Source of the DNA: Salegentibacter lacus
GTDB taxonomy: Bacteria; Bacteroidota; Bacteroidia; Flavobacteriales; Flavobacteriaceae
Assembly: GCF_020164555.1 (NCBI RefSeq)
Contig: NZ_JAIQZB010000004.1
Coordinates: 1-64,000 of the forward strand
DNA: 64,000 nt
Direction: 5' to 3'
A program made the position numbers and the translations under genes. The notes below the pieces were generated by a model. It searched no databases and had not been told where the DNA came from. It was given only the letters and a program-made list of their open reading frames with translations. Positions within the stretch are counted from its first letter, which is position 1, and each line of letters starts with the position of its first letter. This document shows, in pieces, positions 1 to 64,000 of the stretch.

Positions 1-205
1 GAAGTATATCATACAGGATTATCCAATAAACACCGGTTGTTTCCATAGCAACAGTATCTACATTATTTTCCAGTAAGTAGGATGCTGCAGCTTCCAAATC
101 CTCCGTAAAGGTGTCGAAACTTTTCACCTCTTTACCTTCCAATCCAACAAAAATTTTGCGGGCACCTATATCAATACCCGCCGCATGTGTTCTAATTTTT
201 TTCAT
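1..205 (-). CDS. IS110 family transposase, N-terminal fragment
   Basis: The reading frame starts at the ATG at 203-205 and is open to the window edge, giving 68 residues. It begins MKKIRTHAAGIDIGARKIFV, with the acidic residue of the DEDD catalytic fold in GIDIG (D12). Further on comes the conserved METTGVYW motif carrying the second acidic residue. These two motifs in this order are typical of the RuvC-like domain of IS110/IS1111 transposases (DEDD recombinases). The C-terminal Tnp_20 domain with the catalytic serine is outside the window, so completeness cannot be judged. The missing part is cut by the window, not by a visible frameshift. Confidence 0.9.
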   Translation of the reverse strand, partial: MKKIRTHAAGIDIGARKIFVGLEGKEVKSFDTFTEDLEAAASYLLENNVDTVAMETTGVYWIILYDIL

Positions 206-363
206 GGCGAATAAATTTTAAAAACCACAGTTGGAAAATCTTTCAGCTTGCAAGACTACCATTCGGGCATCAAGTAAATTGAGCACCAGCATCGCTAACA
301 ATATTTTCCAAAACCATACTCAGGAACAGGTATGAAAACACTATACTTATATCGGTTAACTCG
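206..363 (-). ncRNA. Candidate IS110 bridge RNA in the element's 5' non-coding end
   Basis: IS110-group elements carry a structured guide (bridge) RNA between their left end and the transposase start. Here that interval is about 225 bases, close to the size known for the family. A sigma70-like promoter at 370-397 would start an RNA near 363. Within it I see nested complementarity. GTGGTT at 363-368 pairs with AACCAC at 223-228. ATTTTCCAA at 303-311 pairs with TTGGAAAAT at 231-239 (9 of 9). A small hairpin joins 315-319 (CATAC) and 330-334 (GTATG). No open reading frame fills the region. The ends of the RNA and the target and donor loops are not established; this is an inference from position, promoter and pairing. 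Confidence 0.5.
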
Positions 364-369
364 TGGTTC

Positions 370-397
370 ATTATATTTACCAATAAAATTACGTCAA
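370..397 (-). promoter_or_regulatory. Sigma70-like promoter for the IS110 leader and transposase
   Basis: Read on the minus strand, TTGACG (392-397) is followed after 16 bases by TATAAT (370-375). This is close to the classical bacterial -35/-10 pair and unlike the TAnnTTTG type used by the host genes around it. That difference fits a broad-host mobile element. The predicted start is near 363. Confidence 0.55.
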
Positions 398-432
398 AAT
401 CCTACGCTAGGTAATTTTTTTTATCACAGGTC

Positions 433-443
433 TCAGGATGACG
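433..443. repeat. Remnant of the dispersed two-hairpin repeat at the IS110 edge (copy E)
   Basis: TCAGGATGACG here is identical to the right end of the full repeat copies at 39226-39308 and 45959-46113. As at the asnS locus (39300-39357), it is followed within about 20 bases by a CCTCACA-type terminator. The other half of the repeat is missing on this side, as expected if the IS110 element inserted into it. Confidence 0.5.
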
Positions 444-454
444 ATAAAACAAAA

Positions 455-488
455 AGGCCTCACAGGTTTTCGAAAACCTGTGAGGCCT
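455..488 (-). terminator. 34-base perfect palindrome, terminator of the M13 peptidase gene
   Basis: The 34 bases are an exact palindrome centred on TTTTCGAAAA, with arms AGGCCTCACAGG and CCTGTGAGGCCT. On the minus strand the hairpin is followed by TTTTTGTTTT, a good intrinsic terminator 33 bases after the peptidase stop. The core CCTCACA...TGTGAGG recurs at the asnS terminator (39322-39357). Confidence 0.85.
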
Positions 489-520
489 AATATTTTTATC
501 AAACTTCCGAAGAAACTTAA

Positions 521-2590
521 TTACCAGATCTTAACTCGATCTTCTGGTGCTACATACATTTTATCTCCTTCTTCAATATCAAAAGCGCTGTAAAAAGCAT
601 CAATATTTTGAAGCGGTACATAAGCTCTGTACATTCCAGGAGAATGAGGATCTGTCTTGATCTTGTTTTTCAAGGCTTCATCACGCATTTTGGTTCTCCA
701 AACTGTTGCCCATGATAGGAAGAAACGTTGCTCTGGGGTGTAACCATCTATCTTTCCTGGATCTCCGTTTTCTTCTAAGTGAATTTGTAAGCCATCATAG
801 GCAGCATTAACTCCGCCAAGATCTCCAATATTTTCACCAAGAGTAAACTGTCCGTTTATATAGACGCTATCCAATACTTCAATGTCGCTATATTGATCTG
901 CAAGGTCTTTTCCAAGTGTTTCAAATTGTTTTAAGTCTTCGTCTGTCCACCAGTTATTCAGGTTTCCTTCAGCATCAAAACGAGAACCGCTATCGTCAAA
1001 TCCGTGAGAGATTTCGTGCCCAATTACAGCTCCAATTCCACCGTAATTTACAGCAGCATCTGCTTTGTAATCGTAAAATGGGGGCTGAAGAATAGCCGCA
1101 GGAAATACAATTTCATTGTAGCTTGGGTTGTAATAAGCATTTACCGTTTGTGGGGGCATAAACCATTCGCTCTTATCTACCGGTTGACCAAGATCTGCCA
1201 TATTATCGGCAACTCTCCACTTGCTGGAGTTCATCATATTTTGGAAAAAAGAACCACCGTTTTCAACATTTACAATTTCAAGGTCGCTATAATCTTTCCA
1301 TTCATCTGGATAACCAACTTTAATAGTTGTAGTTCCCAGTTTTTCCTTAGCTTTTTTCTTGGTCTCTTCGCCCATCCAGCTTAGGTTATCTATCCTGTTT
1401 TCGTAAGCTTTAATCAGGTTAGAAATCATTTCCTGGGCTTTTTCTTTAGCTTCAGCCGGGAAATGTTCGTCTACATAAAGTTTACCTAAAGCTTCTCCAA
1501 GAGTTCCGTTTACAGTTTGTAGAGCGCGCTCGTCACGAGGTCGTTGCTCCTGTGCTCCTCTTAGGGTTTTGTTATAGAATTCCCAGTTTGCAGTTTCAAT
1601 TTCTGTAGAAAGTGCTCCTGCTGCATCATTAAAGATGCTCCACTTTAAATAGTCTTTCCAGTCTTCAACAGAATTTTTAGCAATTACATCCTGAAGGGAT
1701 TTCATATATTCAGGCTGAGAAACGATTATGGTATCTAAATTTTTTGCTCCAATTTCTTCAAAATAAGTATTCCACTCAAAAGCTGGAACCATATTTTGAA
1801 GCTCGGCTACTGTTTTTGGATTGTAAGTTTTACGGGCATCACGGCGTTCTACTTTGTCCAGTCTTGGTTCTGCAAGGCTGGTTTCAAAAGCTAAAATTCG
1901 TTCTGCTGCATCAGTTGCTTCTTCTTCAGAATAGTCTATATATTGAAGCATTCTGGTAATATGCTCCTTATATTTCTCCCTTTTTTCTTTGGAATCTGAA
2001 TCATCTGCAACATAGTAGTCACGATCTGGTAGCCCTAATCCTGCAGGATAAAGGTAAGCAGCGTTCATATTACTGTTTTTAGCATCTGCACGAACCCCGA
2101 AAGAGAAAAATCCGGCACCGCCGTATTGTTGCATTTCGGTAAGGAATTCCTGTAGGTCTTCTTTGTTTTCAATAGCATCTACTTTTGCCAAATATGGTTT
2201 TACCGGTTCCACGCCTTTTTCATTTCGGGCTACGGTATCCATAATTGTATTATAAAGGTAAACCGCTTTAGCTTGATCACTCGAAGGGTCTAAGCTATCG
2301 TTAGCAGAAGCGCCTTCTAAAATAGCCATGGCATCTTTATCGGTACGCTCACGAAGTTCCATAAAACTTCCCCAGGTAGTCTGGTCTGAAGGGATTTCGG
2401 TAGAATCTACCCATTTCCCGTTTACATATCTAAAGAAATCATTCTGAGGTGCAACGGTAGTATCCATATACGCAAGATTAATACCGTGTACTTCTTCATT
2501 TTCAGCTTGGTCTTTGTCGTTATCCTGACAGCTGCTCAAGGTGGCAGCTCCCAAAACTGACAAGAACATCACTTTGGTTATTTTTTTCAT
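521..2590 (-). CDS. M13 family metallopeptidase (neprilysin/PepO-like), lipoprotein
   Basis: A zinc endopeptidase of the neprilysin family that cleaves peptides, probably at the cell envelope. The 689-residue length is normal for the family. The N-terminus is a lipoprotein signal ending in the lipobox LSSC (Cys21). The M13 N-terminal domain fills most of the protein. The catalytic motif HEISH is at about 525-529 and the third zinc ligand lies in GENIGD at about 585-590. The substrate-binding NAYY motif precedes the active site. The C-terminus ends in the usual aromatic residue (VKIW). The gene stands alone: it has its own strong terminator on the 3' side, and 136 bases separate it from the next gene. 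The specific substrate is unknown. Confidence 0.95.
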   Translation of the reverse strand: MKKITKVMFLSVLGAATLSSCQDNDKDQAENEEVHGINLAYMDTTVAPQNDFFRYVNGKWVDSTEIPSDQTTWGSFMELRERTDKDAMAILEGASANDSLDPSSDQAKAVYLYNTIMDTVARNEKGVEPVKPYLAKVDAIENKEDLQEFLTEMQQYGGAGFFSFGVRADAKNSNMNAAYLYPAGLGLPDRDYYVADDSDSKEKREKYKEHITRMLQYIDYSEEEATDAAERILAFETSLAEPRLDKVERRDARKTYNPKTVAELQNMVPAFEWNTYFEEIGAKNLDTIIVSQPEYMKSLQDVIAKNSVEDWKDYLKWSIFNDAAGALSTEIETANWEFYNKTLRGAQEQRPRDERALQTVNGTLGEALGKLYVDEHFPAEAKEKAQEMISNLIKAYENRIDNLSWMGEETKKKAKEKLGTTTIKVGYPDEWKDYSDLEIVNVENGGSFFQNMMNSSKWRVADNMADLGQPVDKSEWFMPPQTVNAYYNPSYNEIVFPAAILQPPFYDYKADAAVNYGGIGAVIGHEISHGFDDSGSRFDAEGNLNNWWTDEDLKQFETLGKDLADQYSDIEVLDSVYINGQFTLGENIGDLGGVNAAYDGLQIHLEENGDPGKIDGYTPEQRFFLSWATVWRTKMRDEALKNKIKTDPHSPGMYRAYVPLQNIDAFYSAFDIEEGDKMYVAPEDRVKIW

Positions 2591-2726
2591 GTGTGGTTTA
2601 AATTATTATGAATTTTGGCGCTAAAGTACTAAAAAGTAGCATACTTAGCCCAAGATTATTTAAGGCTGAAAATTTATTGATTTTTAAAGTGAGGATGGGC
2701 TTCCCTGTACTATTTCTCTTGAAGGT

Positions 2727-3209
2727 TTAATCAATTTCATTGATTAATTGTTTATCGAATTTTTCCTTCAATTTAGTTACTTCTTCAACATTCTCATTTG
2801 GAACGGTAATGGAAAGCACATAATGCGCAATTTTCCAACCTTCATTGGTTTTTTGAAGTACACCTGAGCCACGGCAGATTCCCATTTGCGTATTTAGCAA
2901 CTCATCAAACCAGGCAATTTTGCTGTTTTCTTCGGTATAAATATTTCGTTCTAGAGTTGTGAAACTCCAGGCATTTCCACGATCAAAATATGGTTTTGAA
3001 AATTCCCGAAAATCATCGTTTTGCCAGTTTTCGGTAGCATCGGTACCTATAAAAACTCCGTCTTTGGTCATTAAACTGAAATACGTATCGAAATCGGCTT
3101 CGCCAGCGGCTTTGTGCCATTGAGTAAGTACAGCGTCAATATTAGATTTTTCCTGAGCCGATAGACTTATGCTGAAAATTAAAAAAAGTAGTGTTGTAAA
3201 TTTTTTCAT
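2727..3209 (-). CDS. Exported SnoaL/DUF4440-like (NTF2-fold) protein
   Basis: A 160-residue protein with a signal peptide of about 18 residues (cleavage near LSAQ). The mature part has the pattern of the NTF2-fold family SnoaL/DUF4440: an N-terminal helix with AVLTQWHKAAGEADFDTYF, then GVFIGTDATENW and strands ending in GWKIAHYVLSI. The fold holds small ligands or acts as a docking domain. No catalytic set can be named from the sequence, so the function is unknown. The gap of 73 bases to the lipoprotein gene upstream on the same strand leaves co-transcription possible. Confidence 0.75.
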   Translation of the reverse strand: MKKFTTLLFLIFSISLSAQEKSNIDAVLTQWHKAAGEADFDTYFSLMTKDGVFIGTDATENWQNDDFREFSKPYFDRGNAWSFTTLERNIYTEENSKIAWFDELLNTQMGICRGSGVLQKTNEGWKIAHYVLSITVPNENVEEVTKLKEKFDKQLINEID

Positions 3210-3282
3210 TTTGAATGAATTTTAATTCAAGATACCGATTTTTACTCAGCCGGAAAGATTTGAAACAGACGAAAGAACTAAT

Positions 3283-3840
3283 CTATTCTACCGAAATTGA
3301 ATCGACAGAAATAGTATCTCTTTCGGCTTTAAATTCATCGAGTTCATCTTCGAAATCTTCCAGCGTTTTTAGGAAAAGTTCATTAAGCTGAATCTTAAAA
3401 TTATTGAATTCATCGGGAATTTCGCCAGCAACTTCAGTAATGGCATCGGCATCTAATTGCCGGCGATGAGAAAGTTGTTCTAAGACCTTTGCTTTGGTAG
3501 CCAAAACATTGGCACGGGCTCTTACCGCATTAGAGCTTAAAGAATCTGGAATACTGGTAGAAAGAGATTCCATAACCTGAGAAATTGGCCTGGAGCTTTC
3601 TATAGTTTGCTTCAGATTATAGTTTTTTAATTGGTCAACTTCATTTTGCGCCGCGATGTAAGCTAGCCACTGTATCGCGTGTTTTCTGGCTTCAGGAAGC
3701 AAAACCACTTCAATGTTAGTGGTCTTTATGGGTTGGTTTAATGCAGTAGAGTCAATCTTAGTACTGGCAATATTTTGATTTTCTGACTTTTCGCCACAAG
3801 ACCAGAGAAAAATAAATGATATAAAAATCAGTTTTTTCAT
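3283..3840 (-). CDS. Small lipoprotein of unknown function
   Basis: A 185-residue protein beginning MKKLIFISFIFLWSCG, a short lipoprotein signal with Cys15, so probably anchored to a membrane in the periplasm. The mature part is mainly predicted helix and acidic towards the C-terminus, with a long helical segment around residues 100-170. I recognise no family. It lies upstream of the SnoaL-like gene on the same strand. The divergent threonine dehydrogenase gene begins 154 bases away. Confidence 0.7.
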   Translation of the reverse strand: MKKLIFISFIFLWSCGEKSENQNIASTKIDSTALNQPIKTTNIEVVLLPEARKHAIQWLAYIAAQNEVDQLKNYNLKQTIESSRPISQVMESLSTSIPDSLSSNAVRARANVLATKAKVLEQLSHRRQLDADAITEVAGEIPDEFNNFKIQLNELFLKTLEDFEDELDEFKAERDTISVDSISVE

Positions 3841-3945
3841 ATAAATACAAAGTTAATCTAAAATATTTCAGATTTCATAAATTCATGGCGTGAAAGCCAA
3901 AGACATAAAAGATTTCTAATAAAAGTAAAGGTTTCGGCTACTTCA

Positions 3946-3978
3946 TTGCGAAAACCTCTATATAAATAAATATATTTG
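3946..3978 (+). promoter_or_regulatory. Bacteroidota-type promoter of the threonine dehydrogenase gene
   Basis: TATATTTG at 3971-3978 matches the -7 element TAnnTTTG. A TTG at 3946-3948 lies 22 bases upstream in the place of the -33 element. The start codon is 16 bases further on. Confidence 0.5.
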
Positions 3979-3994
3979 CGGAAAAATCAATAAG

Positions 3995-4954
3995 ATGGCC
4001 GGGAAAATTTTAATTATTGGAGCTTGCGGGCAAATTGGAACCGAGTTAACGCTGAAATTACGCGATCTCTACGGAAACGATCGGGTAGTGGCTAGTGATA
4101 TTAGGGAAGGGAGCGAGGAGCTTATGGAATCTGGTCCTTTTGAAATTGCCGATGCTACTGATGCCGCTCTAATAGAATCTATTATTGATAAGTACAGCAT
4201 TTCTGAAGTTTACCTTATGGCCGCTATGTTAAGCGCTACTGCAGAAAAAGTCCCGATGAAAGCCTGGAACCTTAATATGGATTCCCTTTTTCATATCCTG
4301 AATTTTGCAAAGGATAAAAAGATTGAAAAAGTATTTTGGCCGTCGAGTATTGCAGTTTTTGGGCCTACCACGCCTAAAAATGATACTCCGCAAACTACAA
4401 TAATGGAGCCTTCTACGGTTTATGGAATTAGTAAACAAACCGGCGAAAGATGGTGCGAATATTATCACGATAAATACGGCGTAGACGTTAGAAGTTTGCG
4501 TTATCCTGGCATTATAAGTTATAAAACCCTTCCCGGCGGCGGAACTACCGATTATGCGATAGAGATTTTTCACGAAGCCCTTAAAAAGAAAAACTATACT
4601 TCATTTCTGGACGAAAATACCGGCCTTCCTATGATGTATATGGACGATGCGATTAAAGCTACCGTAGATATTATGGAAGCACCTTCGGAGAAAATAAAAG
4701 TACGTTCTTCTTATAATCTTTCGGCTTTAAGTTTTACGCCAAAAATTCTTGCTGAAGCTATTCAAAAGGAAATCCCTGAGTTTAAAATTGCTTATGACCC
4801 CGATTTTAGACAAAAAATTGCCGATTCCTGGCCTTCGAGCATAGATGACTCTGAAGCGAGAAAGGACTGGCAGTGGAAACACGATTTCGACCTGCAAAGC
4901 CTGGTTAAGGAAATGCTGGCAGGAGTTTCAGAGCAATTAAATACCGCGAAGTAA
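3995..4954 (+). CDS. L-threonine 3-dehydrogenase, short-chain (SDR) type
   Basis: A 319-residue NAD-dependent dehydrogenase of the extended SDR/epimerase fold. The NAD-binding glycine motif GACGQIG is at residues 9-15. The catalytic Tyr-Lys pair lies in STVYGISKQTGERW at about 145-158. Overall sequence and length match the SDR-type threonine dehydrogenases known from Flavobacterium and Cytophaga. These oxidise L-threonine to 2-amino-3-ketobutyrate, which is then cleaved to glycine and acetyl-CoA. The partner ligase gene (kbl) is not adjacent. The gene has its own promoter and ends 16 bases from the convergent PepSY gene. Assignment to threonine rather than a nucleotide sugar rests on overall resemblance. 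Confidence 0.85.
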   Translation: MAGKILIIGACGQIGTELTLKLRDLYGNDRVVASDIREGSEELMESGPFEIADATDAALIESIIDKYSISEVYLMAAMLSATAEKVPMKAWNLNMDSLFHILNFAKDKKIEKVFWPSSIAVFGPTTPKNDTPQTTIMEPSTVYGISKQTGERWCEYYHDKYGVDVRSLRYPGIISYKTLPGGGTTDYAIEIFHEALKKKNYTSFLDENTGLPMMYMDDAIKATVDIMEAPSEKIKVRSSYNLSALSFTPKILAEAIQKEIPEFKIAYDPDFRQKIADSWPSSIDDSEARKDWQWKHDFDLQSLVKEMLAGVSEQLNTAK

Positions 4955-4970
4955 TTCTATAAATCGAGAA

Positions 4971-6110
4971 TTATTTCTTCTTTTTCTTCATTTTGTTCAA
5001 CCAGATTAGTGTTCCGGTGATTGGTAGGCTGGTAGCGATCAAGCAGGCCAGAAAATAAATGACTTTAGAAAAAGTACCAAAGATCTCACCGGTATGAATG
5101 GGTTTTATTAAAGAAGCAACCTGAACATTTACCGGTTTTTCTGAAAATAGTTCTTTTTTGAGAATTTTCCCGTCACGATCTATAACTAACATATCATAAG
5201 TATTGGGCGACCAATTGCCGGATTCATATTTTCTAATTGAAAAAATACCCTTTTCGTCCTGCGGAAAAGAAATTGAAGTCTCCCCTGGATAATCCAGGTT
5301 TTTATTAGAAATATTGAGAATTTCAGTAATATCCAGCGTTTTAGAATTTGCGTTAATTTCTGAAGCGATTTTAGGCCCACCACGACCTCCAAAAACCTGG
5401 GTTCCTAAAACCTGGCTGCCCAAATCTTTATACCAATCAAAAGACCAGAATAGTCCGGTAAGTGTCATGACAACTAATACTAAACACGAATAAAAACCAA
5501 GGGTGTTGTGTAGATCGTGGTTAATTCTTTTCCAATTTGCTGACCATTTGATTTTAAAACCTGGTTTTAAAGTTTTCCACTTTATTTTTTTCTTCGGAAA
5601 CCAAAGTACAATTCCGCTTATAGATAAAAAGAGAAAGATGATCGTAGCAATTCCCACAATGGGTCTGCCGATAGCAGAATCGAATAGCAACCAGCGATGC
5701 ATTCTAAACATAGTAAAGAAAAAATCATCTGCCGGATTTTCACCTAGTTGTTGGTAATCACCGGTATATTGGTTTACATAAAAAGTGGTACCACGTCTAT
5801 CTTCCGGCGAGGTTTTCACTTTGAATTCATAAGCTTTATTGGGATTTTTAGGCAACGTAAGCCCGGTAACCGCTCCTTCTTTTTCAAGGTTTTGCTGCAA
5901 ATTTTCAACAGCAATTACTTCACCTTGTTGCGGGTCTACTTTTAATTCTTCAGCAAAAAGCGATTTTATTTCGGTTTGGAAGGTTAAGATAGTTCCGCTT
6001 AGGCAAACCAGGAAAAGGATAATCCCGCTCCCAAGCCCTAACCATAAATGCAGATCGTTGAGTAATTTTCTAAACGTATATTTTTTCTTTTTTTGCTTCT
6101 TCTTTGTCAT
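4971..6110 (-). CDS. PepSY-associated transmembrane protein (iron-uptake locus)
   Basis: An inner-membrane protein with about four transmembrane segments and PepSY domains. An ATG at 6108-6110 is preferred over one at 6183-6185. It places the basic MTKKKQKKKK segment and the family-typical RKLLNDLHLWLGL helix at the N-terminus, giving 379 residues. Conserved histidine-bearing helices (FRMHRWLL, INHDLHNTLGFY, IHTGEIFG) match the PepSY_TM family. That family often lies beside siderophore receptors and is thought to act in ferric-siderophore reduction or handling. It is the last gene of the unit receptor-DUF4374-PepSY, which supports that role. The biochemical function is not shown by the sequence. 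Confidence 0.85.
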   Translation of the reverse strand: MTKKKQKKKKYTFRKLLNDLHLWLGLGSGIILFLVCLSGTILTFQTEIKSLFAEELKVDPQQGEVIAVENLQQNLEKEGAVTGLTLPKNPNKAYEFKVKTSPEDRRGTTFYVNQYTGDYQQLGENPADDFFFTMFRMHRWLLFDSAIGRPIVGIATIIFLFLSISGIVLWFPKKKIKWKTLKPGFKIKWSANWKRINHDLHNTLGFYSCLVLVVMTLTGLFWSFDWYKDLGSQVLGTQVFGGRGGPKIASEINANSKTLDITEILNISNKNLDYPGETSISFPQDEKGIFSIRKYESGNWSPNTYDMLVIDRDGKILKKELFSEKPVNVQVASLIKPIHTGEIFGTFSKVIYFLACLIATSLPITGTLIWLNKMKKKKK

Positions 6111-6200
6111 GGATTCTGGTATAAAACTTAAAATAAGACTGACCGGAAAAAAGAATTTCCGGTCAGCCCTTTTTGGCAAATTCAAATATTTTTTAGGTGC

Positions 6201-7544
6201 TTAAAAAACTCCTATAAAGTGGCTTCCTTCTACATTTACCAGCTCGGCCCCTTTAGTTACCTCGCCCGTTTCTGTATCAATAATATAAATATTCCCGTTT
6301 TCTCCTACGGGAGCTTCGGTTACATAAACTTCATCTCCATCTACCACAAATCCCTGGTATTGGAATAGGTAGAAATCTTCGCTATATGGGATTTCATTTA
6401 TTTTTTGTGCAGTTTTTGCTTCTAAATCTACCAGCGCGAAATATCCTTGTGCTCCTGCTACACCTTCAGTAGAACCTGCGTGGCGATAAGCTACAACTGC
6501 TTTTCCGCTTGCGGTAGGTCTCCAGGCCAGAATATAAGCGTCTTCTACACCTAAGGCCTCATCTAAGTTAAATACGTATGAATCGTCATACTGATTATTC
6601 GCACCAATTTTTAAGATATGAGAACCGTTGGGATCGCCCTGATTTGCCTGGTAAACACTTCCGTTCACTAAGAAAGCATTAATGCTTCGGTAACCATTGG
6701 TGTTTCCTTTCCCTACTTCAGAAGTAATAATAGTTGGGTTTTCTAAAGAAGGGTAGTCTAATACAATGGTTTTAGAACCTAAAACTTCGCCGTTCCTATC
6801 TGTTTCCCCGGTTTCAGGGTCTACCTTACTCATACGAGCTCCAATGTATAATTTATCTCCCGCAGCATTTAAGGTTGGCATATCAATCCTACCAATGTAA
6901 TAGCCCTGTGCTTCCAGTTCTTCGCTTAGCTGAAGGTTTGATTCTTTGAATTCTTTTATTGCTGAGTTCTGTAAATCCAAGGTGACAATACCCATTGTAG
7001 CTTCAGTGCGAAGATAATTATCGTTATCATCAAACAGGTTCTCGGTATCTACATAAACTGCAGCTCCTGTTTGATCTCCATCAAATAATTTAATCCATCT
7101 TGGAGCAGAACCTACATATGGAGCAATGCTTATTTCAGTTCCGGTTTGTTCAAAATTTTGCCCGCCATTCACATTATATTTCGTGTAATTACCACCGGTA
7201 TCGCCGGCATAACTGATATTGAATATAGTGCTGCCGTCTTCAGAAGATTGTAACCTGGCAGTTCTGTTAGAAGGTACTATAAATCCATTATCAAAAGGTT
7301 CTATAGATACTGTTGGGTCTTTAGCGTCTTTACTGTTTACAGAATAGATTAGGGTACCTCCATTACCATCGCCGGGATTTTCTCCCATTCTGGCGGCGGC
7401 AACGGTAATCCATCGGCCATCTTCATTTTCTCCCGGCTCCTGGCCGTTGTCAATAGGGGCGTCGTCACTACTACAAGAAGCCAGTAAGCCTGTTGCTATT
7501 GTAATGGTTGCTAAGGTTTTAATGCTGAAAAAATTACGTTTCAT
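6201..7544 (-). CDS. DUF4374 domain lipoprotein (iron-uptake locus)
   Basis: A 447-residue protein with a lipoprotein signal (LLASCSSDD, Cys23), so probably surface- or periplasm-anchored. The mature protein resembles the DUF4374 family, predicted to form a beta-propeller; repeated short strands with conserved Gly and Asp turns are visible throughout. DUF4374 genes are characteristically next to TonB-dependent siderophore receptors in Bacteroidota, and here the receptor ends 22 bases upstream. A ligand-binding accessory role is therefore likely but inferred. The downstream PepSY gene follows with a short gap, so all three genes are probably one transcript. Confidence 0.85.
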   Translation of the reverse strand: MKRNFFSIKTLATITIATGLLASCSSDDAPIDNGQEPGENEDGRWITVAAARMGENPGDGNGGTLIYSVNSKDAKDPTVSIEPFDNGFIVPSNRTARLQSSEDGSTIFNISYAGDTGGNYTKYNVNGGQNFEQTGTEISIAPYVGSAPRWIKLFDGDQTGAAVYVDTENLFDDNDNYLRTEATMGIVTLDLQNSAIKEFKESNLQLSEELEAQGYYIGRIDMPTLNAAGDKLYIGARMSKVDPETGETDRNGEVLGSKTIVLDYPSLENPTIITSEVGKGNTNGYRSINAFLVNGSVYQANQGDPNGSHILKIGANNQYDDSYVFNLDEALGVEDAYILAWRPTASGKAVVAYRHAGSTEGVAGAQGYFALVDLEAKTAQKINEIPYSEDFYLFQYQGFVVDGDEVYVTEAPVGENGNIYIIDTETGEVTKGAELVNVEGSHFIGVF

Positions 7545-7565
7545 AATATTATTTTTATTAATTGG

Positions 7566-10004
7566 TTAAAATTTATTGATTGAATAATTTAATTTTAGAT
7601 AAAAAGCCCTTCCCGGTTTTTGCACCGATAAGTTGTCGTAGACAGGCTTGTCAAAGATGTTTTTTACATCAAAACTCATTACGAAATTTTGATTCGGGAA
7701 AGTGTAGCTAAGGCCAAGATCTTGCGCTAATTGCTGAGGTACTTTAAAAAAATCGTCTCCTACCGTGTTGGATCCCTGGGGAACCAGATATGAAAATTCA
7801 TCAGTAAAGTACATCGTGTAAAATAGATTTAGCCGGGAGTTTTTCTGAATTAAATTTTTAAATGAATAACGTAAGCTGCCATTCATGGTTAAAAATGGAG
7901 TATTGGGGACATCTATTTCTACGCCTCTGTTTTCAATTTTTAAATCGAATCGGGATACGTTGAAATTAAATCCAAAATTATTGTTGTAGGTATAACTGAA
8001 CTGTGCGTCTATGCCTTTTGAAGTTCCGCTTCCCTGGTTTACATAAACGATTAATTCTTCATCCACATTTAAGGAAGTCTCGATAGGTAAGCCAATTCTA
8101 TCTTTAATATTTCTGGTAAAAAGGTTTGTTGAAGCATTAAATCGATGTTTCTTAAGGTTAAATGTGCCTAGTTTAAGACCTAAATTATAATTGTTGCTTT
8201 GCTCGGGATTAATACTTGCATTTGCTACAACATTATCACCGTCGTTACCAAAAATTTCGGTTTCGTTTGGCAGGCGTACGGCTTTTTCGGCCGAAGTTAA
8301 TAAGGTAATAGTGGAGCTAAGCTCGTAAGAAGCTGCAAAACCATAACCTTCATATTTTTTGTTGCTGCTTACAACATCATCTACAATTTGCCTGCTTCCG
8401 TCTGAATTTCTTTGAATTTCAGGATCTACACTTATTGATTTTTGTTGGTAGTATTTCCCGAATACATTGGTTTTTAACCTGTCGTCAAAAGCATTTAATT
8501 CATAGGTTAGTGAAAGTATGTTCTTGTGTAAATCCCGTGTTCCTAAAAAAGTATTTTCTAATACAGATTGTAGTTCGTCGCTATCTTCTCTGTCAATTCC
8601 ACTATAAACGTGGTTTGCTAAAATTTTGTGGTTATCGTTAATAGCGTAAGCCAAACCTGTTCTAATCGAGGCAACATTTCGGTTAATTTTTGCAAGGGTA
8701 GGCCCGCCTTCTTGCTGTGAGCCCCAGGTATATTTGTATTCGTTACCTCTAAAATCTATTGCCCGTTCGCCGCTCCAGCTATAAGCCCACGGCACCGTGT
8801 CATTTACCTGGCGGTTTCGCTTCCCGTAGTATCCGGTGATATTTACATCTAATCCCGCGGTAAATAAATCTTTTTTGTGGTAAATTAAATTGGCAAGAGT
8901 TGCGTCAGATTCCAGGAATCTTCCTTCGTATGGCATAATAGTCATAAATGCACCATGTTGTACTTCTTTATAATCATCAGAACCTGTAAAACCTACAAAA
9001 AACTGGTCGGCCCATTTTATATCGGTATAGCCTAGTTGAACAGTACCTCCGGTAGACCTGTAGGCATCGTTAAACCTTCTTGCGGTAATAGGGGTTTGTT
9101 GGCCACCTAAACCTGTTACTACTACACTTCGGCCTGAAACTTCATAGTCGTTATCAGAATAATTATGAAAAGCAGAGGCTTTTACGGTAAACCCGGAATT
9201 ATCAAACCTGTACAACCCATTTAAATTTGTTTGAAAAGTATTGAATGAGCCGTATGAAACAGACGCGTTAATAATTTCACTCGATTGTTTATTTAGCACA
9301 ATGTTAATAGCGCCACCAAGGGCGTCATCTGCTAAATGGCCGGGAACAACTCCTTTATAAACTTCAATTCGCTCGATCATTGAGGGAGGAATACTGTTTA
9401 AGTTATAGGAAGAACCAAATGTGGAAATTGGAATTCCGTCTATAAAAATCCGTACTGCACTTCCCGATAATCCATTCAAACTGTATTCTGCACGAGAGCC
9501 TAAGCCACCATTTTGCCGAATTTTCACCCCAACGGTAGTGTTTAGTAATTCGTTTGTCTGGATATTTCTAATACTGGCTTCTCCGGTTTCTACAACATTA
9601 AGGGCAAAACCTTTTTTCTCCATTTTAGATTTGAATGATTGTGCCTGGAGGTATACTTCGCTTAATTCATTTTCTGAAGTATTAATAGTTATATTATGTT
9701 CTAAATTTTTAGAGTTTACAGCTATTTGATGGTGAGCTATAAAATTATCTTTACGAATTTCTAGTAAAAAAATTCCTGCCTGTAAGTTCTTTAATTGGTA
9801 ATTGCCTTTTGAATCTGATTGGGTATTCTCACTTTGATAAAGATTGGAGGCTGTAACACTTGCTCCAATTAAAACATTCCCATTTTCATCTTCAATTATT
9901 CCAGAAATATTGAAGCTTTCAGGTTCAGTTTGCTGTGCGCTTAAAGTAGGCACACCAGCTAATAATAGCAGTAGAAAAAAGCTTATAGTAAAATTTGAAT
10001 CCAC
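7566..10004 (-). CDS. TonB-dependent receptor, siderophore type
   Basis: An 812-residue outer-membrane receptor. A signal peptide ends near TLSAQQ (about 24). A carboxypeptidase-regulatory-like domain follows (ISGIIEDENGNVLIGASV, about 33-110). The plug domain contains IRQNGGLGSRAEYSLNGLSG and RIEVYKGVVPGHLADDALGG (about 160-230), and the rest is a 22-strand barrel ending in a terminal phenylalanine (NYSINKF). The start codon is GTG at 10002-10004; an in-frame stop lies 12 bases upstream, so this is the only reasonable start. The companion DUF4374 and PepSY genes and a divergent AraC regulator point to a ferric siderophore substrate. Haem or another metal chelate cannot be excluded. Confidence 0.93.
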   Translation of the reverse strand: MDSNFTISFFLLLLLAGVPTLSAQQTEPESFNISGIIEDENGNVLIGASVTASNLYQSENTQSDSKGNYQLKNLQAGIFLLEIRKDNFIAHHQIAVNSKNLEHNITINTSENELSEVYLQAQSFKSKMEKKGFALNVVETGEASIRNIQTNELLNTTVGVKIRQNGGLGSRAEYSLNGLSGSAVRIFIDGIPISTFGSSYNLNSIPPSMIERIEVYKGVVPGHLADDALGGAINIVLNKQSSEIINASVSYGSFNTFQTNLNGLYRFDNSGFTVKASAFHNYSDNDYEVSGRSVVVTGLGGQQTPITARRFNDAYRSTGGTVQLGYTDIKWADQFFVGFTGSDDYKEVQHGAFMTIMPYEGRFLESDATLANLIYHKKDLFTAGLDVNITGYYGKRNRQVNDTVPWAYSWSGERAIDFRGNEYKYTWGSQQEGGPTLAKINRNVASIRTGLAYAINDNHKILANHVYSGIDREDSDELQSVLENTFLGTRDLHKNILSLTYELNAFDDRLKTNVFGKYYQQKSISVDPEIQRNSDGSRQIVDDVVSSNKKYEGYGFAASYELSSTITLLTSAEKAVRLPNETEIFGNDGDNVVANASINPEQSNNYNLGLKLGTFNLKKHRFNASTNLFTRNIKDRIGLPIETSLNVDEELIVYVNQGSGTSKGIDAQFSYTYNNNFGFNFNVSRFDLKIENRGVEIDVPNTPFLTMNGSLRYSFKNLIQKNSRLNLFYTMYFTDEFSYLVPQGSNTVGDDFFKVPQQLAQDLGLSYTFPNQNFVMSFDVKNIFDKPVYDNLSVQKPGRAFYLKLNYSINKF

Positions 10005-10118
10005 AATTATATTTTATTATTCTTATTTAAACTAATTTTAAATAACTTGCAGCAAATTTATATTTTGGGTGTCTAAGGCAGTTTCTGTTTTGGGAATAAA
10101 AATTATGGAAAGCGTATT

Positions 10119-11093
10119 ATGTATATTGAGTCTAAATTAGTAGAGATAAATGAATTATTGTTTTCATTAGACCTTTTAGAGGAAAAGGATCAAAATATTA
10201 TAAAGGAAGAAATATCCAGATTCTCACAATCCTGGTTAAAAGCTAACAGCAAAATCCAGTTTACTAAGGGTTTATTTGTTGTTGATACCACCTTTAAAAA
10301 CGAGAGGGATCTTACTGATGTCTTCAGCATCGGGGGCGAGTATATTCAGATATCTTATTTAGGCAAGGGAGATTCGCATTTAATTTCAGCAAAAGAGAAG
10401 AAGCCCATAGGAATGGGAAGTATTAACTGTTGTTACGAACATGATACGATTAGTACAATAGAAATGCCTGCAAATAGCCCTACACATTACCAGGCGGTTT
10501 TTCTTTCAAAAGAATATTACCTGCAATTGTTAAAAGATGAAGCCTGGATAAAGAATAATATATTTTATAGAAATATAATCGAGGGCAATTACATAAAATG
10601 GGGAACTTGTAAATTTCATATCGATTATAGTTTATATCATATTTTAAATGAGATTACACAGGGTGATTGGGAATCTGATTTCAAGAAATACTACCTAGAT
10701 CTAAGGCTTAAAGAATTGTTTCTTTCCTTGCATTTATGCCAGCAAGAAGTATGTAGTGGAGTAGGAAAAGGTATAAGTGTGGAAAATCTTGAAAAAATAA
10801 GAACGGCTCACGCTTATCTAATTGAAAATTTTAAAAATCCACCTACAATAAAAGTGCTGGCCAGAAAAGTGCTTTTGAATGAGCTTCAGCTAAAAAAGGA
10901 CTTTAAAAAAATGTATGGGAAAACGATTAGAAGTTTTATAATTGAGTTGCGAATGGAGAAGGCTAAAAGTTTATTGGGCAAATATACGGTAAATGAAATG
11001 GCCGGTATTTTGGGATATAAGAGCGTTCCGCATTTTATAAACACCTTTAAGAAGTGTTATGGGTATACCCCGAAACAAGGATTAAATCAGTAA
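10119..11093 (+). CDS. AraC family transcriptional regulator, divergent to the TonB receptor
   Basis: A 324-residue regulator with a C-terminal AraC/XylS double helix-turn-helix, about residues 225-322. The first helix pair is seen in IKVLARKVLLNELQLKKDF and the second in MAGILGYKSVPHFINTFKK, followed by the signature GYTPKQ. The N-terminal 200 residues carry the ligand-sensing part. The architecture resembles PchR-like regulators that sense ferric siderophores, which fits its place 114 bases from the divergent receptor gene. The shared intergenic region (10005-10118) must hold both promoters. CAAATTTA at 10053-10060 reads TAAATTTG on the receptor strand, a good -7 element. The effector is inferred, not seen. 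Confidence 0.88.
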   Translation: MYIESKLVEINELLFSLDLLEEKDQNIIKEEISRFSQSWLKANSKIQFTKGLFVVDTTFKNERDLTDVFSIGGEYIQISYLGKGDSHLISAKEKKPIGMGSINCCYEHDTISTIEMPANSPTHYQAVFLSKEYYLQLLKDEAWIKNNIFYRNIIEGNYIKWGTCKFHIDYSLYHILNEITQGDWESDFKKYYLDLRLKELFLSLHLCQQEVCSGVGKGISVENLEKIRTAHAYLIENFKNPPTIKVLARKVLLNELQLKKDFKKMYGKTIRSFIIELRMEKAKSLLGKYTVNEMAGILGYKSVPHFINTFKKCYGYTPKQGLNQ

Positions 11094-11104
11094 AATTAGA
11101 GCAT

Positions 11105-11132
11105 AAAAAAAGCCGCTATCACAGCGGCTTTT
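11105..11132. terminator. Bidirectional terminator between araC-type gene and cold-shock gene
   Basis: AAAAGCCGCT (108-117 of 11,1xx) pairs with AGCGGCTTTT (11123-11132) around a 5-base loop. A-runs before and T-runs after the stem allow it to work for both converging genes. Confidence 0.85.
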
Positions 11133-11159
11133 CAAGTTCTTGAAATAGGATAATATATA

Positions 11160-11354
11160 TTATTCTATAACGCGTACTTCCGCAGCGTTAACTCCTTTTC
11201 TACCTTCTACTTCAACGTACTCAACTTTATCACCTTCGTTCAAGCTCTCGCCATCTAATCCAGTAATGTGTACGAAGATGTCTCTTCCTGTTTCGTCGTT
11301 GGTAATGAATCCATATCCTTTTGATTCATTGAAAAATTTAACTGTACCTTCCAT
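11160..11354 (-). CDS. Cold-shock protein (CspA family)
   Basis: A 64-residue single cold-shock domain that binds single-stranded nucleic acid. RNP1 is present as KGYGFIT and RNP2 as DIFVHIT, with the family N-terminus EGTVKFFNESKGYGFI. The length is normal for the family. The gene is monocistronic, with a promoter 32 bases upstream and a bidirectional terminator downstream. It probably acts as an RNA chaperone. Whether it is cold-induced cannot be told: the leader is short here (about 20-30 bases), unlike the long thermosensing leader of E. coli cspA. Confidence 0.95.
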   Translation of the reverse strand: MEGTVKFFNESKGYGFITNDETGRDIFVHITGLDGESLNEGDKVEYVEVEGRKGVNAAEVRVIE

Positions 11355-11385
11355 CGTAATAATAAAATAAATAATTAATAAAGGG

Positions 11386-11414
11386 CAAAGTTAGCAATAT
11401 ATTATTGATGACAA
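11386..11414 (-). promoter_or_regulatory. Bacteroidota-type promoter of the cold-shock gene
   Basis: On the minus strand TAACTTTG (11386-11393) is the -7 element and TTG (11412-11414) lies 18 bases upstream as the -33 element. The start codon lies 31 bases downstream of the -7 element. Confidence 0.65.
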
Positions 11415-11459
11415 TGCAATATTTTTGATTTTCTTTTGAAAGACTTCTAAAACAGGTGA

Positions 11460-11699
11460 TTAATCTATGCCTTTATCTTTCATTCTATCCATGTTCTCTT
11501 TAGTGAGAGTGTAGTCTTTGAGACGTTTTCCCTTCCATCTCACATACAGGAAAATAGGCATTAAAATAAATGCACTCGCCAGCACAGCCAGGCCAATTAT
11601 CTGGTCTCCCAGCAAAACATCTTCATAAGTGCGGTAATAAAACCCCACCCCGATGGCAATTAATATTAAAATTCCTAAAATTTTTAAAATGGTATTCAT
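11460..11699 (-). CDS. Small two-helix membrane protein downstream of ClC gene
   Basis: A 79-residue protein with two hydrophobic segments (about residues 4-21 and 34-55). A charged C-terminal tail rich in Lys, Asp and Arg follows. It starts 4 bases after the stop of the ClC transporter gene and so is probably translated from the same transcript. I do not recognise a family. A role linked to the transporter is possible only by position. Confidence 0.7.
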   Translation of the reverse strand: MNTILKILGILILIAIGVGFYYRTYEDVLLGDQIIGLAVLASAFILMPIFLYVRWKGKRLKDYTLTKENMDRMKDKGID

Positions 11700-11703
11700 A
11701 GCA

Positions 11704-13494
11704 TTAAACGGTTACTTCTATTAATTTCTGGCGGTATGCGGTGAGTAATTTGGATTTAGAAATAAAACCAACATATTTGCCATCATCTACTACCGGCAGA
11801 TTCCAGGCATTTGTTTCCTGAAATTTACTCATGATATCTTTTGGCCTATCTTTTCTAAGATCAATAATTTCCGGAGCTCGTTGCATAATGTCACTCACCT
11901 TTACTTCTTCATACATTTTCTGATCAAACATTATTGGCCTTATATCATCTAATAGAATAATTCCTAAGAATTTACGATTTTCATCGATAACGGGGAAAAG
12001 ATTCCGGGAAGATTTTATTACGCCTTCGTGAATAACATCTCCCAGATTCATATCTATATTAAGGGTTACAAAGTTTTTCTCTATAATCTGCTGAATATTT
12101 AAAAGGGTTAAAACGGCCTGGTCTTTATTGTGAGTAATTAACTCCCCGCGTTGTGCAAGTTCTGTAGTGTATACCGAATGCGGCTGAAACCTGGTCGTAA
12201 CTGCAAACGAAATGGCTGCGGTGATCATTAGCGGAACAAAAAGTTCGTACCCGCCGGTAAGCTCGGCAATAAGGAAAATCGCGGTAAGCGGCGCGTGCAT
12301 TATTCCGGCCATAACCCCGGCCATTCCTACCAGTGTGAAATTACTAACCGAAATAGGATTATTTAAAATCCCGAGATTGTTAATAATAAGAGCGAAACAA
12401 TGGCCCATGGCGCTACCCATATATAAAACCGGCGCAAAAATACCTCCAACTCCGCCGGCACCCAGGGTTAATGAAGTCGCGATTACTTTAAAAACTACCA
12501 GTCCTGCCAGCAGAAGAATTACCACCCAAATATTATCTAAGTAGGCATCAAATAAATTGGTTTGCAAGGCGAAAATATAATTTTCCTGCAGCAAATTATT
12601 TATTACATCGTAACCTTCTCCATATAGCGGAGGAATAAAAAAGATTAATACACCAAGCCCGAGACCGCCGGCGAGTAATCTTAAGAACCCCGATTTTATT
12701 TTTCGGAATATTGCGGCGAACTTAAAATAAACCTTTCCGAAATAAATAGAACAAACCGCTGCTATTACGCCCAGTAAAACATAAAATGGAACTTCAGAAA
12801 CATTAAACTGATCACTTAATTGATAGTGTAAAATGATATCGTTGCCAAAAAAGAAATAGGAGGTAAGTATGGCTGAAACCGAAGCTGTAAGTAACGGAAT
12901 CATAGAAACCAACGTAAGGTCAAGGCTAAATATTTCAATCGCAAAAATAATAGCGGCAATTGGTGCTTTAAATAAAGAAGACATTGCCCCGGCAGCAGCA
13001 CAACCTATTAAAAGTGTGCGCGTGGCCTGGTTCATTTTGAATAAGCGAGATAAGTTGGAGCTTATGGAAGCCCCGGTAGCCACTGTAGGCGCTTCTAATC
13101 CTACCGATCCTCCAAACCCAACGGTAAGCGGGGCGGTTATTAAAGAGGCGTAAGATTGAAACCTGCGCATAATTCCCTGCCTTTTAGAAATAGCGTGCAA
13201 AACGGTGGGAATACCGTTTCCTATATCTTTTTTGATAACATATTTAATGAGAAAGACAGAAAGGGCAATCCCCAGGATTGGGAAAATAAAATAGAAAGCA
13301 TTGTGATAATTCACAATAAACTCGTCTTCCAGTAAACGCTGAATATAGTGGGTGAAATTCTTGATGCCTACCGCTACAAGTCCCGCCAGGAAGCCAATGA
13401 GGGAGCTTAGCACCATCAAGAATTGTTGATGGCTAAGGTTCCTGGTGCTCCAGTCTGAAAAACGGGTTAGAAGTTCTGTAACTCTGGTACTCAC
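11704..13494 (-). CDS. ClC-type chloride transporter with C-terminal CBS pair
   Basis: A 596-residue membrane protein of the ClC family. The three family motifs are visible: GNGIP at about 92-96, GGSVGLEAP at about 128-136 and GGVGGIFAP near 345. Glu134 occupies the position of the gating glutamate of E. coli ClC, which favours a proton-coupled chloride exchanger over a passive channel. The C-terminal 150 residues hold two CBS domains (seen in NRKFLGIILLDDI and GKYVGFISKSKL), which often bind adenine nucleotides and regulate transport. The start codon is GTG at 13492-13494. The next gene (two-helix membrane protein) follows after 4 bases. Confidence 0.93.
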   Translation of the reverse strand: MSTRVTELLTRFSDWSTRNLSHQQFLMVLSSLIGFLAGLVAVGIKNFTHYIQRLLEDEFIVNYHNAFYFIFPILGIALSVFLIKYVIKKDIGNGIPTVLHAISKRQGIMRRFQSYASLITAPLTVGFGGSVGLEAPTVATGASISSNLSRLFKMNQATRTLLIGCAAAGAMSSLFKAPIAAIIFAIEIFSLDLTLVSMIPLLTASVSAILTSYFFFGNDIILHYQLSDQFNVSEVPFYVLLGVIAAVCSIYFGKVYFKFAAIFRKIKSGFLRLLAGGLGLGVLIFFIPPLYGEGYDVINNLLQENYIFALQTNLFDAYLDNIWVVILLLAGLVVFKVIATSLTLGAGGVGGIFAPVLYMGSAMGHCFALIINNLGILNNPISVSNFTLVGMAGVMAGIMHAPLTAIFLIAELTGGYELFVPLMITAAISFAVTTRFQPHSVYTTELAQRGELITHNKDQAVLTLLNIQQIIEKNFVTLNIDMNLGDVIHEGVIKSSRNLFPVIDENRKFLGIILLDDIRPIMFDQKMYEEVKVSDIMQRAPEIIDLRKDRPKDIMSKFQETNAWNLPVVDDGKYVGFISKSKLLTAYRQKLIEVTV

Positions 13495-13520
13495 TCAAAA
13501 ATTTATTTAAGTGAAGATAA

Positions 13521-13549
13521 AAAAATCCCGATGTGAAACCGGGATTTTT
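13521..13549 (-). terminator. Terminator downstream of aspS
   Basis: AAAAATCCCG (13521-13530) pairs with CGGGATTTTT (13540-13549). Read on the minus strand, the hairpin ends in a T-run, which fits termination of the aspS transcript before the ClC gene. Confidence 0.85.
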
Positions 13550-13643
13550 CATCAATTATAATTTTACTCGATAATCGAGATTCAAATGCTCTGGCGTTTG
13601 CATTGAATACAAAGAATCATTTTTCACGGATACTTTTTGAGCT

Positions 13644-15398
13644 TTATTTCAGGTAGTTTACCTGTAAATGAAGTTCTTTAAGTTGTGATTCGTCAAGTGT
13701 GGCCGGCGCATCTATCATCACGTCCCTGCCGTTGTTGTTTTTAGGAAAAGCAATAAAATCCCTAATGCTTTCCTGACCGCCAAGAATGGCTACCAACCTG
13801 TCAAAGCCAAATGCAAGCCCGCCGTGAGGTGGTGCCCCGTATTGGAAAGCATCCATTAAAAAGCCGAATTGTGCTTTAGCTTCTTCCGGAGTAAACCCTA
13901 AATAATCGAACATTTTTGCCTGGGTTTCCTTGTCATGGATCCTTATGGAGCCACCCCCAATTTCATTTCCGTTCAGCACCAAATCGTAAGCATTCGCTCG
14001 AACTTCTCCCGGTTTTGTTTCCAGAAGGGCAAAATCTTCTTTTTTAGGCGAGGTAAAAGGGTGGTGCATCGCGTGAAAACGATTTGTTTCTTCATCCCAT
14101 TCTAAAAGTGGGAAATCTACTACCCAAAGCGGGGCGAATTCATTAGCCTTTCTTAAACCTAATTCGTTTCCTAAGTGCATTCTTAAAGCGCTTAGCTGGG
14201 TTCTCGTTTTGTCGGCATCACCGGCCATTACAAGTATAAGATCGCCGGGTTTTGCATTTGCAGCTTCTGCCCAGGTTTTTAGATCTTCTTCGGAATAAAA
14301 TTTATCTACGGAAGATTTTAAAGTTCCGTCTTCATTATATTTTGCCCAAACGAGTCCGTTGGCGCCAACCTGTGGTCTTTTAACCCAGGATATTAATTTG
14401 TCTATTTCCTTTCGGGTGAAGGAAGCTGCTCCCGGAACCGCAATTCCCACAACCAGTTCCTGCTGATCAAAAACATTAAAACCTTTGTCTTTGGCAAGTT
14501 CGTTTAATTCGGTAAACTCCATCCCAAACCTTATGTCTGGTTTGTCGTTTCCGTATTTTTTCATCGCTTGAGCGTAGGTCATTCTTGGGAATTCGGCTAC
14601 TTCTACACCGTTGATTTCTTTCAGTAAATGTCTGGTTAAACCTTCAAAAATATTCAGGATATCTTCCTGCTCAACAAAAGCCATTTCACAGTCAATCTGG
14701 GTGAATTCCGGCTGTCTATCGGCTCTAAGATCTTCATCCCTGAAACACTTTACAATTTGGAAATATTTATCTATTCCGCCAACCATAAGCAATTGCTTAA
14801 AGGTTTGTGGTGATTGTGGAAGGGCGTAGAACTGACCTTCGTTCATTCGGCTTGGTACTACAAAATCGCGAGCCCCTTCAGGAGTAGATTTTATTAAATA
14901 CGGAGTTTCCACCTCGATAAAGTCTTGTTTTGAAAGATAATTTCTAACTTCCATTCCCACCTTATGGCGAAATTTCAGTTTATTTTTCACCGGATTTCTA
15001 CGAATATCGAGGTAACGGTATTTCATTCTTAAGTCTTCACCGCCATCGGTTTCATCTTCAATAGTAAAAGGAGGGGTGAGGGAAGTGTTGAGAATATTCA
15101 CTTCTCCAACCAAAACTTCAATTTCACCGGTTGGAATATTGGTATTTTTAGATTCCCGCTCAATTACTTTTCCGCTAATTTGAATTACAAATTCACGACC
15201 CAGTTTTTGAGCTTTTTCCATAAGTTCTTTTGAAGAGCGTTCTTCATCAAAGATAAGCTGGGTGATGCCGTAACGATCGCGCAAATCTACCCAAACCATA
15301 AAACCTTTGTCCCTTATTTTTTGAACCCAGCCCGAAAGTTTTACTTCCTGGCCAATTGAAGCTGCATTTAATTCCCCGCAGGTGTGACTTCTATACAT
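13644..15398 (-). CDS. aspS: Aspartate--tRNA ligase
   Basis: A class II aminoacyl-tRNA synthetase of 584 residues, the usual length of the bacterial type. The order is the N-terminal OB-fold anticodon-binding domain ([19 protein letters not shown], about 20-40), catalytic motif 2 ([18 protein letters not shown], about 218-235), the bacterial GAD insertion (about 290-420) and motif 3 ([16 protein letters not shown]). It charges tRNA-Asp. A -7 element TACTTTTG (15424-15431 on the minus strand) lies 26 bases before the ATG. The gene has its own terminator. Whether the enzyme is discriminating or also charges tRNA-Asn is not decided here, but a separate asnS exists in this window. Confidence 0.97.
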
Positions 15399-15423
15399 AA
15401 TATTCCTGAAATTTTAAGTAGCG

Positions 15424-15431
15424 CAAAAGTA
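15424..15431 (-). promoter_or_regulatory. -7 promoter element of aspS
   Basis: CAAAAGTA on the plus strand reads TACTTTTG on the minus strand and matches TAnnTTTG. No clear TTG was found at -33. The 306 bases 15399-15704 hold only this element and the promoter of the MORN-type gene; I see nothing else there. Confidence 0.45.
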
Positions 15432-15647
15432 AGAAGTTCTATTGGGTTTCCCGATAAAATCGACTTAGAAAATACTCCCTAAATGCGATTTAAATACTCG
15501 TTCGCTCGCTTGAAAATCATATAATCTTTTAAATCATTTAAGCTGATTATCTCGGGAAAAAATCCTGTGTTAAGTTAAAAAATAACATTTAAGTAATTGT
15601 TTATCAGTTTTTTAATGTTTTAATGTTAACTTAATGTTACGTGAGTG

Positions 15648-15678
15648 TTGTTTTAAAGTAAACATTTAGCTATATTTG
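15648..15678 (+). promoter_or_regulatory. Bacteroidota-type promoter of the MORN-repeat gene
   Basis: TATATTTG at 15671-15678 is a perfect -7 element with a TTG (15648-15650) 20 bases upstream. The ATG follows after 26 bases. Confidence 0.7.
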
Positions 15679-15704
15679 TGAAGTAAAGTTTAAAAAATAA
15701 GACT

Positions 15705-16064
15705 ATGAAAAAGATAAAAAACATATTGATGGCTGCCATTTTTACCTTTGGAGCAGCTGCTATGGCGCAAGAAAGTCCGGAACCAAAATTTGAAAAAGAA
15801 GGAGATCTTATTAAGGGAACTTTCTTTTATGAAGACGGTTCTGTAAAACAAATGGGAACTTACAAAGATGGAAAGCTTCATGGCGAATGGATTGCTTATG
15901 ATGCAGACGGTAAAAAGCAAAGCATTGCCACATACACTGAAGGGAATAAAACCGGCAAATGGTTTTTCTGGACCTCAGATAAATTGACTGAAGTAGATTA
16001 CGACAATAATCAAATCGCCGGGGTAAATACCTGGAAGAGTGATGGTACTTTAGCTGATAACTAA
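15705..16064 (+). CDS. Exported MORN-repeat (YwqK-like) protein
   Basis: A 119-residue protein with a signal peptide of about 20 residues (cleavage near AMAQE). The mature part consists of MORN-variant repeats, each with a pattern like GTYKDGKLHGEWIAYDADGK, with related units at GTFFYEDGSVKQM and ATYTEGNKTGKWFFW. Databases often label such proteins YwqK-family antitoxin, but no toxin gene is adjacent and the protein is exported, so that label should not be taken as function. It is transcribed alone from a clear promoter and ends at a terminator. Confidence 0.8.
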   Translation: MKKIKNILMAAIFTFGAAAMAQESPEPKFEKEGDLIKGTFFYEDGSVKQMGTYKDGKLHGEWIAYDADGKKQSIATYTEGNKTGKWFFWTSDKLTEVDYDNNQIAGVNTWKSDGTLADN

Positions 16065-16091
16065 AAGCTAAATTTCTTTACAATAAAATTT

Positions 16092-16120
16092 AAAGGCTGT
16101 CTGAAAAGACGGCCTTTTTT
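16092..16120 (+). terminator. Terminator of the MORN-repeat gene, resembling a repeat arm
   Basis: AAAGGCTGTC pairs with GACGGCCTTT (one G-T pair) and is followed by a T-run. Fourteen bases (GGCTGTCTGAAAAG, 16095-16108) are identical to the left arm of repeat copy A at 16719-16732. Confidence 0.8.
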
Positions 16121-16140
16121 TGTTCAATTAAATCTGATTT

Positions 16141-16602
16141 TTAATCTTCTACCGGTACTGCATCTACTGGATCTTCAAACGCAATAAAAAGAACGCAGGG
16201 AGCATCGCCACATTTTGCCGAATGAGGTTTATTGGCCGGGCCGTAGGCGTACGAACCTTCTTTTAAGGTTTGTGGTTGTTCTCCTTCATAAGTCACCTCC
16301 ATTTCACCTGAGATAAGAATAATCCTTTCGGGAGAAGTATGAGTGTGAGCTGGGATGTATGCATTAGCAGGAACTTTAAAGAAGATATCTGCATTTTTTT
16401 TGGCAGGATTTCCGTGTAACACAGCAATATTACAACCATCCGGCATAAAATCTGGGCAAGGGGCCCATTCAAGATTTGAATCGCTTTTTGAAATGGCGAC
16501 TGAGTTTTCAGAAATTTCCTGGGCGAAAATTCCGCAGGAAAAGAAGAGCATAATTAAAAAGCTAAAACTTATTAAATTGGTAAGCTGATGTTGAATTTTC
16601 AT
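16141..16602 (-). CDS. Exported cupin domain protein
   Basis: A 153-residue protein with a signal sequence of about 27 residues (near CGIFAQE). The mature part has a single cupin barrel. Motif 1 is seen in PAHTHTSPERIILISGEM, with metal-binding His residues and Glu. Motif 2 is seen in GSYAYGPANKPHSAKCG, with the last His. A metal site is thus likely complete. Cupins serve as dioxygenases, isomerases or sensors, and the substrate cannot be read from sequence. Two Cys residues (CGDAPC) flank a loop and could form a disulphide. The gene lies 252 bases from the RND permease stop, with repeat copy A between. Confidence 0.85.
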   Translation of the reverse strand: MKIQHQLTNLISFSFLIMLFFSCGIFAQEISENSVAISKSDSNLEWAPCPDFMPDGCNIAVLHGNPAKKNADIFFKVPANAYIPAHTHTSPERIILISGEMEVTYEGEQPQTLKEGSYAYGPANKPHSAKCGDAPCVLFIAFEDPVDAVPVED

Positions 16603-16713
16603 AATTCCCCGGTTTTAATTGGTTAAAAGCTTTTAAAAATGTTTAATCTTTTAAGCTACTTCAATTAAATGGAGAATGGAATGAGTGAATTCCCTGTAAA
16701 TAGTAAAAATAAA

Positions 16714-16848
16714 AAAGAGGCTGTCTGAAAAGTCTCATTTCGTCAAGCTGAACTGGTTTCAGCTTCTAACATGATTTTATTATCAACATCTTAGATTCTG
16801 AAATGAATTCAGAATGACGATTTAAAAAATTTTTCAGACAGCTTCTTT
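16714..16848. repeat. Dispersed two-hairpin repeat, copy A, with long terminal inverted arms
   Basis: Outer arms: 16714-16731 (containing GGCTGTCTGAAAA) pairs with 16831-16848 (TTTTCAGACAGCTTCT). Inside is the family core, which begins CGTCAAGCTGAAC and ends AGAATGACG. It holds two hairpins, GCTGAA/TTCAGC and ATTCTGAA/TTCAGAAT, closed by CGTC/GACG. It lies 6 bases beyond the stop of the minus-strand RND permease gene. Confidence 0.8.
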
Positions 16849-16854
16849 TATAAT

Positions 16855-19800
16855 TTAAGTTTTTGCTTCCAGCTTTCTTTGTTTTCGCTCTTCGCGTTTA
16901 TCGGCGGTTTTAACCTTGGCTCGATTTACCAGGTAAAACATCACCGGAACTACAACCAGCGTAAGGAAGGTAGCAAATACCAACCCGAATATTACTGTCC
17001 AGGCCAATGGCCCCCAGAAGATCACGTTATCACCCCCAATAAATACTTTTGGGTCGTAATCTGTAAATAAACTAAAGAAATCTATATTCAATCCTACTGC
17101 AAGTGGTATTAAACCAAGTACTGTAGTAATTGCGGTAAGCAAAACTGGTCGCAACCTCGATTTTCCACCTCTAACAATACAGTCGTAATACTGGGCACGG
17201 GTAAGTAAATCGTCATCATCTAAATTAAGCTCCCGTTTTTTCCGGTCTATAAGAATTTGGGTGTAATCAATAAGTACAATAGCATTATTTACTACAATAC
17301 CTGCAAGAGAGATAATACCCATCATCGTCATAATAATGATGAAATCCATCTGGAAAATAATCAGCCCAAGAAACACTCCAACCAAACTCAATACTACCGC
17401 CATAACAATGATAATTGGTTTTGATAGCGAGTTGAATTGCGCAACAAGAATAAGCAAGATACCGCCCATCGCGATTAGCAAGGCTTTAAGTAAAAAAGCC
17501 ATGTTTTCTTCCTGTTCTTCCTGCTCACCGGTAAATTCTAAGGTGATATCTTTTGGAAGATCATAACTTCTAAGCGCTGTTTTTAACTGGCCCACAATCT
17601 CATTCCCATTATAACCTTGCAGCACGTTGGAATAGAGGGTGATTACCCTTTTTAAATCTTTTCTTTTAATAGAACTAAAAGAAGAAGCAGATTCTGTAGT
17701 AACCAAAGATGAAATTGGCACCTGAATTATTTCTCCGGTGTTCTGATCTTTAAAAGTAACCGGCTGATTAAATAATACGTTTTCGTCATAGCGATATTCA
17801 TCGGCAAAACGCATATTTATCTCATAATCATCATCACCATCTTTATATGTTGAAACCTCTTCCCCATAAATAGCACGCCGCAAAGTTTGACCTACCTGCG
17901 ATGTGGAAACTCCAAGCTGTCCCGCTTTTCTTCGATCTACATTTACACTTAATTCTGGTTTAGATTTATTAACGTCTATTTTAAGCTCTTCAATTCCGGC
18001 AATACTAAGATCGTTAACATACGAACGCAAATTTTCGGCTTCCATCAACATTTGTTCATAATCTTCACCTTTAAGTTCCATATTAATTGGATATCCCGTA
18101 GGTGGGCCGGCAGCATCTTTCTCTACCACAATAGAAGCACCGGGGAATCCCTGTACTGCTTCCCGAACTTCAGATAAAACTTCGCTACTACTCACACCTC
18201 GTCTTTCGGTGAATTCACGCATAGAAAGGGTGATCTTGGCCTTGTGTGGCATTTCATTTTGCTGGCCACCATCGGTTTGCGGGTTTCCTGCACCTTCACC
18301 AACCTGAGAGATAGCCGATTCAACCATAAAGTTGTAACCGTCTTCATCCTCATATTGCTCAATAGCTTCAAAAACACGTTGCTCTACTTGTTTGGTAAGA
18401 GCGTTGGTTTTATGAATATCAGTTCCTTGTGGATACTCGATATAAGTTATTACCTGGTTTGGTTCATTTTCAGGAAAGAACAAAACCTTTGGTTGCACCA
18501 AGCCAATCAATACAAAAGAAACGAAAAGCAAGAGTAAGGTTCCGAAAAAGGTGAAATAAGCTTTCTTTCCGCGTAGCGCATATTTGAGGGTTTTTTCATA
18601 CGCATTTTCCATTTTTTTAAGGGCGGTGTATTGAAAATACTCTACCCCGCGGGAAATAAAATATTTATAAACCCAAAGTAAAATAGCTACCAGAATTAGA
18701 ATATTTCCGAATGCCCTAAGCGCTCCGGCATCAACTACAAATCCTATAATTAATAACAATGCTCCAAACCCGGCGAGAATAGAACTTATTTTTATAAGCT
18801 TCTTTTTCGTAAATTCTTCCTCTTCGGTTCTCATAAATTGAGAGGTAAGCATCGAGTTGATGATTAGTGCGACAAAAAGCGAGGAACCTAATACTATAGA
18901 CAGCGTAATGGGGAAAATCACCATAAAACTTCCTATAATTCCCGGCCAGAGTCCCAGTGGGAAAAATGCAGCCAAGGTGGTTGCTGTAGAAGCAATAATT
19001 GGCCAGGCGATTTCACCTAAACCTTGCTTGGCAGCCTGTTTTCGTGGCATACCTTCGTCCATTAAAGTATAGACGTTTTCTACCACAACAATCCCGTTAT
19101 CTACCAGCATCCCAAGTCCCATCACCAGAGCAAAAAGCACCATGGTATTTAGGGTATACCCCATACTGGATAGAATGATATACGAAAGGAACATAGATAG
19201 AGGAATCGCGATTCCTACAAATAGTGCGTTTCTAAAGCCCAGGAAAAACATAAGTACCAGAACCACCAAAATCACCCCAAATATGATATTATTTACCAGG
19301 TCGTCTACCTGGCTTCGGGTGTTGGTAGAAAGGTCGTTGGTGAGACTAATGTGTAAACTTTCGGGAAGATATTCTTCCTGTTCTTTTTTTACTATTTCTT
19401 TTATCTGGTCAACAGCCTCGATCATATTCTTACCGGCACGCTTTTTAACGTCCAGCATAACCACCGGTTCACCATATTCGCGCGCAAAAGTGGTGGCATC
19501 TTTTTCTCTAAAATTAATAGAAGCAATATCTTTAAGGAAGATATTACCACCATCGGTTTTTACCACAACATTGTTAAGTTCCTTAGGATCTTCAATTTCC
19601 CCAATGATCCTGATGTTTTTTTGAACCCCGCTGGTAATCACATTTCCACCGGAAATTGTTCTGTTTTCACTGCTTACGGCATTTACAATATCTGTAAAAC
19701 TAACTTTGGAAGCCGTCATTTTATAGATATCTACGGCGATTTCAACCTCCATTTCTTCAGCCCCACGAATACTCGCTTCTTTTATCTGCGGAAGCAATTC

Positions 19801-20328
19801 TATGCGTTCCTGAAGATATTCGGCATATTCCTTTAACTGCTGAACGGTATAATCACCAGTTAGGTTAATGTTTAGAATAGGTTGTTCTTCTGAGATATTA
19901 AGGTCAAACACATTAGGTTCTACCTTTGCACCATTATCTAAAGTAGGCCAGGTAGTTTCGGCTTTCACCATATCTACCTTGTCTTTTACTTTGGTTTTGG
20001 CACTTTCTACTTCGACATCTTCTTCAAATTCTACAATTACAAGGGAATAATCCTGAAAAGTAGAAGACGAAATCTCTTTAACTCCGGCAACATCATTAAA
20101 CTCTTCCTCGAGCGGTTCTGTGATGAATTTTTCAACATCTTCAGCAGAGTTTCCGGGGTTGATAGAACTAACATAGATCTTGGTTTCCACAACCTCGGGA
20201 AAGGTTTCCCGGGGCATATTGTAATACGACATGAGCCCACCAATCATCACAATGGCGATAATTACATATACCGTCATTTTGTTGTTAATGGCCCAGGACG
20301 AAAGCTTAAATTCTTTATCTAAATTCAT
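16855..20328 (-). CDS. Efflux RND transporter permease (AcrB/MexF-like)
   Basis: A 1157-residue inner-membrane permease of the resistance-nodulation-division superfamily, driven by protons. The N-terminus has the family start (WAINNKMTVYVIIAIVMIGG, first transmembrane helix) and a first porter domain. The transmembrane block contains FALVMGLGMLVDNGIVVVEN, with the key Asp and Asn of proton relay. After an unusual extra hydrophobic stretch (about 510-560) comes the second half, including GIISLAGIVVNNAIVLIDY. Drug, lipid or metal export cannot be told apart. The gene follows its adaptor by 6 bases and forms an operon with tolC-type and tetR-type genes. Confidence 0.95.
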   Translation of the reverse strand: MNLDKEFKLSSWAINNKMTVYVIIAIVMIGGLMSYYNMPRETFPEVVETKIYVSSINPGNSAEDVEKFITEPLEEEFNDVAGVKEISSSTFQDYSLVIVEFEEDVEVESAKTKVKDKVDMVKAETTWPTLDNGAKVEPNVFDLNISEEQPILNINLTGDYTVQQLKEYAEYLQERIELLPQIKEASIRGAEEMEVEIAVDIYKMTASKVSFTDIVNAVSSENRTISGGNVITSGVQKNIRIIGEIEDPKELNNVVVKTDGGNIFLKDIASINFREKDATTFAREYGEPVVMLDVKKRAGKNMIEAVDQIKEIVKKEQEEYLPESLHISLTNDLSTNTRSQVDDLVNNIIFGVILVVLVLMFFLGFRNALFVGIAIPLSMFLSYIILSSMGYTLNTMVLFALVMGLGMLVDNGIVVVENVYTLMDEGMPRKQAAKQGLGEIAWPIIASTATTLAAFFPLGLWPGIIGSFMVIFPITLSIVLGSSLFVALIINSMLTSQFMRTEEEEFTKKKLIKISSILAGFGALLLIIGFVVDAGALRAFGNILILVAILLWVYKYFISRGVEYFQYTALKKMENAYEKTLKYALRGKKAYFTFFGTLLLLFVSFVLIGLVQPKVLFFPENEPNQVITYIEYPQGTDIHKTNALTKQVEQRVFEAIEQYEDEDGYNFMVESAISQVGEGAGNPQTDGGQQNEMPHKAKITLSMREFTERRGVSSSEVLSEVREAVQGFPGASIVVEKDAAGPPTGYPINMELKGEDYEQMLMEAENLRSYVNDLSIAGIEELKIDVNKSKPELSVNVDRRKAGQLGVSTSQVGQTLRRAIYGEEVSTYKDGDDDYEINMRFADEYRYDENVLFNQPVTFKDQNTGEIIQVPISSLVTTESASSFSSIKRKDLKRVITLYSNVLQGYNGNEIVGQLKTALRSYDLPKDITLEFTGEQEEQEENMAFLLKALLIAMGGILLILVAQFNSLSKPIIIVMAVVLSLVGVFLGLIIFQMDFIIIMTMMGIISLAGIVVNNAIVLIDYTQILIDRKKRELNLDDDDLLTRAQYYDCIVRGGKSRLRPVLLTAITTVLGLIPLAVGLNIDFFSLFTDYDPKVFIGGDNVIFWGPLAWTVIFGLVFATFLTLVVVPVMFYLVNRAKVKTADKREERKQRKLEAKT

Positions 20329-20334
20329 TGCAGC

Positions 20335-21507
20335 TTAGTTTCTTATTTTAACTTCCTGACCATCGCGAAGGTTTTTAGCACCTTCTACGATCAGGGTTTC
20401 TCCGGTTTGTAATCCACTGGTTATTTCTATTTTATTATTATAGGAATATCCTGTTTCTACAATTTTTCTTTTTGCAGTACCAATCTTGTCTTCACCTTCT
20501 TTTTCCTGAAGCGTAAATACGACGCTTTCTCCTTGCGAATTTTTAAGCAAAGCATTCTCTGGAATTACGATGGCGTTTTCTGCAGTATAATCGTTTAATC
20601 TAATGGTTGCGATTTGATTTGGTTTTATCATCCCGTTTTCATTGGGAACTGCAACCTGAATACTGAACGAACGGTTGTTAGGGTTAATAGTGTTTCCAAC
20701 CCTTCTAATTTCACCTTCAAATTCACGATCCAAGGAACTGATTTCTACAATTACCTCGGTACCTTTTCTTACGGTGTTTAAGTAATTTTCTGGCACTGCA
20801 GCTTCTATATACATATTTTTTAGACTCACTAATCGAAATAACTGACTTTGTCCCGGGCTTACTACTTCACCTTCCTCGGTTAAAATTTCATCTATAATTC
20901 CGCTAAAAGGAGCTCTCACAATGGTTTTATCAAGTTGAGATTTCAATCTGTTTACTGAGTTTTGCATAGACTCAAAATTGGTTTTAGCTTCTAAATACTG
21001 CATTTCTGAACCAATATTTTGCTCCCAAAGGCGCTTCTGTCGCTCAAATGTGGTTTTAGCTAAAGTAGCCTGGGTTTCTAATTGTGCCAATTCGCTTGAA
21101 AGTCCGCCGTCATCTATTTTGGCAAGAATCTGCCCTTTATTAACCTGTTGGCCTTCTTTTACCCGAAGATCTTGCAGGATCCCTGAAAATTCAGAATAAA
21201 CCACAATGTTCTCATCGGTAGCAACATCCCCCTGTACTTCGGTATAATGTTTAAATAGGGTGTCGGTAATTTTCTGGGTTTCTATCAGATCTAAACGACG
21301 GCTTTTATCTAAACGGTCTATGGCCTGATCCAATTTGTCTAACTTTTGGGTGAGGTCACTTTGTTCCTGACTTAATTCAGATTTTTTGGCCCGAATTTCG
21401 GTTAGGTCTTCGTTTTCTATAATTTCTTCTACAGATTTTTCTTCCTTATTACCTCCACACGAGAGCAATAAAAGCGGAATACTTAATAAAACAGCTAACT
21501 TTTTCAT
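20335..21507 (-). CDS. RND efflux periplasmic adaptor (membrane fusion protein), lipoprotein
   Basis: A membrane-fusion subunit linking the RND permease to the outer-membrane channel. The ATG at 21505-21507 is chosen over one at 21540: it begins a proper lipoprotein signal (MKKLAVLLSIPLLLLSCGG, Cys17) and avoids overlap with the upstream gene, giving 390 residues. A coiled coil follows (about 20-70). The lipoyl-like half-domains are seen in LRVKEGQQVNKGQILAKID and IVRAPFSGIIDEILTEEGEVV. A helical hairpin separates them and a beta-barrel domain follows. The extra N-terminal coiled coil is typical of Bacteroidota adaptors. The operon order is regulator, channel, adaptor, permease. Confidence 0.93.
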   Translation of the reverse strand: MKKLAVLLSIPLLLLSCGGNKEEKSVEEIIENEDLTEIRAKKSELSQEQSDLTQKLDKLDQAIDRLDKSRRLDLIETQKITDTLFKHYTEVQGDVATDENIVVYSEFSGILQDLRVKEGQQVNKGQILAKIDDGGLSSELAQLETQATLAKTTFERQKRLWEQNIGSEMQYLEAKTNFESMQNSVNRLKSQLDKTIVRAPFSGIIDEILTEEGEVVSPGQSQLFRLVSLKNMYIEAAVPENYLNTVRKGTEVIVEISSLDREFEGEIRRVGNTINPNNRSFSIQVAVPNENGMIKPNQIATIRLNDYTAENAIVIPENALLKNSQGESVVFTLQEKEGEDKIGTAKRKIVETGYSYNNKIEITSGLQTGETLIVEGAKNLRDGQEVKIRN

Positions 21508-21529
21508 TCTTGATATTTGATGGGTGTAT

Positions 21530-22885
21530 TTAATCTTCATTGTTATATTTTCTGGTGTCCAATAGGTTTTCTAGTTCCACCTTGGCGGTAATTACATTCA
21601 GCATGGATTGTAAAAAGTCTTGCTGCGCCTGGTATAATTGGCGTTGGGCTTCGCTAAGTTCAAAACTACTGGCAATTCCTTCAAAAAACTTGATTTGGTT
21701 TTTATTTTCTATCCTTTCGGCAAGCTCCAGGTTTTTCTTTTGTGCCTGGTAATTTTCGAGGCTAAACTCATAATCGCTTTTAGCCGAATTTATTTGTCGC
21801 TTAACTTCATTTTCGGTTTGTTCTAATTCTACCATTGCCTGTTCGTAGGCAATTTGCTTTTGCTGAGTTCTGGAATTTCGCATACCACTACTAAATATGG
21901 GAATGTTTAAACTCACGCCTAAAATAGATTGGCCAAAGTATTCCTGGTCTTCATCAAAAAAGGTGAATTCCTGGCTGAAACCCTGAACGCCATAATTTAG
22001 AAATCCGCTTAAAGAAGGAAGCGCTTTAGATTTTTCCAGCTTTACTTCAATTTCACGAGATTCTGCAGTATTTGCTGCGATACGATAATCTATATTTTCT
22101 TCTACCGGAATTTCCTTTTGTAAGAGTTCCAGGTCAAAATATTCCATAGCCAGGTTATCGAGTTCTTCGGTTAGATTAACTGGTATTTCTACAGGAATTC
22201 CAAGAGTTAAATTGAACATTTCGTAAGCGATATTGCGCATACGCCGGCTTCGGCTTAAGTTATTTTTTAAGTTAAGCAAGGTGATTTCAAGCTGTTCTAC
22301 ATCCTCTTGTTCTGCCAGCCCGTTTTTATAGATCTCGTTGGTTTCATCATAATTTTTCTGAACGTTTTCTACGTTTTTCTGAAGAATAGCTACGTTTTCT
22401 TCTGCCAGTAAAACATTTCCGTAGGCATTAATCACCGCTTTCTTTATTTCGAGATCGGTTTTGGTTTTTGCATTCTCAGAAATTTGAAGCAAAGTTTTTG
22501 CCGATTGAATACCCACGATATATGAACCATCAAAAATTAATTGGTTCCATGTGGCTGTGGCGTTTACATTTTGTTCGGTTCCAAAAGTAACCGGTGTAAA
22601 AGTGCCTGGTTCGCCTCCGGTTATTTCAGCAGGAAGTAAGGTAACCGGCTGCTTCAGGTAATTCTGATAATCAGCCGTCGCACTTACTTGTGGTAATCCC
22701 TGGGCGATAATCTCCCATTTTTGTTTCAGGGCAATTTCAATATCCTTTTGAGCATTCACAGAAGAATAATTATTCTCCAGTCCAAATTTTATAGCTTCTT
22801 CCAGTGAAAAACTGTAGTCTTCCGGGGTTTCCTGAGCTATACTGCTTACCGAAATCAGTAAAATTAGCAGGTATCTAAATTTCAT
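21530..22885 (-). CDS. TolC family outer-membrane efflux channel
   Basis: A 451-residue outer-membrane factor with a signal peptide (about 17 residues, ending SSIAQ). Two internally repeated halves each contain long alpha-helices and short beta-strands. The first half starts SLEEAIKFGLENNYSSVNAQ; the second contains LNIPIFSSGMRNSRTQQKQI. It is the exit duct for the adaptor and permease encoded downstream. The start overlaps the end of the TetR gene by 11 bases, which implies translational coupling. Confidence 0.93.
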   Translation of the reverse strand: MKFRYLLILLISVSSIAQETPEDYSFSLEEAIKFGLENNYSSVNAQKDIEIALKQKWEIIAQGLPQVSATADYQNYLKQPVTLLPAEITGGEPGTFTPVTFGTEQNVNATATWNQLIFDGSYIVGIQSAKTLLQISENAKTKTDLEIKKAVINAYGNVLLAEENVAILQKNVENVQKNYDETNEIYKNGLAEQEDVEQLEITLLNLKNNLSRSRRMRNIAYEMFNLTLGIPVEIPVNLTEELDNLAMEYFDLELLQKEIPVEENIDYRIAANTAESREIEVKLEKSKALPSLSGFLNYGVQGFSQEFTFFDEDQEYFGQSILGVSLNIPIFSSGMRNSRTQQKQIAYEQAMVELEQTENEVKRQINSAKSDYEFSLENYQAQKKNLELAERIENKNQIKFFEGIASSFELSEAQRQLYQAQQDFLQSMLNVITAKVELENLLDTRKYNNED

Positions 22886-23492
22886 TTTCTTTCTTATTAG
22901 ATTTTAATAATTCATCCAGTGTTTTTAATCCTTTCTCAGTACAAATAGAGTTGAGGTGGTATTTTAAAAAATAATCCATCAATTTAGCATTGCTGTATTC
23001 ATCTTCAGGAAATAGATTTTTATCCTTTATACCTAGCATTCCCACAAAGTAAATTCGGCTTACGAAAGAAATAGGAATATCTCCTTTATAATGCCCGGTG
23101 GTAATTCCTCGCTCGAGATTATCAATTACAATTCGTTGGACAATCTCAAATTGTTTATCCCGCAACGGATAATAAACTTCGGGATAATATTTTTTTAGCT
23201 GAAACTGTGGGGAACTCTTTTCGTTCTTCAACATTTCCATCGCATACTTTTTCATTTCATACGATTCTACAATAGGATTTAGTTTTTTAGAGTTAAGAAT
23301 GGTAATACCCTGCTCTATTTCTTTAATTAAATAATCTACCGTAGCCTTAACTAATTTGGTTTTAGTACTAAAATGCGCATAAATGGTTTTTTTTGAAATG
23401 GCCATTTGCTGGGCAATATCATCCATTGTTACACTTTTAAAACCGAGTCTTAGAAAGAGGTCTGCCGCATTTTTTAAAATATCTTCTTTCAC
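22875..23492 (-). CDS. TetR/AcrR family regulator of the efflux operon
   Basis: A repressor with an N-terminal TetR helix-turn-helix (SVTMDDIAQQMAISKKTIYA) and a helical ligand-binding C-terminal domain. I place the start at the GTG at 23490-23492, giving 205 residues starting (M)KEDILKNAADLF, the usual beginning for the family. A longer frame from a TTG at 23513 exists, but that TTG is part of the -7 promoter element, so it lies upstream of the transcription start. The gene heads the efflux operon and probably autoregulates it. The inducing ligand is unknown. Confidence 0.9.
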   Translation of the reverse strand: MKEDILKNAADLFLRLGFKSVTMDDIAQQMAISKKTIYAHFSTKTKLVKATVDYLIKEIEQGITILNSKKLNPIVESYEMKKYAMEMLKNEKSSPQFQLKKYYPEVYYPLRDKQFEIVQRIVIDNLERGITTGHYKGDIPISFVSRIYFVGMLGIKDKNLFPEDEYSNAKLMDYFLKYHLNSICTEKGLKTLDELLKSNKKENEI

Positions 23493-23510
23493 TATCTTTT
23501 TAAATTTCGG

Positions 23511-23541
23511 CAAAACTACAATCCGGAAACTTAAAAAACAA
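23511..23541 (-). promoter_or_regulatory. Promoter of the tetR-tolC-adaptor-RND operon
   Basis: On the minus strand TAGTTTTG (23511-23518) is the -7 element and TTG (23539-23541) lies exactly 20 bases upstream, within TTTTGTTG. This is one of the best-matching promoters in the window and fixes the GTG start of the regulator downstream. Confidence 0.7.
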
Positions 23542-23631
23542 CAAAAGTTTCCTTAGTTTTTATTAATTTAACTTCTCTTATAGAATTTGAAGTACGATCA
23601 ATTATGTATTTTAGCCGGAAAATTTTTTGGT

Positions 23632-24606
23632 ATGAAGTCCATTTCTCAATACAGGGAAGCTTTTCAGGAATATTTAGATCTTAAAGTGCAGGTAAAAGAG
23701 CCTAAAAATCTTTATGAACCTATGAAGTATATTCTTAGTCTGGGCGGGAAACGTTTAAGACCAGTTTTAGTACTTATGGCGACTGATATTTTTGAAGTTG
23801 ATTATAAAAAGTCCTTAGATGCTGCGTTAGCCATAGAGATATTTCATAATTTTTCTCTGGTTCACGATGATATCATGGACGATGCGCCTTTACGTCGTGG
23901 GAAAGAGACTGTGCACGAACGCTGGGATATTAATACTGGCATTCTTTCTGGCGATGCTATGCTTATAAATGCTTATCAGCTTTTTGAAAATTATGAGGGC
24001 GATACTTTTAAAGAATTGGCGCGCTTATTTACGAAAACGGCTATCCAGGTTTGTGAAGGCCAGCAATATGATATAGATTTTGAAACCCGCGACGATGTAG
24101 CTATTGAGGATTATATTAAAATGATTGAATTCAAAACTGCTGTGCTTGTTGGGGCTTCTCTACAAATGGGTGCTATCGTTGCCGGTACTTCTACACAATG
24201 CAAAGAAGCGGTTTACGAATTTGGCCGGTTGTTAGGGATTGCTTTTCAGCTTCAGGACGACTATTTAGATGCTTTTGGAGATCCTGAAACTTTTGGAAAA
24301 CAACCCGGTGGCGACATTATTGAAAACAAGAAGACCTTTCTATATTTAAAATCTTTGGAAACTTCAGGAAAAAGTGAAGCTCAGCAATTAGAACATTTAT
24401 ATACCATTAATCCGGCAGAAACTTCAGGTAAGATTGAAGCGGTTAAAAATCTTTTTGAAAGTAGTGGTGCTGCAGAATTAACCAAGCAGGAAATAGAAAA
24501 GTACACCAATAAAGCTTTTGAGGTTCTTGATAGAATAGAAATTTCTGAAGAGAAAAAACTTCCTTTAAGAAAATTTGGAGAAATGCTTATGAACCGCAAG
24601 GTGTAA
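23632..24606 (+). CDS. Polyprenyl (octaprenyl/solanesyl-type) diphosphate synthase
   Basis: A trans-isoprenyl diphosphate synthase of 324 residues from the ATG at 23632; an upstream TTG at 23587 would add an unlikely 15-residue extension. The first Asp-rich motif is in LVHDDIMDDAPLRRG and the second in QLQDDYLDAFGD, with the GGKRLRP substrate motif near residue 43. The enzyme condenses isopentenyl diphosphate onto allylic primers to make the side chain of menaquinone or a related lipid. Chain length depends on residues before the first motif (IEIFHNFS), which fit a medium- to long-chain product. It is transcribed alone, divergent from the efflux operon. Confidence 0.9.
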   Translation: MKSISQYREAFQEYLDLKVQVKEPKNLYEPMKYILSLGGKRLRPVLVLMATDIFEVDYKKSLDAALAIEIFHNFSLVHDDIMDDAPLRRGKETVHERWDINTGILSGDAMLINAYQLFENYEGDTFKELARLFTKTAIQVCEGQQYDIDFETRDDVAIEDYIKMIEFKTAVLVGASLQMGAIVAGTSTQCKEAVYEFGRLLGIAFQLQDDYLDAFGDPETFGKQPGGDIIENKKTFLYLKSLETSGKSEAQQLEHLYTINPAETSGKIEAVKNLFESSGAAELTKQEIEKYTNKAFEVLDRIEISEEKKLPLRKFGEMLMNRKV

Positions 24607-24621
24607 ATTAGAGCAAAACCC

Positions 24622-24644
24622 AAATTAAGAAATTCTTAATTTTT
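24622..24644 (+). terminator. Weak AT-rich terminator after the polyprenyl synthase
   Basis: AAATTAAG and CTTAATTT form an 8-bp AT-only stem followed by TTT. It is plausible but low in stability. Confidence 0.35.
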
Positions 24645-24660
24645 AGGCGGTTACACCTAA

Positions 24661-24668
24661 TATATTTG
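24661..24668 (+). promoter_or_regulatory. -7 promoter element upstream of sucA
   Basis: TATATTTG matches TAnnTTTG. It would give a leader of about 150 bases before the sucA ATG. No clear -33 TTG is seen at the expected distance, and I see no riboswitch-like structure in the leader. Confidence 0.4.
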
Positions 24669-24823
24669 CAAACAATAAACATTTTTGGGCACATCCTGAA
24701 GTTTCTACTATGTTAAACTTCTTATAATTCATAAGATAAAAATATAGTTTGCTGCCGCCTGTTTTTTCTAAAAATTGTATTTTTGCTGTGTTTTACACTC
24801 AAAAGAAACATTAGTTTCAACTT

Positions 24824-27592
24824 ATGGATAGATTTTCATTTTTAAATGCTGCACATACGGCATACTTCGCCGAACTTTACGACCAATATCTCCAGTACCC
24901 CGATAGTGTAGAGCCCAGTTGGAGGGCTTTTTTTCAAGGTTTTGACTTTGGAATGCAACAAAACGGAGTTTCTGCAGAAACGATGGAAGAAGCTCCTGTA
25001 GATTTTCAGGAGGGAGAAATTCCAGAACACGTTACAAAAGAATTTAAGGTAATTAGACTTATAGATGGTTACCGAACTCGCGGGCACTTGTTTACTAAAA
25101 CAAATCCGGTTAGGGAGCGCCGTAAATACCGTCCAACCTTAGATATTGAGAATTTTGGACTGGAAGAAAAAGATCTGGACACTAAATTCAATGCTGGTGA
25201 TATACTTGGCGTTGGTCCGAGCACTCTACGGGATATCATAAAGCACCTGGAAAAGGTTTATTGTGAATCTATCGGTATCGAATATATGTTTATTCGGAAG
25301 CCGGAAGAAATTCAATGGATTCAGGATAAGTTGAATAAAAATGAGAATCATCCCAATTTTAGTGACGATCAGAAAAAGAAGATCCTGAAGAAATTAAATC
25401 AGGCAGTTTCTTTTGAATCATTTTTACATAGAAAATACGTAGGGCAAAAACGTTTTTCACTGGAAGGTGGAGAAAGTTTAATCCCGGCCTTAGATGCACT
25501 TATAGAAAAAGCTGCAGAGTATGGCGTAAAAGATTTCGTGATGGGTATGGCTCACCGGGGTCGTTTAAATACGCTTACCAATATCTTCGGAAAAAGCGCT
25601 AAAGATATTTTTAGTGAATTTGACGGAAAGGATTACGAGCAGGATATTTTTGACGGAGATGTTAAATATCACCTGGGCTGGACTTGCTGTCGGCTTACAG
25701 ATAGCGGGAAAGGAATAAATATAAATATAGCACCTAACCCTTCGCATCTTGAAGCGGTAGGTCCTGTTGTAGAAGGTATTACAAGAGCCAAGCAAGACAG
25801 GCATTACGATGGCGATAATATGAAAGTGCTTCCTATACTTGTACACGGTGATGCAGCCATTGCAGGACAGGGAGTGGTTTACGAATTGGTACAAATGGCG
25901 CAGCTGGAAGGTTATCAAACCGGCGGAACCATTCATATTGTGGTGAATAACCAAATTGGATTTACCACGAATTATCTTGATGGTCGTTCCTCAACTTATT
26001 GTACCGATGTAGGGAAGGTAACCCTTTCTCCGGTATTACACGTAAATGCAGATGATGCTGAAGCGGTGGTTCACGCGATTTTATTTGCTTTGGATTTTAG
26101 AATGAAATTCAAGCGTGATGTGTTTATAGATTTATTAGGTTACAGGAAATACGGGCATAATGAAGGCGATGAACCTAAATTTACCCAGCCAAAGTTATAT
26201 AAGGCTATTTCCAAGCATCAGAATGCAATGGATATCTATGCTGAAAAGCTTAAATCGGCTAATATAATTGACAACGATTACCTTACTAAACTTGAAGAAG
26301 AATATAAAGCAGATCTGGAGGAGAATTTAGAAGATTCCCGGAAAGAAAAAACCACTAAGATCACCCCGTTCATGTACGATGAGTGGGAAGGTTTTGAGAA
26401 TGTTCGGGAAGAGGAAATGATGAAGGATTTCGATACCACCTACAAGATAAAAGATCTTGATAAGGTGGCTGAAGCGATCTCTAAATTGCCAGAGGATAAG
26501 AAGTTTATGCGTAAGGTGAAAAAGATTATAGACCTGCGGCATACACTTTACTTTGAAGACAATAAGCTTGACTGGGCTATGGGGGAACATCTTGCCTATG
26601 GTTCCTTAATGAAAGAAGGATTTAACATTAGAATTAGCGGGCAGGATAGTGAAAGAGGTACTTTTTCTCACCGTCACGCCATAGTAAAAGTAGAAGATAG
26701 TGAAGAAGAAATTATTCTTCACAATAATATAGAAGGTAGAGATGGCGATTTCTTCGTTTATAACTCTCCGCTTTCAGAATATGGTGTAATGGGGTTTGAT
26801 TATGGTTACGCAATGGCGAGTCCTAAAACCTTAGTCATTTGGGAAGCCCAGTTTGGGGATTTCGTAAATGGTGCGCAAATAATGATAGATCAGTATATTT
26901 CTGCTGCAGAAGACAAGTGGAAATTACAAAACGGATTGGTGCTTTTCTTACCTCACGGTTACGAAGGTCAGGGAGCAGAACACTCTTCAGCTAGAATGGA
27001 GCGTTTTCTTCAGCTTTGCGCGAAAGATAATATGTATGTGGCAGATGTTACAACACCGGCCAATATGTTTCATATCTTACGCAGGCAGATGAAAGCCGGT
27101 TTTAGAAAACCTTTGGTGATTTTCACACCAAAAAGTTTACTTAGGCATTCTAAAGTGATTTCAACAAAAGAAGATTTTGCTGAAGGAAGTTTTCAACCAC
27201 TACTTGATGATCCAAAAGCGAAAGCAAAAGACGTAAAATCCCTGGTATTCTGTACCGGTAAATTTTACTACGATCTTTTAGAGCATAAAGAAGAAAACGA
27301 TCGTGATGATGTAGCTCTGGTGCGTGTGGAGCAGTTGTTCCCGCTACCTATAGAGCAAATGCAAAAAGCGATCAAGAAATATAAAAATGCAGACGACGTA
27401 GTTTGGGCCCAGGAAGAACCAAGAAATATGGGTGCTTACGGACATATGTTATTGCATTTTGATGAAGCTAAAAACTTTAGGGTTTGCAGTAGAAAATTCT
27501 ATGGTTCTCCGGCTGCCGGAAGTTCTGTAAGATTTAAAAAGCGTCACGATAAAGTGATTGCAAGTGTTTTTGACAAAACAGTAGAGAATTAA
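24824..27592 (+). CDS. sucA: 2-oxoglutarate dehydrogenase E1 component
   Basis: The thiamine-diphosphate-dependent decarboxylase of the 2-oxoglutarate dehydrogenase complex, 922 residues. The N-terminal segment (FLNAAHTAYFAELYDQYLQY) is the E2-binding helix region. Conserved parts include MGMAHRGRLNTL, the thiamine-binding region HGDAAIAGQGVVYE and the C-terminal transketolase-like part with HSSARMERFLQLCA. It oxidatively decarboxylates 2-oxoglutarate in the TCA cycle and passes the succinyl group to the E2 lipoyl arm. The E2 gene follows after 61 bases, giving the common sucAB order. The E3 gene is not present here. Confidence 0.97.
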   Translation: MDRFSFLNAAHTAYFAELYDQYLQYPDSVEPSWRAFFQGFDFGMQQNGVSAETMEEAPVDFQEGEIPEHVTKEFKVIRLIDGYRTRGHLFTKTNPVRERRKYRPTLDIENFGLEEKDLDTKFNAGDILGVGPSTLRDIIKHLEKVYCESIGIEYMFIRKPEEIQWIQDKLNKNENHPNFSDDQKKKILKKLNQAVSFESFLHRKYVGQKRFSLEGGESLIPALDALIEKAAEYGVKDFVMGMAHRGRLNTLTNIFGKSAKDIFSEFDGKDYEQDIFDGDVKYHLGWTCCRLTDSGKGININIAPNPSHLEAVGPVVEGITRAKQDRHYDGDNMKVLPILVHGDAAIAGQGVVYELVQMAQLEGYQTGGTIHIVVNNQIGFTTNYLDGRSSTYCTDVGKVTLSPVLHVNADDAEAVVHAILFALDFRMKFKRDVFIDLLGYRKYGHNEGDEPKFTQPKLYKAISKHQNAMDIYAEKLKSANIIDNDYLTKLEEEYKADLEENLEDSRKEKTTKITPFMYDEWEGFENVREEEMMKDFDTTYKIKDLDKVAEAISKLPEDKKFMRKVKKIIDLRHTLYFEDNKLDWAMGEHLAYGSLMKEGFNIRISGQDSERGTFSHRHAIVKVEDSEEEIILHNNIEGRDGDFFVYNSPLSEYGVMGFDYGYAMASPKTLVIWEAQFGDFVNGAQIMIDQYISAAEDKWKLQNGLVLFLPHGYEGQGAEHSSARMERFLQLCAKDNMYVADVTTPANMFHILRRQMKAGFRKPLVIFTPKSLLRHSKVISTKEDFAEGSFQPLLDDPKAKAKDVKSLVFCTGKFYYDLLEHKEENDRDDVALVRVEQLFPLPIEQMQKAIKKYKNADDVVWAQEEPRNMGAYGHMLLHFDEAKNFRVCSRKFYGSPAAGSSVRFKKRHDKVIASVFDKTVEN

Positions 27593-27653
27593 TAATATAA
27601 ATAACGAATCAAATGTTTTCGCCTGGCGGAAACTTTAAATAAAAACAAAGATC

Positions 27654-28937
27654 ATGGCCTTAGAAATGAAAGTTCCTTCTCCGGGAGAATCTATAACCGA
27701 AGTTGAAATAGCCGAGTGGTTAGTTGAAGACGGCGACTACGTAGAAAAAGATCAGCCAATTGCCGAAGTAGATAGCGATAAAGCTACATTGGAACTTCCG
27801 GCTGAAGCCAGCGGTATCATTACGCTTAAAGCTGAAGAAGGTGATGCTGTAGCTGTGGGGCAAGTAGTATGTCTTATTGATACCGAGGCTGAAAAGCCGG
27901 GTGGAGGTGATGATAAAAAAGAATCTAAAGACAAAAAAGAAAAAGAGGAGTCTAAGGATGATTCTTCAGATAAAAAAGAAAAGGAAGATAAAGACAAGGC
28001 TGATTCTAAAACCCAGGAATCTTCTAAATCTTCAACACCTTCTCAAAAACAAGATTCTCACGCAAAAGGTAGCCCGTCTCCTGCTGCTAAAAAGATCCTT
28101 GATGAAAAAGGAGTTGATGCTAAAGATGTAGAAGGAAGCGGAAGAGATGGACGTATCACTAAAGATGATGCTGTTCAGGCAAAAGCTTCTATGGGAAGTC
28201 CGGGTAAAGGAAAACGCGGAGAATCTAAGAAGAAAATGTCTATGCTTCGTAGAAAGGTGGCTTCGCGATTGGTTTCAGTTAAAAATGATACCGCTATGCT
28301 TACTACTTTTAATGAAGTAGATATGCAGCCTATTTTCAACTTAAGAAAAAAATACAAAGAGGAATTCAAAGACAAGCACGGCGTGAGTTTAGGTTTTATG
28401 TCTTTCTTTACCCTTGCAGTGGTGCGTGCGCTGGAACAATATCCAGGTGTGAATTCTATGATAGATGGCGATCATCAGATTAGTTTCGATTATAAAGATA
28501 TTAGTATTGCGGTTTCAGGACCAAAAGGTTTAATGGTGCCGGTAATAAGAAATGCTGAAAATCTTAGTTTTAGAGGAGTAGAAGATGAGGTAAAACGTCT
28601 GGCTACAAAAGCCCGTGACGGGAAAATTACCGTAGACGAAATGACCGGCGGTACTTTTACAATTACCAATGGAGGCGTATTTGGTTCTATGCTTTCTACG
28701 CCAATTATTAATCCTCCGCAAAGTGCTATTTTAGGAATGCACAACATTGTTGAGCGCCCTGTGGCTATAGATGGTCACGTAGAAATTCGCCCTATTATGT
28801 ATGTGGCACTTTCTTACGATCACAGGATTATTGATGGTAAAGAATCTGTTGGTTTCCTTGTAGCGATTAAAGAAGCTATAGAAAATCCTGAAGAATTATT
28901 GATGGATAATGACGTGAAAAGAGCGCTTGAGCTTTAA
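27654..28937 (+). CDS. sucB: Dihydrolipoyl succinyltransferase, 2-oxoglutarate dehydrogenase E2
   Basis: A 427-residue E2 component. The lipoyl domain (1-77) carries the lipoylated Lys in [11 protein letters not shown] (about Lys43). A highly charged Lys/Asp/Glu/Ser linker spans about residues 85-140. The peripheral subunit-binding domain follows ([14 protein letters not shown]), then the catalytic acyltransferase domain with the active-site motif [12 protein letters not shown] near the C-terminus. The linker is low-complexity and the most variable part, as is usual. It forms the core of the complex with SucA. A strong terminator follows. Confidence 0.96.
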
Positions 28938-28960
28938 ATAAACCGATGTTTATAAAAATA

Positions 28961-28990
28961 AAAAAGGCAGCCGATCGGCTGCCTTTTTTT
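28961..28990 (+). terminator. Terminator of sucAB
   Basis: AAAAAGGCAGCCGATCGGCTGCCTTTTT is a near-perfect palindrome with a short loop, followed by a T-run. Confidence 0.9.
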
Positions 28991-29007
28991 GATACCACAA
29001 ATAACAA

Positions 29008-29118
29008 TTAAAATAAAAACAAATTTATTATGTTCAAAAACAAAACGAATACTACAAAAATACCTAAGAAAATATAAATAAGATTATCGCGAAGTTTGTT
29101 TTTAGACACAATTGACAT
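29008..29118 (-). CDS. Candidate 36-residue single-pass membrane peptide
   Basis: An ATG at 29116-29118 opens a 36-codon frame ending at TAA 29008-29010. The product starts MSIVSKNKLRDNLIYIF, with a positively charged N-terminus, and continues as one hydrophobic helix (about residues 13-36) to the end. The charge layout predicts a single-pass inner-membrane peptide with its N-terminus in the cytoplasm. It lies 75 bases downstream of the retropepsin-like gene on the same strand. It could be chance in AT-rich DNA, since T-rich codons give hydrophobic residues. I do not recognise a family. Confidence 0.45.
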   Translation of the reverse strand: MSIVSKNKLRDNLIYIFLGIFVVFVLFLNIINLFLF

Positions 29119-29193
29119 AGACTAACATTAATTTAATCAAACTTAAGTAACATCAGTCGGTGAGTCAAGGGGATATTTCCCCTTTCTAAAATG

Positions 29194-29631
29194 TTATTTT
29201 AAATAAAACGCGGGTGCCTTGTAGTCTATAATTGCTTTTCCTCTTTTTAAAAGATCAGCGCCAATAATACCGTGAACCTTTTCGGCTTCGTGGTTTACCA
29301 GGGCTTCATTTACGTGTCTTAAATCAAAGAGTACGAGGTCTACTTTTTTCTTTTTCCAGCCTTTTATTTCTATTCGGTTTTTTTGGGCGATTTGCGTAAG
29401 CATATTGGTTGCGCCGGCGCCGGCAGCTTTAACATCACTGTCTTCGGCAAGAAGTTTAAAGTGCTCTACAGCTTCGAGGCCGACGCAAGTACTGGAAGCT
29501 CCCGTATCAAGGATAAAGTTCCCTTCAATATTATTAATTTTGGCTACCAATTCCAGGTGTTGGGTTTTGGTATATTTCAATTTTATACGTTTAAAGCCTT
29601 TTTCTTTCAGCAGTTTTTTTAAAGATGACAT
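29194..29631 (-). CDS. Retropepsin-like aspartic protease (clan AA)
   Basis: A 145-residue protein with one pepsin-like half-domain. It has the catalytic motif ILDTGASST at about 40-48, a central hydrophobic flap region, and the psi-loop segment VHGIIGADLLKRG near residue 118. A single lobe means it would have to dimerise, like retroviral proteases. There is no signal peptide, so it is cytoplasmic. No retroelement genes are nearby; this is a host-type gag-polyprotein-putative-aspartyl-protease family member found in many Bacteroidota. Substrate unknown. The promoter element TATCTTTG (29647-29654, minus) lies 15 bases before the start. Confidence 0.85.
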   Translation of the reverse strand: MSSLKKLLKEKGFKRIKLKYTKTQHLELVAKINNIEGNFILDTGASSTCVGLEAVEHFKLLAEDSDVKAAGAGATNMLTQIAQKNRIEIKGWKKKKVDLVLFDLRHVNEALVNHEAEKVHGIIGADLLKRGKAIIDYKAPAFYLK

Positions 29632-29646
29632 TCTTTATGTTTTTCG

Positions 29647-29654
29647 CAAAGATA
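29647..29654 (-). promoter_or_regulatory. -7 promoter element of the retropepsin-like gene
   Basis: CAAAGATA on the plus strand reads TATCTTTG on the minus strand, 15 bases upstream of the ATG. Confidence 0.5.
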
Positions 29655-29670
29655 GGTCTTCAAAATAAAT

Positions 29671-29678
29671 TATTTTTG
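29671..29678 (+). promoter_or_regulatory. -7 promoter element of tatD, implying a leaderless or near-leaderless mRNA
   Basis: TATTTTTG matches TAnnTTTG and ends 5 bases before the tatD ATG at 29684. Transcription normally starts a few bases after this element, so the mRNA would begin at or next to the start codon. Confidence 0.4.
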
Positions 29679-29683
29679 CTTTT

Positions 29684-30451
29684 ATGATTTTAACCGATAC
29701 GCATATACATCTTTACAGCGAAGATTACGAAAAGGACAGGGATGAGCTTATAGAAAACGCCTTTCAGCAAAATATTGAACGGTTCTTTCTGCCTGCCATA
29801 GACTCTGAAACTACAGAAGCTATGTACGATTTGGAGGCACATTATCCCGAGAATGTTTTTTTAATGATGGGGTTACATCCAACTCATGTTCAGGAGAATT
29901 TTGAGGAAGAATTAGAACATGTAGAAGAGCAATTTGAAAAAAGAAGATTTTATGCCGTCGGCGAGATTGGTATAGATCTTCATTGGGATAAGAGTACTTT
30001 GGAAATTCAGCAGGAAGCTTTCAGGAGGCAAATCCAGCTTGCGAAGAAATACAAGCTTCCTATTGTGATTCATTGTAGAAAAGCTTTTGATGAGGTTTTT
30101 GACGTTTTGGAAGAAGAAAAAAGTGAGGATCTTTTCGGGATTTTTCACTGCTTTACAGGAACTCTGGAACAGGCTAAAAGAGCCCTTTCTTATAATTTAA
30201 AACTTGGAGTTGGAGGTGTGGTTACTTTTAAAAACGGGAAAATCGATAAATTTCTGAATGAAATACCTTTAAAGGAAATCCTTTTGGAAACCGATGGTCC
30301 ATATTTATCACCATCGCCTTTCCGCGGAAAGCGTAACGAACCCGAATACCTGTTAAAAGTAGCAGAAAAGCTTGCTGAAATATATGAAAAACCGCTTGCT
30401 GAAGTTGCTGAAATAACCACCCAGAATTCAAAAGATATATTTGGGATATAA
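29684..30451 (+). CDS. TatD family metal-dependent hydrolase
   Basis: A 255-residue TIM-barrel hydrolase. The metal ligands are visible in DTHIHLYS (residues 4-11), GEIGIDLHW (about 92-100), IVIHCRKA, IFHCFTG and ETDGPYLSP. This set is complete for TatD enzymes, which act as DNases or deacylases with divalent metals. The cytosolic location agrees with the lack of a signal. It is divergent from the retropepsin-like gene with only 52 bases between. The next gene (acyltransferase) follows after 50 bases on the same strand. Confidence 0.93.
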   Translation: MILTDTHIHLYSEDYEKDRDELIENAFQQNIERFFLPAIDSETTEAMYDLEAHYPENVFLMMGLHPTHVQENFEEELEHVEEQFEKRRFYAVGEIGIDLHWDKSTLEIQQEAFRRQIQLAKKYKLPIVIHCRKAFDEVFDVLEEEKSEDLFGIFHCFTGTLEQAKRALSYNLKLGVGGVVTFKNGKIDKFLNEIPLKEILLETDGPYLSPSPFRGKRNEPEYLLKVAEKLAEIYEKPLAEVAEITTQNSKDIFGI

Positions 30452-30501
30452 AGGAGGTTAAAATTAAAATTTGTTCATTTGCCTAGCTAACACAATTTTG
30501 C

Positions 30502-31644
30502 GTGAAAGAATTTGACGACATAAGGTTTTACAACGAGAGTGAGGTGCAACCTGCCTTGCAGGAGTACATGAGGCACCCCATGTTTAAAACACTATTGCAG
30601 TTTACATTTCCTGAGAAAAGTTCTGAGGAAATTGCTGCAATTATAGGAGAATGCCATTCTATCAGGGATTTTCAAACCAAAGTGATTTATAATTCGGTTT
30701 TAAAAGTTATCGAAAAAAGCACTGAAGGACTTACCTACAATGGTTTTGATAAATTAGATAGCGATCAGGCTTACTTTTATATCTCCAATCATCGTGATAT
30801 TATTCTCGACACCTCATTGCTGAATACCACTTTGTATAAGCAGGACCTTGTCATGACGGCTTCAGCTATTGGGGATAACCTGGTGCAGAAACCTTTCTTA
30901 ATGGCTTTATCTCGTTTAAACCGGAATTTTCTAGTAAAACGCGGAATTAGTCCCAGGGAAATGCTGAAAAGTTCTATGGTGCTTTCAGCGTATATTAAAA
31001 ACCTGCTGCTAGAAGATGGAAGATCGGTTTGGATGGCGCAAAGAGAAGGTAGAACCAAAGATGGAAGCGATTATACACAGCAAGGTGTGCTAAAAATGCT
31101 TGCTATGGGCAAAGGTAAGAAGAGCCTGGCCGAGTATTTTACTGAACTCAAAATTGTGCCGGTAGCGATTTCCTATGAATTTGATCCTACCGATATTTTA
31201 AAAATGCCTGAGCTTCTTGCTAAAAGAATGAAAGAAGAATATGTGAAATCGGCTAACGAAGATTTTAATTCTATTATGCAAGGTGCCCTTGGGAATAAGG
31301 GGCGTATTCATATAAATGCTGGCGAAGTGCTTACCAAAGAAGTTTTTGAAGAAATTGAGAAAGAGCATAATTCTATTAACGCGCAACTAAAAGCAGTTGC
31401 GGCAAAAATAGATCAGCATATCTATAAAAATTACAAATTATGGCCGGCCAATTATATTGCTTTCGATTTGCTGAAGAATTCAGAAACCTATGCCGGTAAA
31501 TATTCAGATAAAGAAAAAAGGCAGTTTGAGCGCCGACTTAGCCGAAGGGTAGATGTGAAAAATGCCCTGGAGCTAAACAGTTATTTATTAATGTATGCAA
31601 ATCCTGTAATTAATAAAGAAGCGCTTTATGAAGAAAAGAGCTAA
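30502..31644 (+). CDS. Glycerolipid acyltransferase (PlsC-like domain)
   Basis: A 380-residue protein with a PlsC-type acyltransferase domain. The first motif is read in FYISNHRDIILD and the second around NRNFLVKRG. A further motif is seen in WMAQREGRTKDG and another region in LKIVPVAISYEFDP. The spacing of the first motif is His-x5-Asp rather than the textbook His-x4-Asp. It probably transfers an acyl chain to glycerol phosphate or another lipid precursor at the inner membrane. The start codon is GTG at 30502. The end overlaps the ansA start by 17 bases, so the two are translationally linked. Confidence 0.8.
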   Translation: MKEFDDIRFYNESEVQPALQEYMRHPMFKTLLQFTFPEKSSEEIAAIIGECHSIRDFQTKVIYNSVLKVIEKSTEGLTYNGFDKLDSDQAYFYISNHRDIILDTSLLNTTLYKQDLVMTASAIGDNLVQKPFLMALSRLNRNFLVKRGISPREMLKSSMVLSAYIKNLLLEDGRSVWMAQREGRTKDGSDYTQQGVLKMLAMGKGKKSLAEYFTELKIVPVAISYEFDPTDILKMPELLAKRMKEEYVKSANEDFNSIMQGALGNKGRIHINAGEVLTKEVFEEIEKEHNSINAQLKAVAAKIDQHIYKNYKLWPANYIAFDLLKNSETYAGKYSDKEKRQFERRLSRRVDVKNALELNSYLLMYANPVINKEALYEEKS

Positions 31645-32656
31645 AATCCTGCTTGTCTATACCGGGGGAACTATTGGTATGATTAAGGATTATGATTCTG
31701 GAGCCCTTAAGGCTTTTAATTTTAATGAATTATTGCAAAACATCCCCGAGCTTAAAATTCTGGAGCACGAGATTGATACTTTGAGTTTTGATGATCCTAT
31801 AGATTCCTCTAATATGAATGTGGAATGCTGGGTAAAGGTTGCAAATACGATTAATGAGAATTTTGAAACCTACGATGGTTTTGTGGTTTTGCACGGTAGC
31901 GATACTATGTCTTATACCGCATCGGCTCTTAGTTTTATGTTTGAAAATTTAACCAAACCAATTATTTTCACCGGATCACAATTACCCATTGGGGATTTAA
32001 GAACAGACGCCAAAGAAAACCTTATTACCAGTATTCAAATCGCCGGTTTGCAAAAAAATGGGAAACCTGTAATTTCTGAAGTCGGACTTTATTTTGAATA
32101 TAAATTATACCGAGCCAATAGAACTACAAAGATTAATGCAGAACATTTTCAGGCTTTTGCTTCACTAAATTATCCTCCTTTGGCTGAATCGGGTGTGTAT
32201 CTTTCAGTTGATTATAATGCTTTATGGCGTCCAAATCGCAGGCAAAGAACAAAATTGCACACAGGATTTAATAATGAAGTGCTGATTTTAAAGATTTTTC
32301 CGGGTATAAATGCCAAAACAGTGGAGTATATGTTATCTAAACCCGGTCTAAAAGGTGTGGTTCTGGAAACTTATGGGAGCGGTAATGCGCCAAGCGACGA
32401 ATGGTTTCTGGATATTCTAAAAAGAAAAATTTCTGAAGGATTATTCGTAGTAAATGTTACCCAATGTATTGGTGGAAGTGTAGTTATGGGTCAATATGAA
32501 ACAAGCGTTCAGCTTAAAAAAATAGGTGTGGTTTCAGGAAAAGATATCAGTACTGAAGCTGCGGTGGCAAAATTAATGTATCTTTTAGGAAAAGAATTGT
32601 CTCCTAAAGTGTTTAAAACTATATTTGAAACCTCTCTTAGAGGGGAAATGTCATAA
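31628..32656 (+). CDS. ansA: Type I (cytoplasmic) L-asparaginase
   Basis: A 342-residue asparaginase. The catalytic Thr is in the N-terminal motif YTGGTIGM (about residues 10-17), and the second catalytic set is in VLHGSDTMSYTASAL (about 88-102). The absence of a signal peptide and the overall pattern match type I cytoplasmic enzymes, which hydrolyse L-asparagine to aspartate and ammonia. The C-terminal half carries GVVLETYGSGNAP. It overlaps the acyltransferase gene by 17 bases and is followed by tRNA-Ser. Confidence 0.93.
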   Translation: MKKRAKILLVYTGGTIGMIKDYDSGALKAFNFNELLQNIPELKILEHEIDTLSFDDPIDSSNMNVECWVKVANTINENFETYDGFVVLHGSDTMSYTASALSFMFENLTKPIIFTGSQLPIGDLRTDAKENLITSIQIAGLQKNGKPVISEVGLYFEYKLYRANRTTKINAEHFQAFASLNYPPLAESGVYLSVDYNALWRPNRRQRTKLHTGFNNEVLILKIFPGINAKTVEYMLSKPGLKGVVLETYGSGNAPSDEWFLDILKRKISEGLFVVNVTQCIGGSVVMGQYETSVQLKKIGVVSGKDISTEAAVAKLMYLLGKELSPKVFKTIFETSLRGEMS

Positions 32657-32728
32657 AATTAACGGCAGATGCTTGACGAAGTATATTTTTTTTCGTTATT
32701 TGGCGCACCGTTTGGAAAACGTTAAGAA

Positions 32729-32816
32729 AGAGAGGTGGCCGAGTGGTCGAAGGCGCACGCCTGGAAAGTGTGTATACGCTACAAGCGTATCGAGGGTTCG
32801 AATCCCTTCCTCTCTG
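32729..32816 (+). tRNA. tRNA-Ser (anticodon GGA)
   Basis: Acceptor arm AGAGAGG (32729-32735) pairs with CCTCTCT (32809-32815); the discriminator is G32816. The D-arm region has TGGCCGAGTGGTCGAAGGC, the anticodon loop CTGGAAA gives anticodon GGA, and a long variable arm typical of class II tRNAs (stem TATACGCT/AGCGTAT) follows. The T-arm has GGTTCGAATCC. The CCA end is not encoded. It reads UCC and UCU serine codons. Confidence 0.97.
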
Positions 32817-32894
32817 CAATAATTATTATATTTTTATTAAAAATTTATTTTTATATCTTTAACCCTTTAACTAATTAAATTAAGACAAACAGTA

Positions 32895-33698
32895 ATGAAA
32901 AGATTATTTTCTATTTTGGTAATCGCCGCGGTGATGGTACTTGGAGCCGGAAACCTAAATGCGGCCAATAATGTTAACACATTACCTGGTACAATTGTAA
33001 ATTTTGTACAAGATGAAGAGGCTGCAGCTGCCGCAGATGAGGCAGAGGAAGAAACTCTTGGTTTTCATCAGGAACTCAAAAAACGATTTATAGAAGGTGG
33101 TCCTGCATTTATGGGGATTGTTCTTCTATGTTTAATTCTTGGATTGGCTGTTGCCATAGAGAGAATTATCTTTTTAAACCTTTCTACAACTAACACTAAG
33201 AAATTAGCTAGAGATGTAGAAGATGCTTTAAATAGTGGTGGTGTAGAATCTGCTAAGGAAGTTTGTAGAAATACAAAAGGACCTGTTGCTTCTATCTACT
33301 ATCAGGGTCTTGATCGTGCAGACGAAAGTATTGATGCTGCAGAAAAAGCTGTGGTAGCTTACGGTGGTGTTCAAATGGGACAGTTGGAGAAAAACGTTTC
33401 CTGGTTGTCTTTATTTATCGCTATTGCTCCTATGCTTGGTTTCATGGGTACTGTAATTGGTATGATTACCGCCTTCGATAGAATTGAGGCTGCTGGTGAT
33501 ATGCAACCATCTCTTGTTGCCGGAGGTATTAAAGTGGCACTTCTTACAACCGTATTTGGTTTGATCGTAGCTATTATTCTTCAAATTTTTTATAATTATA
33601 TTATCGCTAAGATAGATAGTATTGTAAACGATATGGAAGATGCATCTATCACTCTTATCGATATGTTGGTAGCTTACAAAAACAAAAAAAGAATCTAA
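32895..33698 (+). CDS. exbB: MotA/TolQ/ExbB proton channel protein
   Basis: A 267-residue inner-membrane protein. It starts with a signal-like segment (about 1-24) and an acidic, Ala-rich stretch (about 37-50). Three transmembrane helices follow: about 73-96, then two in the conserved core with APMLGFMGTVIGMITAFDRI and VALLTTVFGLIVAIILQIFY. This is the ExbB/TolQ core that, with ExbD, uses the proton gradient to energise TonB. It is the first gene of a cluster with a membrane protein, two ExbD proteins and a beta-barrel protein. The N-terminal extension is common in Bacteroidota ExbB. Confidence 0.93.
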   Translation: MKRLFSILVIAAVMVLGAGNLNAANNVNTLPGTIVNFVQDEEAAAAADEAEEETLGFHQELKKRFIEGGPAFMGIVLLCLILGLAVAIERIIFLNLSTTNTKKLARDVEDALNSGGVESAKEVCRNTKGPVASIYYQGLDRADESIDAAEKAVVAYGGVQMGQLEKNVSWLSLFIAIAPMLGFMGTVIGMITAFDRIEAAGDMQPSLVAGGIKVALLTTVFGLIVAIILQIFYNYIIAKIDSIVNDMEDASITLIDMLVAYKNKKRI

Positions 33699-33712
33699 GA
33701 CCAGATTAAATT

Positions 33713-34150
33713 ATGACTTTACATAAAATATTAAAATATGTATCCATCGTTATAGGCGTTATAGGTCTTATCCTTTTAGGTAGGATACTTGCCGAAGACG
33801 GTGATGCTATAGAGGCCTCGGCCGATTTGCAAACCAGTTTGCTCAATCCATTTATGTATGTTGCATATTTAGTATTGGCAATTGTGATTGCTTTGGTTCT
33901 CGTCTTTGTGATAAAAGGCCTGTTTAAAGGAAATATAAAAAACACGCTAATTGCTGTTGGAGCATTCCTGGCGGTTATTATAATAGCTTACCTTGTAACT
34001 GACGGATCTCAAATGACGCTTAAGGACGGAGACATACTTTCGGCTAGTGCAGCCCATTGGATAAGTGCAGGTTTAGTGACTTTTTATATTCTTGCAGGAA
34101 TTGCGATTTTAGCAATGTTTATATCAGGAGTTAAAAAATTAACTAAGTAA
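33713..34150 (+). CDS. Membrane protein of unknown function in the exbB-exbD cluster
   Basis: A 145-residue protein with four predicted transmembrane helices (about 7-25, 44-66, 73-95, 115-138). The short loops are charged, including AEDGDAIEASADLQ after the first helix and TDGSQMTLKDGD before the last. It lies 14 bases after exbB and 4 bases before the first exbD gene, so it is surely co-transcribed and probably part of the same machine. I do not recognise a family with known function. Confidence 0.8.
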   Translation: MTLHKILKYVSIVIGVIGLILLGRILAEDGDAIEASADLQTSLLNPFMYVAYLVLAIVIALVLVFVIKGLFKGNIKNTLIAVGAFLAVIIIAYLVTDGSQMTLKDGDILSASAAHWISAGLVTFYILAGIAILAMFISGVKKLTK

Positions 34151-34154
34151 AATT

Positions 34155-34766
34155 ATGGCAAAAAGAGACGCACCAGAAGTTAATGCCGGTTCTATGGCCG
34201 ATATTGCTTTCTTGCTGCTAATCTTCTTTCTGGTAACTACTACCATTGAGACAGATAGCGGAATTAGCAGGAAGTTGCCGGAATGGCAGCCTGAAGAGCA
34301 GGATCCGCCAATAATTAAAGAACGGAATATCTTCCAGGTATTAGTTAATTCTAATAACGAATTACTTGTAGAAGATGAAGAGATGGAGATCGGGGAATTA
34401 AGACAGGCAGCTGTTGAGTTTCTTGATAATGGTGGAGGAACAGGTGATGAAGCTTGTGATTTTTGCCAGGGAGCCGGAGACCAGAGTTCATCTGTTAACC
34501 CAACGAAAGCTATTATTTCTTTGGTTAATAACAGAGGAACCGAGTATGGAACTTACATCGCTGTACAAAACGAACTTGTAGCGGCTTATAACCAACTTAG
34601 AGATAGAGAGGCCCAACGTTTGTTTGGAACCAGCTTTACAGAGATGGAGGCCAAATACAATGACTCGCGTACAAGTGAAGACGCTAAAGAAACTTTGAAG
34701 GAGAGAATTGAATTGATAAAAGATATGATCCCTCAAAAGCTTTCTGAAGCAGAACCTACGAGTTAA
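34155..34766 (+). CDS. exbD: ExbD/TolR family protein (first)
   Basis: A 203-residue ExbD-type subunit. It has a short cytoplasmic N-terminus, then one transmembrane helix (MADIAFLLLIFFLVTTTIET) whose Asp17 sits at the position of the proton-carrying Asp. The periplasmic domain follows, with LVNSNNELLVEDEEMEIGEL typical of the family. It is longer than a classical ExbD (about 140 residues). It has an insertion with a CDFCQGAG segment (about 98-105), in which the two cysteines could form a disulphide, and a charged C-terminal extension. It pairs with exbB and a second exbD. Confidence 0.9.
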   Translation: MAKRDAPEVNAGSMADIAFLLLIFFLVTTTIETDSGISRKLPEWQPEEQDPPIIKERNIFQVLVNSNNELLVEDEEMEIGELRQAAVEFLDNGGGTGDEACDFCQGAGDQSSSVNPTKAIISLVNNRGTEYGTYIAVQNELVAAYNQLRDREAQRLFGTSFTEMEAKYNDSRTSEDAKETLKERIELIKDMIPQKLSEAEPTS

Positions 34767-34802
34767 TAACCTTAATATAAAACTTAAATTTAAGACTTAA
34801 TT

Positions 34803-35285
34803 ATGTCTAAATTCAAAAAGAAAAAGAGTGAAGGGCAACCAGCCATTAGTACAGCATCTTTACCAGATATTGTATTTATGTTACTGTTCTTCTTTATGGT
34901 TGTTACCGTTATGCGCCAAAATACGTTGATGGTACAAAATAAACTGCCATTTGCCGATCAAACTGAAAAGTTGGATAAGAAGGACTTGGTAATGTACATT
35001 TACGCCGGAAAACCCAGCCCACGTTACCAGGAAAGATTTGGTAGTGAAGCCAGGATTCAGTTAAATGATAAATTCGCTAGTGTAGGTGAAGTACAGCAGT
35101 TTATTTTTTCTGAAAGGGAAACTAAACGTGAAGAGTTAATTCCATATCTTACAACTGCCCTTAAGGTAGATGAAGAAACTAATATGGGATTGGTTTCAGA
35201 TATTAAACAAGAATTAAGAAAAGCTGAGGCCTTAAAGATTAACTACACAACCAAAGAAGGTGATGCTCTGCAAAATATGCAATAA
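34803..35285 (+). CDS. exbD: ExbD/TolR family protein (second)
   Basis: A 160-residue ExbD-type subunit. Lys-rich N-terminus, then the transmembrane helix SLPDIVFMLLFFFMVVTVM, with Asp22 as the likely proton carrier, then the periplasmic domain with DLVMYIYAGKPS and IQLNDKFASVGEVQQFIF. Two non-identical ExbD proteins with one ExbB are common in Bacteroidota and suggest a heteromeric motor. A strong terminator follows the gene, so the beta-barrel gene downstream has its own start signal or depends on readthrough. Confidence 0.9.
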   Translation: MSKFKKKKSEGQPAISTASLPDIVFMLLFFFMVVTVMRQNTLMVQNKLPFADQTEKLDKKDLVMYIYAGKPSPRYQERFGSEARIQLNDKFASVGEVQQFIFSERETKREELIPYLTTALKVDEETNMGLVSDIKQELRKAEALKINYTTKEGDALQNMQ

Positions 35286-35316
35286 TTACCAGTAGGTTAT
35301 TTTTTCAAAACTGTAT

Positions 35317-35360
35317 AAACATCCTGTCAAAATTTAAATATTTGACAGGATGTTTTTTTT
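35317..35360 (+). terminator. Terminator after the exbB-exbD cluster
   Basis: AAACATCCTGTCAAA (35317-35331) pairs with TTTGACAGGATGTTT (35341-35355), a perfect 15-bp stem, and runs into a T-tract. Confidence 0.92.
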
Positions 35361-35391
35361 ATCTTTAATCTCAATTTAGCTTTGGTTTAAA

Positions 35392-36117
35392 ATGTATAAG
35401 ATATTCTCTTTTTTTTTCTTCGTTATGTTTCTTAGTGCCCCAGTTTGGGCGCAAACTGAAGAAAAGGATAGATTAGAAAGCATTCCCGATTCGGTTACTT
35501 CGGTAATAGATAGTTTGTATCGTGAAGATCAGTTTTATGTTGGCTTAACCTTTAATCTTATAGGAAACAAACCTGAAGCTATTTCCCAATCGGGGTTTTC
35601 AGGTGGAATACATGCCGGATTTACGAGAGATTTCCCTCTAAATAAACGTCGAAATATTGCGATTGCTGCCGGATTAGGTTGGTCTTTGAATAGTTATAGC
35701 CATAATCTCTTTATAGGCGAAGATGCCAATGGAGAAAGTATTTTTAGGAATCTTACTCGTGATTTAGAGTATGGTACTAACCGTTTTACTGCACAGCTAA
35801 TCGAAGCGCCGCTGGAATTTCGTTGGCGTACTTCTACTCCAGAAACGTATAAATTCTGGAGAATTTATACAGGATTAAAATTCGGGTATATTTATCATTT
35901 TAAAAGTAATTTTGTTCAACCTGAAAACCAGGTCGTCCAAACCGATGTTCCAGAATTAGATCGTTTGCGAATGGGAGCAACTTTTACATTTGGATATAAT
36001 ACCTTCAATTTTCATATTTATTACAGTTTAAATTCTCTATTTCCGGACGCTCGCTTAAATGGTGAAACTATAGATATTTCGGTATTTAGAGTTGGGCTTA
36101 TGTTTTACATTCTATAA
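35392..36117 (+). CDS. Outer-membrane beta-barrel (porin-like) protein
   Basis: A 241-residue protein with a signal peptide of about 20 residues (ending VWAQ). The remainder is alternating beta-strands with Gly and aromatic residues (NIAIAAGLGWSL, IYTGLKFGYIYHF, RMGATFTFGYN), ending in a hydrophobic strand FRVGLMFYIL. This matches the outer_membrane_beta-barrel/PorT-like group of Bacteroidota. Membership of the T9SS protein PorT itself cannot be claimed. It overlaps the convergent PAP2-like gene by 6 bases. Confidence 0.8.
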   Translation: MYKIFSFFFFVMFLSAPVWAQTEEKDRLESIPDSVTSVIDSLYREDQFYVGLTFNLIGNKPEAISQSGFSGGIHAGFTRDFPLNKRRNIAIAAGLGWSLNSYSHNLFIGEDANGESIFRNLTRDLEYGTNRFTAQLIEAPLEFRWRTSTPETYKFWRIYTGLKFGYIYHFKSNFVQPENQVVQTDVPELDRLRMGATFTFGYNTFNFHIYYSLNSLFPDARLNGETIDISVFRVGLMFYIL

Positions 36118-36717
36118 CCAGAAATATAAAACCAAAGTTTGTGGTATTACCCCGCAAAGGAGGCCAAGTAGAAGTTCATTAAATGTATGTGCTTTATAGT
36201 AAATTCTGGAAGATGCGGTGATACCCAGGGCAAGAATTAAAAAGCTAATGGTATAGGTTAAATTTATCTTGAAATTTAGACTTATGCCTATTATAAAAAT
36301 TATAAGTCCGCTAAGTCCCATAATATGTAAACTGGCTTTTAAACGGAACATTACCAGTACAAACGCGAGTAAAGTTGAAAAAAGAATACCTACAAAGAAG
36401 TAATAAAGCTCGGCATAATTATAGGCATTTAGTATCTGATTTAGAACCATCGTGACTAAGATGGCAAAGAAAAGTAAAGGCCATTTACGCTCATTTACAT
36501 CTTCTAAAAAAATAGATTGTGCCTTTCCCAGGTTTTTCAATAAGAAGTAAAATACAACCGGTATAAAGATGGTGAGTATTGCAATTGCAAGAAGTTTAGC
36601 CTGCGTTACTCCCGATGGAAAAAATCGTGGTGTAAATAAAAAATAAAGTAAACTTCCTACCAGCGGTATCCAAAGCGGATGAAATATGAAGGAGGCACTT
36701 TTTAATAGAAATTTCAT
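36112..36717 (-). CDS. PAP2-like integral membrane protein with altered catalytic motifs
   Basis: A 201-residue protein with about six transmembrane helices. The C-terminal segment SSRIYYKAHTFNELLLG has the spacing of the third PAP2 motif (Ser-Arg-x5-His-x3-Asp), with Glu in place of Asp. An earlier ASLHIMG stretch sits where PSGH is expected. The first Lys-Arg-Pro motif is not clear (NERKWP). It may be an inactive or divergent phosphatase, or a lipid-binding membrane protein. Its start codon overlaps the rpoN stop by one base, so the two are co-translated. Confidence 0.65.
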   Translation of the reverse strand: MKFLLKSASFIFHPLWIPLVGSLLYFLFTPRFFPSGVTQAKLLAIAILTIFIPVVFYFLLKNLGKAQSIFLEDVNERKWPLLFFAILVTMVLNQILNAYNYAELYYFFVGILFSTLLAFVLVMFRLKASLHIMGLSGLIIFIIGISLNFKINLTYTISFLILALGITASSRIYYKAHTFNELLLGLLCGVIPQTLVLYFWL

Positions 36718-38183
36718 TAAATCTCTTTTCGAAGTCTTGCTACCGAAATATCTAACTGCTCCCTGTATTTTGCCACAGTACGTCTTGCTATAGGATAACC
36801 TTTGTCTTTTAGCACCTTTGCCAGCTTTTCGTCAGTAAGTGGTTTTCGTTTGTCTTCTTCCTCAATAGACATCTCAAGGATTTTCTTGATCTCCCGGGTA
36901 GAAACATCTTCTCCCTGATCGTTTTTCATAGATTCAGAGAAGAATTCTTTAATAAGTTTAGTCCCGTAAGGAGTATCTACATATTTACTATTAGCAACAC
37001 GGGAAACCGTAGAAACATCCATTTCTATTTCGTCGGCAATATCCTTTAAAATCATAGGGCGTAAATTACGCTCATCGCCGGTAAGGAAATATTCTTTTTG
37101 GTAGTTCATAATAGAACTCATAGTTACCATCAAGGTTTGCTGCCTTTGTTGTATAGCTTCAATAAACCATTTTGCGGCGTCCAGTTTCTGTTTTATAAAC
37201 ATTACCGCATCTTTCTGCGCCTTTGTCTTTTCTTTAGATTCCTTATAGCCTTTTAGCATATCGCTATAATCCCGGGAAACGTGCATTTGTGGTGCGTTTC
37301 TTCCGTTAAGGCTTAATTCTAAATCGGCATCGACTATTTTTATAGTAAAATCTGGGATTACGTGTTCTACCATCCTTGTATTTCCGGAGTAAGAACCACC
37401 CGGTTTAGGATTTAAATGCTCAATTACATCTATGGCTCCCCGAAGTTCGTCTTCAGAAATATCGTGTCTTGAAAGTATTTTTGTGTAATGTTTTTTGCTG
37501 AATTGATCAAAAGAGCGATCTAAAATGTCTTCAGCTAATTCAACGGCTTTTGTGGGCTCCCTACGTCTTAATTGTATAAGAAGACATTCCTGAAGCGATC
37601 TTGCGCCTACGCCCGCCGGATCAAGTTCCTGAACCTTTTTGAGCACTTTCTCTACCGACTTTTCATCGGTATAAATATTTTGGGTAAATGCCAGGTCGTC
37701 TACAACATCCTGTAACTCTCTTCTTAAGTATCCACTTTCATCAACACTGCCTACTAAAAATGCAGCGATTTGCTCTTCAGTTTCATCGAATCTAAGCGTG
37801 CTTAGCTGGGTGGTTAAATATTGTGTAAAGGACGTTCCTGCAGCATATGGGACACTTTTTTCATCATCATCAGGGCTGTAATTATTGGCTTGAAGCCTGT
37901 AATTCGGTACCTCGTCGTCACTCAAATATTCATCAACATCAATTTCAGTTTCTATAGATTCGGTTCCTTCATCTTCCCGTTCTTTGTCATTATAATCGTC
38001 TTCATATTCCTCGTATTCATCCTGAGATTCCAGCTTACCATCTTCCAAAGCCGGATTTTCTTCCAGCTCCTGTTTTATACGCTGCTCAAAAGCTTGCGTA
38101 GGAAGTTGTATAAGCTTCATCAGCTGAATTTGCTGAGGGGAAAGCTTTTGGGATAATTTGAGATTTAGTTGCTGTTTAAGCAT
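36717..38183 (-). CDS. rpoN: RNA polymerase sigma-54 factor
   Basis: A 488-residue sigma-54. Region I is the Gln/Leu-rich N-terminus (SPQQIQLMKLIQLPTQAFEQ), region II is strongly acidic (about 45-90), and region III has the core-binding and helix-turn-helix parts. The RpoN box near the end reads ARRTVAKYRE and recognises the -24 element. A -7 element TATTTTTG (38263-38270, minus) lies about 80 bases upstream. A short palindrome CTCACT-A-AGTGAG (38205-38217) lies in the leader. No sigma-54 activator gene lies in this window. The PAP2-like gene follows with a one-base overlap. Confidence 0.95.
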   Translation of the reverse strand: MLKQQLNLKLSQKLSPQQIQLMKLIQLPTQAFEQRIKQELEENPALEDGKLESQDEYEEYEDDYNDKEREDEGTESIETEIDVDEYLSDDEVPNYRLQANNYSPDDDEKSVPYAAGTSFTQYLTTQLSTLRFDETEEQIAAFLVGSVDESGYLRRELQDVVDDLAFTQNIYTDEKSVEKVLKKVQELDPAGVGARSLQECLLIQLRRREPTKAVELAEDILDRSFDQFSKKHYTKILSRHDISEDELRGAIDVIEHLNPKPGGSYSGNTRMVEHVIPDFTIKIVDADLELSLNGRNAPQMHVSRDYSDMLKGYKESKEKTKAQKDAVMFIKQKLDAAKWFIEAIQQRQQTLMVTMSSIMNYQKEYFLTGDERNLRPMILKDIADEIEMDVSTVSRVANSKYVDTPYGTKLIKEFFSESMKNDQGEDVSTREIKKILEMSIEEEDKRKPLTDEKLAKVLKDKGYPIARRTVAKYREQLDISVARLRKEI

Positions 38184-38325
38184 AAATTTATTTTGCTTTA
38201 CTCACTCACTAAGTGAGATTTAATTCATTTCAACGCTAAGTCGAAACATTTGTTGTTTACTACAAAAATAAGCAAAACAAAGCGACACAGCCTTTGGCAT
38301 AGTAAATGATTGTGGTAAAATTTTG

Positions 38326-39195
38326 TTAAGTATTCTTAGCGAAACTCTTAATTTCCCTGAATTTCTTCGGAAGCGGAAGCTCAAAATTCATATTTTCCTT
38401 ACTTAAAGGATGCTGAAATTCAAGGCCTGTAGCAGCTAAAAATAAACCGCTTTTTTTGATAATTTCTGAATTTTTACCGTAAAGTTTATCGCCCACAATT
38501 GGATTTCCATTGGTTGCCAGATGAATCCTTATCTGGTGCGTTCTTCCCGTTTTTGGAAAAGCTTTAACCAGGCTTAAACTTTCATTTTTAAGTTGAAAAT
38601 GTTCCAAAATTTCGATGCGGGTTTCAGCTTCTTTTTCTTCTATCTTATCTTTTAAAATAACTGAAGCGGGAATAGTTCCTGAAACTAGCGCGTGATAGCT
38701 TTTTTGGATCTTTTTTTCTTCAAAAAGCCTGTTTAAATCCACCTGAACCGATTTGCTTTTCGCAACAAGCAATAATCCGGAAGTTGGGTTGTCTAAGCGA
38801 TGCACAGGTAGGGGAGCCGGTAAAGCATCTTTAGCTTTAGATTCTTTTAAATTAAAAGGTAACGCATTCTCAATAGTTTTAAAATAATTCCCGCTAGTTG
38901 GCATCCCAGCCGGTTTATGCACAACCGCAAGGTAATCGTCTTCAAAAATCACTTCCAGTTTTAAAGTGAATACTTTTCTTACTGGATTTTCGGATTCAAG
39001 CAATTCCAGTTTTTGACCTTCTTTAATCCAGTCTGAAGTTTTTGCGGGTTGCCTGTCTAAAAGGATAAGTTCTTTTTTTAAAGCCTTCTTAAGCGAGCTT
39101 TTGGTGGGAAGGGAAGCAAAGATAGAAACCGCGTATTCCTGTAACCTGATTTTTTCAGTTATTACGGGAACAATATGCGTTTCTCTAATTTTCAA
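38326..39195 (-). CDS. RluA family pseudouridine synthase
   Basis: A 289-residue enzyme with an N-terminal S4-like part (about 10-70) and the catalytic domain. The active-site Asp lies in HRLDNPTSGLLLVAKS (about residues 145-160) and the C-terminal motif in GRTHQIRIHLA. It isomerises uridines in rRNA or tRNA; the target position (RluA, RluC or RluD type) cannot be told. The start is TTG at 39193-39195, with no ATG nearby. Repeat copy B lies 31 bases upstream. Confidence 0.9.
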   Translation of the reverse strand: MKIRETHIVPVITEKIRLQEYAVSIFASLPTKSSLKKALKKELILLDRQPAKTSDWIKEGQKLELLESENPVRKVFTLKLEVIFEDDYLAVVHKPAGMPTSGNYFKTIENALPFNLKESKAKDALPAPLPVHRLDNPTSGLLLVAKSKSVQVDLNRLFEEKKIQKSYHALVSGTIPASVILKDKIEEKEAETRIEILEHFQLKNESLSLVKAFPKTGRTHQIRIHLATNGNPIVGDKLYGKNSEIIKKSGLFLAATGLEFQHPLSKENMNFELPLPKKFREIKSFAKNT

Positions 39196-39225
39196 TGGTC
39201 AGGTGGTTATTATAAACTAAAAGCT

Positions 39226-39309
39226 TTCGTCAAGCTGAACTTGTTTCAGCTTCTAACATGATGCAAATTTTTAATCAAATTAGATCCTGAAATAAATTCA
39301 GGATGACGT
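39226..39309. repeat. Dispersed two-hairpin repeat, copy B
   Basis: Core without the outer arms of copy A. CGTC (39228-39231) and GACG (39305-39308) close two hairpins, GCTGAA/TTCAGC and TCCTGAA/TTCAGGA, separated by TTCTAACATG and an AT-rich stretch. It lies 3' of asnS, just beyond its terminator. Confidence 0.8.
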
Positions 39310-39321
39310 AGACAAGAATAA

Positions 39322-39357
39322 AAAAACCTCACAAGTTTTGAAAGCCTGTGAGGTTTT
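39322..39357 (-). terminator. Terminator of asnS
   Basis: AAAAACCTCACA pairs with TGTGAGGTTTTT, and a T-run follows on the minus strand 9 bases after the asnS stop. The stem shares the CCTCACA core with the terminator at 455-488. Confidence 0.88.
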
Positions 39358-39366
39358 TAAAATATC

Positions 39367-40809
39367 TTAAAACTCAGCGTTACCGGGGAATCTTGGGAAT
39401 GGAATTACATCCCTGATATTTCCCATTCCGGTTACGAATTGTACCAGTCTCTCAAACCCAAGTCCGAAACCACTGTGTACACAGGTTCCAAACTTACGGG
39501 TGTCCAGGTACCACCACAATTCTTTTTCGTCTATATTTAATTCCTTCATTTTATTTTGAAGCACGTCTAAACGCTCTTCCCTTTGTGAACCGCCAACAAT
39601 TTCACCAATACCAGGGAATAAAATGTCCATCGCTCTTACGGTTTTACCGTCTTCGTTAAGACGCATATAAAAAGCCTTGATGTTTGCAGGATAATCGAAC
39701 AAAATTACTGGGCACTTAAAGTGTTTTTCAACTAAAAAGCGTTCGTGCTCACTTTGTAAGTCGGCGCCCCATTCTTCAATGATATAGTTGAATTTTTTCT
39801 TTTTGTTCGGTTTGCAATTTTTAAGGATCTCGATAGCTTCAGTATAACTTACCCTTTTAAAATTGTTGTCTATCACAAAATGAAGTTTATCCAAAAGTCC
39901 CATTTCGCTGCGATCAGCTTTAGGTTTTGCATCTTCTTCAGTTTTAAACCTTTTGTCGAGGAATTCCAAGTCGTCCTGGCAGTTTTCTAAAATATATTTC
40001 AGTACATATTTTATAAAATCTTCAGCTAAATCCATATTGCCATCCAGGTCACAGAAAGCCACTTCGGGCTCTATCATCCAGAATTCAGCTAAATGGCGGG
40101 AAGTATTGGAATTTTCAGCCCTAAAAGTAGGTCCGAAAGTATAAATTTGTCCGAGACCCATGGCATAGGCTTCGCCTTCTAACTGACCGGAAACCGTTAA
40201 ATTGGTCTCTTTTCCGAAGAAATCTTCACGAAAATCGATGCTACCGCCTTCATTTTTTGGAGGGTTTTCCATATTTAAAGCACTAACCCTAAACATTTCT
40301 CCCGCACCCTCGGCATCACTTCCAGTTATAATTGGCGTGTTTACATAATGAAAGTTATTTTGCTGAAAATAACTGTGTACAGCAAAAGACAGTTTAGAAC
40401 GTACACGCATAATCGCGCCAAAAGTATTGGTGCGCACTCGTAAATGAGCTTGTTCCCTTAGCTTTTCAAGGCTGTGGCGCTTTGGGGAAAGAATGGTGAG
40501 TTTCACCTCTTCCGGATTTGCATCTCCGAGAATAGTAAATTCTTTAACTTCAATCTCAACTCTTTGTTGATTTCCCTGACTTTCAACCAAAGTACCTTTT
40601 ACAGAAACCGCAGCGCCAATGGTGATTCTTTTCAGCTGATCCTGATCAAAATTTTCAAAATCTATTACACATTGCAGGTTGTTGATGGTAGAACCATCGT
40701 TTAAGGCAATAAAGCGATTGCTCCTAAAAGAACGAACCCAGCCGTTCACCTCAAATTCCTGTAGAAATTGATTGCTGTCTAATATTTCAGCAATTTTTGC
40801 TTGTATCAT
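39367..40809 (-). CDS. asnS: Asparagine--tRNA ligase
   Basis: A class II synthetase of 480 residues, normal length. The N-terminal OB-fold (VNGWVRSFRSNRFIALNDGS, about 20-40) binds the anticodon. Motif 2 is seen in FRAENSNTSRHLAEFWMIEP and motif 3 in GFGLGFERLVQFVTG. It charges tRNA-Asn directly. With aspS in the same window this argues against dependence on the amidation route. The promoter element TATATTTG (40831-40838, minus) lies 21 bases before the ATG. It is monocistronic with its own terminator. Confidence 0.97.
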   Translation of the reverse strand: MIQAKIAEILDSNQFLQEFEVNGWVRSFRSNRFIALNDGSTINNLQCVIDFENFDQDQLKRITIGAAVSVKGTLVESQGNQQRVEIEVKEFTILGDANPEEVKLTILSPKRHSLEKLREQAHLRVRTNTFGAIMRVRSKLSFAVHSYFQQNNFHYVNTPIITGSDAEGAGEMFRVSALNMENPPKNEGGSIDFREDFFGKETNLTVSGQLEGEAYAMGLGQIYTFGPTFRAENSNTSRHLAEFWMIEPEVAFCDLDGNMDLAEDFIKYVLKYILENCQDDLEFLDKRFKTEEDAKPKADRSEMGLLDKLHFVIDNNFKRVSYTEAIEILKNCKPNKKKKFNYIIEEWGADLQSEHERFLVEKHFKCPVILFDYPANIKAFYMRLNEDGKTVRAMDILFPGIGEIVGGSQREERLDVLQNKMKELNIDEKELWWYLDTRKFGTCVHSGFGLGFERLVQFVTGMGNIRDVIPFPRFPGNAEF

Positions 40810-40830
40810 TTATGTTAGATTTAGAAAAAA

Positions 40831-40838
40831 CAAATATA
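40831..40838 (-). promoter_or_regulatory. -7 promoter element of asnS
   Basis: CAAATATA on the plus strand reads TATATTTG on the minus strand, 21 bases before the start codon. Confidence 0.5.
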
Positions 40839-40882
40839 ATTTTTCCGTCTCAGCCTGCAAAGCAAGCCGGTTTTTATTAATC

Positions 40883-40966
40883 CCTCCAGAGGCTTTAATT
40901 CCCTGGAGGCTTTTCTCGAATGAAAATATAATTTTGCAACGCATACCTCGTGGGCTTGCCCCGAGG
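40883..40966. repeat. Two hairpin-forming palindromes between asnS and the MMPL gene
   Basis: CCTCCAG (40883-40889) pairs with CTGGAGG (40903-40909). CCTCG-T-GGGC (40946-40955) pairs with GCCC-CGAGG (40958-40966) with a one-base bulge. The second lies 8 bases after the MMPL stop on the minus strand. There is no clear T-run, so a terminator role is uncertain. Confidence 0.5.
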
Positions 40967-40973
40967 TTCTTGA

Positions 40974-43397
40974 TTATCTTTCTGAATTTTTAGATTCCTC
41001 TTTTTCAATTTCGGCCTCGTCTTCTTCGGTTTCAATAATTTTCATTGCGGGCTCTTTCAATACTTCTTTATTAGCGATGTTTTTCTCTAAGGAAAGTAAC
41101 AAAGAAGGAAGCAATAATAAATTAGCGAGCATTGCAAAAAGTAATGTTGCAGATACAAAACCTCCAAGTGCTACCGTGCCACCAAAACTACTAATCATAA
41201 ATACCGAAAACCCGAAAAATAGCACGATAGAAGTATAAAACATACTCACGCCCGTTTCCCGTAAAGCCGCATAAACCGAACGTTTTATTTTCCAGTTGTT
41301 GGCTTTAAGTTCCTGCCTGTATTTGGCTAAAAAGTGAATGGTGTCGTCTACCGAAATTCCGAAAGCGATACTAAATACCAAAATGGTAGAAGGTTTTATA
41401 GGTACACCCAAAAAGCCCATCATTCCTGCAGTAACCAGCAAAGGAAGTAGATTGGGAACCAGCGAAACCAGGATCATTCTAAACGATCTAAACATCCAGG
41501 CCATAAAAAGTGCAATAAGTAAAATGGCCAGGGAAAGCGATATAATAAGGTTTTTTACCAAATAATTGGTTCCCTTTTGAAAGATGAAGGCTTTCCCGGT
41601 AATGGAGATTTCGTAGCGTTCCTCTGGAAAAATCTTGTTGATCTTGGGCCAAAGATCTTCTTCCAAATCTTCCATCTTCTCGGTGCCAATATCCTTCATA
41701 TAAGCGGTAATCCTGGCATATCTTCCCGTGCTGTCTACGTATGAAGTGAGTAAATTTTCATCTGAAGAAAAACCTTTGGTGTAAGGCATTATAAAATTCT
41801 GTTCCTGTGAACTGGGCAATTGATAGTATTGAGCATCGCCATTATAAAAAGCCTGCTTTGAATATTTTACCAGCCGGGTTATAGAAATTGGCTGAGAAAA
41901 TTCAGGAATTTCAGCAAGATGGTTTTCTAATTCTTCTATTCGCTTAAGCGTAGCCGACTTTAAAACCCCATTCTTTCGTTTTGTATCCACAAGGATTTCC
42001 AAAGGCATCACTCCGTCAAATTCTTCCTCAAAGAATTTGATGTCCTGGAAGAATTCTGCTTCTTCGGGCATATCTTCCAGTAAACTTCCCGAAATTTTTA
42101 TGGTGTAAATTCCAATGATGCTCGCAACTAAAAGAACAATGGAAGTTATATAAATACTGATGCGGTGATGTCTCACCATGCGTTCCATCCAGCCCACAAA
42201 ACCGCCTATCCATCGCTTGTTAAGGTGTTTTAAGTGTTTACGTTTTGGCAAATTCATATAGCTGTAGATAATGGGAATTATCAACAAGCTGAGAATAAAT
42301 ATCGCCACAATATTTATGGAAGCTACAATACCGAATTCCTTTAGCAGGGTACTATCGGTTAAAATAAAAGTAGCAAAACCGGAAGCCGTAGTAATATTGG
42401 TCATTAAAGTGGCGTTTCCAACTTTGGTAATTACCCGTTGCAGCGATTTTGCCTGGTTGCCGTGTTTTTTGATTTCCTGCTGGTATTTATTGATGAGGAA
42501 AATACAGTTAGGAATCCCTATTACAATAATTAGCGGTGGAATAAGTGCGGTAAGCACCGTAATCTCGTAATGCAACAAACCAATGACTCCAAAAGCCCAC
42601 ATCACACCAATACAAACCGTGATCATGGAAATAATTGTAGCTCTTATTGATCTAAAAAAGAAGAAAAAAATCAGCGAAGTAACACCAAGCGCGGCTAGAA
42701 TAAAAAGCCCTATTTCATCAATTATATTCTGAGCATTCAGCGTTCTTATGTAAGGCATCCCGGAGACTTTTACATCTATACCGGTTTTTTCTTCAAAATT
42801 AGCAATGAGCGGCTGTAATTCATCTATAACAAAGGTTTTTCGTTCCTTAGAATTCACGATTTCCTTATTCAAATAAATCGCAGATTGCAGCGTATTGGAG
42901 TGTGAACTATAAACCAGGTTTTCGTAAAACGGCAGTTGGTTATAAAGTTGATCCTGGTATTGCTGAAGTTCTTCTTCTGTAGGATCTTCTTCTGTAATAA
43001 AAGGAACCATTTCAAAACGGCTGGGATCTTCAAACTTTTTTAATTGCTGAAGATTGCTCACAGAAATCGCATAATCTACCGCTGGATATGCTTCCAGTGT
43101 TTGGGTGAGCTCTTTCCAGGCTCTAAAATTTTCAGGTTGAAAAAGCGTAGAATCTTTTATACCAAGAAGAACGAGATTTCCCTCTTCCCCAAATTTGGCA
43201 AGAAATTCATTATAAGCGATATTTTCAACGTGATCGTCTGGTAATAGGTTAGCTTCAGTATAGGAAAAACGCATATTTTTCCATTGGGTGGAGAAAAACA
43301 CCGTAACGGCAATAATGAGCAAAAGTATAACAATCCTGTTACGCAGTATTAATCGCGCAACTGAGTTCCAGAATCCGAAACTAAAAATCTTGGCCAT
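40974..43397 (-). CDS. MMPL/RND-type exporter (SSD-containing membrane protein)
   Basis: An 807-residue membrane protein with two similar halves. Each half has one helix, a large periplasmic loop and a bundle of five helices. Conserved segments include PPLIIVIGIPNCIFLINKYQ in the first half and FSIAFGISVDDTIHFLAKYR in the second, where the Asp pair is typical of proton-driven RND/MMPL transporters. Unlike the long RND permease at 16.9 kb it is short and has no adaptor or TolC gene beside it. A lipid or hopanoid-like substrate is more likely than drug efflux, but this is inference. The C-terminal 30 residues are very acidic. Confidence 0.88.
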   Translation of the reverse strand: MAKIFSFGFWNSVARLILRNRIVILLLIIAVTVFFSTQWKNMRFSYTEANLLPDDHVENIAYNEFLAKFGEEGNLVLLGIKDSTLFQPENFRAWKELTQTLEAYPAVDYAISVSNLQQLKKFEDPSRFEMVPFITEEDPTEEELQQYQDQLYNQLPFYENLVYSSHSNTLQSAIYLNKEIVNSKERKTFVIDELQPLIANFEEKTGIDVKVSGMPYIRTLNAQNIIDEIGLFILAALGVTSLIFFFFFRSIRATIISMITVCIGVMWAFGVIGLLHYEITVLTALIPPLIIVIGIPNCIFLINKYQQEIKKHGNQAKSLQRVITKVGNATLMTNITTASGFATFILTDSTLLKEFGIVASINIVAIFILSLLIIPIIYSYMNLPKRKHLKHLNKRWIGGFVGWMERMVRHHRISIYITSIVLLVASIIGIYTIKISGSLLEDMPEEAEFFQDIKFFEEEFDGVMPLEILVDTKRKNGVLKSATLKRIEELENHLAEIPEFSQPISITRLVKYSKQAFYNGDAQYYQLPSSQEQNFIMPYTKGFSSDENLLTSYVDSTGRYARITAYMKDIGTEKMEDLEEDLWPKINKIFPEERYEISITGKAFIFQKGTNYLVKNLIISLSLAILLIALFMAWMFRSFRMILVSLVPNLLPLLVTAGMMGFLGVPIKPSTILVFSIAFGISVDDTIHFLAKYRQELKANNWKIKRSVYAALRETGVSMFYTSIVLFFGFSVFMISSFGGTVALGGFVSATLLFAMLANLLLLPSLLLSLEKNIANKEVLKEPAMKIIETEEDEAEIEKEESKNSER

Positions 43398-43474
43398 GGG
43401 AAGTTTTTAAGCGAGCGCAAAGGTATAAAAAGGAAGCCTATTTATCAGGGTTTAAGCGATTAAAGTAGCGCCGC

Positions 43475-45928
43475 CTAAATATCTATATGAAAGGTGAATT
43501 TAAAAGCAAAATTTTCATCAAAAGTAGGCAAACTGTATGGGCCGTAGCGGTAAGCCGCTCCTAAACCGAAACCGACAAGGATTTTTTGTAATTCTATCCC
43601 AAATTCGTGATAACCCTGTTCTAAACTTTTAAACGGAATATTGTGCCTTTCAGTATTGCTTATGTCACCAATAACGTGACGAGAAATAAAAACAAGTTCA
43701 GGCTGAATTAACCTGTGAACATTTATTGGCCTTAATTGGTGTTTTATGTGCAACATCGCCTGCTTATCGCTAAAAAACTCGTTGTAATACATCGTTTCAA
43801 AACTTCGTCTTCCGGCTACAGAGAACCGACTTAAAATCCCTTCGCGTGAAGGGCTGTTAGGTAGGGAATGAAATAAATGTGTTAGCGGAACTTCCCCGGC
43901 AGCATAGTTTCCTTCCAGGATAATTTCAGTTCGGGATTGGTTGAGCCTTTTAATTTCGTGTTCTATTAAAAGACCGAATTTGGTGTAATCAAAATCGCTC
44001 CCAAAAATTCCGGAAACACCTTTGGTAATTTGTCCCGTAAACTTAGGATAGCCTTTCTCTATTAATTTGGTAGAACTTGGGGTTTCTAGGAATTTGGCAA
44101 ACGGCCTCCATGAGAAAGAAAATATAGCTTCAGAAAGCTTGTATTCTGAATATTCCTGCCCATTCAATAAAAAGCTGTAATCCCTGGTTTGAGAAATATC
44201 GCTTTTAGAAATTTGAAGCTCAGTTTTAAAATCTGAGCCAAATCTATGGGTTAAACCGCTGCTTAAAGTGCGATGCTCATAAAAGAAATTAATGTTTACA
44301 AATCGTGGTTCTACAATAGAAAAATCGTTCTTGCCCTGCAGGTAGCTAAAGCTTCCGGTTTCTACGATATCACGGGTGTAGTTGAATTTGAGATCGGTTT
44401 CGGTAGCTTTATTTAAATAGATTGAAGTTCCCAGGTTATATTTAAAGAGTTCGTCTTTGGTACCGTAAACCAGGTAGCCATTTAAGCTGAATTTCTTTGA
44501 AAATTGTTCATTTGTCTTCCCTCCAAAGCCAAGTCGAATTCCTTCATAATTATTGAACTTAAAAAACTTTCCGAGATCAAAATCCCAAAATCCCACAGGA
44601 TAATATCCGGTAGAAACCGAATTTTGAAGCGCTAATTTTTCCTCAATATTTTTTTCTTTTATAAGGCTTTCGGCACGTTGCTGACTAATTTTGTTTTGTG
44701 CGCTTAAAGCTTCGGTCCTGTTTTGTTTCCAAAAGCTTTCTTCGCGGTTAATCGCTTCCGGTTGCACAAGAATTTCAGCTGAAGTTTTTAAAGTTTCAGT
44801 TGAATTTAGATGAATATCGAAATTGGTGCTTGTGGCGTTTAAAAATAGGTTTGGATCACCTTCTCCCGGAGCCAGAACATTATTTAGTATAGATTTTTTT
44901 TTCTGAAGTGTTCCTGCCGATATAATTCCGCCAAAAACCGAAATTGCCTTCTCGCCATTTCCAGGGCGAATTGTTGTGGTTTGTGTTTTAGGGAACCACA
45001 AATTTTCTTCAGGGAAATATTGATATTCCTGATCTATTTCCAGTTTTATTGCTCCCAGGAGTTGCGCCTTTGCCTGCTGGATGGCTAAAGTTTCAGTGTC
45101 CAGGTAAAGAAGTCCTTCCAAACCGGCAACGGCATGTTGTCTTTTTGGTTTGAAATAAACCACATAAGCAGGACGGGAAGCTTTTGTAGTGTCCAAAATT
45201 CTAAACGTATAATTCTTGAAAGCAGAATTTTGCAACGGCCCGGCATAATCTGTTTCAAAAATTCTAAAATCTTTTTCATACAGCGAAAATGGATTTACCG
45301 AAAGCGATAAGATCTCATAGACGGGTTTCTCAAACCCCGTGGTATTTAATGCCTGGACTTCTTCTTTTAAACCCTCTTTTTGAGTAAAATAAAATGTTGA
45401 AATTTTTTCTGAAAAATAACTCGCGGCAGAATTTATTACGGTGCCTATTTCAAAATTAGTACTGTCGCTTTGCATTGTTAATACGGCAGACTCATTGTCA
45501 ATAATAAACTTATTGTAATTCTTAAAGTTGAAATTTTGTAGTTTTTCTTCGGGATCGTTCTGGTCTTTGCGTGCAATTGCTTTTTCAATTACAGCATTCG
45601 CTTTGTTGTTTCCTGAAGAAATAGTGACGGCCTTGAGTTCTTCAATTTTAGGATTTAATTTGATCCTGATGTATTCTACATCTTTCGAAACTGTAAACTC
45701 CTGAGGTTCGAAACCTACATAAGAAATACTGATCTCGGTTTCATCCTGGGTAAGCGTAATTGAAAAACTACCGTCTATTTTGCTTAGCTTTTCTTTGTCG
45801 GCATACATTATTTTGGCGTAGGCGAGGGGTTCGCCTGTTTGTTCATTTACAATTCTTCCCCTAAGCTGTTGCTGTGCAAAAACCGTAAAGGAAAAAAGCA
45901 GAAAAATAAGCAATAACGGGTAACGCAT
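43475..45928 (-). CDS. DUF5686 outer-membrane protein with carboxypeptidase-like domain
   Basis: A large exported protein of 817 residues from the ATG at 45926-45928. A start at 45991 exists, but it would lie inside repeat copy C and place 21 residues before the signal peptide. The signal ends near VFAQQQ (about 20). A CarboxypepD_reg-like domain follows (GRIVNEQTGEPLAYAKIMY). The DUF5686 region then runs to a C-terminal beta-barrel of many Gly/aromatic strands ending in FKFTFHIDI. The architecture resembles outer-membrane receptors without a plug domain. Function unknown. No partner gene is adjacent. Confidence 0.85.
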   Translation of the reverse strand: MRYPLLLIFLLFSFTVFAQQQLRGRIVNEQTGEPLAYAKIMYADKEKLSKIDGSFSITLTQDETEISISYVGFEPQEFTVSKDVEYIRIKLNPKIEELKAVTISSGNNKANAVIEKAIARKDQNDPEEKLQNFNFKNYNKFIIDNESAVLTMQSDSTNFEIGTVINSAASYFSEKISTFYFTQKEGLKEEVQALNTTGFEKPVYEILSLSVNPFSLYEKDFRIFETDYAGPLQNSAFKNYTFRILDTTKASRPAYVVYFKPKRQHAVAGLEGLLYLDTETLAIQQAKAQLLGAIKLEIDQEYQYFPEENLWFPKTQTTTIRPGNGEKAISVFGGIISAGTLQKKKSILNNVLAPGEGDPNLFLNATSTNFDIHLNSTETLKTSAEILVQPEAINREESFWKQNRTEALSAQNKISQQRAESLIKEKNIEEKLALQNSVSTGYYPVGFWDFDLGKFFKFNNYEGIRLGFGGKTNEQFSKKFSLNGYLVYGTKDELFKYNLGTSIYLNKATETDLKFNYTRDIVETGSFSYLQGKNDFSIVEPRFVNINFFYEHRTLSSGLTHRFGSDFKTELQISKSDISQTRDYSFLLNGQEYSEYKLSEAIFSFSWRPFAKFLETPSSTKLIEKGYPKFTGQITKGVSGIFGSDFDYTKFGLLIEHEIKRLNQSRTEIILEGNYAAGEVPLTHLFHSLPNSPSREGILSRFSVAGRRSFETMYYNEFFSDKQAMLHIKHQLRPINVHRLIQPELVFISRHVIGDISNTERHNIPFKSLEQGYHEFGIELQKILVGFGLGAAYRYGPYSLPTFDENFAFKFTFHIDI

Positions 45929-45958
45929 AGGTTTTTCTGGATTATGAACAACAATAAA

Positions 45959-46113
45959 AAGAGACTGTTTGAAGAGTCTTGATTTCGTCAAGCCGAGTTT
46001 ATTTCAGCTTCTAACATGTTTAAATTCTCAACAAGTTATAGCTCCGAACAAATTTCGGAGTGAGCTCTGAAACAAGTTCAGGATGACGATTTCACAACTT
46101 CTCAAACAGCCTG
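45959..46113. repeat. Dispersed two-hairpin repeat, copy C, with outer arms and an extra hairpin
   Basis: Outer arms GACTGTTTGAAGAG (from 45963) and CTTCTCAAACAGCCTG (46098-46113) pair. The core starts CGTCAAGCCGAG and ends TCAGGATGACG. It contains an additional hairpin CTCCGAA/TTCGGAG (46042-46060) not present in copies A and B. It lies 28 bases beyond the frr stop. Confidence 0.8.
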
Positions 46114-46141
46114 TAATGTATTATAAGAAACTGACTTTGGA

Positions 46142-46696
46142 TTATATAGTCATAATTTCTTTCTCCTTGTTTTCAAGGATGGCGTCAATACGAGTAATGT
46201 GGGCATCGGTTAATTCCTGAACCTCATTTTCGGCGTCTCTCAATAAATCTTCAGAAACATCCAGCTTTTTCAGTTCATTGTTAGCTGTTTTTCTATCGTT
46301 TCTAACGCCAACTTTAGCGTCTTCAGCTTCAGCTTTGGCTTGCTTTGTAAGTTGTTTACGACGCTCTTCTGTAAGTGGTGGAACGTTTATAATAACATTC
46401 TCTCCATTGTTCATTGGATTAAAACCAAGATTAGCCATCATTATGCCTTTTTCAATTTCTTTAATAAGGCTTTTTTCAAAAGGCTGGATAGAAATAGTTC
46501 GAGCATCTGGTGTATTAACATTGGCAACCTGTTGAAGCGGAGTTTGAGCTCCATAATATTCTACCATTACACTACCAAGCATTGCCGGATTGGCTTTACC
46601 GGCACGAATGTTTTGCAATTGCTTTTTAAGGTGATCAATTGCTTTGTCCATACCTTCTTTGGCGGTGTCTATAATAAATTCAATTTCGTCTTCCAT
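46142..46696 (-). CDS. frr: Ribosome recycling factor
   Basis: A 184-residue protein, the normal length. Conserved parts are the helix LKKQLQNIRAGKANPAML, the hinge region and TPLQQVANVNTPDARTISIQ, and the segment PPLTEERRKQLTKQAKAEAE. It splits the post-termination ribosome together with EF-G. It follows pyrH by 31 bases, a gene order kept across many bacteria. Confidence 0.97.
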   Translation of the reverse strand: MEDEIEFIIDTAKEGMDKAIDHLKKQLQNIRAGKANPAMLGSVMVEYYGAQTPLQQVANVNTPDARTISIQPFEKSLIKEIEKGIMMANLGFNPMNNGENVIINVPPLTEERRKQLTKQAKAEAEDAKVGVRNDRKTANNELKKLDVSEDLLRDAENEVQELTDAHITRIDAILENKEKEIMTI

Positions 46697-46727
46697 TTTT
46701 AAAATATTAGTTGAGCGTAATAAATTT

Positions 46728-47435
46728 TTATAAATTAACTTTTGTACCTATTCTTTCTCCGGTTACTACTTTTAGCAGGTTTCCGGGGGTATTCATATCA
46801 AAAACAATAATTGGCAATTCGTTTTCCTGGCTTAACGTAAAAGCCGTTGTATCCATTACTTTCAATCCTTTTCTAATCACATCGTCAAAAGAAATAAAAT
46901 CGAATTTTGTAGCTTGTTTGTCTTTTTCAGGATCAGCATTGTAAATTCCGTCTACACGGGTTCCTTTTAAAATAACATCGGCGTGAATTTCAATGGCCCT
47001 CAAAACTGCGGCAGAATCTGTAGTGAAATAAGGATTCCCGGTTCCACCACCAAAAATTACCACGCGGCCTTTTTCTAAATGGCGAATTGCTTTTCTCCTA
47101 ATAAAAGGTTCGGCTACTTCGTTTATTTTAATGGCAGATTGCAGCCTGGTTTGAACGTCGGCATCCTCAAGAGCACTCTGTAAAGCCAATCCGTTAATAA
47201 CGGTGGCGAGCATTCCCATATGATCACCCTGCACGCGATCCATTCCTTTACTGGCTCCGGCAACACCTCTAAAAATGTTTCCACCTCCAATTACAATAGC
47301 TACTTCAATTCCTTTATCGGTTACTTGTCTTATCTCTTCGGCATATTCTGCCAATCGATCGGGATCTATGCCATATTGGCGTTTTCCCATTAATGCTTCT
47401 CCCGATAGTTTTAAAAGTATTCTTTTGTATTGCAT
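46728..47435 (-). CDS. pyrH: UMP kinase
   Basis: A 235-residue kinase of the amino-acid kinase fold that makes UDP from UMP. The N-terminal Lys/Gly motif is [15 protein letters not shown], the nucleotide-binding loop [11 protein letters not shown], and [18 protein letters not shown] is the UMP-site region. Cytoplasmic hexamer. The promoter element TATATTTG (47458-47465, minus) lies 22 bases upstream. It forms an operon with frr. Confidence 0.97.
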
Positions 47436-47457
47436 AGCCTTTTTGTAGTGATTGGTG

Positions 47458-47465
47458 CAAATATA
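47458..47465 (-). promoter_or_regulatory. -7 promoter element of pyrH-frr
   Basis: CAAATATA on the plus strand reads TATATTTG on the minus strand, 22 bases before the pyrH start. Confidence 0.5.
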
Positions 47466-47622
47466 GGTAATATCTTAAATTGAAAAATAACATATTCACA
47501 ATCAATCTTCCGCTAATTACCAATTTTTTTGTTGAAGTGTAAGTTTGATTTGAGTTAAAATTATGTGAGTATATTTTAAAAGGTGAACTTTAGTTTTTGA
47601 AATCAAATGGCGGGGTTTTTGC

Positions 47623-47630
47623 TATCTTTG
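47623..47630 (+). promoter_or_regulatory. -7 promoter element of the zinc peptidase gene
   Basis: TATCTTTG matches TAnnTTTG and lies 22 bases before the ATG. The nearest TTG (47597-47599) is 23 bases upstream, slightly far for a -33 element. Confidence 0.5.
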
Positions 47631-47652
47631 AACTAATTAAACAGAAAAGAAA

Positions 47653-48339
47653 ATGTTAGGATATTATGTTATTGCAGGACTCATTTTTATAGTGAGTTTG
47701 TATGTAAGTAATAAACTGAAGAGTAAATTTAAAAAATACTCTAAAGTTCACTTACAAAATGGAATGAGCGGTAAGGAACTCGCAGAAAAAATGTTGCGGG
47801 ACAACAATATTACCGATGTAAAGGTGATTTCTACCCCGGGAATGTTAACCGACCATTATAATCCGCAAAAAAAGACCATTAACCTTTCTGAAGGTGTTTA
47901 CAGCCAGAGAAATGCTGCGGCAGCTGCTGTGGCCACACACGAAACAGGTCACGCCATTCAGCACGCAAATGCTTATAGCTGGTTAACGATGAGAAGCCAG
48001 TTAGTGCCGGTGGTAAGTGTAGCTTCAAGATTTTCACAATGGGTGATTTTTGGAGGATTAATACTAATGGCCACTACAGCCCTTGGAAGTACTATTTTAC
48101 TTATTGGAATTATCATGTTCGGAATGGGAACTTTATTTAGTTTTATAACATTACCTGTAGAATACGATGCGAGTAAACGTGCACTTGCCTGGTTAGAAAA
48201 TGAAAATATGGTTTCAGGCCAGGAACACGAAGCCGCTGAGGATTCTCTTAAATGGGCAGCAAGAACGTATGTTGTTGCCGCGATTGGTTCTTTAGCAACT
48301 TTGCTTTATTTCCTTAGTATTTATATGGGAAGGGATTAA
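47653..48339 (+). CDS. Membrane zinc metallopeptidase (YugP family)
   Basis: A 228-residue membrane protein with a zinc-binding HETGHAIQH motif at about 96-104. An N-terminal helix (about 3-20) and three C-terminal helices (about 122-170 and 205-225) anchor it. The motif VPVVSVASRFSQW after the active site is typical of the YugP/DUF zinc-peptidase family. The metal site seems complete. Substrates are unknown. The gene is monocistronic between its own promoter element and a bidirectional terminator. Confidence 0.88.
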   Translation: MLGYYVIAGLIFIVSLYVSNKLKSKFKKYSKVHLQNGMSGKELAEKMLRDNNITDVKVISTPGMLTDHYNPQKKTINLSEGVYSQRNAAAAAVATHETGHAIQHANAYSWLTMRSQLVPVVSVASRFSQWVIFGGLILMATTALGSTILLIGIIMFGMGTLFSFITLPVEYDASKRALAWLENENMVSGQEHEAAEDSLKWAARTYVVAAIGSLATLLYFLSIYMGRD

Positions 48340-48364
48340 AAGATTTCTTCGGAAAAATTATAAT

Positions 48365-48396
48365 AAAAAACCCGCTTCAGTTGAAGCGGGTTTTTT
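48365..48396. terminator. Bidirectional terminator between the zinc peptidase and ferritin genes
   Basis: AAAAAACCCGCTTCA and TGAAGCGGGTTTTTT form a 15-bp perfect stem with a 2-base spacer, with A- and T-runs at both ends. Confidence 0.92.
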
Positions 48397-48406
48397 ATTA
48401 TTTCTT

Positions 48407-48450
48407 AGATCCCGAACCTGCCTAAACGGACAGGCAGGTTCAGGATGACG
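48407..48450. repeat. Dispersed hairpin repeat, copy D (right half only, with changed arms)
   Basis: The segment starts AGATCC and ends TTCAGGATGACG as in the right half of copies A-C. The hairpin between has been replaced by a longer one with arms GAACCTGCC and GGCAGGTTC. It lies 11 bases beyond the ferritin stop. Confidence 0.65.
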
Positions 48451-48461
48451 TTTTAAAAATT

Positions 48462-48992
48462 TTATTCTGCGTTTTTATTTCTAATTTGCGGAATACGCTC
48501 ATCTAATAATTTAAGACCGAGACCTTCAGTGCCCATAAGATCAAATAACTCAAGTGCACGGCGCATTGTTTGTTCTTCTTCCATTTGCTCTCCAATAAAC
48601 CATTGTAGAAAATACTCGGTAGTATAATCGTTCACTTTTCGGCATTTACCTACCAAATTGTGTATTGATTTAGATATAGAAATTTCCTGATCTAAAGCAG
48701 TTTCAAAGATTTCTTCTAAAGATTTGAAATCGTGGTTTACACCACCAACTTCAGGAGAATAGGCGGTCCCGCCGTTATCATTAATATATCTAAAGATCTT
48801 CATCATATGGTCTCTTTCTTCTGCAGCCTGCTCGTAAAAGAAATCAGCACTATTAGAAAGGGCATTATGGTCGCACCAGGAAGCCATCGCTAAATATGCC
48901 GATGACGAGTGTGCTTCTTTTTCAATTTGTTTATTTAAAAGATCCATAATATCTACATGGATACTTAATTTTTGTCTTACTAAATCTTTCAT
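48462..48992 (-). CDS. Ferritin (non-haem iron storage)
   Basis: A ferritin of 176 residues from the ATG at 48990-48992. An ATG at 49025 would add 11 residues not usual for the family and would touch the palindrome described separately. The ferroxidase ligands are visible: Glu in LLNKQIEKEAHSSSAYLAM, then EQAAEERDHMMKIF with the Glu-x2-His motif, and the later Glu/Gln in WFIGEQMEEEQ. It stores iron as a ferric mineral in a 24-mer in the cytoplasm. It is transcribed alone. Confidence 0.93.
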   Translation of the reverse strand: MKDLVRQKLSIHVDIMDLLNKQIEKEAHSSSAYLAMASWCDHNALSNSADFFYEQAAEERDHMMKIFRYINDNGGTAYSPEVGGVNHDFKSLEEIFETALDQEISISKSIHNLVGKCRKVNDYTTEYFLQWFIGEQMEEEQTMRRALELFDLMGTEGLGLKLLDERIPQIRNKNAE

Positions 48993-49024
48993 TTCTCTAT
49001 AATTTAACTCTAAATATTGTTCCA

Positions 49025-49050
49025 TACAGTCTTAAAATCATAAGACTGTA
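49025..49050 (-). promoter_or_regulatory. Perfect 10-bp inverted repeat upstream of ferritin (candidate operator)
   Basis: TACAGTCTTA (49025-49034) and TAAGACTGTA (49041-49050) are exact inverted repeats separated by 6 bases. It lies 33 bases upstream of the chosen start. No T-run follows on either strand, so it is not a terminator. It may bind a dimeric regulator or form a 5' hairpin in the mRNA. Confidence 0.5.
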
Positions 49051-49173
49051 AGTCACCAATTATTGTGTCCAGCATCCTGCTGGTGTCATTGATCATTTTT
49101 TATAAAATTAACCAAATGGCGAGTAAGAACCTAATTGCGAATAGAATTTAGAAGTAATCTAAAGTGAAATAAT

Positions 49174-49491
49174 TTAAACAGAAGAAGTGGTAAGTAGAGA
49201 ATTGAGTTCGAGCATAGCGAAAGTGCCGGTAAGAAATTCTTTGAGATCTATACTTTCTAAAGTATTAAATACGAAGAAATGCTCGCGGTTACAAAGCATA
49301 AGCATTTCCATTCCGTGGGTATTTTGCCCGTTGAAATGTGCTTCGAGATCAATTTCTTTAACTTGTTGTCTAAAAGCTAATAATTGGCAAAAACCAAGCT
49401 GAATAGTTTTATGCGGAAATTTTATGAAAAAGCACCGCTGCTTATCACATTGATAAGAGATAAAGAATTGGGATTGGTGTAATACTTTCAT
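49174..49491 (-). CDS. Conserved hypothetical protein, possibly DUF6686-like
   Basis: A 105-residue cytoplasmic protein with no signal or membrane segment. The pattern FPHKTIQLGFCQLLAFRQQV, with a later hydrophobic C-terminal part, resembles from memory a small Bacteroidota family (DUF6686). I cannot confirm this. It has several Cys residues (about 15, 20, 35 and 67), which is unusual for the neighbourhood. It lies between ferritin and the Lrp-type regulator on the same strand but with gaps of 181 and 43 bases. A shadow frame on the opposite strand is rejected. Confidence 0.6.
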   Translation of the reverse strand: MKVLHQSQFFISYQCDKQRCFFIKFPHKTIQLGFCQLLAFRQQVKEIDLEAHFNGQNTHGMEMLMLCNREHFFVFNTLESIDLKEFLTGTFAMLELNSLLTTSSV

Positions 49492-49534
49492 GCTGCTGCC
49501 AAAATTAATTCTTATTTAGAATAAATCCAAAGAA

Positions 49535-50005
49535 TTAAATCTTGATTTGTCTATTTATTTGCTGATTTAACGAAATAAAGGTTTCTGTTCTCGAAACCCC
49601 TTCTATCGCCTGGATGTCTTTATTGAGAACATTCATTAAATGCTCGTTATCCCTGCACAATATTTTAATAAAAATAGACCAATTTCCGGTGGTGTAATGG
49701 CACTCAATTACTTCGGGAATTTGTCTGAGTTGTTTAACTGCTTGGGGATTACTAACCGCTTTATCTAAGTAAACCCCCACAAAAGCCATTGTTTTATAGC
49801 CAAGTAAGCGAGGGTTTATCATTAATTTAGAGCCTTCGATTAAACCGGCTTTCTCCAGTTTGCGTAAACGCTGGTGAACTGCTGCCCCGGTAATTCCGAT
49901 ATTCCGGGCGATTTCAAGTATAGATTTTTTAGCATCATCCATCAAGAAATTTAAAATAGTTTTATCTATACCGTCTATAACAACAGTTTCGTTTACAAGT
50001 TTCAT
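49535..50005 (-). CDS. Lrp/AsnC family transcriptional regulator
   Basis: A 156-residue regulator. The N-terminal winged helix contains IDKTILNFLMDDAKKSILEI and GITGAAVHQRLRKLEKAGLI. The C-terminal ligand-binding (RAM) domain shows the beta-alpha-beta fold with YTTGNWSIFIKILCRDNEH. Such regulators respond to amino acids. The saccharopine dehydrogenase-like gene ends 52 bases upstream on the same strand, so a role in lysine or related amino-acid metabolism is likely but inferred. Confidence 0.92.
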   Translation of the reverse strand: MKLVNETVVIDGIDKTILNFLMDDAKKSILEIARNIGITGAAVHQRLRKLEKAGLIEGSKLMINPRLLGYKTMAFVGVYLDKAVSNPQAVKQLRQIPEVIECHYTTGNWSIFIKILCRDNEHLMNVLNKDIQAIEGVSRTETFISLNQQINRQIKI

Positions 50006-50057
50006 ACGGGAGGTTAGTTTAATTTAAAAGCTAAAGTAGCGAATTGAATCCAAAAAT

Positions 50058-51431
50058 TTAATTCCCAACTTCCCCAAAAGGATTATAGCCTAAATATTCG
50101 GTTTCGGTTTCTTTAAAAACAATATTGTGCTTTTCCAATTCTTTAAGGATGGGTCCGTAAACTTCTTTTTTAATAGGAAGTTGAACTCCGGGCGTGGTTA
50201 TTTCTCCTTTTAAAATCTTTAAAGTAGCTATAGCCACCGGTAGTCCTACGGTTTTTGCCATCGCAGTTTCCGTCTGGTCCTTCCCAATATGTACCATAGT
50301 GGCGTCTATTTGCTTTTTCTCGCCATTTAGTTCATAACCAAATTTGTGATACATCACGATCATATCTTTATCGTCTGGCGACAGGCTCCATTTATCCATT
50401 AGTATTTTTTGAAGGGCTTGTGCAGGAGTTGCCGCTTTAATTCCAATCTTTTTGTCTTTGTTGAATAAATCGAGCTCCAAAAGTTTTTCCCACATTAGAT
50501 CGTCCTGATCTATTTTTAAATTATGCCGAAGTTTAAGTTCTACAGTATCGGTAGGGGAGTAGGGAAGAAAGGAATTTACAAAATCTCGATAGCTCATATT
50601 TTCTGAATCTTTCATCGTAAAACTATCATCGGTCATTCCCAGTTGTACAAACATATTCCAGGCACGGCTAAAGCCAACCCGTCTTATCGTGCCTCGGTAG
50701 AGTGTAAGTACATCCTCCAGGCCATAAATACTCATATAGTCAAGAGAATTTCTGTTGGCGTAACCTTCAAATTTCCCATAATCTTTAATGTGTAAAAGCT
50801 CAGTTCTTCTAAACAATCTGTGATATGGAATATATTTGAACTTTCCTTCCTGGATAAATTCAGCCACGCCGCCCTGGCCGGCAACTACCACGTTCCTGGG
50901 GTTCCAGGTAAATTTATAGTTCCACAGGTTAGTATCACTTTCAGGAGCAACGAGTCCGCCGGTAAAAGATTCGAATAAAAGTATTTTCCCGCCTTTATCT
51001 CGAATTCTATCTATAACCTGCATCGCACTCATATGATCAATACCGGGATCGACCCCAATTTCATTCATAAATATGAGTCCGTTTTGTTTTACTTCTTCAT
51101 CCAATGCTTTCATTTCTTTACTGATGTAAGAAGCGGTCACCATGTTCTTTTTGAATTTCACGCAGGCTTTAGCGACTTCAATATGAAATCTCGCCGGAAG
51201 CATTGAAATTACGATATCGGCATTTTTAACTGCGTTCTCCCTGCTTTCAGCATTAAAAACATCTAAGTAAAAGGCTTCGCAATGCTTTTTGTTTCTGCAG
51301 GCTTTTTTAGCATTTTCGAGATCAATGTCCCCAATTTTTAGAAATAGATCTTCGGTCTCGGCTTTAGACAAAAGATGGTCAATTAGGACGGAAGTAGATT
51401 TTCCCGCCCCGATTATTAAAATGTTCTTCAT
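50058..51431 (-). CDS. Saccharopine dehydrogenase family protein
   Basis: A 457-residue NAD(P)-binding oxidoreductase. The N-terminal Rossmann motif is ILIIGAGKSTSVLIDHLL. The catalytic domain holds MNEIGVDPGIDHMSAMQVI and a central beta-sheet region. It may interconvert saccharopine and lysine or glutamate, or act as a homospermidine-synthase-like enzyme. The pairing with an Lrp-type regulator supports an amino-acid substrate. Length and motifs fit lysine-forming saccharopine dehydrogenases of Bacteroidota. It is divergent from the DUF423 gene with 68 bases between. Confidence 0.85.
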   Translation of the reverse strand: MKNILIIGAGKSTSVLIDHLLSKAETEDLFLKIGDIDLENAKKACRNKKHCEAFYLDVFNAESRENAVKNADIVISMLPARFHIEVAKACVKFKKNMVTASYISKEMKALDEEVKQNGLIFMNEIGVDPGIDHMSAMQVIDRIRDKGGKILLFESFTGGLVAPESDTNLWNYKFTWNPRNVVVAGQGGVAEFIQEGKFKYIPYHRLFRRTELLHIKDYGKFEGYANRNSLDYMSIYGLEDVLTLYRGTIRRVGFSRAWNMFVQLGMTDDSFTMKDSENMSYRDFVNSFLPYSPTDTVELKLRHNLKIDQDDLMWEKLLELDLFNKDKKIGIKAATPAQALQKILMDKWSLSPDDKDMIVMYHKFGYELNGEKKQIDATMVHIGKDQTETAMAKTVGLPVAIATLKILKGEITTPGVQLPIKKEVYGPILKELEKHNIVFKETETEYLGYNPFGEVGN

Positions 51432-51499
51432 AAAATAAATTATTTTTGTGTAGTGGTTAACGAATGTATTAAATCTTTAACTCATAAAAAATAACCTAA

Positions 51500-51889
51500 A
51501 TGAATAGGAAGTTTTTAATAACCGGAGCGATTTTCGGATTATTAGCCGTAATAATTGGAGCTTTTGGTGCACATGGTTTAAAACCATTATTAGATGAAGC
51601 AGCCAGGGAATCTTTTGAGACCGGTGTGAAATACCAAATGTATCACGCTTTATTATTGCTTTTGGTGGCCGGTTTTAAACAGCGCTCGTTTCGCTTTCAA
51701 AAATCAATATTTTTTCTTCTATTATTTGGAGTAATATGCTTTTCGGGTTCTATATATTTGCTCGCAACCAATAATTTAACACCTGTAAATTTTAAAGGAA
51801 TTGCTTTGGTAACCCCGCTGGGAGGTACGCTATTAATAGCCGCATGGACTATCTTGCTTATTGAATTTGTAAAAATAAAGCCGAAATAA
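51500..51889 (+). CDS. DUF423 family membrane protein
   Basis: A 129-residue protein with four transmembrane helices (about 5-22, 47-62, 70-90, 100-122). The family signature GAFGAHGLKPLL lies at the end of the first helix (about residues 21-32), and KYQMYHALLLLLVAGF covers the second. This matches DUF423 (YgdD-like). The function is unknown across the family. Confidence 0.9.
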   Translation: MNRKFLITGAIFGLLAVIIGAFGAHGLKPLLDEAARESFETGVKYQMYHALLLLLVAGFKQRSFRFQKSIFFLLLFGVICFSGSIYLLATNNLTPVNFKGIALVTPLGGTLLIAAWTILLIEFVKIKPK

Positions 51890-51926
51890 TTTAAGAAAGT
51901 TTAGCAGTTTATCTCTATAAGATTTA

Positions 51927-51934
51927 TAATTTTG
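51927..51934 (+). promoter_or_regulatory. -7 promoter element of pckA
   Basis: TAATTTTG matches TAnnTTTG and lies 31 bases before the pckA ATG. No clear -33 TTG is present. Confidence 0.4.
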
Positions 51935-51965
51935 TACCCATAAACAAACCACACACTTTAATTTT

Positions 51966-53567
51966 ATGGACGTACATGCCCAAACTACGAAAACGATTTC
52001 GCTAGAAAATTACGGAATCAAAAACGCAAGGGTACATTACCAGTTATCTCCTGAAGAACTTCATTATGATACCATAGAGCATGGCCTTGGAACTGAGACA
52101 AATTCTGGCGCTTTAGCAATTAATACCGGCGAGTTTACCGGGAGATCTCCAAAAGATCGCTTTATAGTAAAAGATGAGGTAACCCGCGAGAAAGTTTGGT
52201 GGGGAGATATCAATATTCCTTTTGATGCTGCCAAATTCGATAAACTTTATGATAAGGTTGCAGATTATCTATCTGATAAAGAAATTTACACTCGAGATGC
52301 TTATGCTTGCGCCGAAGAGAAATACCGCTTGAATATTAGGGTGGTAAACGAATATCCCTGGTCTAATATGTTTTCCTATAACATGTTTTTAAGACCTGAA
52401 GAGAAGGAATTAAAAAACTTTAAAGAAGATTGGTTAATTCTAAACGCTCCCGGTTTTAAAGCAAACCCAGAGGTAGATGGAACGCGCCAGGAAAATTTCG
52501 CAATCCTTAATTTCAGCAAAAAAATTGCTCTAATTGGAGGAACCGGATATACAGGTGAAATCAAAAAGGGAATTTTTTCAGCATTAAATTTTATACTTCC
52601 GGTAGATAAAAATACACTACCAATGCACTGTTCCGCCAATGTTGGAGAAGATGGAGATACTGCTATATTTTTCGGACTTTCGGGAACGGGAAAAACCACA
52701 CTCTCTGCAGATCCAGCGCGAAAGCTTGTTGGAGACGATGAACATGGCTGGACCAAAGAAAACACGATTTTTAATTTTGAAGGCGGTTGCTACGCCAAAG
52801 TAATAAATCTTACCGAAGAAAATGAACCCGATATTTACCGGGCGATTAAGCCGGGCGCAATTCTGGAGAATGTGATTCTGGATGATGAGGGTAATGTAGA
52901 TTTTTCTGATACGAGTATCACTCAAAATACACGAGTGAGTTATCCTATAGATCATATAGATAACATTCAGGTGCCTTCGGTAGGTGAAAACCCAAAGAAT
53001 ATATTTTTCCTAACGGCTGATGCTTTTGGGGTTTTGCCTCCAATAAGTAAACTTACACCTGGGCAGGCTGCCTATCATTTTATAAGTGGTTATACCGCAA
53101 AAGTAGCAGGTACCGAGGCTGGGATTAATGAACCCGTACCAAGCTTTTCAGCTTGTTTTGGTGCGCCTTTTATGCCTTTGCACCCTACCAAATATGCCGA
53201 AATGCTAAGCGCTAAAATGAAAGAAGCAGGAGTAAATGTTTGGTTGATTAATACCGGATGGACCGGCGGGCCTTACGGTACCGGAAGCAGAATGAAGCTG
53301 AAATATACACGGGCTATGATTAGCGCAGCGTTAAATGGCGGCTTAAAAGATGCTGAATTTAGTACACATAATATGTTTGGCCTGCAAATGCCATTAAATT
53401 GTCCTAATGTGCCTGCGGAAGTATTAAATCCAAGAAATACCTGGAAGGATACTGCGGCCTACGATAAAAAAGCCGGGGAACTGGCGAATTCTTTTAAAAG
53501 AAATTTTGAAAAGTTTGAAGCTTATGCTAATGATGAAATTATGGCCGGCGGGCCAACTTTATATTAG
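51966..53567 (+). CDS. pckA: Phosphoenolpyruvate carboxykinase (ATP)
   Basis: A 533-residue enzyme that converts oxaloacetate and ATP to phosphoenolpyruvate, the first step of gluconeogenesis. The ATP-binding P-loop is FFGLSGTGKTTLSADP (about 235-250), followed by the metal-binding LVGDDEHGW. The oxaloacetate-site region GEFTGRSPKDRFIV lies near the N-terminus. This is the ATP-dependent class of typical length. A bidirectional terminator follows. Confidence 0.97.
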   Translation: MDVHAQTTKTISLENYGIKNARVHYQLSPEELHYDTIEHGLGTETNSGALAINTGEFTGRSPKDRFIVKDEVTREKVWWGDINIPFDAAKFDKLYDKVADYLSDKEIYTRDAYACAEEKYRLNIRVVNEYPWSNMFSYNMFLRPEEKELKNFKEDWLILNAPGFKANPEVDGTRQENFAILNFSKKIALIGGTGYTGEIKKGIFSALNFILPVDKNTLPMHCSANVGEDGDTAIFFGLSGTGKTTLSADPARKLVGDDEHGWTKENTIFNFEGGCYAKVINLTEENEPDIYRAIKPGAILENVILDDEGNVDFSDTSITQNTRVSYPIDHIDNIQVPSVGENPKNIFFLTADAFGVLPPISKLTPGQAAYHFISGYTAKVAGTEAGINEPVPSFSACFGAPFMPLHPTKYAEMLSAKMKEAGVNVWLINTGWTGGPYGTGSRMKLKYTRAMISAALNGGLKDAEFSTHNMFGLQMPLNCPNVPAEVLNPRNTWKDTAAYDKKAGELANSFKRNFEKFEAYANDEIMAGGPTLY

Positions 53568-53594
53568 CATTATTTTTAATTAGTTAATTGAGTC

Positions 53595-53628
53595 AAAAAA
53601 ATCCGGTGTGTAATGCACCGGATTTTTT
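53595..53628. terminator. Bidirectional terminator between pckA and hemD
   Basis: AAAAAAATCCGGTG pairs with CACCGGATTTTTT around a 7-base loop, with A- and T-runs flanking. Confidence 0.9.
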
Positions 53629-53690
53629 ATTTAAAATATATGGAAAGTAGTTTTAATCCAATAAGCGAGATTTAAAATACTTCCTGTATG

Positions 53691-54437
53691 TTACTTTTTA
53701 TTTACTTCTGCAATATATTTTTGCAGTGCCATCGTCATAGATGGAGTATCTGGGGTTGGAGCTTTAATATTCACGGTTAGTCCGTGTTCTTTGGCCGCTT
53801 TAATAGTCGTATTGCCAAACACAGCTATTTTGGTTTCTTTCTGCTCAAAATCGGGAAAATTCTCAAATAGAGACTTAATTCCGCTAGGACTGAAAAACAC
53901 CAGGATATCATAAGTTACATCGCGTAGGTGCGAAAGGTCGCTTACTACGGTTTTATAAAAAGTAGCCTGTTTCCATTCAACACCAAGTTTGTTTAGCGTT
54001 TTAGGTACATCAGGCTTCAGCATATCTGAAGATGGTAATAAAAACTTCTCGTTCTTGTATTTCTTGATAAGCGGAGAAAGATCGGCAAATGTTCTTTTTC
54101 CAACATAAATTTTCCGCTTGCGGTACACTACATATTTCTGCAAATAATAGGCTACAGCTTCACTTAAACAAAAGTATTTCAGGGTGTCTGGCACCTTAAA
54201 ACGTAAATCCTCTGCTATTCTAAAAAAATGATCTACCGCATTTCGGCTGGTAAGAATAATTGCTGAATATTTGGTAAGGTCTACTTTTTGCTGGCGTACT
54301 TCTTTAGAAGAAACACCTTCTACGTGAATAAAAGGGATGAAATCAATTTTTATTTTTTGTTTTTCCTCAAGCTCAAAATAAGGAGAGTTCTCTACTTTAG
54401 GTTCGGGCTGGGAAACTAAAATTGTTTTCACTTTCAT
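53691..54437 (-). CDS. hemD: Uroporphyrinogen-III synthase
   Basis: A 248-residue enzyme of haem and sirohaem synthesis, which cyclises hydroxymethylbilane with inversion of ring D. Two alternating domains are seen, with conserved patches YSAIILTSRNAVDHFF (about 79-94) and DILVFFSPSGIKSLFE (about 175-190). The family is weakly conserved, but these patches and the length fit well. The DUF4271 gene precedes it by 27 bases in the same direction, a pairing usual in Bacteroidota. Confidence 0.9.
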   Translation of the reverse strand: MKVKTILVSQPEPKVENSPYFELEEKQKIKIDFIPFIHVEGVSSKEVRQQKVDLTKYSAIILTSRNAVDHFFRIAEDLRFKVPDTLKYFCLSEAVAYYLQKYVVYRKRKIYVGKRTFADLSPLIKKYKNEKFLLPSSDMLKPDVPKTLNKLGVEWKQATFYKTVVSDLSHLRDVTYDILVFFSPSGIKSLFENFPDFEQKETKIAVFGNTTIKAAKEHGLTVNIKAPTPDTPSMTMALQKYIAEVNKK

Positions 54438-54464
54438 ATATCAATACTTTTATTTAGTCCTTTG

Positions 54465-55121
54465 TTAAATTGTAATTAGCTTGTACAAAATAATATAGGG
54501 GGCAATTTCGAGAGCGCAAAGGTACAAAATAAAATAAAACCAATTGCTCGTTATTAAGCTTTGATTTTTTCGATATATCAATAACAGGCTAAATATATTG
54601 GTTAGGACTAAAATACCTAATAGGCTATATAGGGTAAAGGCGGTAGCATTATAGGTATAAACGAATATTAAACTGGGAATTAATAATATAAGTCCTATAA
54701 AATTGCGGTAACTTATTTTTTGATAGAGGTAGGAATCTATCTGCGGATCTAAATCAAAAACGTTCCCAACTATCTTTTCCAAACCAAATTTCAGCAAAAC
54801 AAAACTCCCGTAAGCCGTGGTGATTCTTATAAATAAAAAGACCGGATCCAGCGTTGTGTCTTCCCAGAAGAAGTTGAAAAACAGATAAAAGAGTAGCGAA
54901 AATGAGATGAGATGGACAAAGAACAGCAAAATGTTAAAAGGATGAAAAGCCTTGTTCTTCTTTCCTCTAAACATCATAAATTTGTTTGAAGAAAGTAGCG
55001 CAAGAAAATCTTCAAAACGTTGTGGATATGCAGTTTTTACAATGGCCAGCAATACAAATGCACCCATTAACGTTAGGGTGATCCAGTCTAGTGAAATAAC
55101 ATGTCTTTCTACAGCTTCCAG
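54465..55121 (-). CDS. DUF4271 membrane protein, probable non-AUG (CTG) start
   Basis: A membrane protein with about five to six transmembrane helices and the DUF4271 pattern (KTAYPQRFEDFLALL near the start). The first ATG (55065-55067) would cut off the opening helix. The frame is open upstream for a further 28 codons and encodes LEAVERHVISLDWITLTL, which resembles the usual family N-terminus. There is no ATG, GTG or TTG in that stretch. CTG at 55119-55121 is the best start, with a -7 element at 55138-55145 upstream; this gives 218 residues. If the ATG is used instead the protein has 200 residues. Function unknown; linked to hemD by operon. Confidence 0.7.
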   Translation of the reverse strand: MEAVERHVISLDWITLTLMGAFVLLAIVKTAYPQRFEDFLALLSSNKFMMFRGKKNKAFHPFNILLFFVHLISFSLLFYLFFNFFWEDTTLDPVFLFIRITTAYGSFVLLKFGLEKIVGNVFDLDPQIDSYLYQKISYRNFIGLILLIPSLIFVYTYNATAFTLYSLLGILVLTNIFSLLLIYRKNQSLITSNWFYFILYLCALEIAPYIILYKLITI

Positions 55122-55137
55122 GATAAAAACTTTTATG

Positions 55138-55145
55138 CAAATGTA
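55138..55145 (-). promoter_or_regulatory. -7 promoter element of DUF4271-hemD
   Basis: On the minus strand the bases read TACATTTG, matching TAnnTTTG. Transcription would start near 55131, upstream of the proposed CTG start. Confidence 0.5.
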
Positions 55146-55203
55146 TAATTATTTTGAGGTTAAAAGATGAAGAGTAAGCCCGGAAACGAAGATTTAAAAT
55201 GCA

Positions 55204-55211
55204 TACATTTG
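55204..55211 (+). promoter_or_regulatory. -7 promoter element of the glycosyltransferase-pyrC unit
   Basis: TACATTTG ends 16 bases before the ATG at 55228. Confidence 0.5.
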
Positions 55212-55227
55212 TGCAAAAATTGGTAAG

Positions 55228-55962
55228 ATGGTAAAGGGGATAGTCATTGTACCCACCTTTAATGAGATTGAAAACATTGAGAAACTGATTAGAAATGTGT
55301 TTTCTCAGGATAAAAAATTTCATATTTTGGTAGTAGATGATAATTCTCCCGATGGTACAGCAACCCGAGTAAGAACGCTACAAGCTGAATTTCACGATAG
55401 TCTTTTCCTGGAAGAAAGAGTGGGAAAACTGGGTTTGGGAACAGCTTATATTCACGGTTTTAAATGGGCGTTACAAAGGGATTACGAGTATGTTTTTGAG
55501 ATGGATGCCGATTTTTCTCATAATCCCAACGATCTTGTAAGATTATATAATACCTGCAAAAGGAATAATGCCGATGTTGCCATAGGTTCCCGTTATATAA
55601 CCGGAGTTAATGTAATTAACTGGCCTATGAGCAGGGTTTTATTATCCTGGTTGGCATCTAAATATGTAAGATTTATTACCGGGATGGATATTCACGATAC
55701 CACGGCCGGTTTTGTTTGTTATAAAAGAAAAGTGTTGGAAATTATAGGTCTGGACAATATTCAGTTTGCGGGCTATGCGTTCCAGATAGAAATGAAATTT
55801 AAGGCATATTTGCTGAAATTTAAATTAGAGGAAGTTCCCGTAATCTTTACAGATAGAACACGAGGAACTTCAAAAATGAGTGGTTCCATAATTTCGGAAG
55901 CCATTTTTGGGGTAATAATAATGAAGATTAAAAGTCTTTTTAAGCAGATTAAATTGAAATGA
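55228..55962 (+). CDS. Polyprenol monophosphomannose synthase-like glycosyltransferase (GT2)
   Basis: A 244-residue family-2 glycosyltransferase without the C-terminal membrane domain. The nucleotide-binding start is VPTFNEIENIEKLIRNVF, then VVDDNSPDGTA, the metal-binding EMDADFSHNP (about 91-100), and IGSRYITG. The pattern is that of dolichol-phosphate mannose synthases (Dpm1/Ppm1). These load a sugar onto a polyprenyl phosphate for transfer across the membrane. It ends with a 4-base overlap into pyrC, so the two are translationally coupled. Confidence 0.93.
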   Translation: MVKGIVIVPTFNEIENIEKLIRNVFSQDKKFHILVVDDNSPDGTATRVRTLQAEFHDSLFLEERVGKLGLGTAYIHGFKWALQRDYEYVFEMDADFSHNPNDLVRLYNTCKRNNADVAIGSRYITGVNVINWPMSRVLLSWLASKYVRFITGMDIHDTTAGFVCYKRKVLEIIGLDNIQFAGYAFQIEMKFKAYLLKFKLEEVPVIFTDRTRGTSKMSGSIISEAIFGVIIMKIKSLFKQIKLK

Positions 55963-57302
55963 AGAAGGTCTTAATCAAGAACGCGAAGATTGTAAACGAG
56001 GGTAAAATTAAAGAAGCTGATGTTTTTATTGAAGGCGGAATAATTGTAGAAATTGCCGAAAGCATTAGCGCCAAATCCCCAGATGTACAAATTTTTGATG
56101 CCGAAGGTACGCACTTATTACCCGGCGTGATAGATGATCAGGTACATTTTAGGGAACCTGGGCTCACGCATAAAGAAAATATAGAAATGGGTTCGCGTGC
56201 GGCTGTTGCCGGCGGAATTACTTCTTTTATAGAAATGCCCAATACTATTCCTCAAACAACAACCATAGAAAAACTGGAAGAGAAATTTAAACTGGCTGAA
56301 GAAAAATCTTACGCCAACTATTCTTTTATGTTTGGCGGCACTAATGATAATCTTGAGGAAATTCTTAAAGTAGATCCCAAAACCACGGCGGCTTTAAAGC
56401 TGTTTTTAGGTTCTTCTACCGGAAATATGTTGGTAGACGACGAAAAGGTTTTGGAGCAAATTTTCGCAAAATCACCGTTGCTTATCGCAGTACATTGTGA
56501 AGACGAAGAAACTATTCAAAAAAATCTGCAGGAATATCTAGAGCGTTATGGCGACGATATTCCAATAGAACTGCATCCCAAAATCAGAAGTGAAGAGGCC
56601 TGTTTTAAATCTTCATCAAGAGCAGTTGCTCTAGCTAAGAAAACCGGAGCGAGATTACACGTTTTTCACGTTTCTACAGCAAAAGAATTGAGTTTATTCA
56701 GCAATAAGAAAAAACTTAAAGATAAAAAGATAACGGCTGAGGTTTGTATACATCACCTTTGGTTCAACGATTCAGATTATAAGAAAAAAGGAACCTTAAT
56801 TAAATGGAATCCGGCGGTTAAGACTAAAGAAGACCAGGAAGCTTTAATGAAAGCTTTAAATGATGATTTATTAGACGTAGTGGCTACAGACCACGCGCCG
56901 CATACTAAAGAAGAGAAGAAAAATGTCTACACTAAAGCCCCGAGTGGTGGTCCCCTGGTGCAGCATTCACTTGCAGCAATGTTGCAATTTCATCATCAGG
57001 AAAAAATTTCTTTAGAAAAAATCGTGGAAAAAATGTGCCATAACCCGGCTATTTTGTTTCAAATTAAAGATCGCGGATTTATTCGAGAAGGTTATAAAGC
57101 CGATTTGGTACTGGTAGATCTAAACGCGCCCTGGGCGGTACAACCTGATAACATTCAGTATAAATGTGGATGGTCTCCTTTTGAAGGTGTAACCTTTAAA
57201 TCTAGGGTAACCCACACTTTTGTAAATGGTAATTTGGTGTATAAAAATTTCAAACATCAGCCTTTTTCGAATGTGGCAGAGCGTTTGCAGTTTGACCGAT
57301 AA
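55959..57302 (+). CDS. pyrC: Dihydroorotase
   Basis: A 447-residue amidohydrolase of de novo pyrimidine synthesis that closes carbamoyl-aspartate to dihydroorotate. The metal motif near residue 60 reads DDQVHFREPGLTHKENI: the first His of the usual His-x-His pair is Gln here. Other ligands remain, including LKLFLGSSTG with a Lys that may be carboxylated, VHCEDE, HVFHVSTA and DHAPHT. I believe the Gln variant is usual in Bacteroidota, so the enzyme is probably active. The start overlaps the glycosyltransferase stop (ATGA), and the DUF4296 gene follows after 1 base. Confidence 0.93.
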   Translation: MKKVLIKNAKIVNEGKIKEADVFIEGGIIVEIAESISAKSPDVQIFDAEGTHLLPGVIDDQVHFREPGLTHKENIEMGSRAAVAGGITSFIEMPNTIPQTTTIEKLEEKFKLAEEKSYANYSFMFGGTNDNLEEILKVDPKTTAALKLFLGSSTGNMLVDDEKVLEQIFAKSPLLIAVHCEDEETIQKNLQEYLERYGDDIPIELHPKIRSEEACFKSSSRAVALAKKTGARLHVFHVSTAKELSLFSNKKKLKDKKITAEVCIHHLWFNDSDYKKKGTLIKWNPAVKTKEDQEALMKALNDDLLDVVATDHAPHTKEEKKNVYTKAPSGGPLVQHSLAAMLQFHHQEKISLEKIVEKMCHNPAILFQIKDRGFIREGYKADLVLVDLNAPWAVQPDNIQYKCGWSPFEGVTFKSRVTHTFVNGNLVYKNFKHQPFSNVAERLQFDR

Positions 57303-57303
57303 T

Positions 57304-57837
57304 ATGCTGAAAAAACTTTTTTTACTGTTCTTTGTTGTAGTGGCATTTGTCGCCTGTCAGGATATTGATAAATCTGAAAGACCAGGCGATCTTATTCCAG
57401 AGGATAAAATGATAGATGTAATTGCCGAAATTTCGCTAATGCAATCGGCAAGGAATTTTAATAAGCGCATCTTCGAAAATACCGGTATAAAAGGGCGGGA
57501 ATATATTTATGAGAAATACGATATAGATAGCGTTCAGTTTAAACACAGCAACGATTATTATGCTGATAACTATGAAATTTACCAACGTATTTATGATAGT
57601 GTCAAAAATCGTTTTGAAAAAATGAAAGTTGATCTGGATACCCTACAGAAGCAGGAACAACGCCTTAAAGATTCTATTGCCGAGGTGAAGCGTGATTCTT
57701 TAGGAAAACAAAGAGATTCACTAAACCCTGAAGAGGAAAGAGAAATTCAGGAGATTTCTGATTCTTTAATTAAAGAAAAAGATTCACTGGATAGAATGAT
57801 GATTGACAGCCTGCCGCAACCAAGGTCGAGAAACTAA
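57304..57837 (+). CDS. DUF4296 lipoprotein
   Basis: A 177-residue lipoprotein from the ATG at 57304; an in-frame start at 57226 lies inside pyrC and is rejected. The signal ends in VAFVACQ (Cys17). The DUF4296 domain follows (LIPEDKMIDVIAEISLMQSA). The C-terminal half is a long charged coiled-coil-like helix rich in Lys, Glu and Ser. It overlaps the convergent epimerase gene by 4 bases. Function unknown, although DUF4296 genes commonly lie beside pyrC in Bacteroidota. Confidence 0.88.
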   Translation: MLKKLFLLFFVVVAFVACQDIDKSERPGDLIPEDKMIDVIAEISLMQSARNFNKRIFENTGIKGREYIYEKYDIDSVQFKHSNDYYADNYEIYQRIYDSVKNRFEKMKVDLDTLQKQEQRLKDSIAEVKRDSLGKQRDSLNPEEEREIQEISDSLIKEKDSLDRMMIDSLPQPRSRN

Positions 57838-58847
57838 GATTTATCTTTTTTGTAGAATTTAGCGGTTTCAGCAATAACCCTTCTCATAGGAGTAAATTCA
57901 AAACTTAGACTTTCTTTAATTTTCTCATTTGAATATATTGAATGCTGAAATAAGGTATTTACTGTATTGCGGGAAATTTGTCTTTTTGCACCAAAAAAAC
58001 CACCTATTTTCTGAAAAATCCAACCTATCCAAACCATCCACTTTTTGAGTGCTTTTTTGGGTTTTGGTTTATCTAAGGCAGTTGCAGCTTGTTCAAATAC
58101 AGTTTTAAAACTCAAGTTTTCAGAAACCAGGATGTAAGCTTCATTTTTAATTTCAGCTTCCATAAGTTTTTGCATGACAACCACAACATCTTTAACCCCT
58201 ATAAATCCGGCAATTTTCGGGAAATGATAATTCATTCCCTTATCAATTTTAGAGAAAATTTTCCCGGTGCCTTCTTTCCAAAATCCGGGTCCTAGAATAA
58301 TTCCTGGTTTTACAATTACGGTAGGCACGCCTTCCTGTGTGCCTCGCCAGGCTTCGATTTCAGCACCATATTTAGAAATCGCATAATCGCTATGGTCTTC
58401 TTCAGGATTCCATATAGCACGTTCTGTAATTTCTTTATTGTCTAAACTTTTGCCAAGAGCGGCAACGCTGCTTACATAACATAGTTTTTCAACTTTAAAG
58501 GCAATACAAAGGTTTACAATGTTTGCGGTACCTTCAATATTTATCTTACGTAAATTTTTATCATCATTCGGATCAAAAGAAACCAGCGCGGCACAGTGAT
58601 AAACATATTTTATATTTTCAAAAGCTTTATTGAGTTGAGGTACGTTAGTAATATCGGCTTCAAACCATTCAATTTGTTGAAATAAGGTTCTGGCTTCTTC
58701 AGTAGAAGTATAATAATTAAAGACGTGCTCAACCGATGCGAGGTCGCTGTTTTTTCTGTTAAGGGCTCTAACTTTTTTGCCGGCTTTTAATAAGTTCAGC
58801 AATAAATGTGAACCCACCAATCCGGTGCCGCCTGTTACTAAAATCAT
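57834..58847 (-). CDS. NAD-dependent epimerase/dehydratase family protein
   Basis: A 337-residue extended SDR protein. The N-terminal NAD-binding motif is VTGGTGLVGSHLLLNLL (residues 4-20). A Tyr-x3-Lys pair is in DYAISKYGAE (about 152-161), preceded by CYVSSVAALG with the catalytic Ser. The acceptor is unknown; related enzymes reduce dihydroflavonol-like or sterol-like compounds or act on nucleotide sugars. Its promoter lies in the 83 bases shared with the divergent tyrS gene. Confidence 0.85.
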   Translation of the reverse strand: MILVTGGTGLVGSHLLLNLLKAGKKVRALNRKNSDLASVEHVFNYYTSTEEARTLFQQIEWFEADITNVPQLNKAFENIKYVYHCAALVSFDPNDDKNLRKINIEGTANIVNLCIAFKVEKLCYVSSVAALGKSLDNKEITERAIWNPEEDHSDYAISKYGAEIEAWRGTQEGVPTVIVKPGIILGPGFWKEGTGKIFSKIDKGMNYHFPKIAGFIGVKDVVVVMQKLMEAEIKNEAYILVSENLSFKTVFEQAATALDKPKPKKALKKWMVWIGWIFQKIGGFFGAKRQISRNTVNTLFQHSIYSNEKIKESLSFEFTPMRRVIAETAKFYKKDKS

Positions 58848-58930
58848 TTGGTAAATATACCAAAAGCACTTAGGAAAAATAAGAGTTTATGGTATCTTTA
58901 CGGCTATTTTCGAGCAAAATTATTTGAATT

Positions 58931-60229
58931 ATGAATAAGAACTTTGTAGAAGAACTTACCTGGAGAGGCATGCTGCACGATGTGATGCCTGGCACCGAAG
59001 AACATTTAATAGAAGGCAGAATGCGTGCTGCCTATGTGGGAATAGACCCTACGGCAGATTCTCTGCATATAGGCCACCTGGTTAGCGTGATGATGCTTAG
59101 GCATTTTCAACTTTGCGGGCATAAACCTTATGCTTTAATTGGGGGCGCTACGGGTATGATTGGAGATCCATCGGGGAAATCTGCAGAACGAAATTTGCTT
59201 GATGAAAAGACTTTGCGCCATAACCAACAGGCTATAAAAAACCAGCTTTCTAAGTTTTTGGAATTTGGAAATGAAGAGAAAAATGCCGCCGCAATGGTTA
59301 ATAATTATGACTGGATGAAAAATTTCAGTTTCCTGGAATTTATTCGCGATGTCGGGAAGCATATTACGGTAAACTATATGATGGCCAAAGATTCGGTTAA
59401 GAAACGTTTGTCTTCTGATGCTGCTGAAGGGATGTCTTTTACCGAATTCACTTACCAATTGGTGCAGGGTTACGATTTTCTGCATTTGTTCAGGGAGCAC
59501 GATTGTACCTTGCAAATGGGCGGAAGCGACCAGTGGGGAAATATCACCACCGGCACCGAAATGATTCGCCGTATTGGAAATGGAAAAGGTTATGCCTTAA
59601 CCTGCCCGTTAATCACAAAAGCCGACGGAACGAAATTTGGTAAAACCGAAGGCGGTAATGTTTGGTTAGACCCAAACCGTACCTCACCTTACAACTTCTA
59701 CCAGTATTGGTTAAATACCAGCGATGTTGATGCTGAGAAATATATAAAGATCTTCACTTTACTCGGTAAAGCGGAGATAGAGAAAATCGTTGAAGAACAT
59801 AAGGAGGCGCCACATTTACGGGTGCTTCAAAAAACTTTGGCTGAGGAAATTACGATAATGGTTCATTCTCGTGAAGATTATGAAAACGCGGTGAAAGCTT
59901 CTGAAGTGCTCTTCGGAAAAAGTACCGCTGCAGATCTAAAATCTTTAAATGAAGCTACATTTTTAGATGTTTTTGAAGGCGTACCGCAAGCTGAAGTGGC
60001 TAAAGCTGAAATAGAAAACGGACTCGATATGATCGCGGCTTTATCTGCTAAAACCGATTTCCTTCAATCTAATGGGGAAGCCAGAAGAGCGCTTAAAGAA
60101 AATTCAGTTTCTGTAAATAAAGAAAAAGTAAAAGAAGATTACACTATTACTACCAAGGATCTTATTAATGATAAGTATATCATTATAAATAAAGGGAAAA
60201 AGAACACTTATATAATTAGAGCGGTGTAA
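58931..60229 (+). CDS. tyrS: Tyrosine--tRNA ligase
   Basis: A class I synthetase of 432 residues. The HIGH motif is in [14 protein letters not shown] (about residues 37-50). The KMSKS-like loop reads TKFGKTEGG (about 234-242). A C-terminal S4 RNA-binding domain begins around 355 ([15 protein letters not shown]) and ends in [10 protein letters not shown]. It charges tRNA-Tyr. It is of the usual bacterial TyrS type and length, and stands alone. Confidence 0.97.
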
Positions 60230-60255
60230 TTCTCTGGTTAGTGTATAAAAATACA

Positions 60256-60286
60256 AAGCCCCATAAACAGGTTGTCTATGGGGCTT
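60256..60286 (+). terminator. Hairpin after tyrS (possible terminator or leader structure)
   Basis: AAGCCCCATA (60256-60265) pairs with TATGGGGCTT (60277-60286) around an 11-base loop. No T-run follows on the plus strand, so it may instead be a leader structure for the short frame at 60309. Confidence 0.5.
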
Positions 60287-60308
60287 GCAACTAACTAACC
60301 AATCTAAT

Positions 60309-60383
60309 ATGAAAAAATTTCACTTAGCCTGTAAGATCAATTCAATTTATTCAAATTTCATCTTACATATAGTAAGTCGATAG
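60309..60383 (+). other. Short 24-codon frame behind the hairpin; remnant or leader peptide?
   Basis: ATG at 60309 opens a frame of 24 codons starting MKKFHLACKIN and ending at TAG 60381-60383. The preceding CAACTAACTAACCAATCTAAT stretch with ATGAAAAAA looks like the 5' flank of an exported-protein gene. However, no open frame continues before the convergent acyl-activating gene ends at 60473. It may be the remnant of a deleted gene. The rest of 60230-60472 shows nothing else. Confidence 0.25.
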
Positions 60384-60472
60384 AAGCCTTGAAAATTTAC
60401 AAGCTTTAGCATATTTTAACTATAAAACCCTGACATTTATGTTTTTGTTGGCTTATGTTAAGTTATTGAAAG

Positions 60473-61450
60473 CTATAAGATTAGAAGATTACATCCTCGA
60501 ATATCACTATTATCAAATCTTCCAAGAATTTCAGTTTGATTATTGTGAGTTTTTTTGCCTAAGTCCTGTGTAGCAATGAATGAACAAGAGTTAAAGTTAG
60601 CGAGATCTATCACGTTTATCCCACCTGTCTTGTGTTTTGGAAGATAGCTGAGTGCATCTTCAGGATCGCGGATAAGGATTTTCATCCAGGGTGGAGTATC
60701 AAAAATTCCATCCCCTTGCGAATAAGCCTGGGAAAGTAATTCGGTCATCCCGTATTCACTATGAATTTTCTCGACCCCAAAACCTTTAGAAAGGATTTGA
60801 TGCAGTTCTTCCCGAATCATTTCTTTACGACGGCCTTTCATTCCCCCGGTTTCCATTACAGTAGTGTTATTTAAGTTGAATTCGTAAGTTTCAACCAGGT
60901 CCAGTAGGGCAAAGGAAACACCCAGAAGTAGAATTTTTTTTCCGCTTTTATCTAGTTCTTTAAGTTTTTTGTGAAGGCTATCAAGATCATCAAGATAAAA
61001 TCCACTTTCATGATATTTACTGCGGTTAATGAGACTATGGACCATATAAATTAACGAAGAACCCTGGCGCTCTAAATAGGACGGTAAAAGTGCTAGAATG
61101 ACAATTTCTTCCGGATTTCCATAGAATAGCTCAAAAGCTTTTAAAAAGCTTTCTTCATAAACTTTTAAATCGCTTACGTAATGTTTGCTGGTGGTTGCGC
61201 CGGTGGTGCCGCTGCTTGTAAAAATAATTTCAGTAGGGTTTTCACCGGAAATCACCTTCTTTTTTTTAAAAAATTCTATAGGTAGGAAGGGTATGTGTTT
61301 AATGGTAGAAACGTTTTCCGGATTTCGTTTTAATAACTGGCAAAATTCCCGGTAAACATTATTATGCTGAAACTGAAAAGAAAATACTTCGAGAGCGATT
61401 TCATTAAAATCTTTCTGATTAGAAATATTAAAAATTCTTTCAGATAACAT
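60473..61450 (-). CDS. LuxE-like acyl-protein synthetase / acyl-activating enzyme
   Basis: A 325-residue member of the LuxE/acyl-CoA-synthetase-related group (adenylating fold, short form). The phosphate-binding loop is seen in IIFTSSGTTGATTSKHY (about 81-97) and a later motif in ETGGMKGRRKEMIREEL. The segment SEYGMTELLSQAY (about 238-250) aligns with the A5-type motif YGxTE of adenylate-forming enzymes. It likely activates a carboxylic acid as acyl-AMP; the substrate and acceptor are unknown. It lies 62 bases downstream of the T9SS-domain gene on the same strand. Confidence 0.85.
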   Translation of the reverse strand: MLSERIFNISNQKDFNEIALEVFSFQFQHNNVYREFCQLLKRNPENVSTIKHIPFLPIEFFKKKKVISGENPTEIIFTSSGTTGATTSKHYVSDLKVYEESFLKAFELFYGNPEEIVILALLPSYLERQGSSLIYMVHSLINRSKYHESGFYLDDLDSLHKKLKELDKSGKKILLLGVSFALLDLVETYEFNLNNTTVMETGGMKGRRKEMIREELHQILSKGFGVEKIHSEYGMTELLSQAYSQGDGIFDTPPWMKILIRDPEDALSYLPKHKTGGINVIDLANFNSCSFIATQDLGKKTHNNQTEILGRFDNSDIRGCNLLIL

Positions 61451-61512
61451 TCTCGTGGTAAATTTTAAAAAGCGAAGTTAAGAAATCTTAGGAGTGCGTA
61501 GAAAAAGAAAAT

Positions 61513-61857
61513 TTATCTAACTACCAATTTTCTCGTGGCAGTAGATTTTTCTTCCTTGATTTTTAGAATATAAATTCCCGCACTAAGGTTGGAAACATCA
61601 AGTTCTTTTCCTCTTAACTTAGTACGTTGAACAGGTTTACCTAAAACATTAAAAATCTGGATATCCTTTTCTTTATTTTGAGAAGTACTAATATATACCT
61701 TCCCGTTAGTAACCGGGTTAGGATAAATAGATAAGCCCTCAATGGGAATTTCTGTTCTATTCCCCGAGCTGGTAGTATCCTGCGCATACGCCGCATTTGG
61801 TGCGGAGAATGTGAGGAAAATAGCTAATATGAAACTATAGAGGTAGTATTGCTTCAT
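61513..61857 (-). CDS. T9SS type A sorting-domain protein with almost no cargo
   Basis: A 114-residue protein: signal peptide to about residue 26 (AAYAQ), a Ser/Thr-rich linker of about 14 residues, then a complete type A sorting domain. The domain starts LSIYPNPVTNGKVYIS and ends LSAGIYILKIKEE plus TRKLVVR. The usual proteins of this kind carry hundreds of residues of secreted cargo before the domain; here there is none. The frame has its own signal peptide and start, so it is not simply a truncated gene end. Secretion across the outer membrane by T9SS and anchoring are likely, but its role is unknown. Confidence 0.85.
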   Translation of the reverse strand: MKQYYLYSFILAIFLTFSAPNAAYAQDTTSSGNRTEIPIEGLSIYPNPVTNGKVYISTSQNKEKDIQIFNVLGKPVQRTKLRGKELDVSNLSAGIYILKIKEEKSTATRKLVVR

Positions 61858-61946
61858 TCTTTTTTATCGAGGTTTATACAAAACTACAATAAAAATTCAA
61901 AAACGATGCCAGAAATATTGTGTATTTCATATTAATTTTTTATTAA

Positions 61947-61974
61947 AAAAGGCTGCCGGTTAGGGCAGCCTTTT
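61947..61974 (-). terminator. Terminator of the TonB-dependent receptor gene
   Basis: AAAAGGCTGCC and GGCAGCCTTTT form an 11-bp stem with a 6-base loop 30 bases beyond the receptor stop. On the minus strand it ends in a T-run. Confidence 0.9.
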
Positions 61975-62003
61975 CGGGCTGATTCAAATTTAAACGTCAA
62001 TAT

Positions 62004-64000
62004 TTAGAATTTATAACTATAACTCAGTGAGATAGGAGTGCCAGGCTTTCTTAACGAAAATATTTGGTCCTCTGCTTCAAAAGACTGAAATCTGCTTTCA
62101 ATATCATCTCCTAGCATATTGGAAAGCTTTAAAGAAATAGTAGAATTTTGCTCTTCTCCAAAAGATTTATTCAAATTAAAATTAAGGCTGTGAAATGGCA
62201 TTGTGTAAACATCAGGAACGGTTCCTAAACCAACAAGTTCAAGGGTTTTTCCTTGGGTATTATAAAAAATACCGGCTTGCCAACCAGTTTGCGGATCGGT
62301 ATAATCAAAACCTGCATTTAGCAGAAATGGAGATTGACCCTGTAATTGTCTTGTACCGTCAAATTCTTCTCCGGGTCTAAGGTTACGTTGGCGCGATTCA
62401 TATTCCCCGCTTGGGCTTCTGTCCATTTCTACTCTCGAATCTATTATAGATACATTAAGGTTAGCACTTAATTTTCTTAGACCATCAGTAATAAATCCAA
62501 AATTCTTTCTCATTTCAATTTCTGCTCCCATTACTGTAGCATCGTTAACGTTTCTTGGCTGAAAGTTATCTGCTGAAAAATCGCTAAAAACAGAAAGCTC
62601 AATAGGATCTGTAAATCTTTTATAAAAAGCACTTACAGCAAAAAGCTGGGCATCGTCGCCATAAAGTTCGTAACGGGCGTCAATATTATCTACATAAGTA
62701 GGTTGCAAATCTATATTACCAATAAAAGTCCTGTTGGTTAAGGGGTCATAAATTTGGGCAATTGAAGCTTCTTTAAAAGAAGGCCTTGCCGTAGAACGAC
62801 CATAAGAAAGTCTTAGGTTAGTATCCTCATTAAGACTGTAAATAAGGTTTGCTGAAGGAAAAAGATCCGTTCTATCTATTAGGTGTTCGTTTTCCAAAAC
62901 TAAATCCCCAAGGTTATTTTGCCCTGTATAGAACTGATCAAATTTTTCCAGTCTTACACCCAGAATGGCCTTTAGGTTTTCGGTCACATTAAATTCTTCT
63001 GAAACATATGCCGAAGTATTGGTGTTATAGGCATCGTAAGTGTTTGCAGGCTCGTAGAATCCGTTTATATAAGATCCTGCCTGGTTTTCTGGGGTCCAAA
63101 TATTCCCCGGAGCAAGCACCTGGTTAGGATCTCCTCCAAAATTTTGACTAATAGATCCCTGAATAAGAATTTGGTATTGATCTATAGAGAAATCCCTTTG
63201 TTTGTAGGTGTAGCCTCCTCCAAATTTAAGATTTGCATCTCTTCCAAGAAGCTGATGCTTTTTTGTAAGGTCTACTATTCCTGAAAGGTTGATCTCTTCG
63301 AGATCTCGCCATATTCTAGTAGGGCTTTCAGATGAGCTGGGACGTATACTATAAGTATCATTGCTTGGATTATATTCAAAAGCTGTAATTCGCACATCTT
63401 TATCATTAACGCGGGCAAGGCTTGGAGAAAGTTTCCACTCTGTAGTCCAGCTCGCATCTTCGTTGGTGTGTTTTCCGCTTAATAGTGCGTTAGTAATGGA
63501 ACGCTGGGTATATTCCAGGTTGTCTCTAAAAACCGTTATGGCATCAGAAACAAGAATTTCTTCTCTAAAATTACCGGCTGTTGATTCACCATTTTGGATG
63601 TGAAGCAAATTAAGCTGGTATTTAGATTGTTCAGTTTTAAAAGCAAGCCCAGTTAATGCGCTAACCAAAACGTTTTCTTTTCCAACATCACCGCTTAATA
63701 ACCTAGAAGGCCGCATTTCAAACTCTGAAGTTTCTCTAGGTTTTAACCAGGAGTTATTTTCAAAATCTTCAAAATACTCTGAAGTATTTTTGTAAGAAAG
63801 CGATGCGAAATATCCTAATTTATTGTTTTTCTTTCCGACATCATATTGGTTACCGGCGGTAAAACCAACACTATAATCCATATTATTTTGTTGTCTTGTG
63901 CCACCTAAAGTTGGGTTGAAGCGTTGGGTAAGTCTTGTAAGTGCAGCGTCATTATCAAAAGGTCTTGGGAAAGCCTGGCTTCTATTAACGGGCAGGTCTC
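62004..64000 (-). CDS. TonB-dependent receptor, 5' end beyond the window
   Basis: The C-terminal 665 or so residues of an outer-membrane receptor. The frame is open without a stop to the right edge, so the true start and the plug domain are outside; an internal Met at 63881 is not the start. The visible part is beta-barrel, with many Gly/aromatic strands and long loops. One patch (AILGVRLEKFDQFYTGQNN) and another (LRLSYGRSTARPSFKEASIA) are typical of the family, and the last strand ends SLSYSYKF with a terminal Phe. The substrate is unknown. It ends at a terminator. Confidence 0.92.
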   Translation of the reverse strand, partial: DLPVNRSQAFPRPFDNDAALTRLTQRFNPTLGGTRQQNNMDYSVGFTAGNQYDVGKKNNKLGYFASLSYKNTSEYFEDFENNSWLKPRETSEFEMRPSRLLSGDVGKENVLVSALTGLAFKTEQSKYQLNLLHIQNGESTAGNFREEILVSDAITVFRDNLEYTQRSITNALLSGKHTNEDASWTTEWKLSPSLARVNDKDVRITAFEYNPSNDTYSIRPSSSESPTRIWRDLEEINLSGIVDLTKKHQLLGRDANLKFGGGYTYKQRDFSIDQYQILIQGSISQNFGGDPNQVLAPGNIWTPENQAGSYINGFYEPANTYDAYNTNTSAYVSEEFNVTENLKAILGVRLEKFDQFYTGQNNLGDLVLENEHLIDRTDLFPSANLIYSLNEDTNLRLSYGRSTARPSFKEASIAQIYDPLTNRTFIGNIDLQPTYVDNIDARYELYGDDAQLFAVSAFYKRFTDPIELSVFSDFSADNFQPRNVNDATVMGAEIEMRKNFGFITDGLRKLSANLNVSIIDSRVEMDRSPSGEYESRQRNLRPGEEFDGTRQLQGQSPFLLNAGFDYTDPQTGWQAGIFYNTQGKTLELVGLGTVPDVYTMPFHSLNFNLNKSFGEEQNSTISLKLSNMLGDDIESRFQSFEAEDQIFSLRKPGTPISLSYSYKF

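Follow-up and report, generated by a model that had tools for sequence, protein, structure and literature searches.

A probable IS110-family bridge RNA from Flavobacteriaceae and the natural variation of its target guide

Results

The left end of an IS110-family element in Salegentibacter lacus

The window analyzed here is a 64,000-nucleotide stretch of Salegentibacter lacus DNA at the start of contig C63, in a genome (G000) assembled as 4.05 Mb in 128 contigs. It opens with the first 68 codons of an IS110-family transposase gene on the minus strand (positions 2-205), the remainder being cut off by the contig start. Over these 68 residues, the truncated protein is 99% identical to the intact 435-residue transposase of a Salinimicrobium marinum element (L023). 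The adjoining 227 nt (206-432, minus strand) are the left non-coding end (LE) of the element, and comparison of copies fixed both of its boundaries. The inner boundary is the transposase ATG at 205. At the outer boundary, the flanks diverge around CTGA in the six copies of S. lacus, in seven copies of a congener (G408), and in relatives. The L023 element is 1,551 bp long, with an LE of 226 nt and a right end that extends 17 nt beyond the stop codon. The aligned copies and these dimensions place the LE of the window at 432-206, precisely the interval that an earlier note had proposed from the sequence.

Six left ends and seven right ends of the element were found in the S. lacus genome. All six left ends sit at contig ends, where assembly would be expected to break on a multicopy element. 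Relatives in complete or nearly complete form are present in S. marinum (L023) and Gillisia hiemivivida (L024) and at L027, L080, L082, L084-L087, L078, and L079. The left junction reads CTGA/GACC (a slash marks the junction); other copies have TCGA or TTGA before the junction and GATT or GCCT after it. The right junction reads AATGGTA/A[C/T]TT, or continues with GTG in elements guided by GUUCGA (see below). The two junctions, CTGA/GACC and GGTA/A[C/T]TT, share only an A, and a CT core dinucleotide is absent. An 8-bp subterminal inverted repeat, TTGACGTA (390-397, minus strand), has its partner TACGTCAA at the right end and is placed asymmetrically, beginning at LE base 36. Between the element and the end of a minus-strand gene (521-2590) lies a strong terminator-like hairpin with a T-tract (455-488).

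The L023 protein matched PF01548 and PF02371, both above the cut-off, as an IS110-family protein does. Residues D12, E55, D92, D95, S326, and G327, which we take to be the catalytic D-E-D-D and S-G residues, were invariant in all ten aligned transposases. A second, distant IS110-family transposase of S. lacus (L029, C74:220498-221712) is 38% identical to the L023 protein; it was the only one detected by Pfam-profile searches of this genome, which missed the truncated copy. Viral contigs searched for the transposase and plasmids searched with the left end gave no match, and a PDB sequence search gave no real match. The upstream regions of three plasmid relatives (Aeromonas, Citrobacter, and Pontibacter) held nothing interpretable.

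A conserved two-domain fold

RNAalifold applied to six left ends produced a two-domain fold, to which the outer stem proposed in the earlier note was added before pairs were counted on 13 left ends. The shared fold is paired in 84.6% of 577 cells, compared with 35-48% when the partner was slid by one to three columns. In a test that favors the fold, since six of the 13 sequences and the added stem had supplied its structure, changes on both sides occurred in 15 of 46 pairs, against a shuffle mean of 7.3 with none of 500 shuffles reaching 15. Another of the five measures, the number of further pair types, was 34 against a shuffle mean of 32.2 and was reached by 136 of 500 shuffles. Folded alone, positions 368-206 gave a minimum free energy z of -1.35, with 17 of 200 shuffles as good. 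Because this single-sequence value is only mildly low, comparison across left ends carries the case for the fold.

All segments of the fold are read on the minus strand. The outer stem (helix 1) joins AACCAC (363-368) to GTGGTT (223-228); two of its six pairs changed on both sides and 74.4% of its cells are paired. The best-supported part is helix 2, the target-binding stem-loop (357-312), whose 5' and 3' arms are AACCGATAT (349-357) and GTATGGTT (312-319); six of its 16 pairs are double-changed, 91.8% of its cells are paired, and the distant left end from genome G406 keeps 10 of the 16. In the donor domain, helix 3 joins TTGGAAAAT (303-311) to ATTTTCCAA (231-239) with 85.6% of cells paired, and the hairpin of helix 6 joins CTGGTGCTCAA (279-289) to TTGATGCCC (265-273) with 98.2%. 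Helices 4 (57.8%) and 5 (61.5%) are the weak parts. The three nested complementary pairs listed in the earlier note are exact (368-363 with 228-223, 311-303 with 239-231, and CATAC at 334-330 with GTATG at 319-315), and the first two are stems of the shared fold. The third is probably not a working structure, because the 319-312 arm pairs with 357-349 in the shared fold.

A covariance model built from six left ends (R1) found copies beyond its training set in genomes G424 and G425, with 3 of 16 genomes matched, and weaker copies in G406 and G212. In a third genus, only the training genome was matched (1 of 12). Rfam gave no relevant match in positions 1-4000 of the window.

The left target guide covaries with the DNA beside the element

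The segment UCCUGA (320-325, minus strand) belongs to the first stem-loop, where it forms part of the 3' side of the internal loop. It matches the DNA to the left of the insertion, CGTCATCCTGA (433-443, minus strand), which is the left arm of a CGTC-tagged REP. In relatives this segment reads UGCUGA, GCCUGA, GGCUGA, GUUCGA, or UUCUGA, and the left flank of each insertion varies accordingly. For 28 insertions of 12 element types, guide and left flank agree at 149 of 168 positions. When guides were swapped among types, the mean was 107.3 and none of 20,000 shuffles reached 149 (P about 5e-5), a permutation that excluded remnants L039/L073 and L076 and that is generous because the 12 types are related. 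With one insertion per type, 64 of 72 positions agree, against 46.8 with swapped guides.

Because the register had been picked after the motif was seen, we also scanned the alignment positions in 3,839 comparisons on 21 insertions, the seven G408 rows being dropped for their incomplete left ends. The CCTGA segment compared with left-target positions -5 to -1 gave 103 of 105 matches (wobble allowed) and a z of 3.6, the highest listed when the best eight comparisons of each class were taken at more than 60% matches. On the same diagonal lay two of the rows that followed (z 3.0), and an unrelated segment had a z of 3.3 with 64 of 105 matches. Thus z alone is not decisive, and it is the near-perfect match count that decides. 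As in a bridge RNA, the left target guide is complementary to its target and covaries with it.

The same relation is seen within single genomes. The six left ends of S. lacus lie in unique flanks, each preceded by CGTCA[T/A]CCTGA. With the guide UCC, all six sites carry C at the key base, which is found in 49 of the 100 REPs listed as background (P = 0.014). With the guide UGC, six of seven sites in G408 carry G, against 16 of 50 listed REPs (P = 0.0055). Right arms imply C in seven of seven cases in S. lacus and G in three of four in G408; these counts are not independent of the left ones, since they most probably come from the same copies. Genome G424 holds both kinds, with one UCCUGA copy at TCCTGA and five GUUCGA copies at CTTCGA, CCTCGA, GATCGA, GTTCGA, and CTTCGA. 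These results bear out the proposal of the earlier note that the guide specificity of this copy could be read and compared with its real insertion site: UCCUGA fits the target flank and varies with it.

Could the left end instead be a 5' untranslated leader that regulates the transposase mRNA, with the REP specificity residing in the protein? It is structured and stands directly before the start codon, and small RNAs of ISPpu9 have been reported to regulate in such a way (PMC8450116). We regard this as very unlikely. Across the 119-133 nt that were compared, the left ends of S. lacus and G408 share 95% identity, yet the REP arms that they occupy differ in step with one RNA base. Likewise, the L023 and L080 proteins are 96% identical, whereas their guides and targets differ (UGC and TGC versus UCC and TCC).

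Insertion into CGTC-tagged REPs

The left and right flanks together form a repetitive palindrome, for example CGCCATGCTGA/ACTTGTTTCAGCATCT in L023. The exact REP pattern GTCANNCTGAAYYTRTTTCAG occurs 112 times in S. lacus and 136 times in G408, and never read backwards. The seven right ends of S. lacus are followed by REP right halves, with ATTTA in six and ACTTG in one. Three intact CGTC-tagged REPs of near-identical pattern lie in the window itself (39228-39308 and 46067-46088), two of them as an inverted pair.

The element stands at one orthologous locus in two species (L005 at the end of C49 in S. lacus and L050 at the end of C134 in G408), where the two copies occupy different REP arms, each suited to the local guide. 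At this locus, some congeners have an uninterrupted REP, for example CGTCAAGCTGAACTTGTTTCAGCTTCT in L090, which equals the left arm of G408 and not that of S. lacus. Other congeners have no REP there; for a few of the 15 loci, the anchor was either missed or wrongly placed. CGTC-tagged REPs have been described in carriers that include G. forsetii, and that study found no dedicated transposase for them (PMC3733652). They are the same target family as here. Unlike in that study, they appear here as insertion targets, which does not explain how the REPs themselves spread.

A guide-like CTGAG might also be the leftover of a captured REP, in which case common descent or gene conversion, and not pairing, would explain its resemblance to the target. 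The LE does begin with 50 nt that are imperfectly palindromic and REP-like, and one satellite (L040 in G403, see below) has a right end that reads as an intact REP, as if replaced by gene conversion. We find this explanation hardly credible, because the guide lies in a covarying stem-loop 107 nt from the junction, its neighbors ACCUGU and GAGNAUG are nearly fixed while mainly the target-matching bases vary, and a second segment of the RNA, AAUGGUA, matches the other DNA partner.

Candidates for the donor guides and the right target guide

The segment AAUGGUA (257-263, minus strand), the probable left donor guide, has the same sequence as the final 7 nt of the right end, which finishes in CAATGGTA. 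Comparison confirmed this identity in L023, L024, L027, L080, and the seven right ends of S. lacus. The segment is nearly invariant: the GUUCGA elements of G424 have CAUGGUA for AATGGTA, and L078 has UUUGGUA for ATTGGTA. Since it hardly varies, its support is identity rather than covariation. On the 5' arm of helix 6, GGUGCUC (287-281) is the putative right donor guide; it would pair discontiguously, with one bulge, with the start of the LE, GAGACC. Donor pairing in IS621 is likewise discontiguous (PMC11208160).

For the right target, UAAGU (345-349, minus strand) is a plausible candidate guide. It pairs at five of five positions, with one wobble, with the ATTTA and ACTTG found after the shared A (A/ATTTA and A/ACTTG). 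The G424 class has UACAC for the target GTGTT. On the 16 right targets of its own class, UAAGU pairs at a mean of 4.69 of 5 positions, compared with 2.8 on targets of the UACAC class. A permutation over eight types gave 44 of 65 against 39.1 and was not significant (P = 0.16), the guide at this position misfits the G406 copies (1 of 5 for L078 and 0 of 5 for L079), and the position scan singled out no right guide. Orientation provides a further argument. GTCA precedes the matched six bases in 26 of 28 left targets, L023 and L083 having one-base variants, although the other arm of the palindrome also contains the match of the left guide; reversed insertions would give right targets that pair at only 2-3 of 5 positions with the candidate. 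AAAUA near 305, 3' of the left guide as in the order of IS621, is able to pair with part of the right target; it was set aside as lying in a stem and away from the cut.

The earlier note had proposed to look for two internal loops that match the target flank and the element ends, using a model built from related left ends. Such matches were found for the left target and left donor guides, and the two right-side segments stand as candidates.

A promoter-like pair in the left end

The earlier note also gave the RNA its own sigma70-like promoter. The pair is present, with TTGACG at 397-392 and TATAAT at 375-370 (370-397, minus strand; spacing 16 nt), and matches the consensus at 11 of 12 positions. 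Scanning of positions 180-520 at a threshold of at least 9 of 12 found one site against 1.1 in shuffles, so by sequence alone the promoter is not above chance. The arrangement of TTGACG, 16 nt, and a second hexamer matching at 5 of 6 or better is kept in 8 of 13 left ends, several of which are close relatives; the G424 B-type rows differ in spacer sequence. The second hexamer is TATAAT in the window, L080, and G408, TATAGT in L023 and L024, TATAAG in L082 and L085, and TATAAC in L083. L025 has ATGACG and TATAAG spaced by 15 nt, and the left ends of L026, L027, L078, and L081 hold nothing comparable. The -35 hexamer falls within the subterminal inverted repeat, and its conservation could serve end recognition instead of a promoter. 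Bacteroidota usually use other promoter sequences. A role as the RNA's own promoter is plausible and unproven.

Satellites with the ends of the element

The outer 50 nt of the LE match many further places in the genus. These are satellites of about 300-410 bp that have the same left and right ends and are inserted in REPs; in related genomes overall, such elements with the same ends and without a transposase range from about 155 to 540 bp. One lies in S. lacus (L056, C39:86414-86732) and many lie in G408, G403, G400, G406, and G410. A 306-bp satellite query matched in 10 of 15 genomes of the genus, with at least 38 matches in G408 and one in S. lacus (C39); some matches contain the body only, without ends. 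In Gillisia G410, the right-end pattern (up to two mismatches) matched 22 times, one match being a full element, and of 12 other loci ten were readable as elements of about 155-175 or 385-430 bp. Most satellites that were read retain the subterminal inverted repeat of the left end as TGACGT or longer. We set aside an origin of the satellites by internal deletion of the element, since they have different bodies and the longest open frame in the 16 measured has 60-114 codons, short of a transposase. The shared ends of these non-autonomous elements are most simply explained by movement in trans.

Two satellites of G425 (L081 and L083; 532 and 538 bp, without transposase) carry bridge-RNA sequence. 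The target stem-loop is retained with 15 of 16 pairs, together with its guide and the left donor guide, and the outer stem has been lost (0 and 1 of 6 pairs), which makes it uncertain that their RNA works. A 372-bp satellite of G424 (L148), ending at 2075 of the reverse complement, sits in a CACTTCGA/GTGTT repeat, the type in which the GUUCGA-guided element of that genome is also found. Satellites L115 (G407) and L109 (G399) occupy another kind of repeat, CATTGGGA or CATTGCGA, which hints that an element with another guide was once present. Ten satellites of G408 have C (six), G (three), or T (one) at the base that is G in the resident guide of this genome. Satellite sites therefore do not simply follow the resident guide, and older or other guides must have acted.

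The larger satellites of two genera share a structured body with 33 predicted pairs. In 20 sequences, 641 of 656 cells are paired and 16 pairs show double changes; structure and count come from the same alignment, without a shuffle control. Examples are L048, L125, and L145, and in some genomes the body occurs without the IS ends. Eight loci gave no Rfam match at E up to 0.5, one 315-base query gave none among plasmids, and a 21-base core pattern gave none among viral contigs. The body, RNA-like by its covarying pairs, may be a passenger RNA gene.

Discussion

We conclude that positions 432-206 (minus strand) very probably (about 0.92) encode the bridge RNA, or seekRNA, of an IS110-family element from Flavobacteriaceae that is about 1.55 kb long, as the earlier note had proposed. 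This reading is supported by the conserved fold, by UCCUGA, which covaries with the target flank, and by AAUGGUA, which equals the right end. We infer that the RNA is transcribed and bound by the recombinase, that it has right-side guides as well, and that the element forms a circle. While the first domain would read the target, the second would read the element, with AAUGGUA pairing with the right end and, putatively, GGUGCUC pairing where the left end begins. Next, the DEDD recombinase would join the circle (...GGTA/GACC...) into CTGA/A within the REP, the single A being shared.

The group to which the element belongs is less simple. Its layout is that of the IS110 group, with a long left end, a short right end, and the RNA upstream of the transposase gene. 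The CT core of IS621 in that group is absent, and the guide order of the group (left target guide 5' of right target guide) is not seen here, the right guide position being provisional. In both loops, the left (bottom-strand) guides are on the 3' side, which is the IS1111-type order. Among the IS1111 seekRNAs that were tested, the guide for the top strand comes before that for the bottom strand, and the order is reversed in the IS110 member ISEc21 (PMC11187229). This order and the 8-bp subterminal inverted repeat (range 7-17 bp in the IS1111 group) would suit a classical IS1111-group element whose bridge RNA has moved to the left end (PMC11187229). We consider that unlikely, because the transposase has 435 residues, within the 395-455 of the subgroup with IS110 rather than the 330-350 of IS1111 (PMC11187229), and because the right end is only 17 nt, where IS1111 elements have a long non-coding region downstream of the transposase. 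Mixed traits of this kind are not unheard of, since the seekRNA study names exceptions in RNA position such as ISMtsp17 (PMC11187229).

A broader reading is tentative, and we hold it at somewhat less than even odds. The element may head a natural RNA-guided family of satellites that spreads on one recombinase through CGTC-tagged REPs. Some satellites would have only its ends and others, in addition, a target domain of a bridge RNA, and many carry a conserved structured RNA. Satellites with a guide of their own could redirect the recombinase, and the RNA would be IS110-like in place and IS1111-like in guide order. The reading is made less likely by the G425 satellites, which carry only part of the bridge RNA. 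A search of the literature, mostly outside subscription journals, on non-autonomous or MITE-like IS110 or IS1111 elements listed no paper recognized as describing such satellites. Of two candidates, QMITE2 is a target of IS1111 and is not moved by it (PMC5896051), and SMN1 of Sulfolobus is a non-autonomous element (PMC3718332).

Programmable recombination is founded on bridge RNAs, and the two studies cited here experimented with elements of E. coli and other Proteobacteria (PMC11208160, PMC11187229). The new aspects here are the hybrid layout, clear natural retargeting, and the satellites. Retargeting among near-identical elements, with two guides in G424, allows the guide rules to be read directly. 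The guide order, if the candidate right guide is correct, would break the pairing of RNA position with guide order reported for the IS110 and IS1111 groups. The CGTC-tagged REPs, said to lack a dedicated transposase (PMC3733652), gain a class of elements that recognize them. The satellites suggest that about 48 nt at the left and about 20 nt at the right are sufficient ends, and they would be the natural counterpart of the laboratory mini-IS. Artificial mini-elements of ISEc11 and ISEc21, in which IS ends surround foreign DNA, were moved with recombinase and RNA supplied in trans, the state proposed here for the satellites (PMC11187229). In contrast to those constructs, the satellites are natural, multicopy, and about 155-540 bp long, two of them have a partial bridge RNA, and their movement is deduced from their ends.

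Compared with the IS621 bridge RNA of the IS110 group (PMC11208160), the RNA described here is alike in lying in the left end upstream of a DEDD/Ser recombinase, in having two structured domains with guides for the target and the element end, and in having REPs as targets. It differs in that the left guides are on the 3' side of the loops rather than the 5' side, the junctions share a single A instead of a CT core, and the recombinase has 435 residues. In IS621, the promoter is formed across the circle junction, whereas the promoter-like pair here, the only one examined, lies inside the left end. With the ISEc11, ISPa11, and ISKpn4 seekRNAs of the IS1111 group, the element shares the subterminal inverted repeat and, if the right guide is correct, the guide order; it differs from them in an RNA that lies upstream and not downstream of the transposase gene, in its long left and short right ends, and in its longer transposase (PMC11187229).
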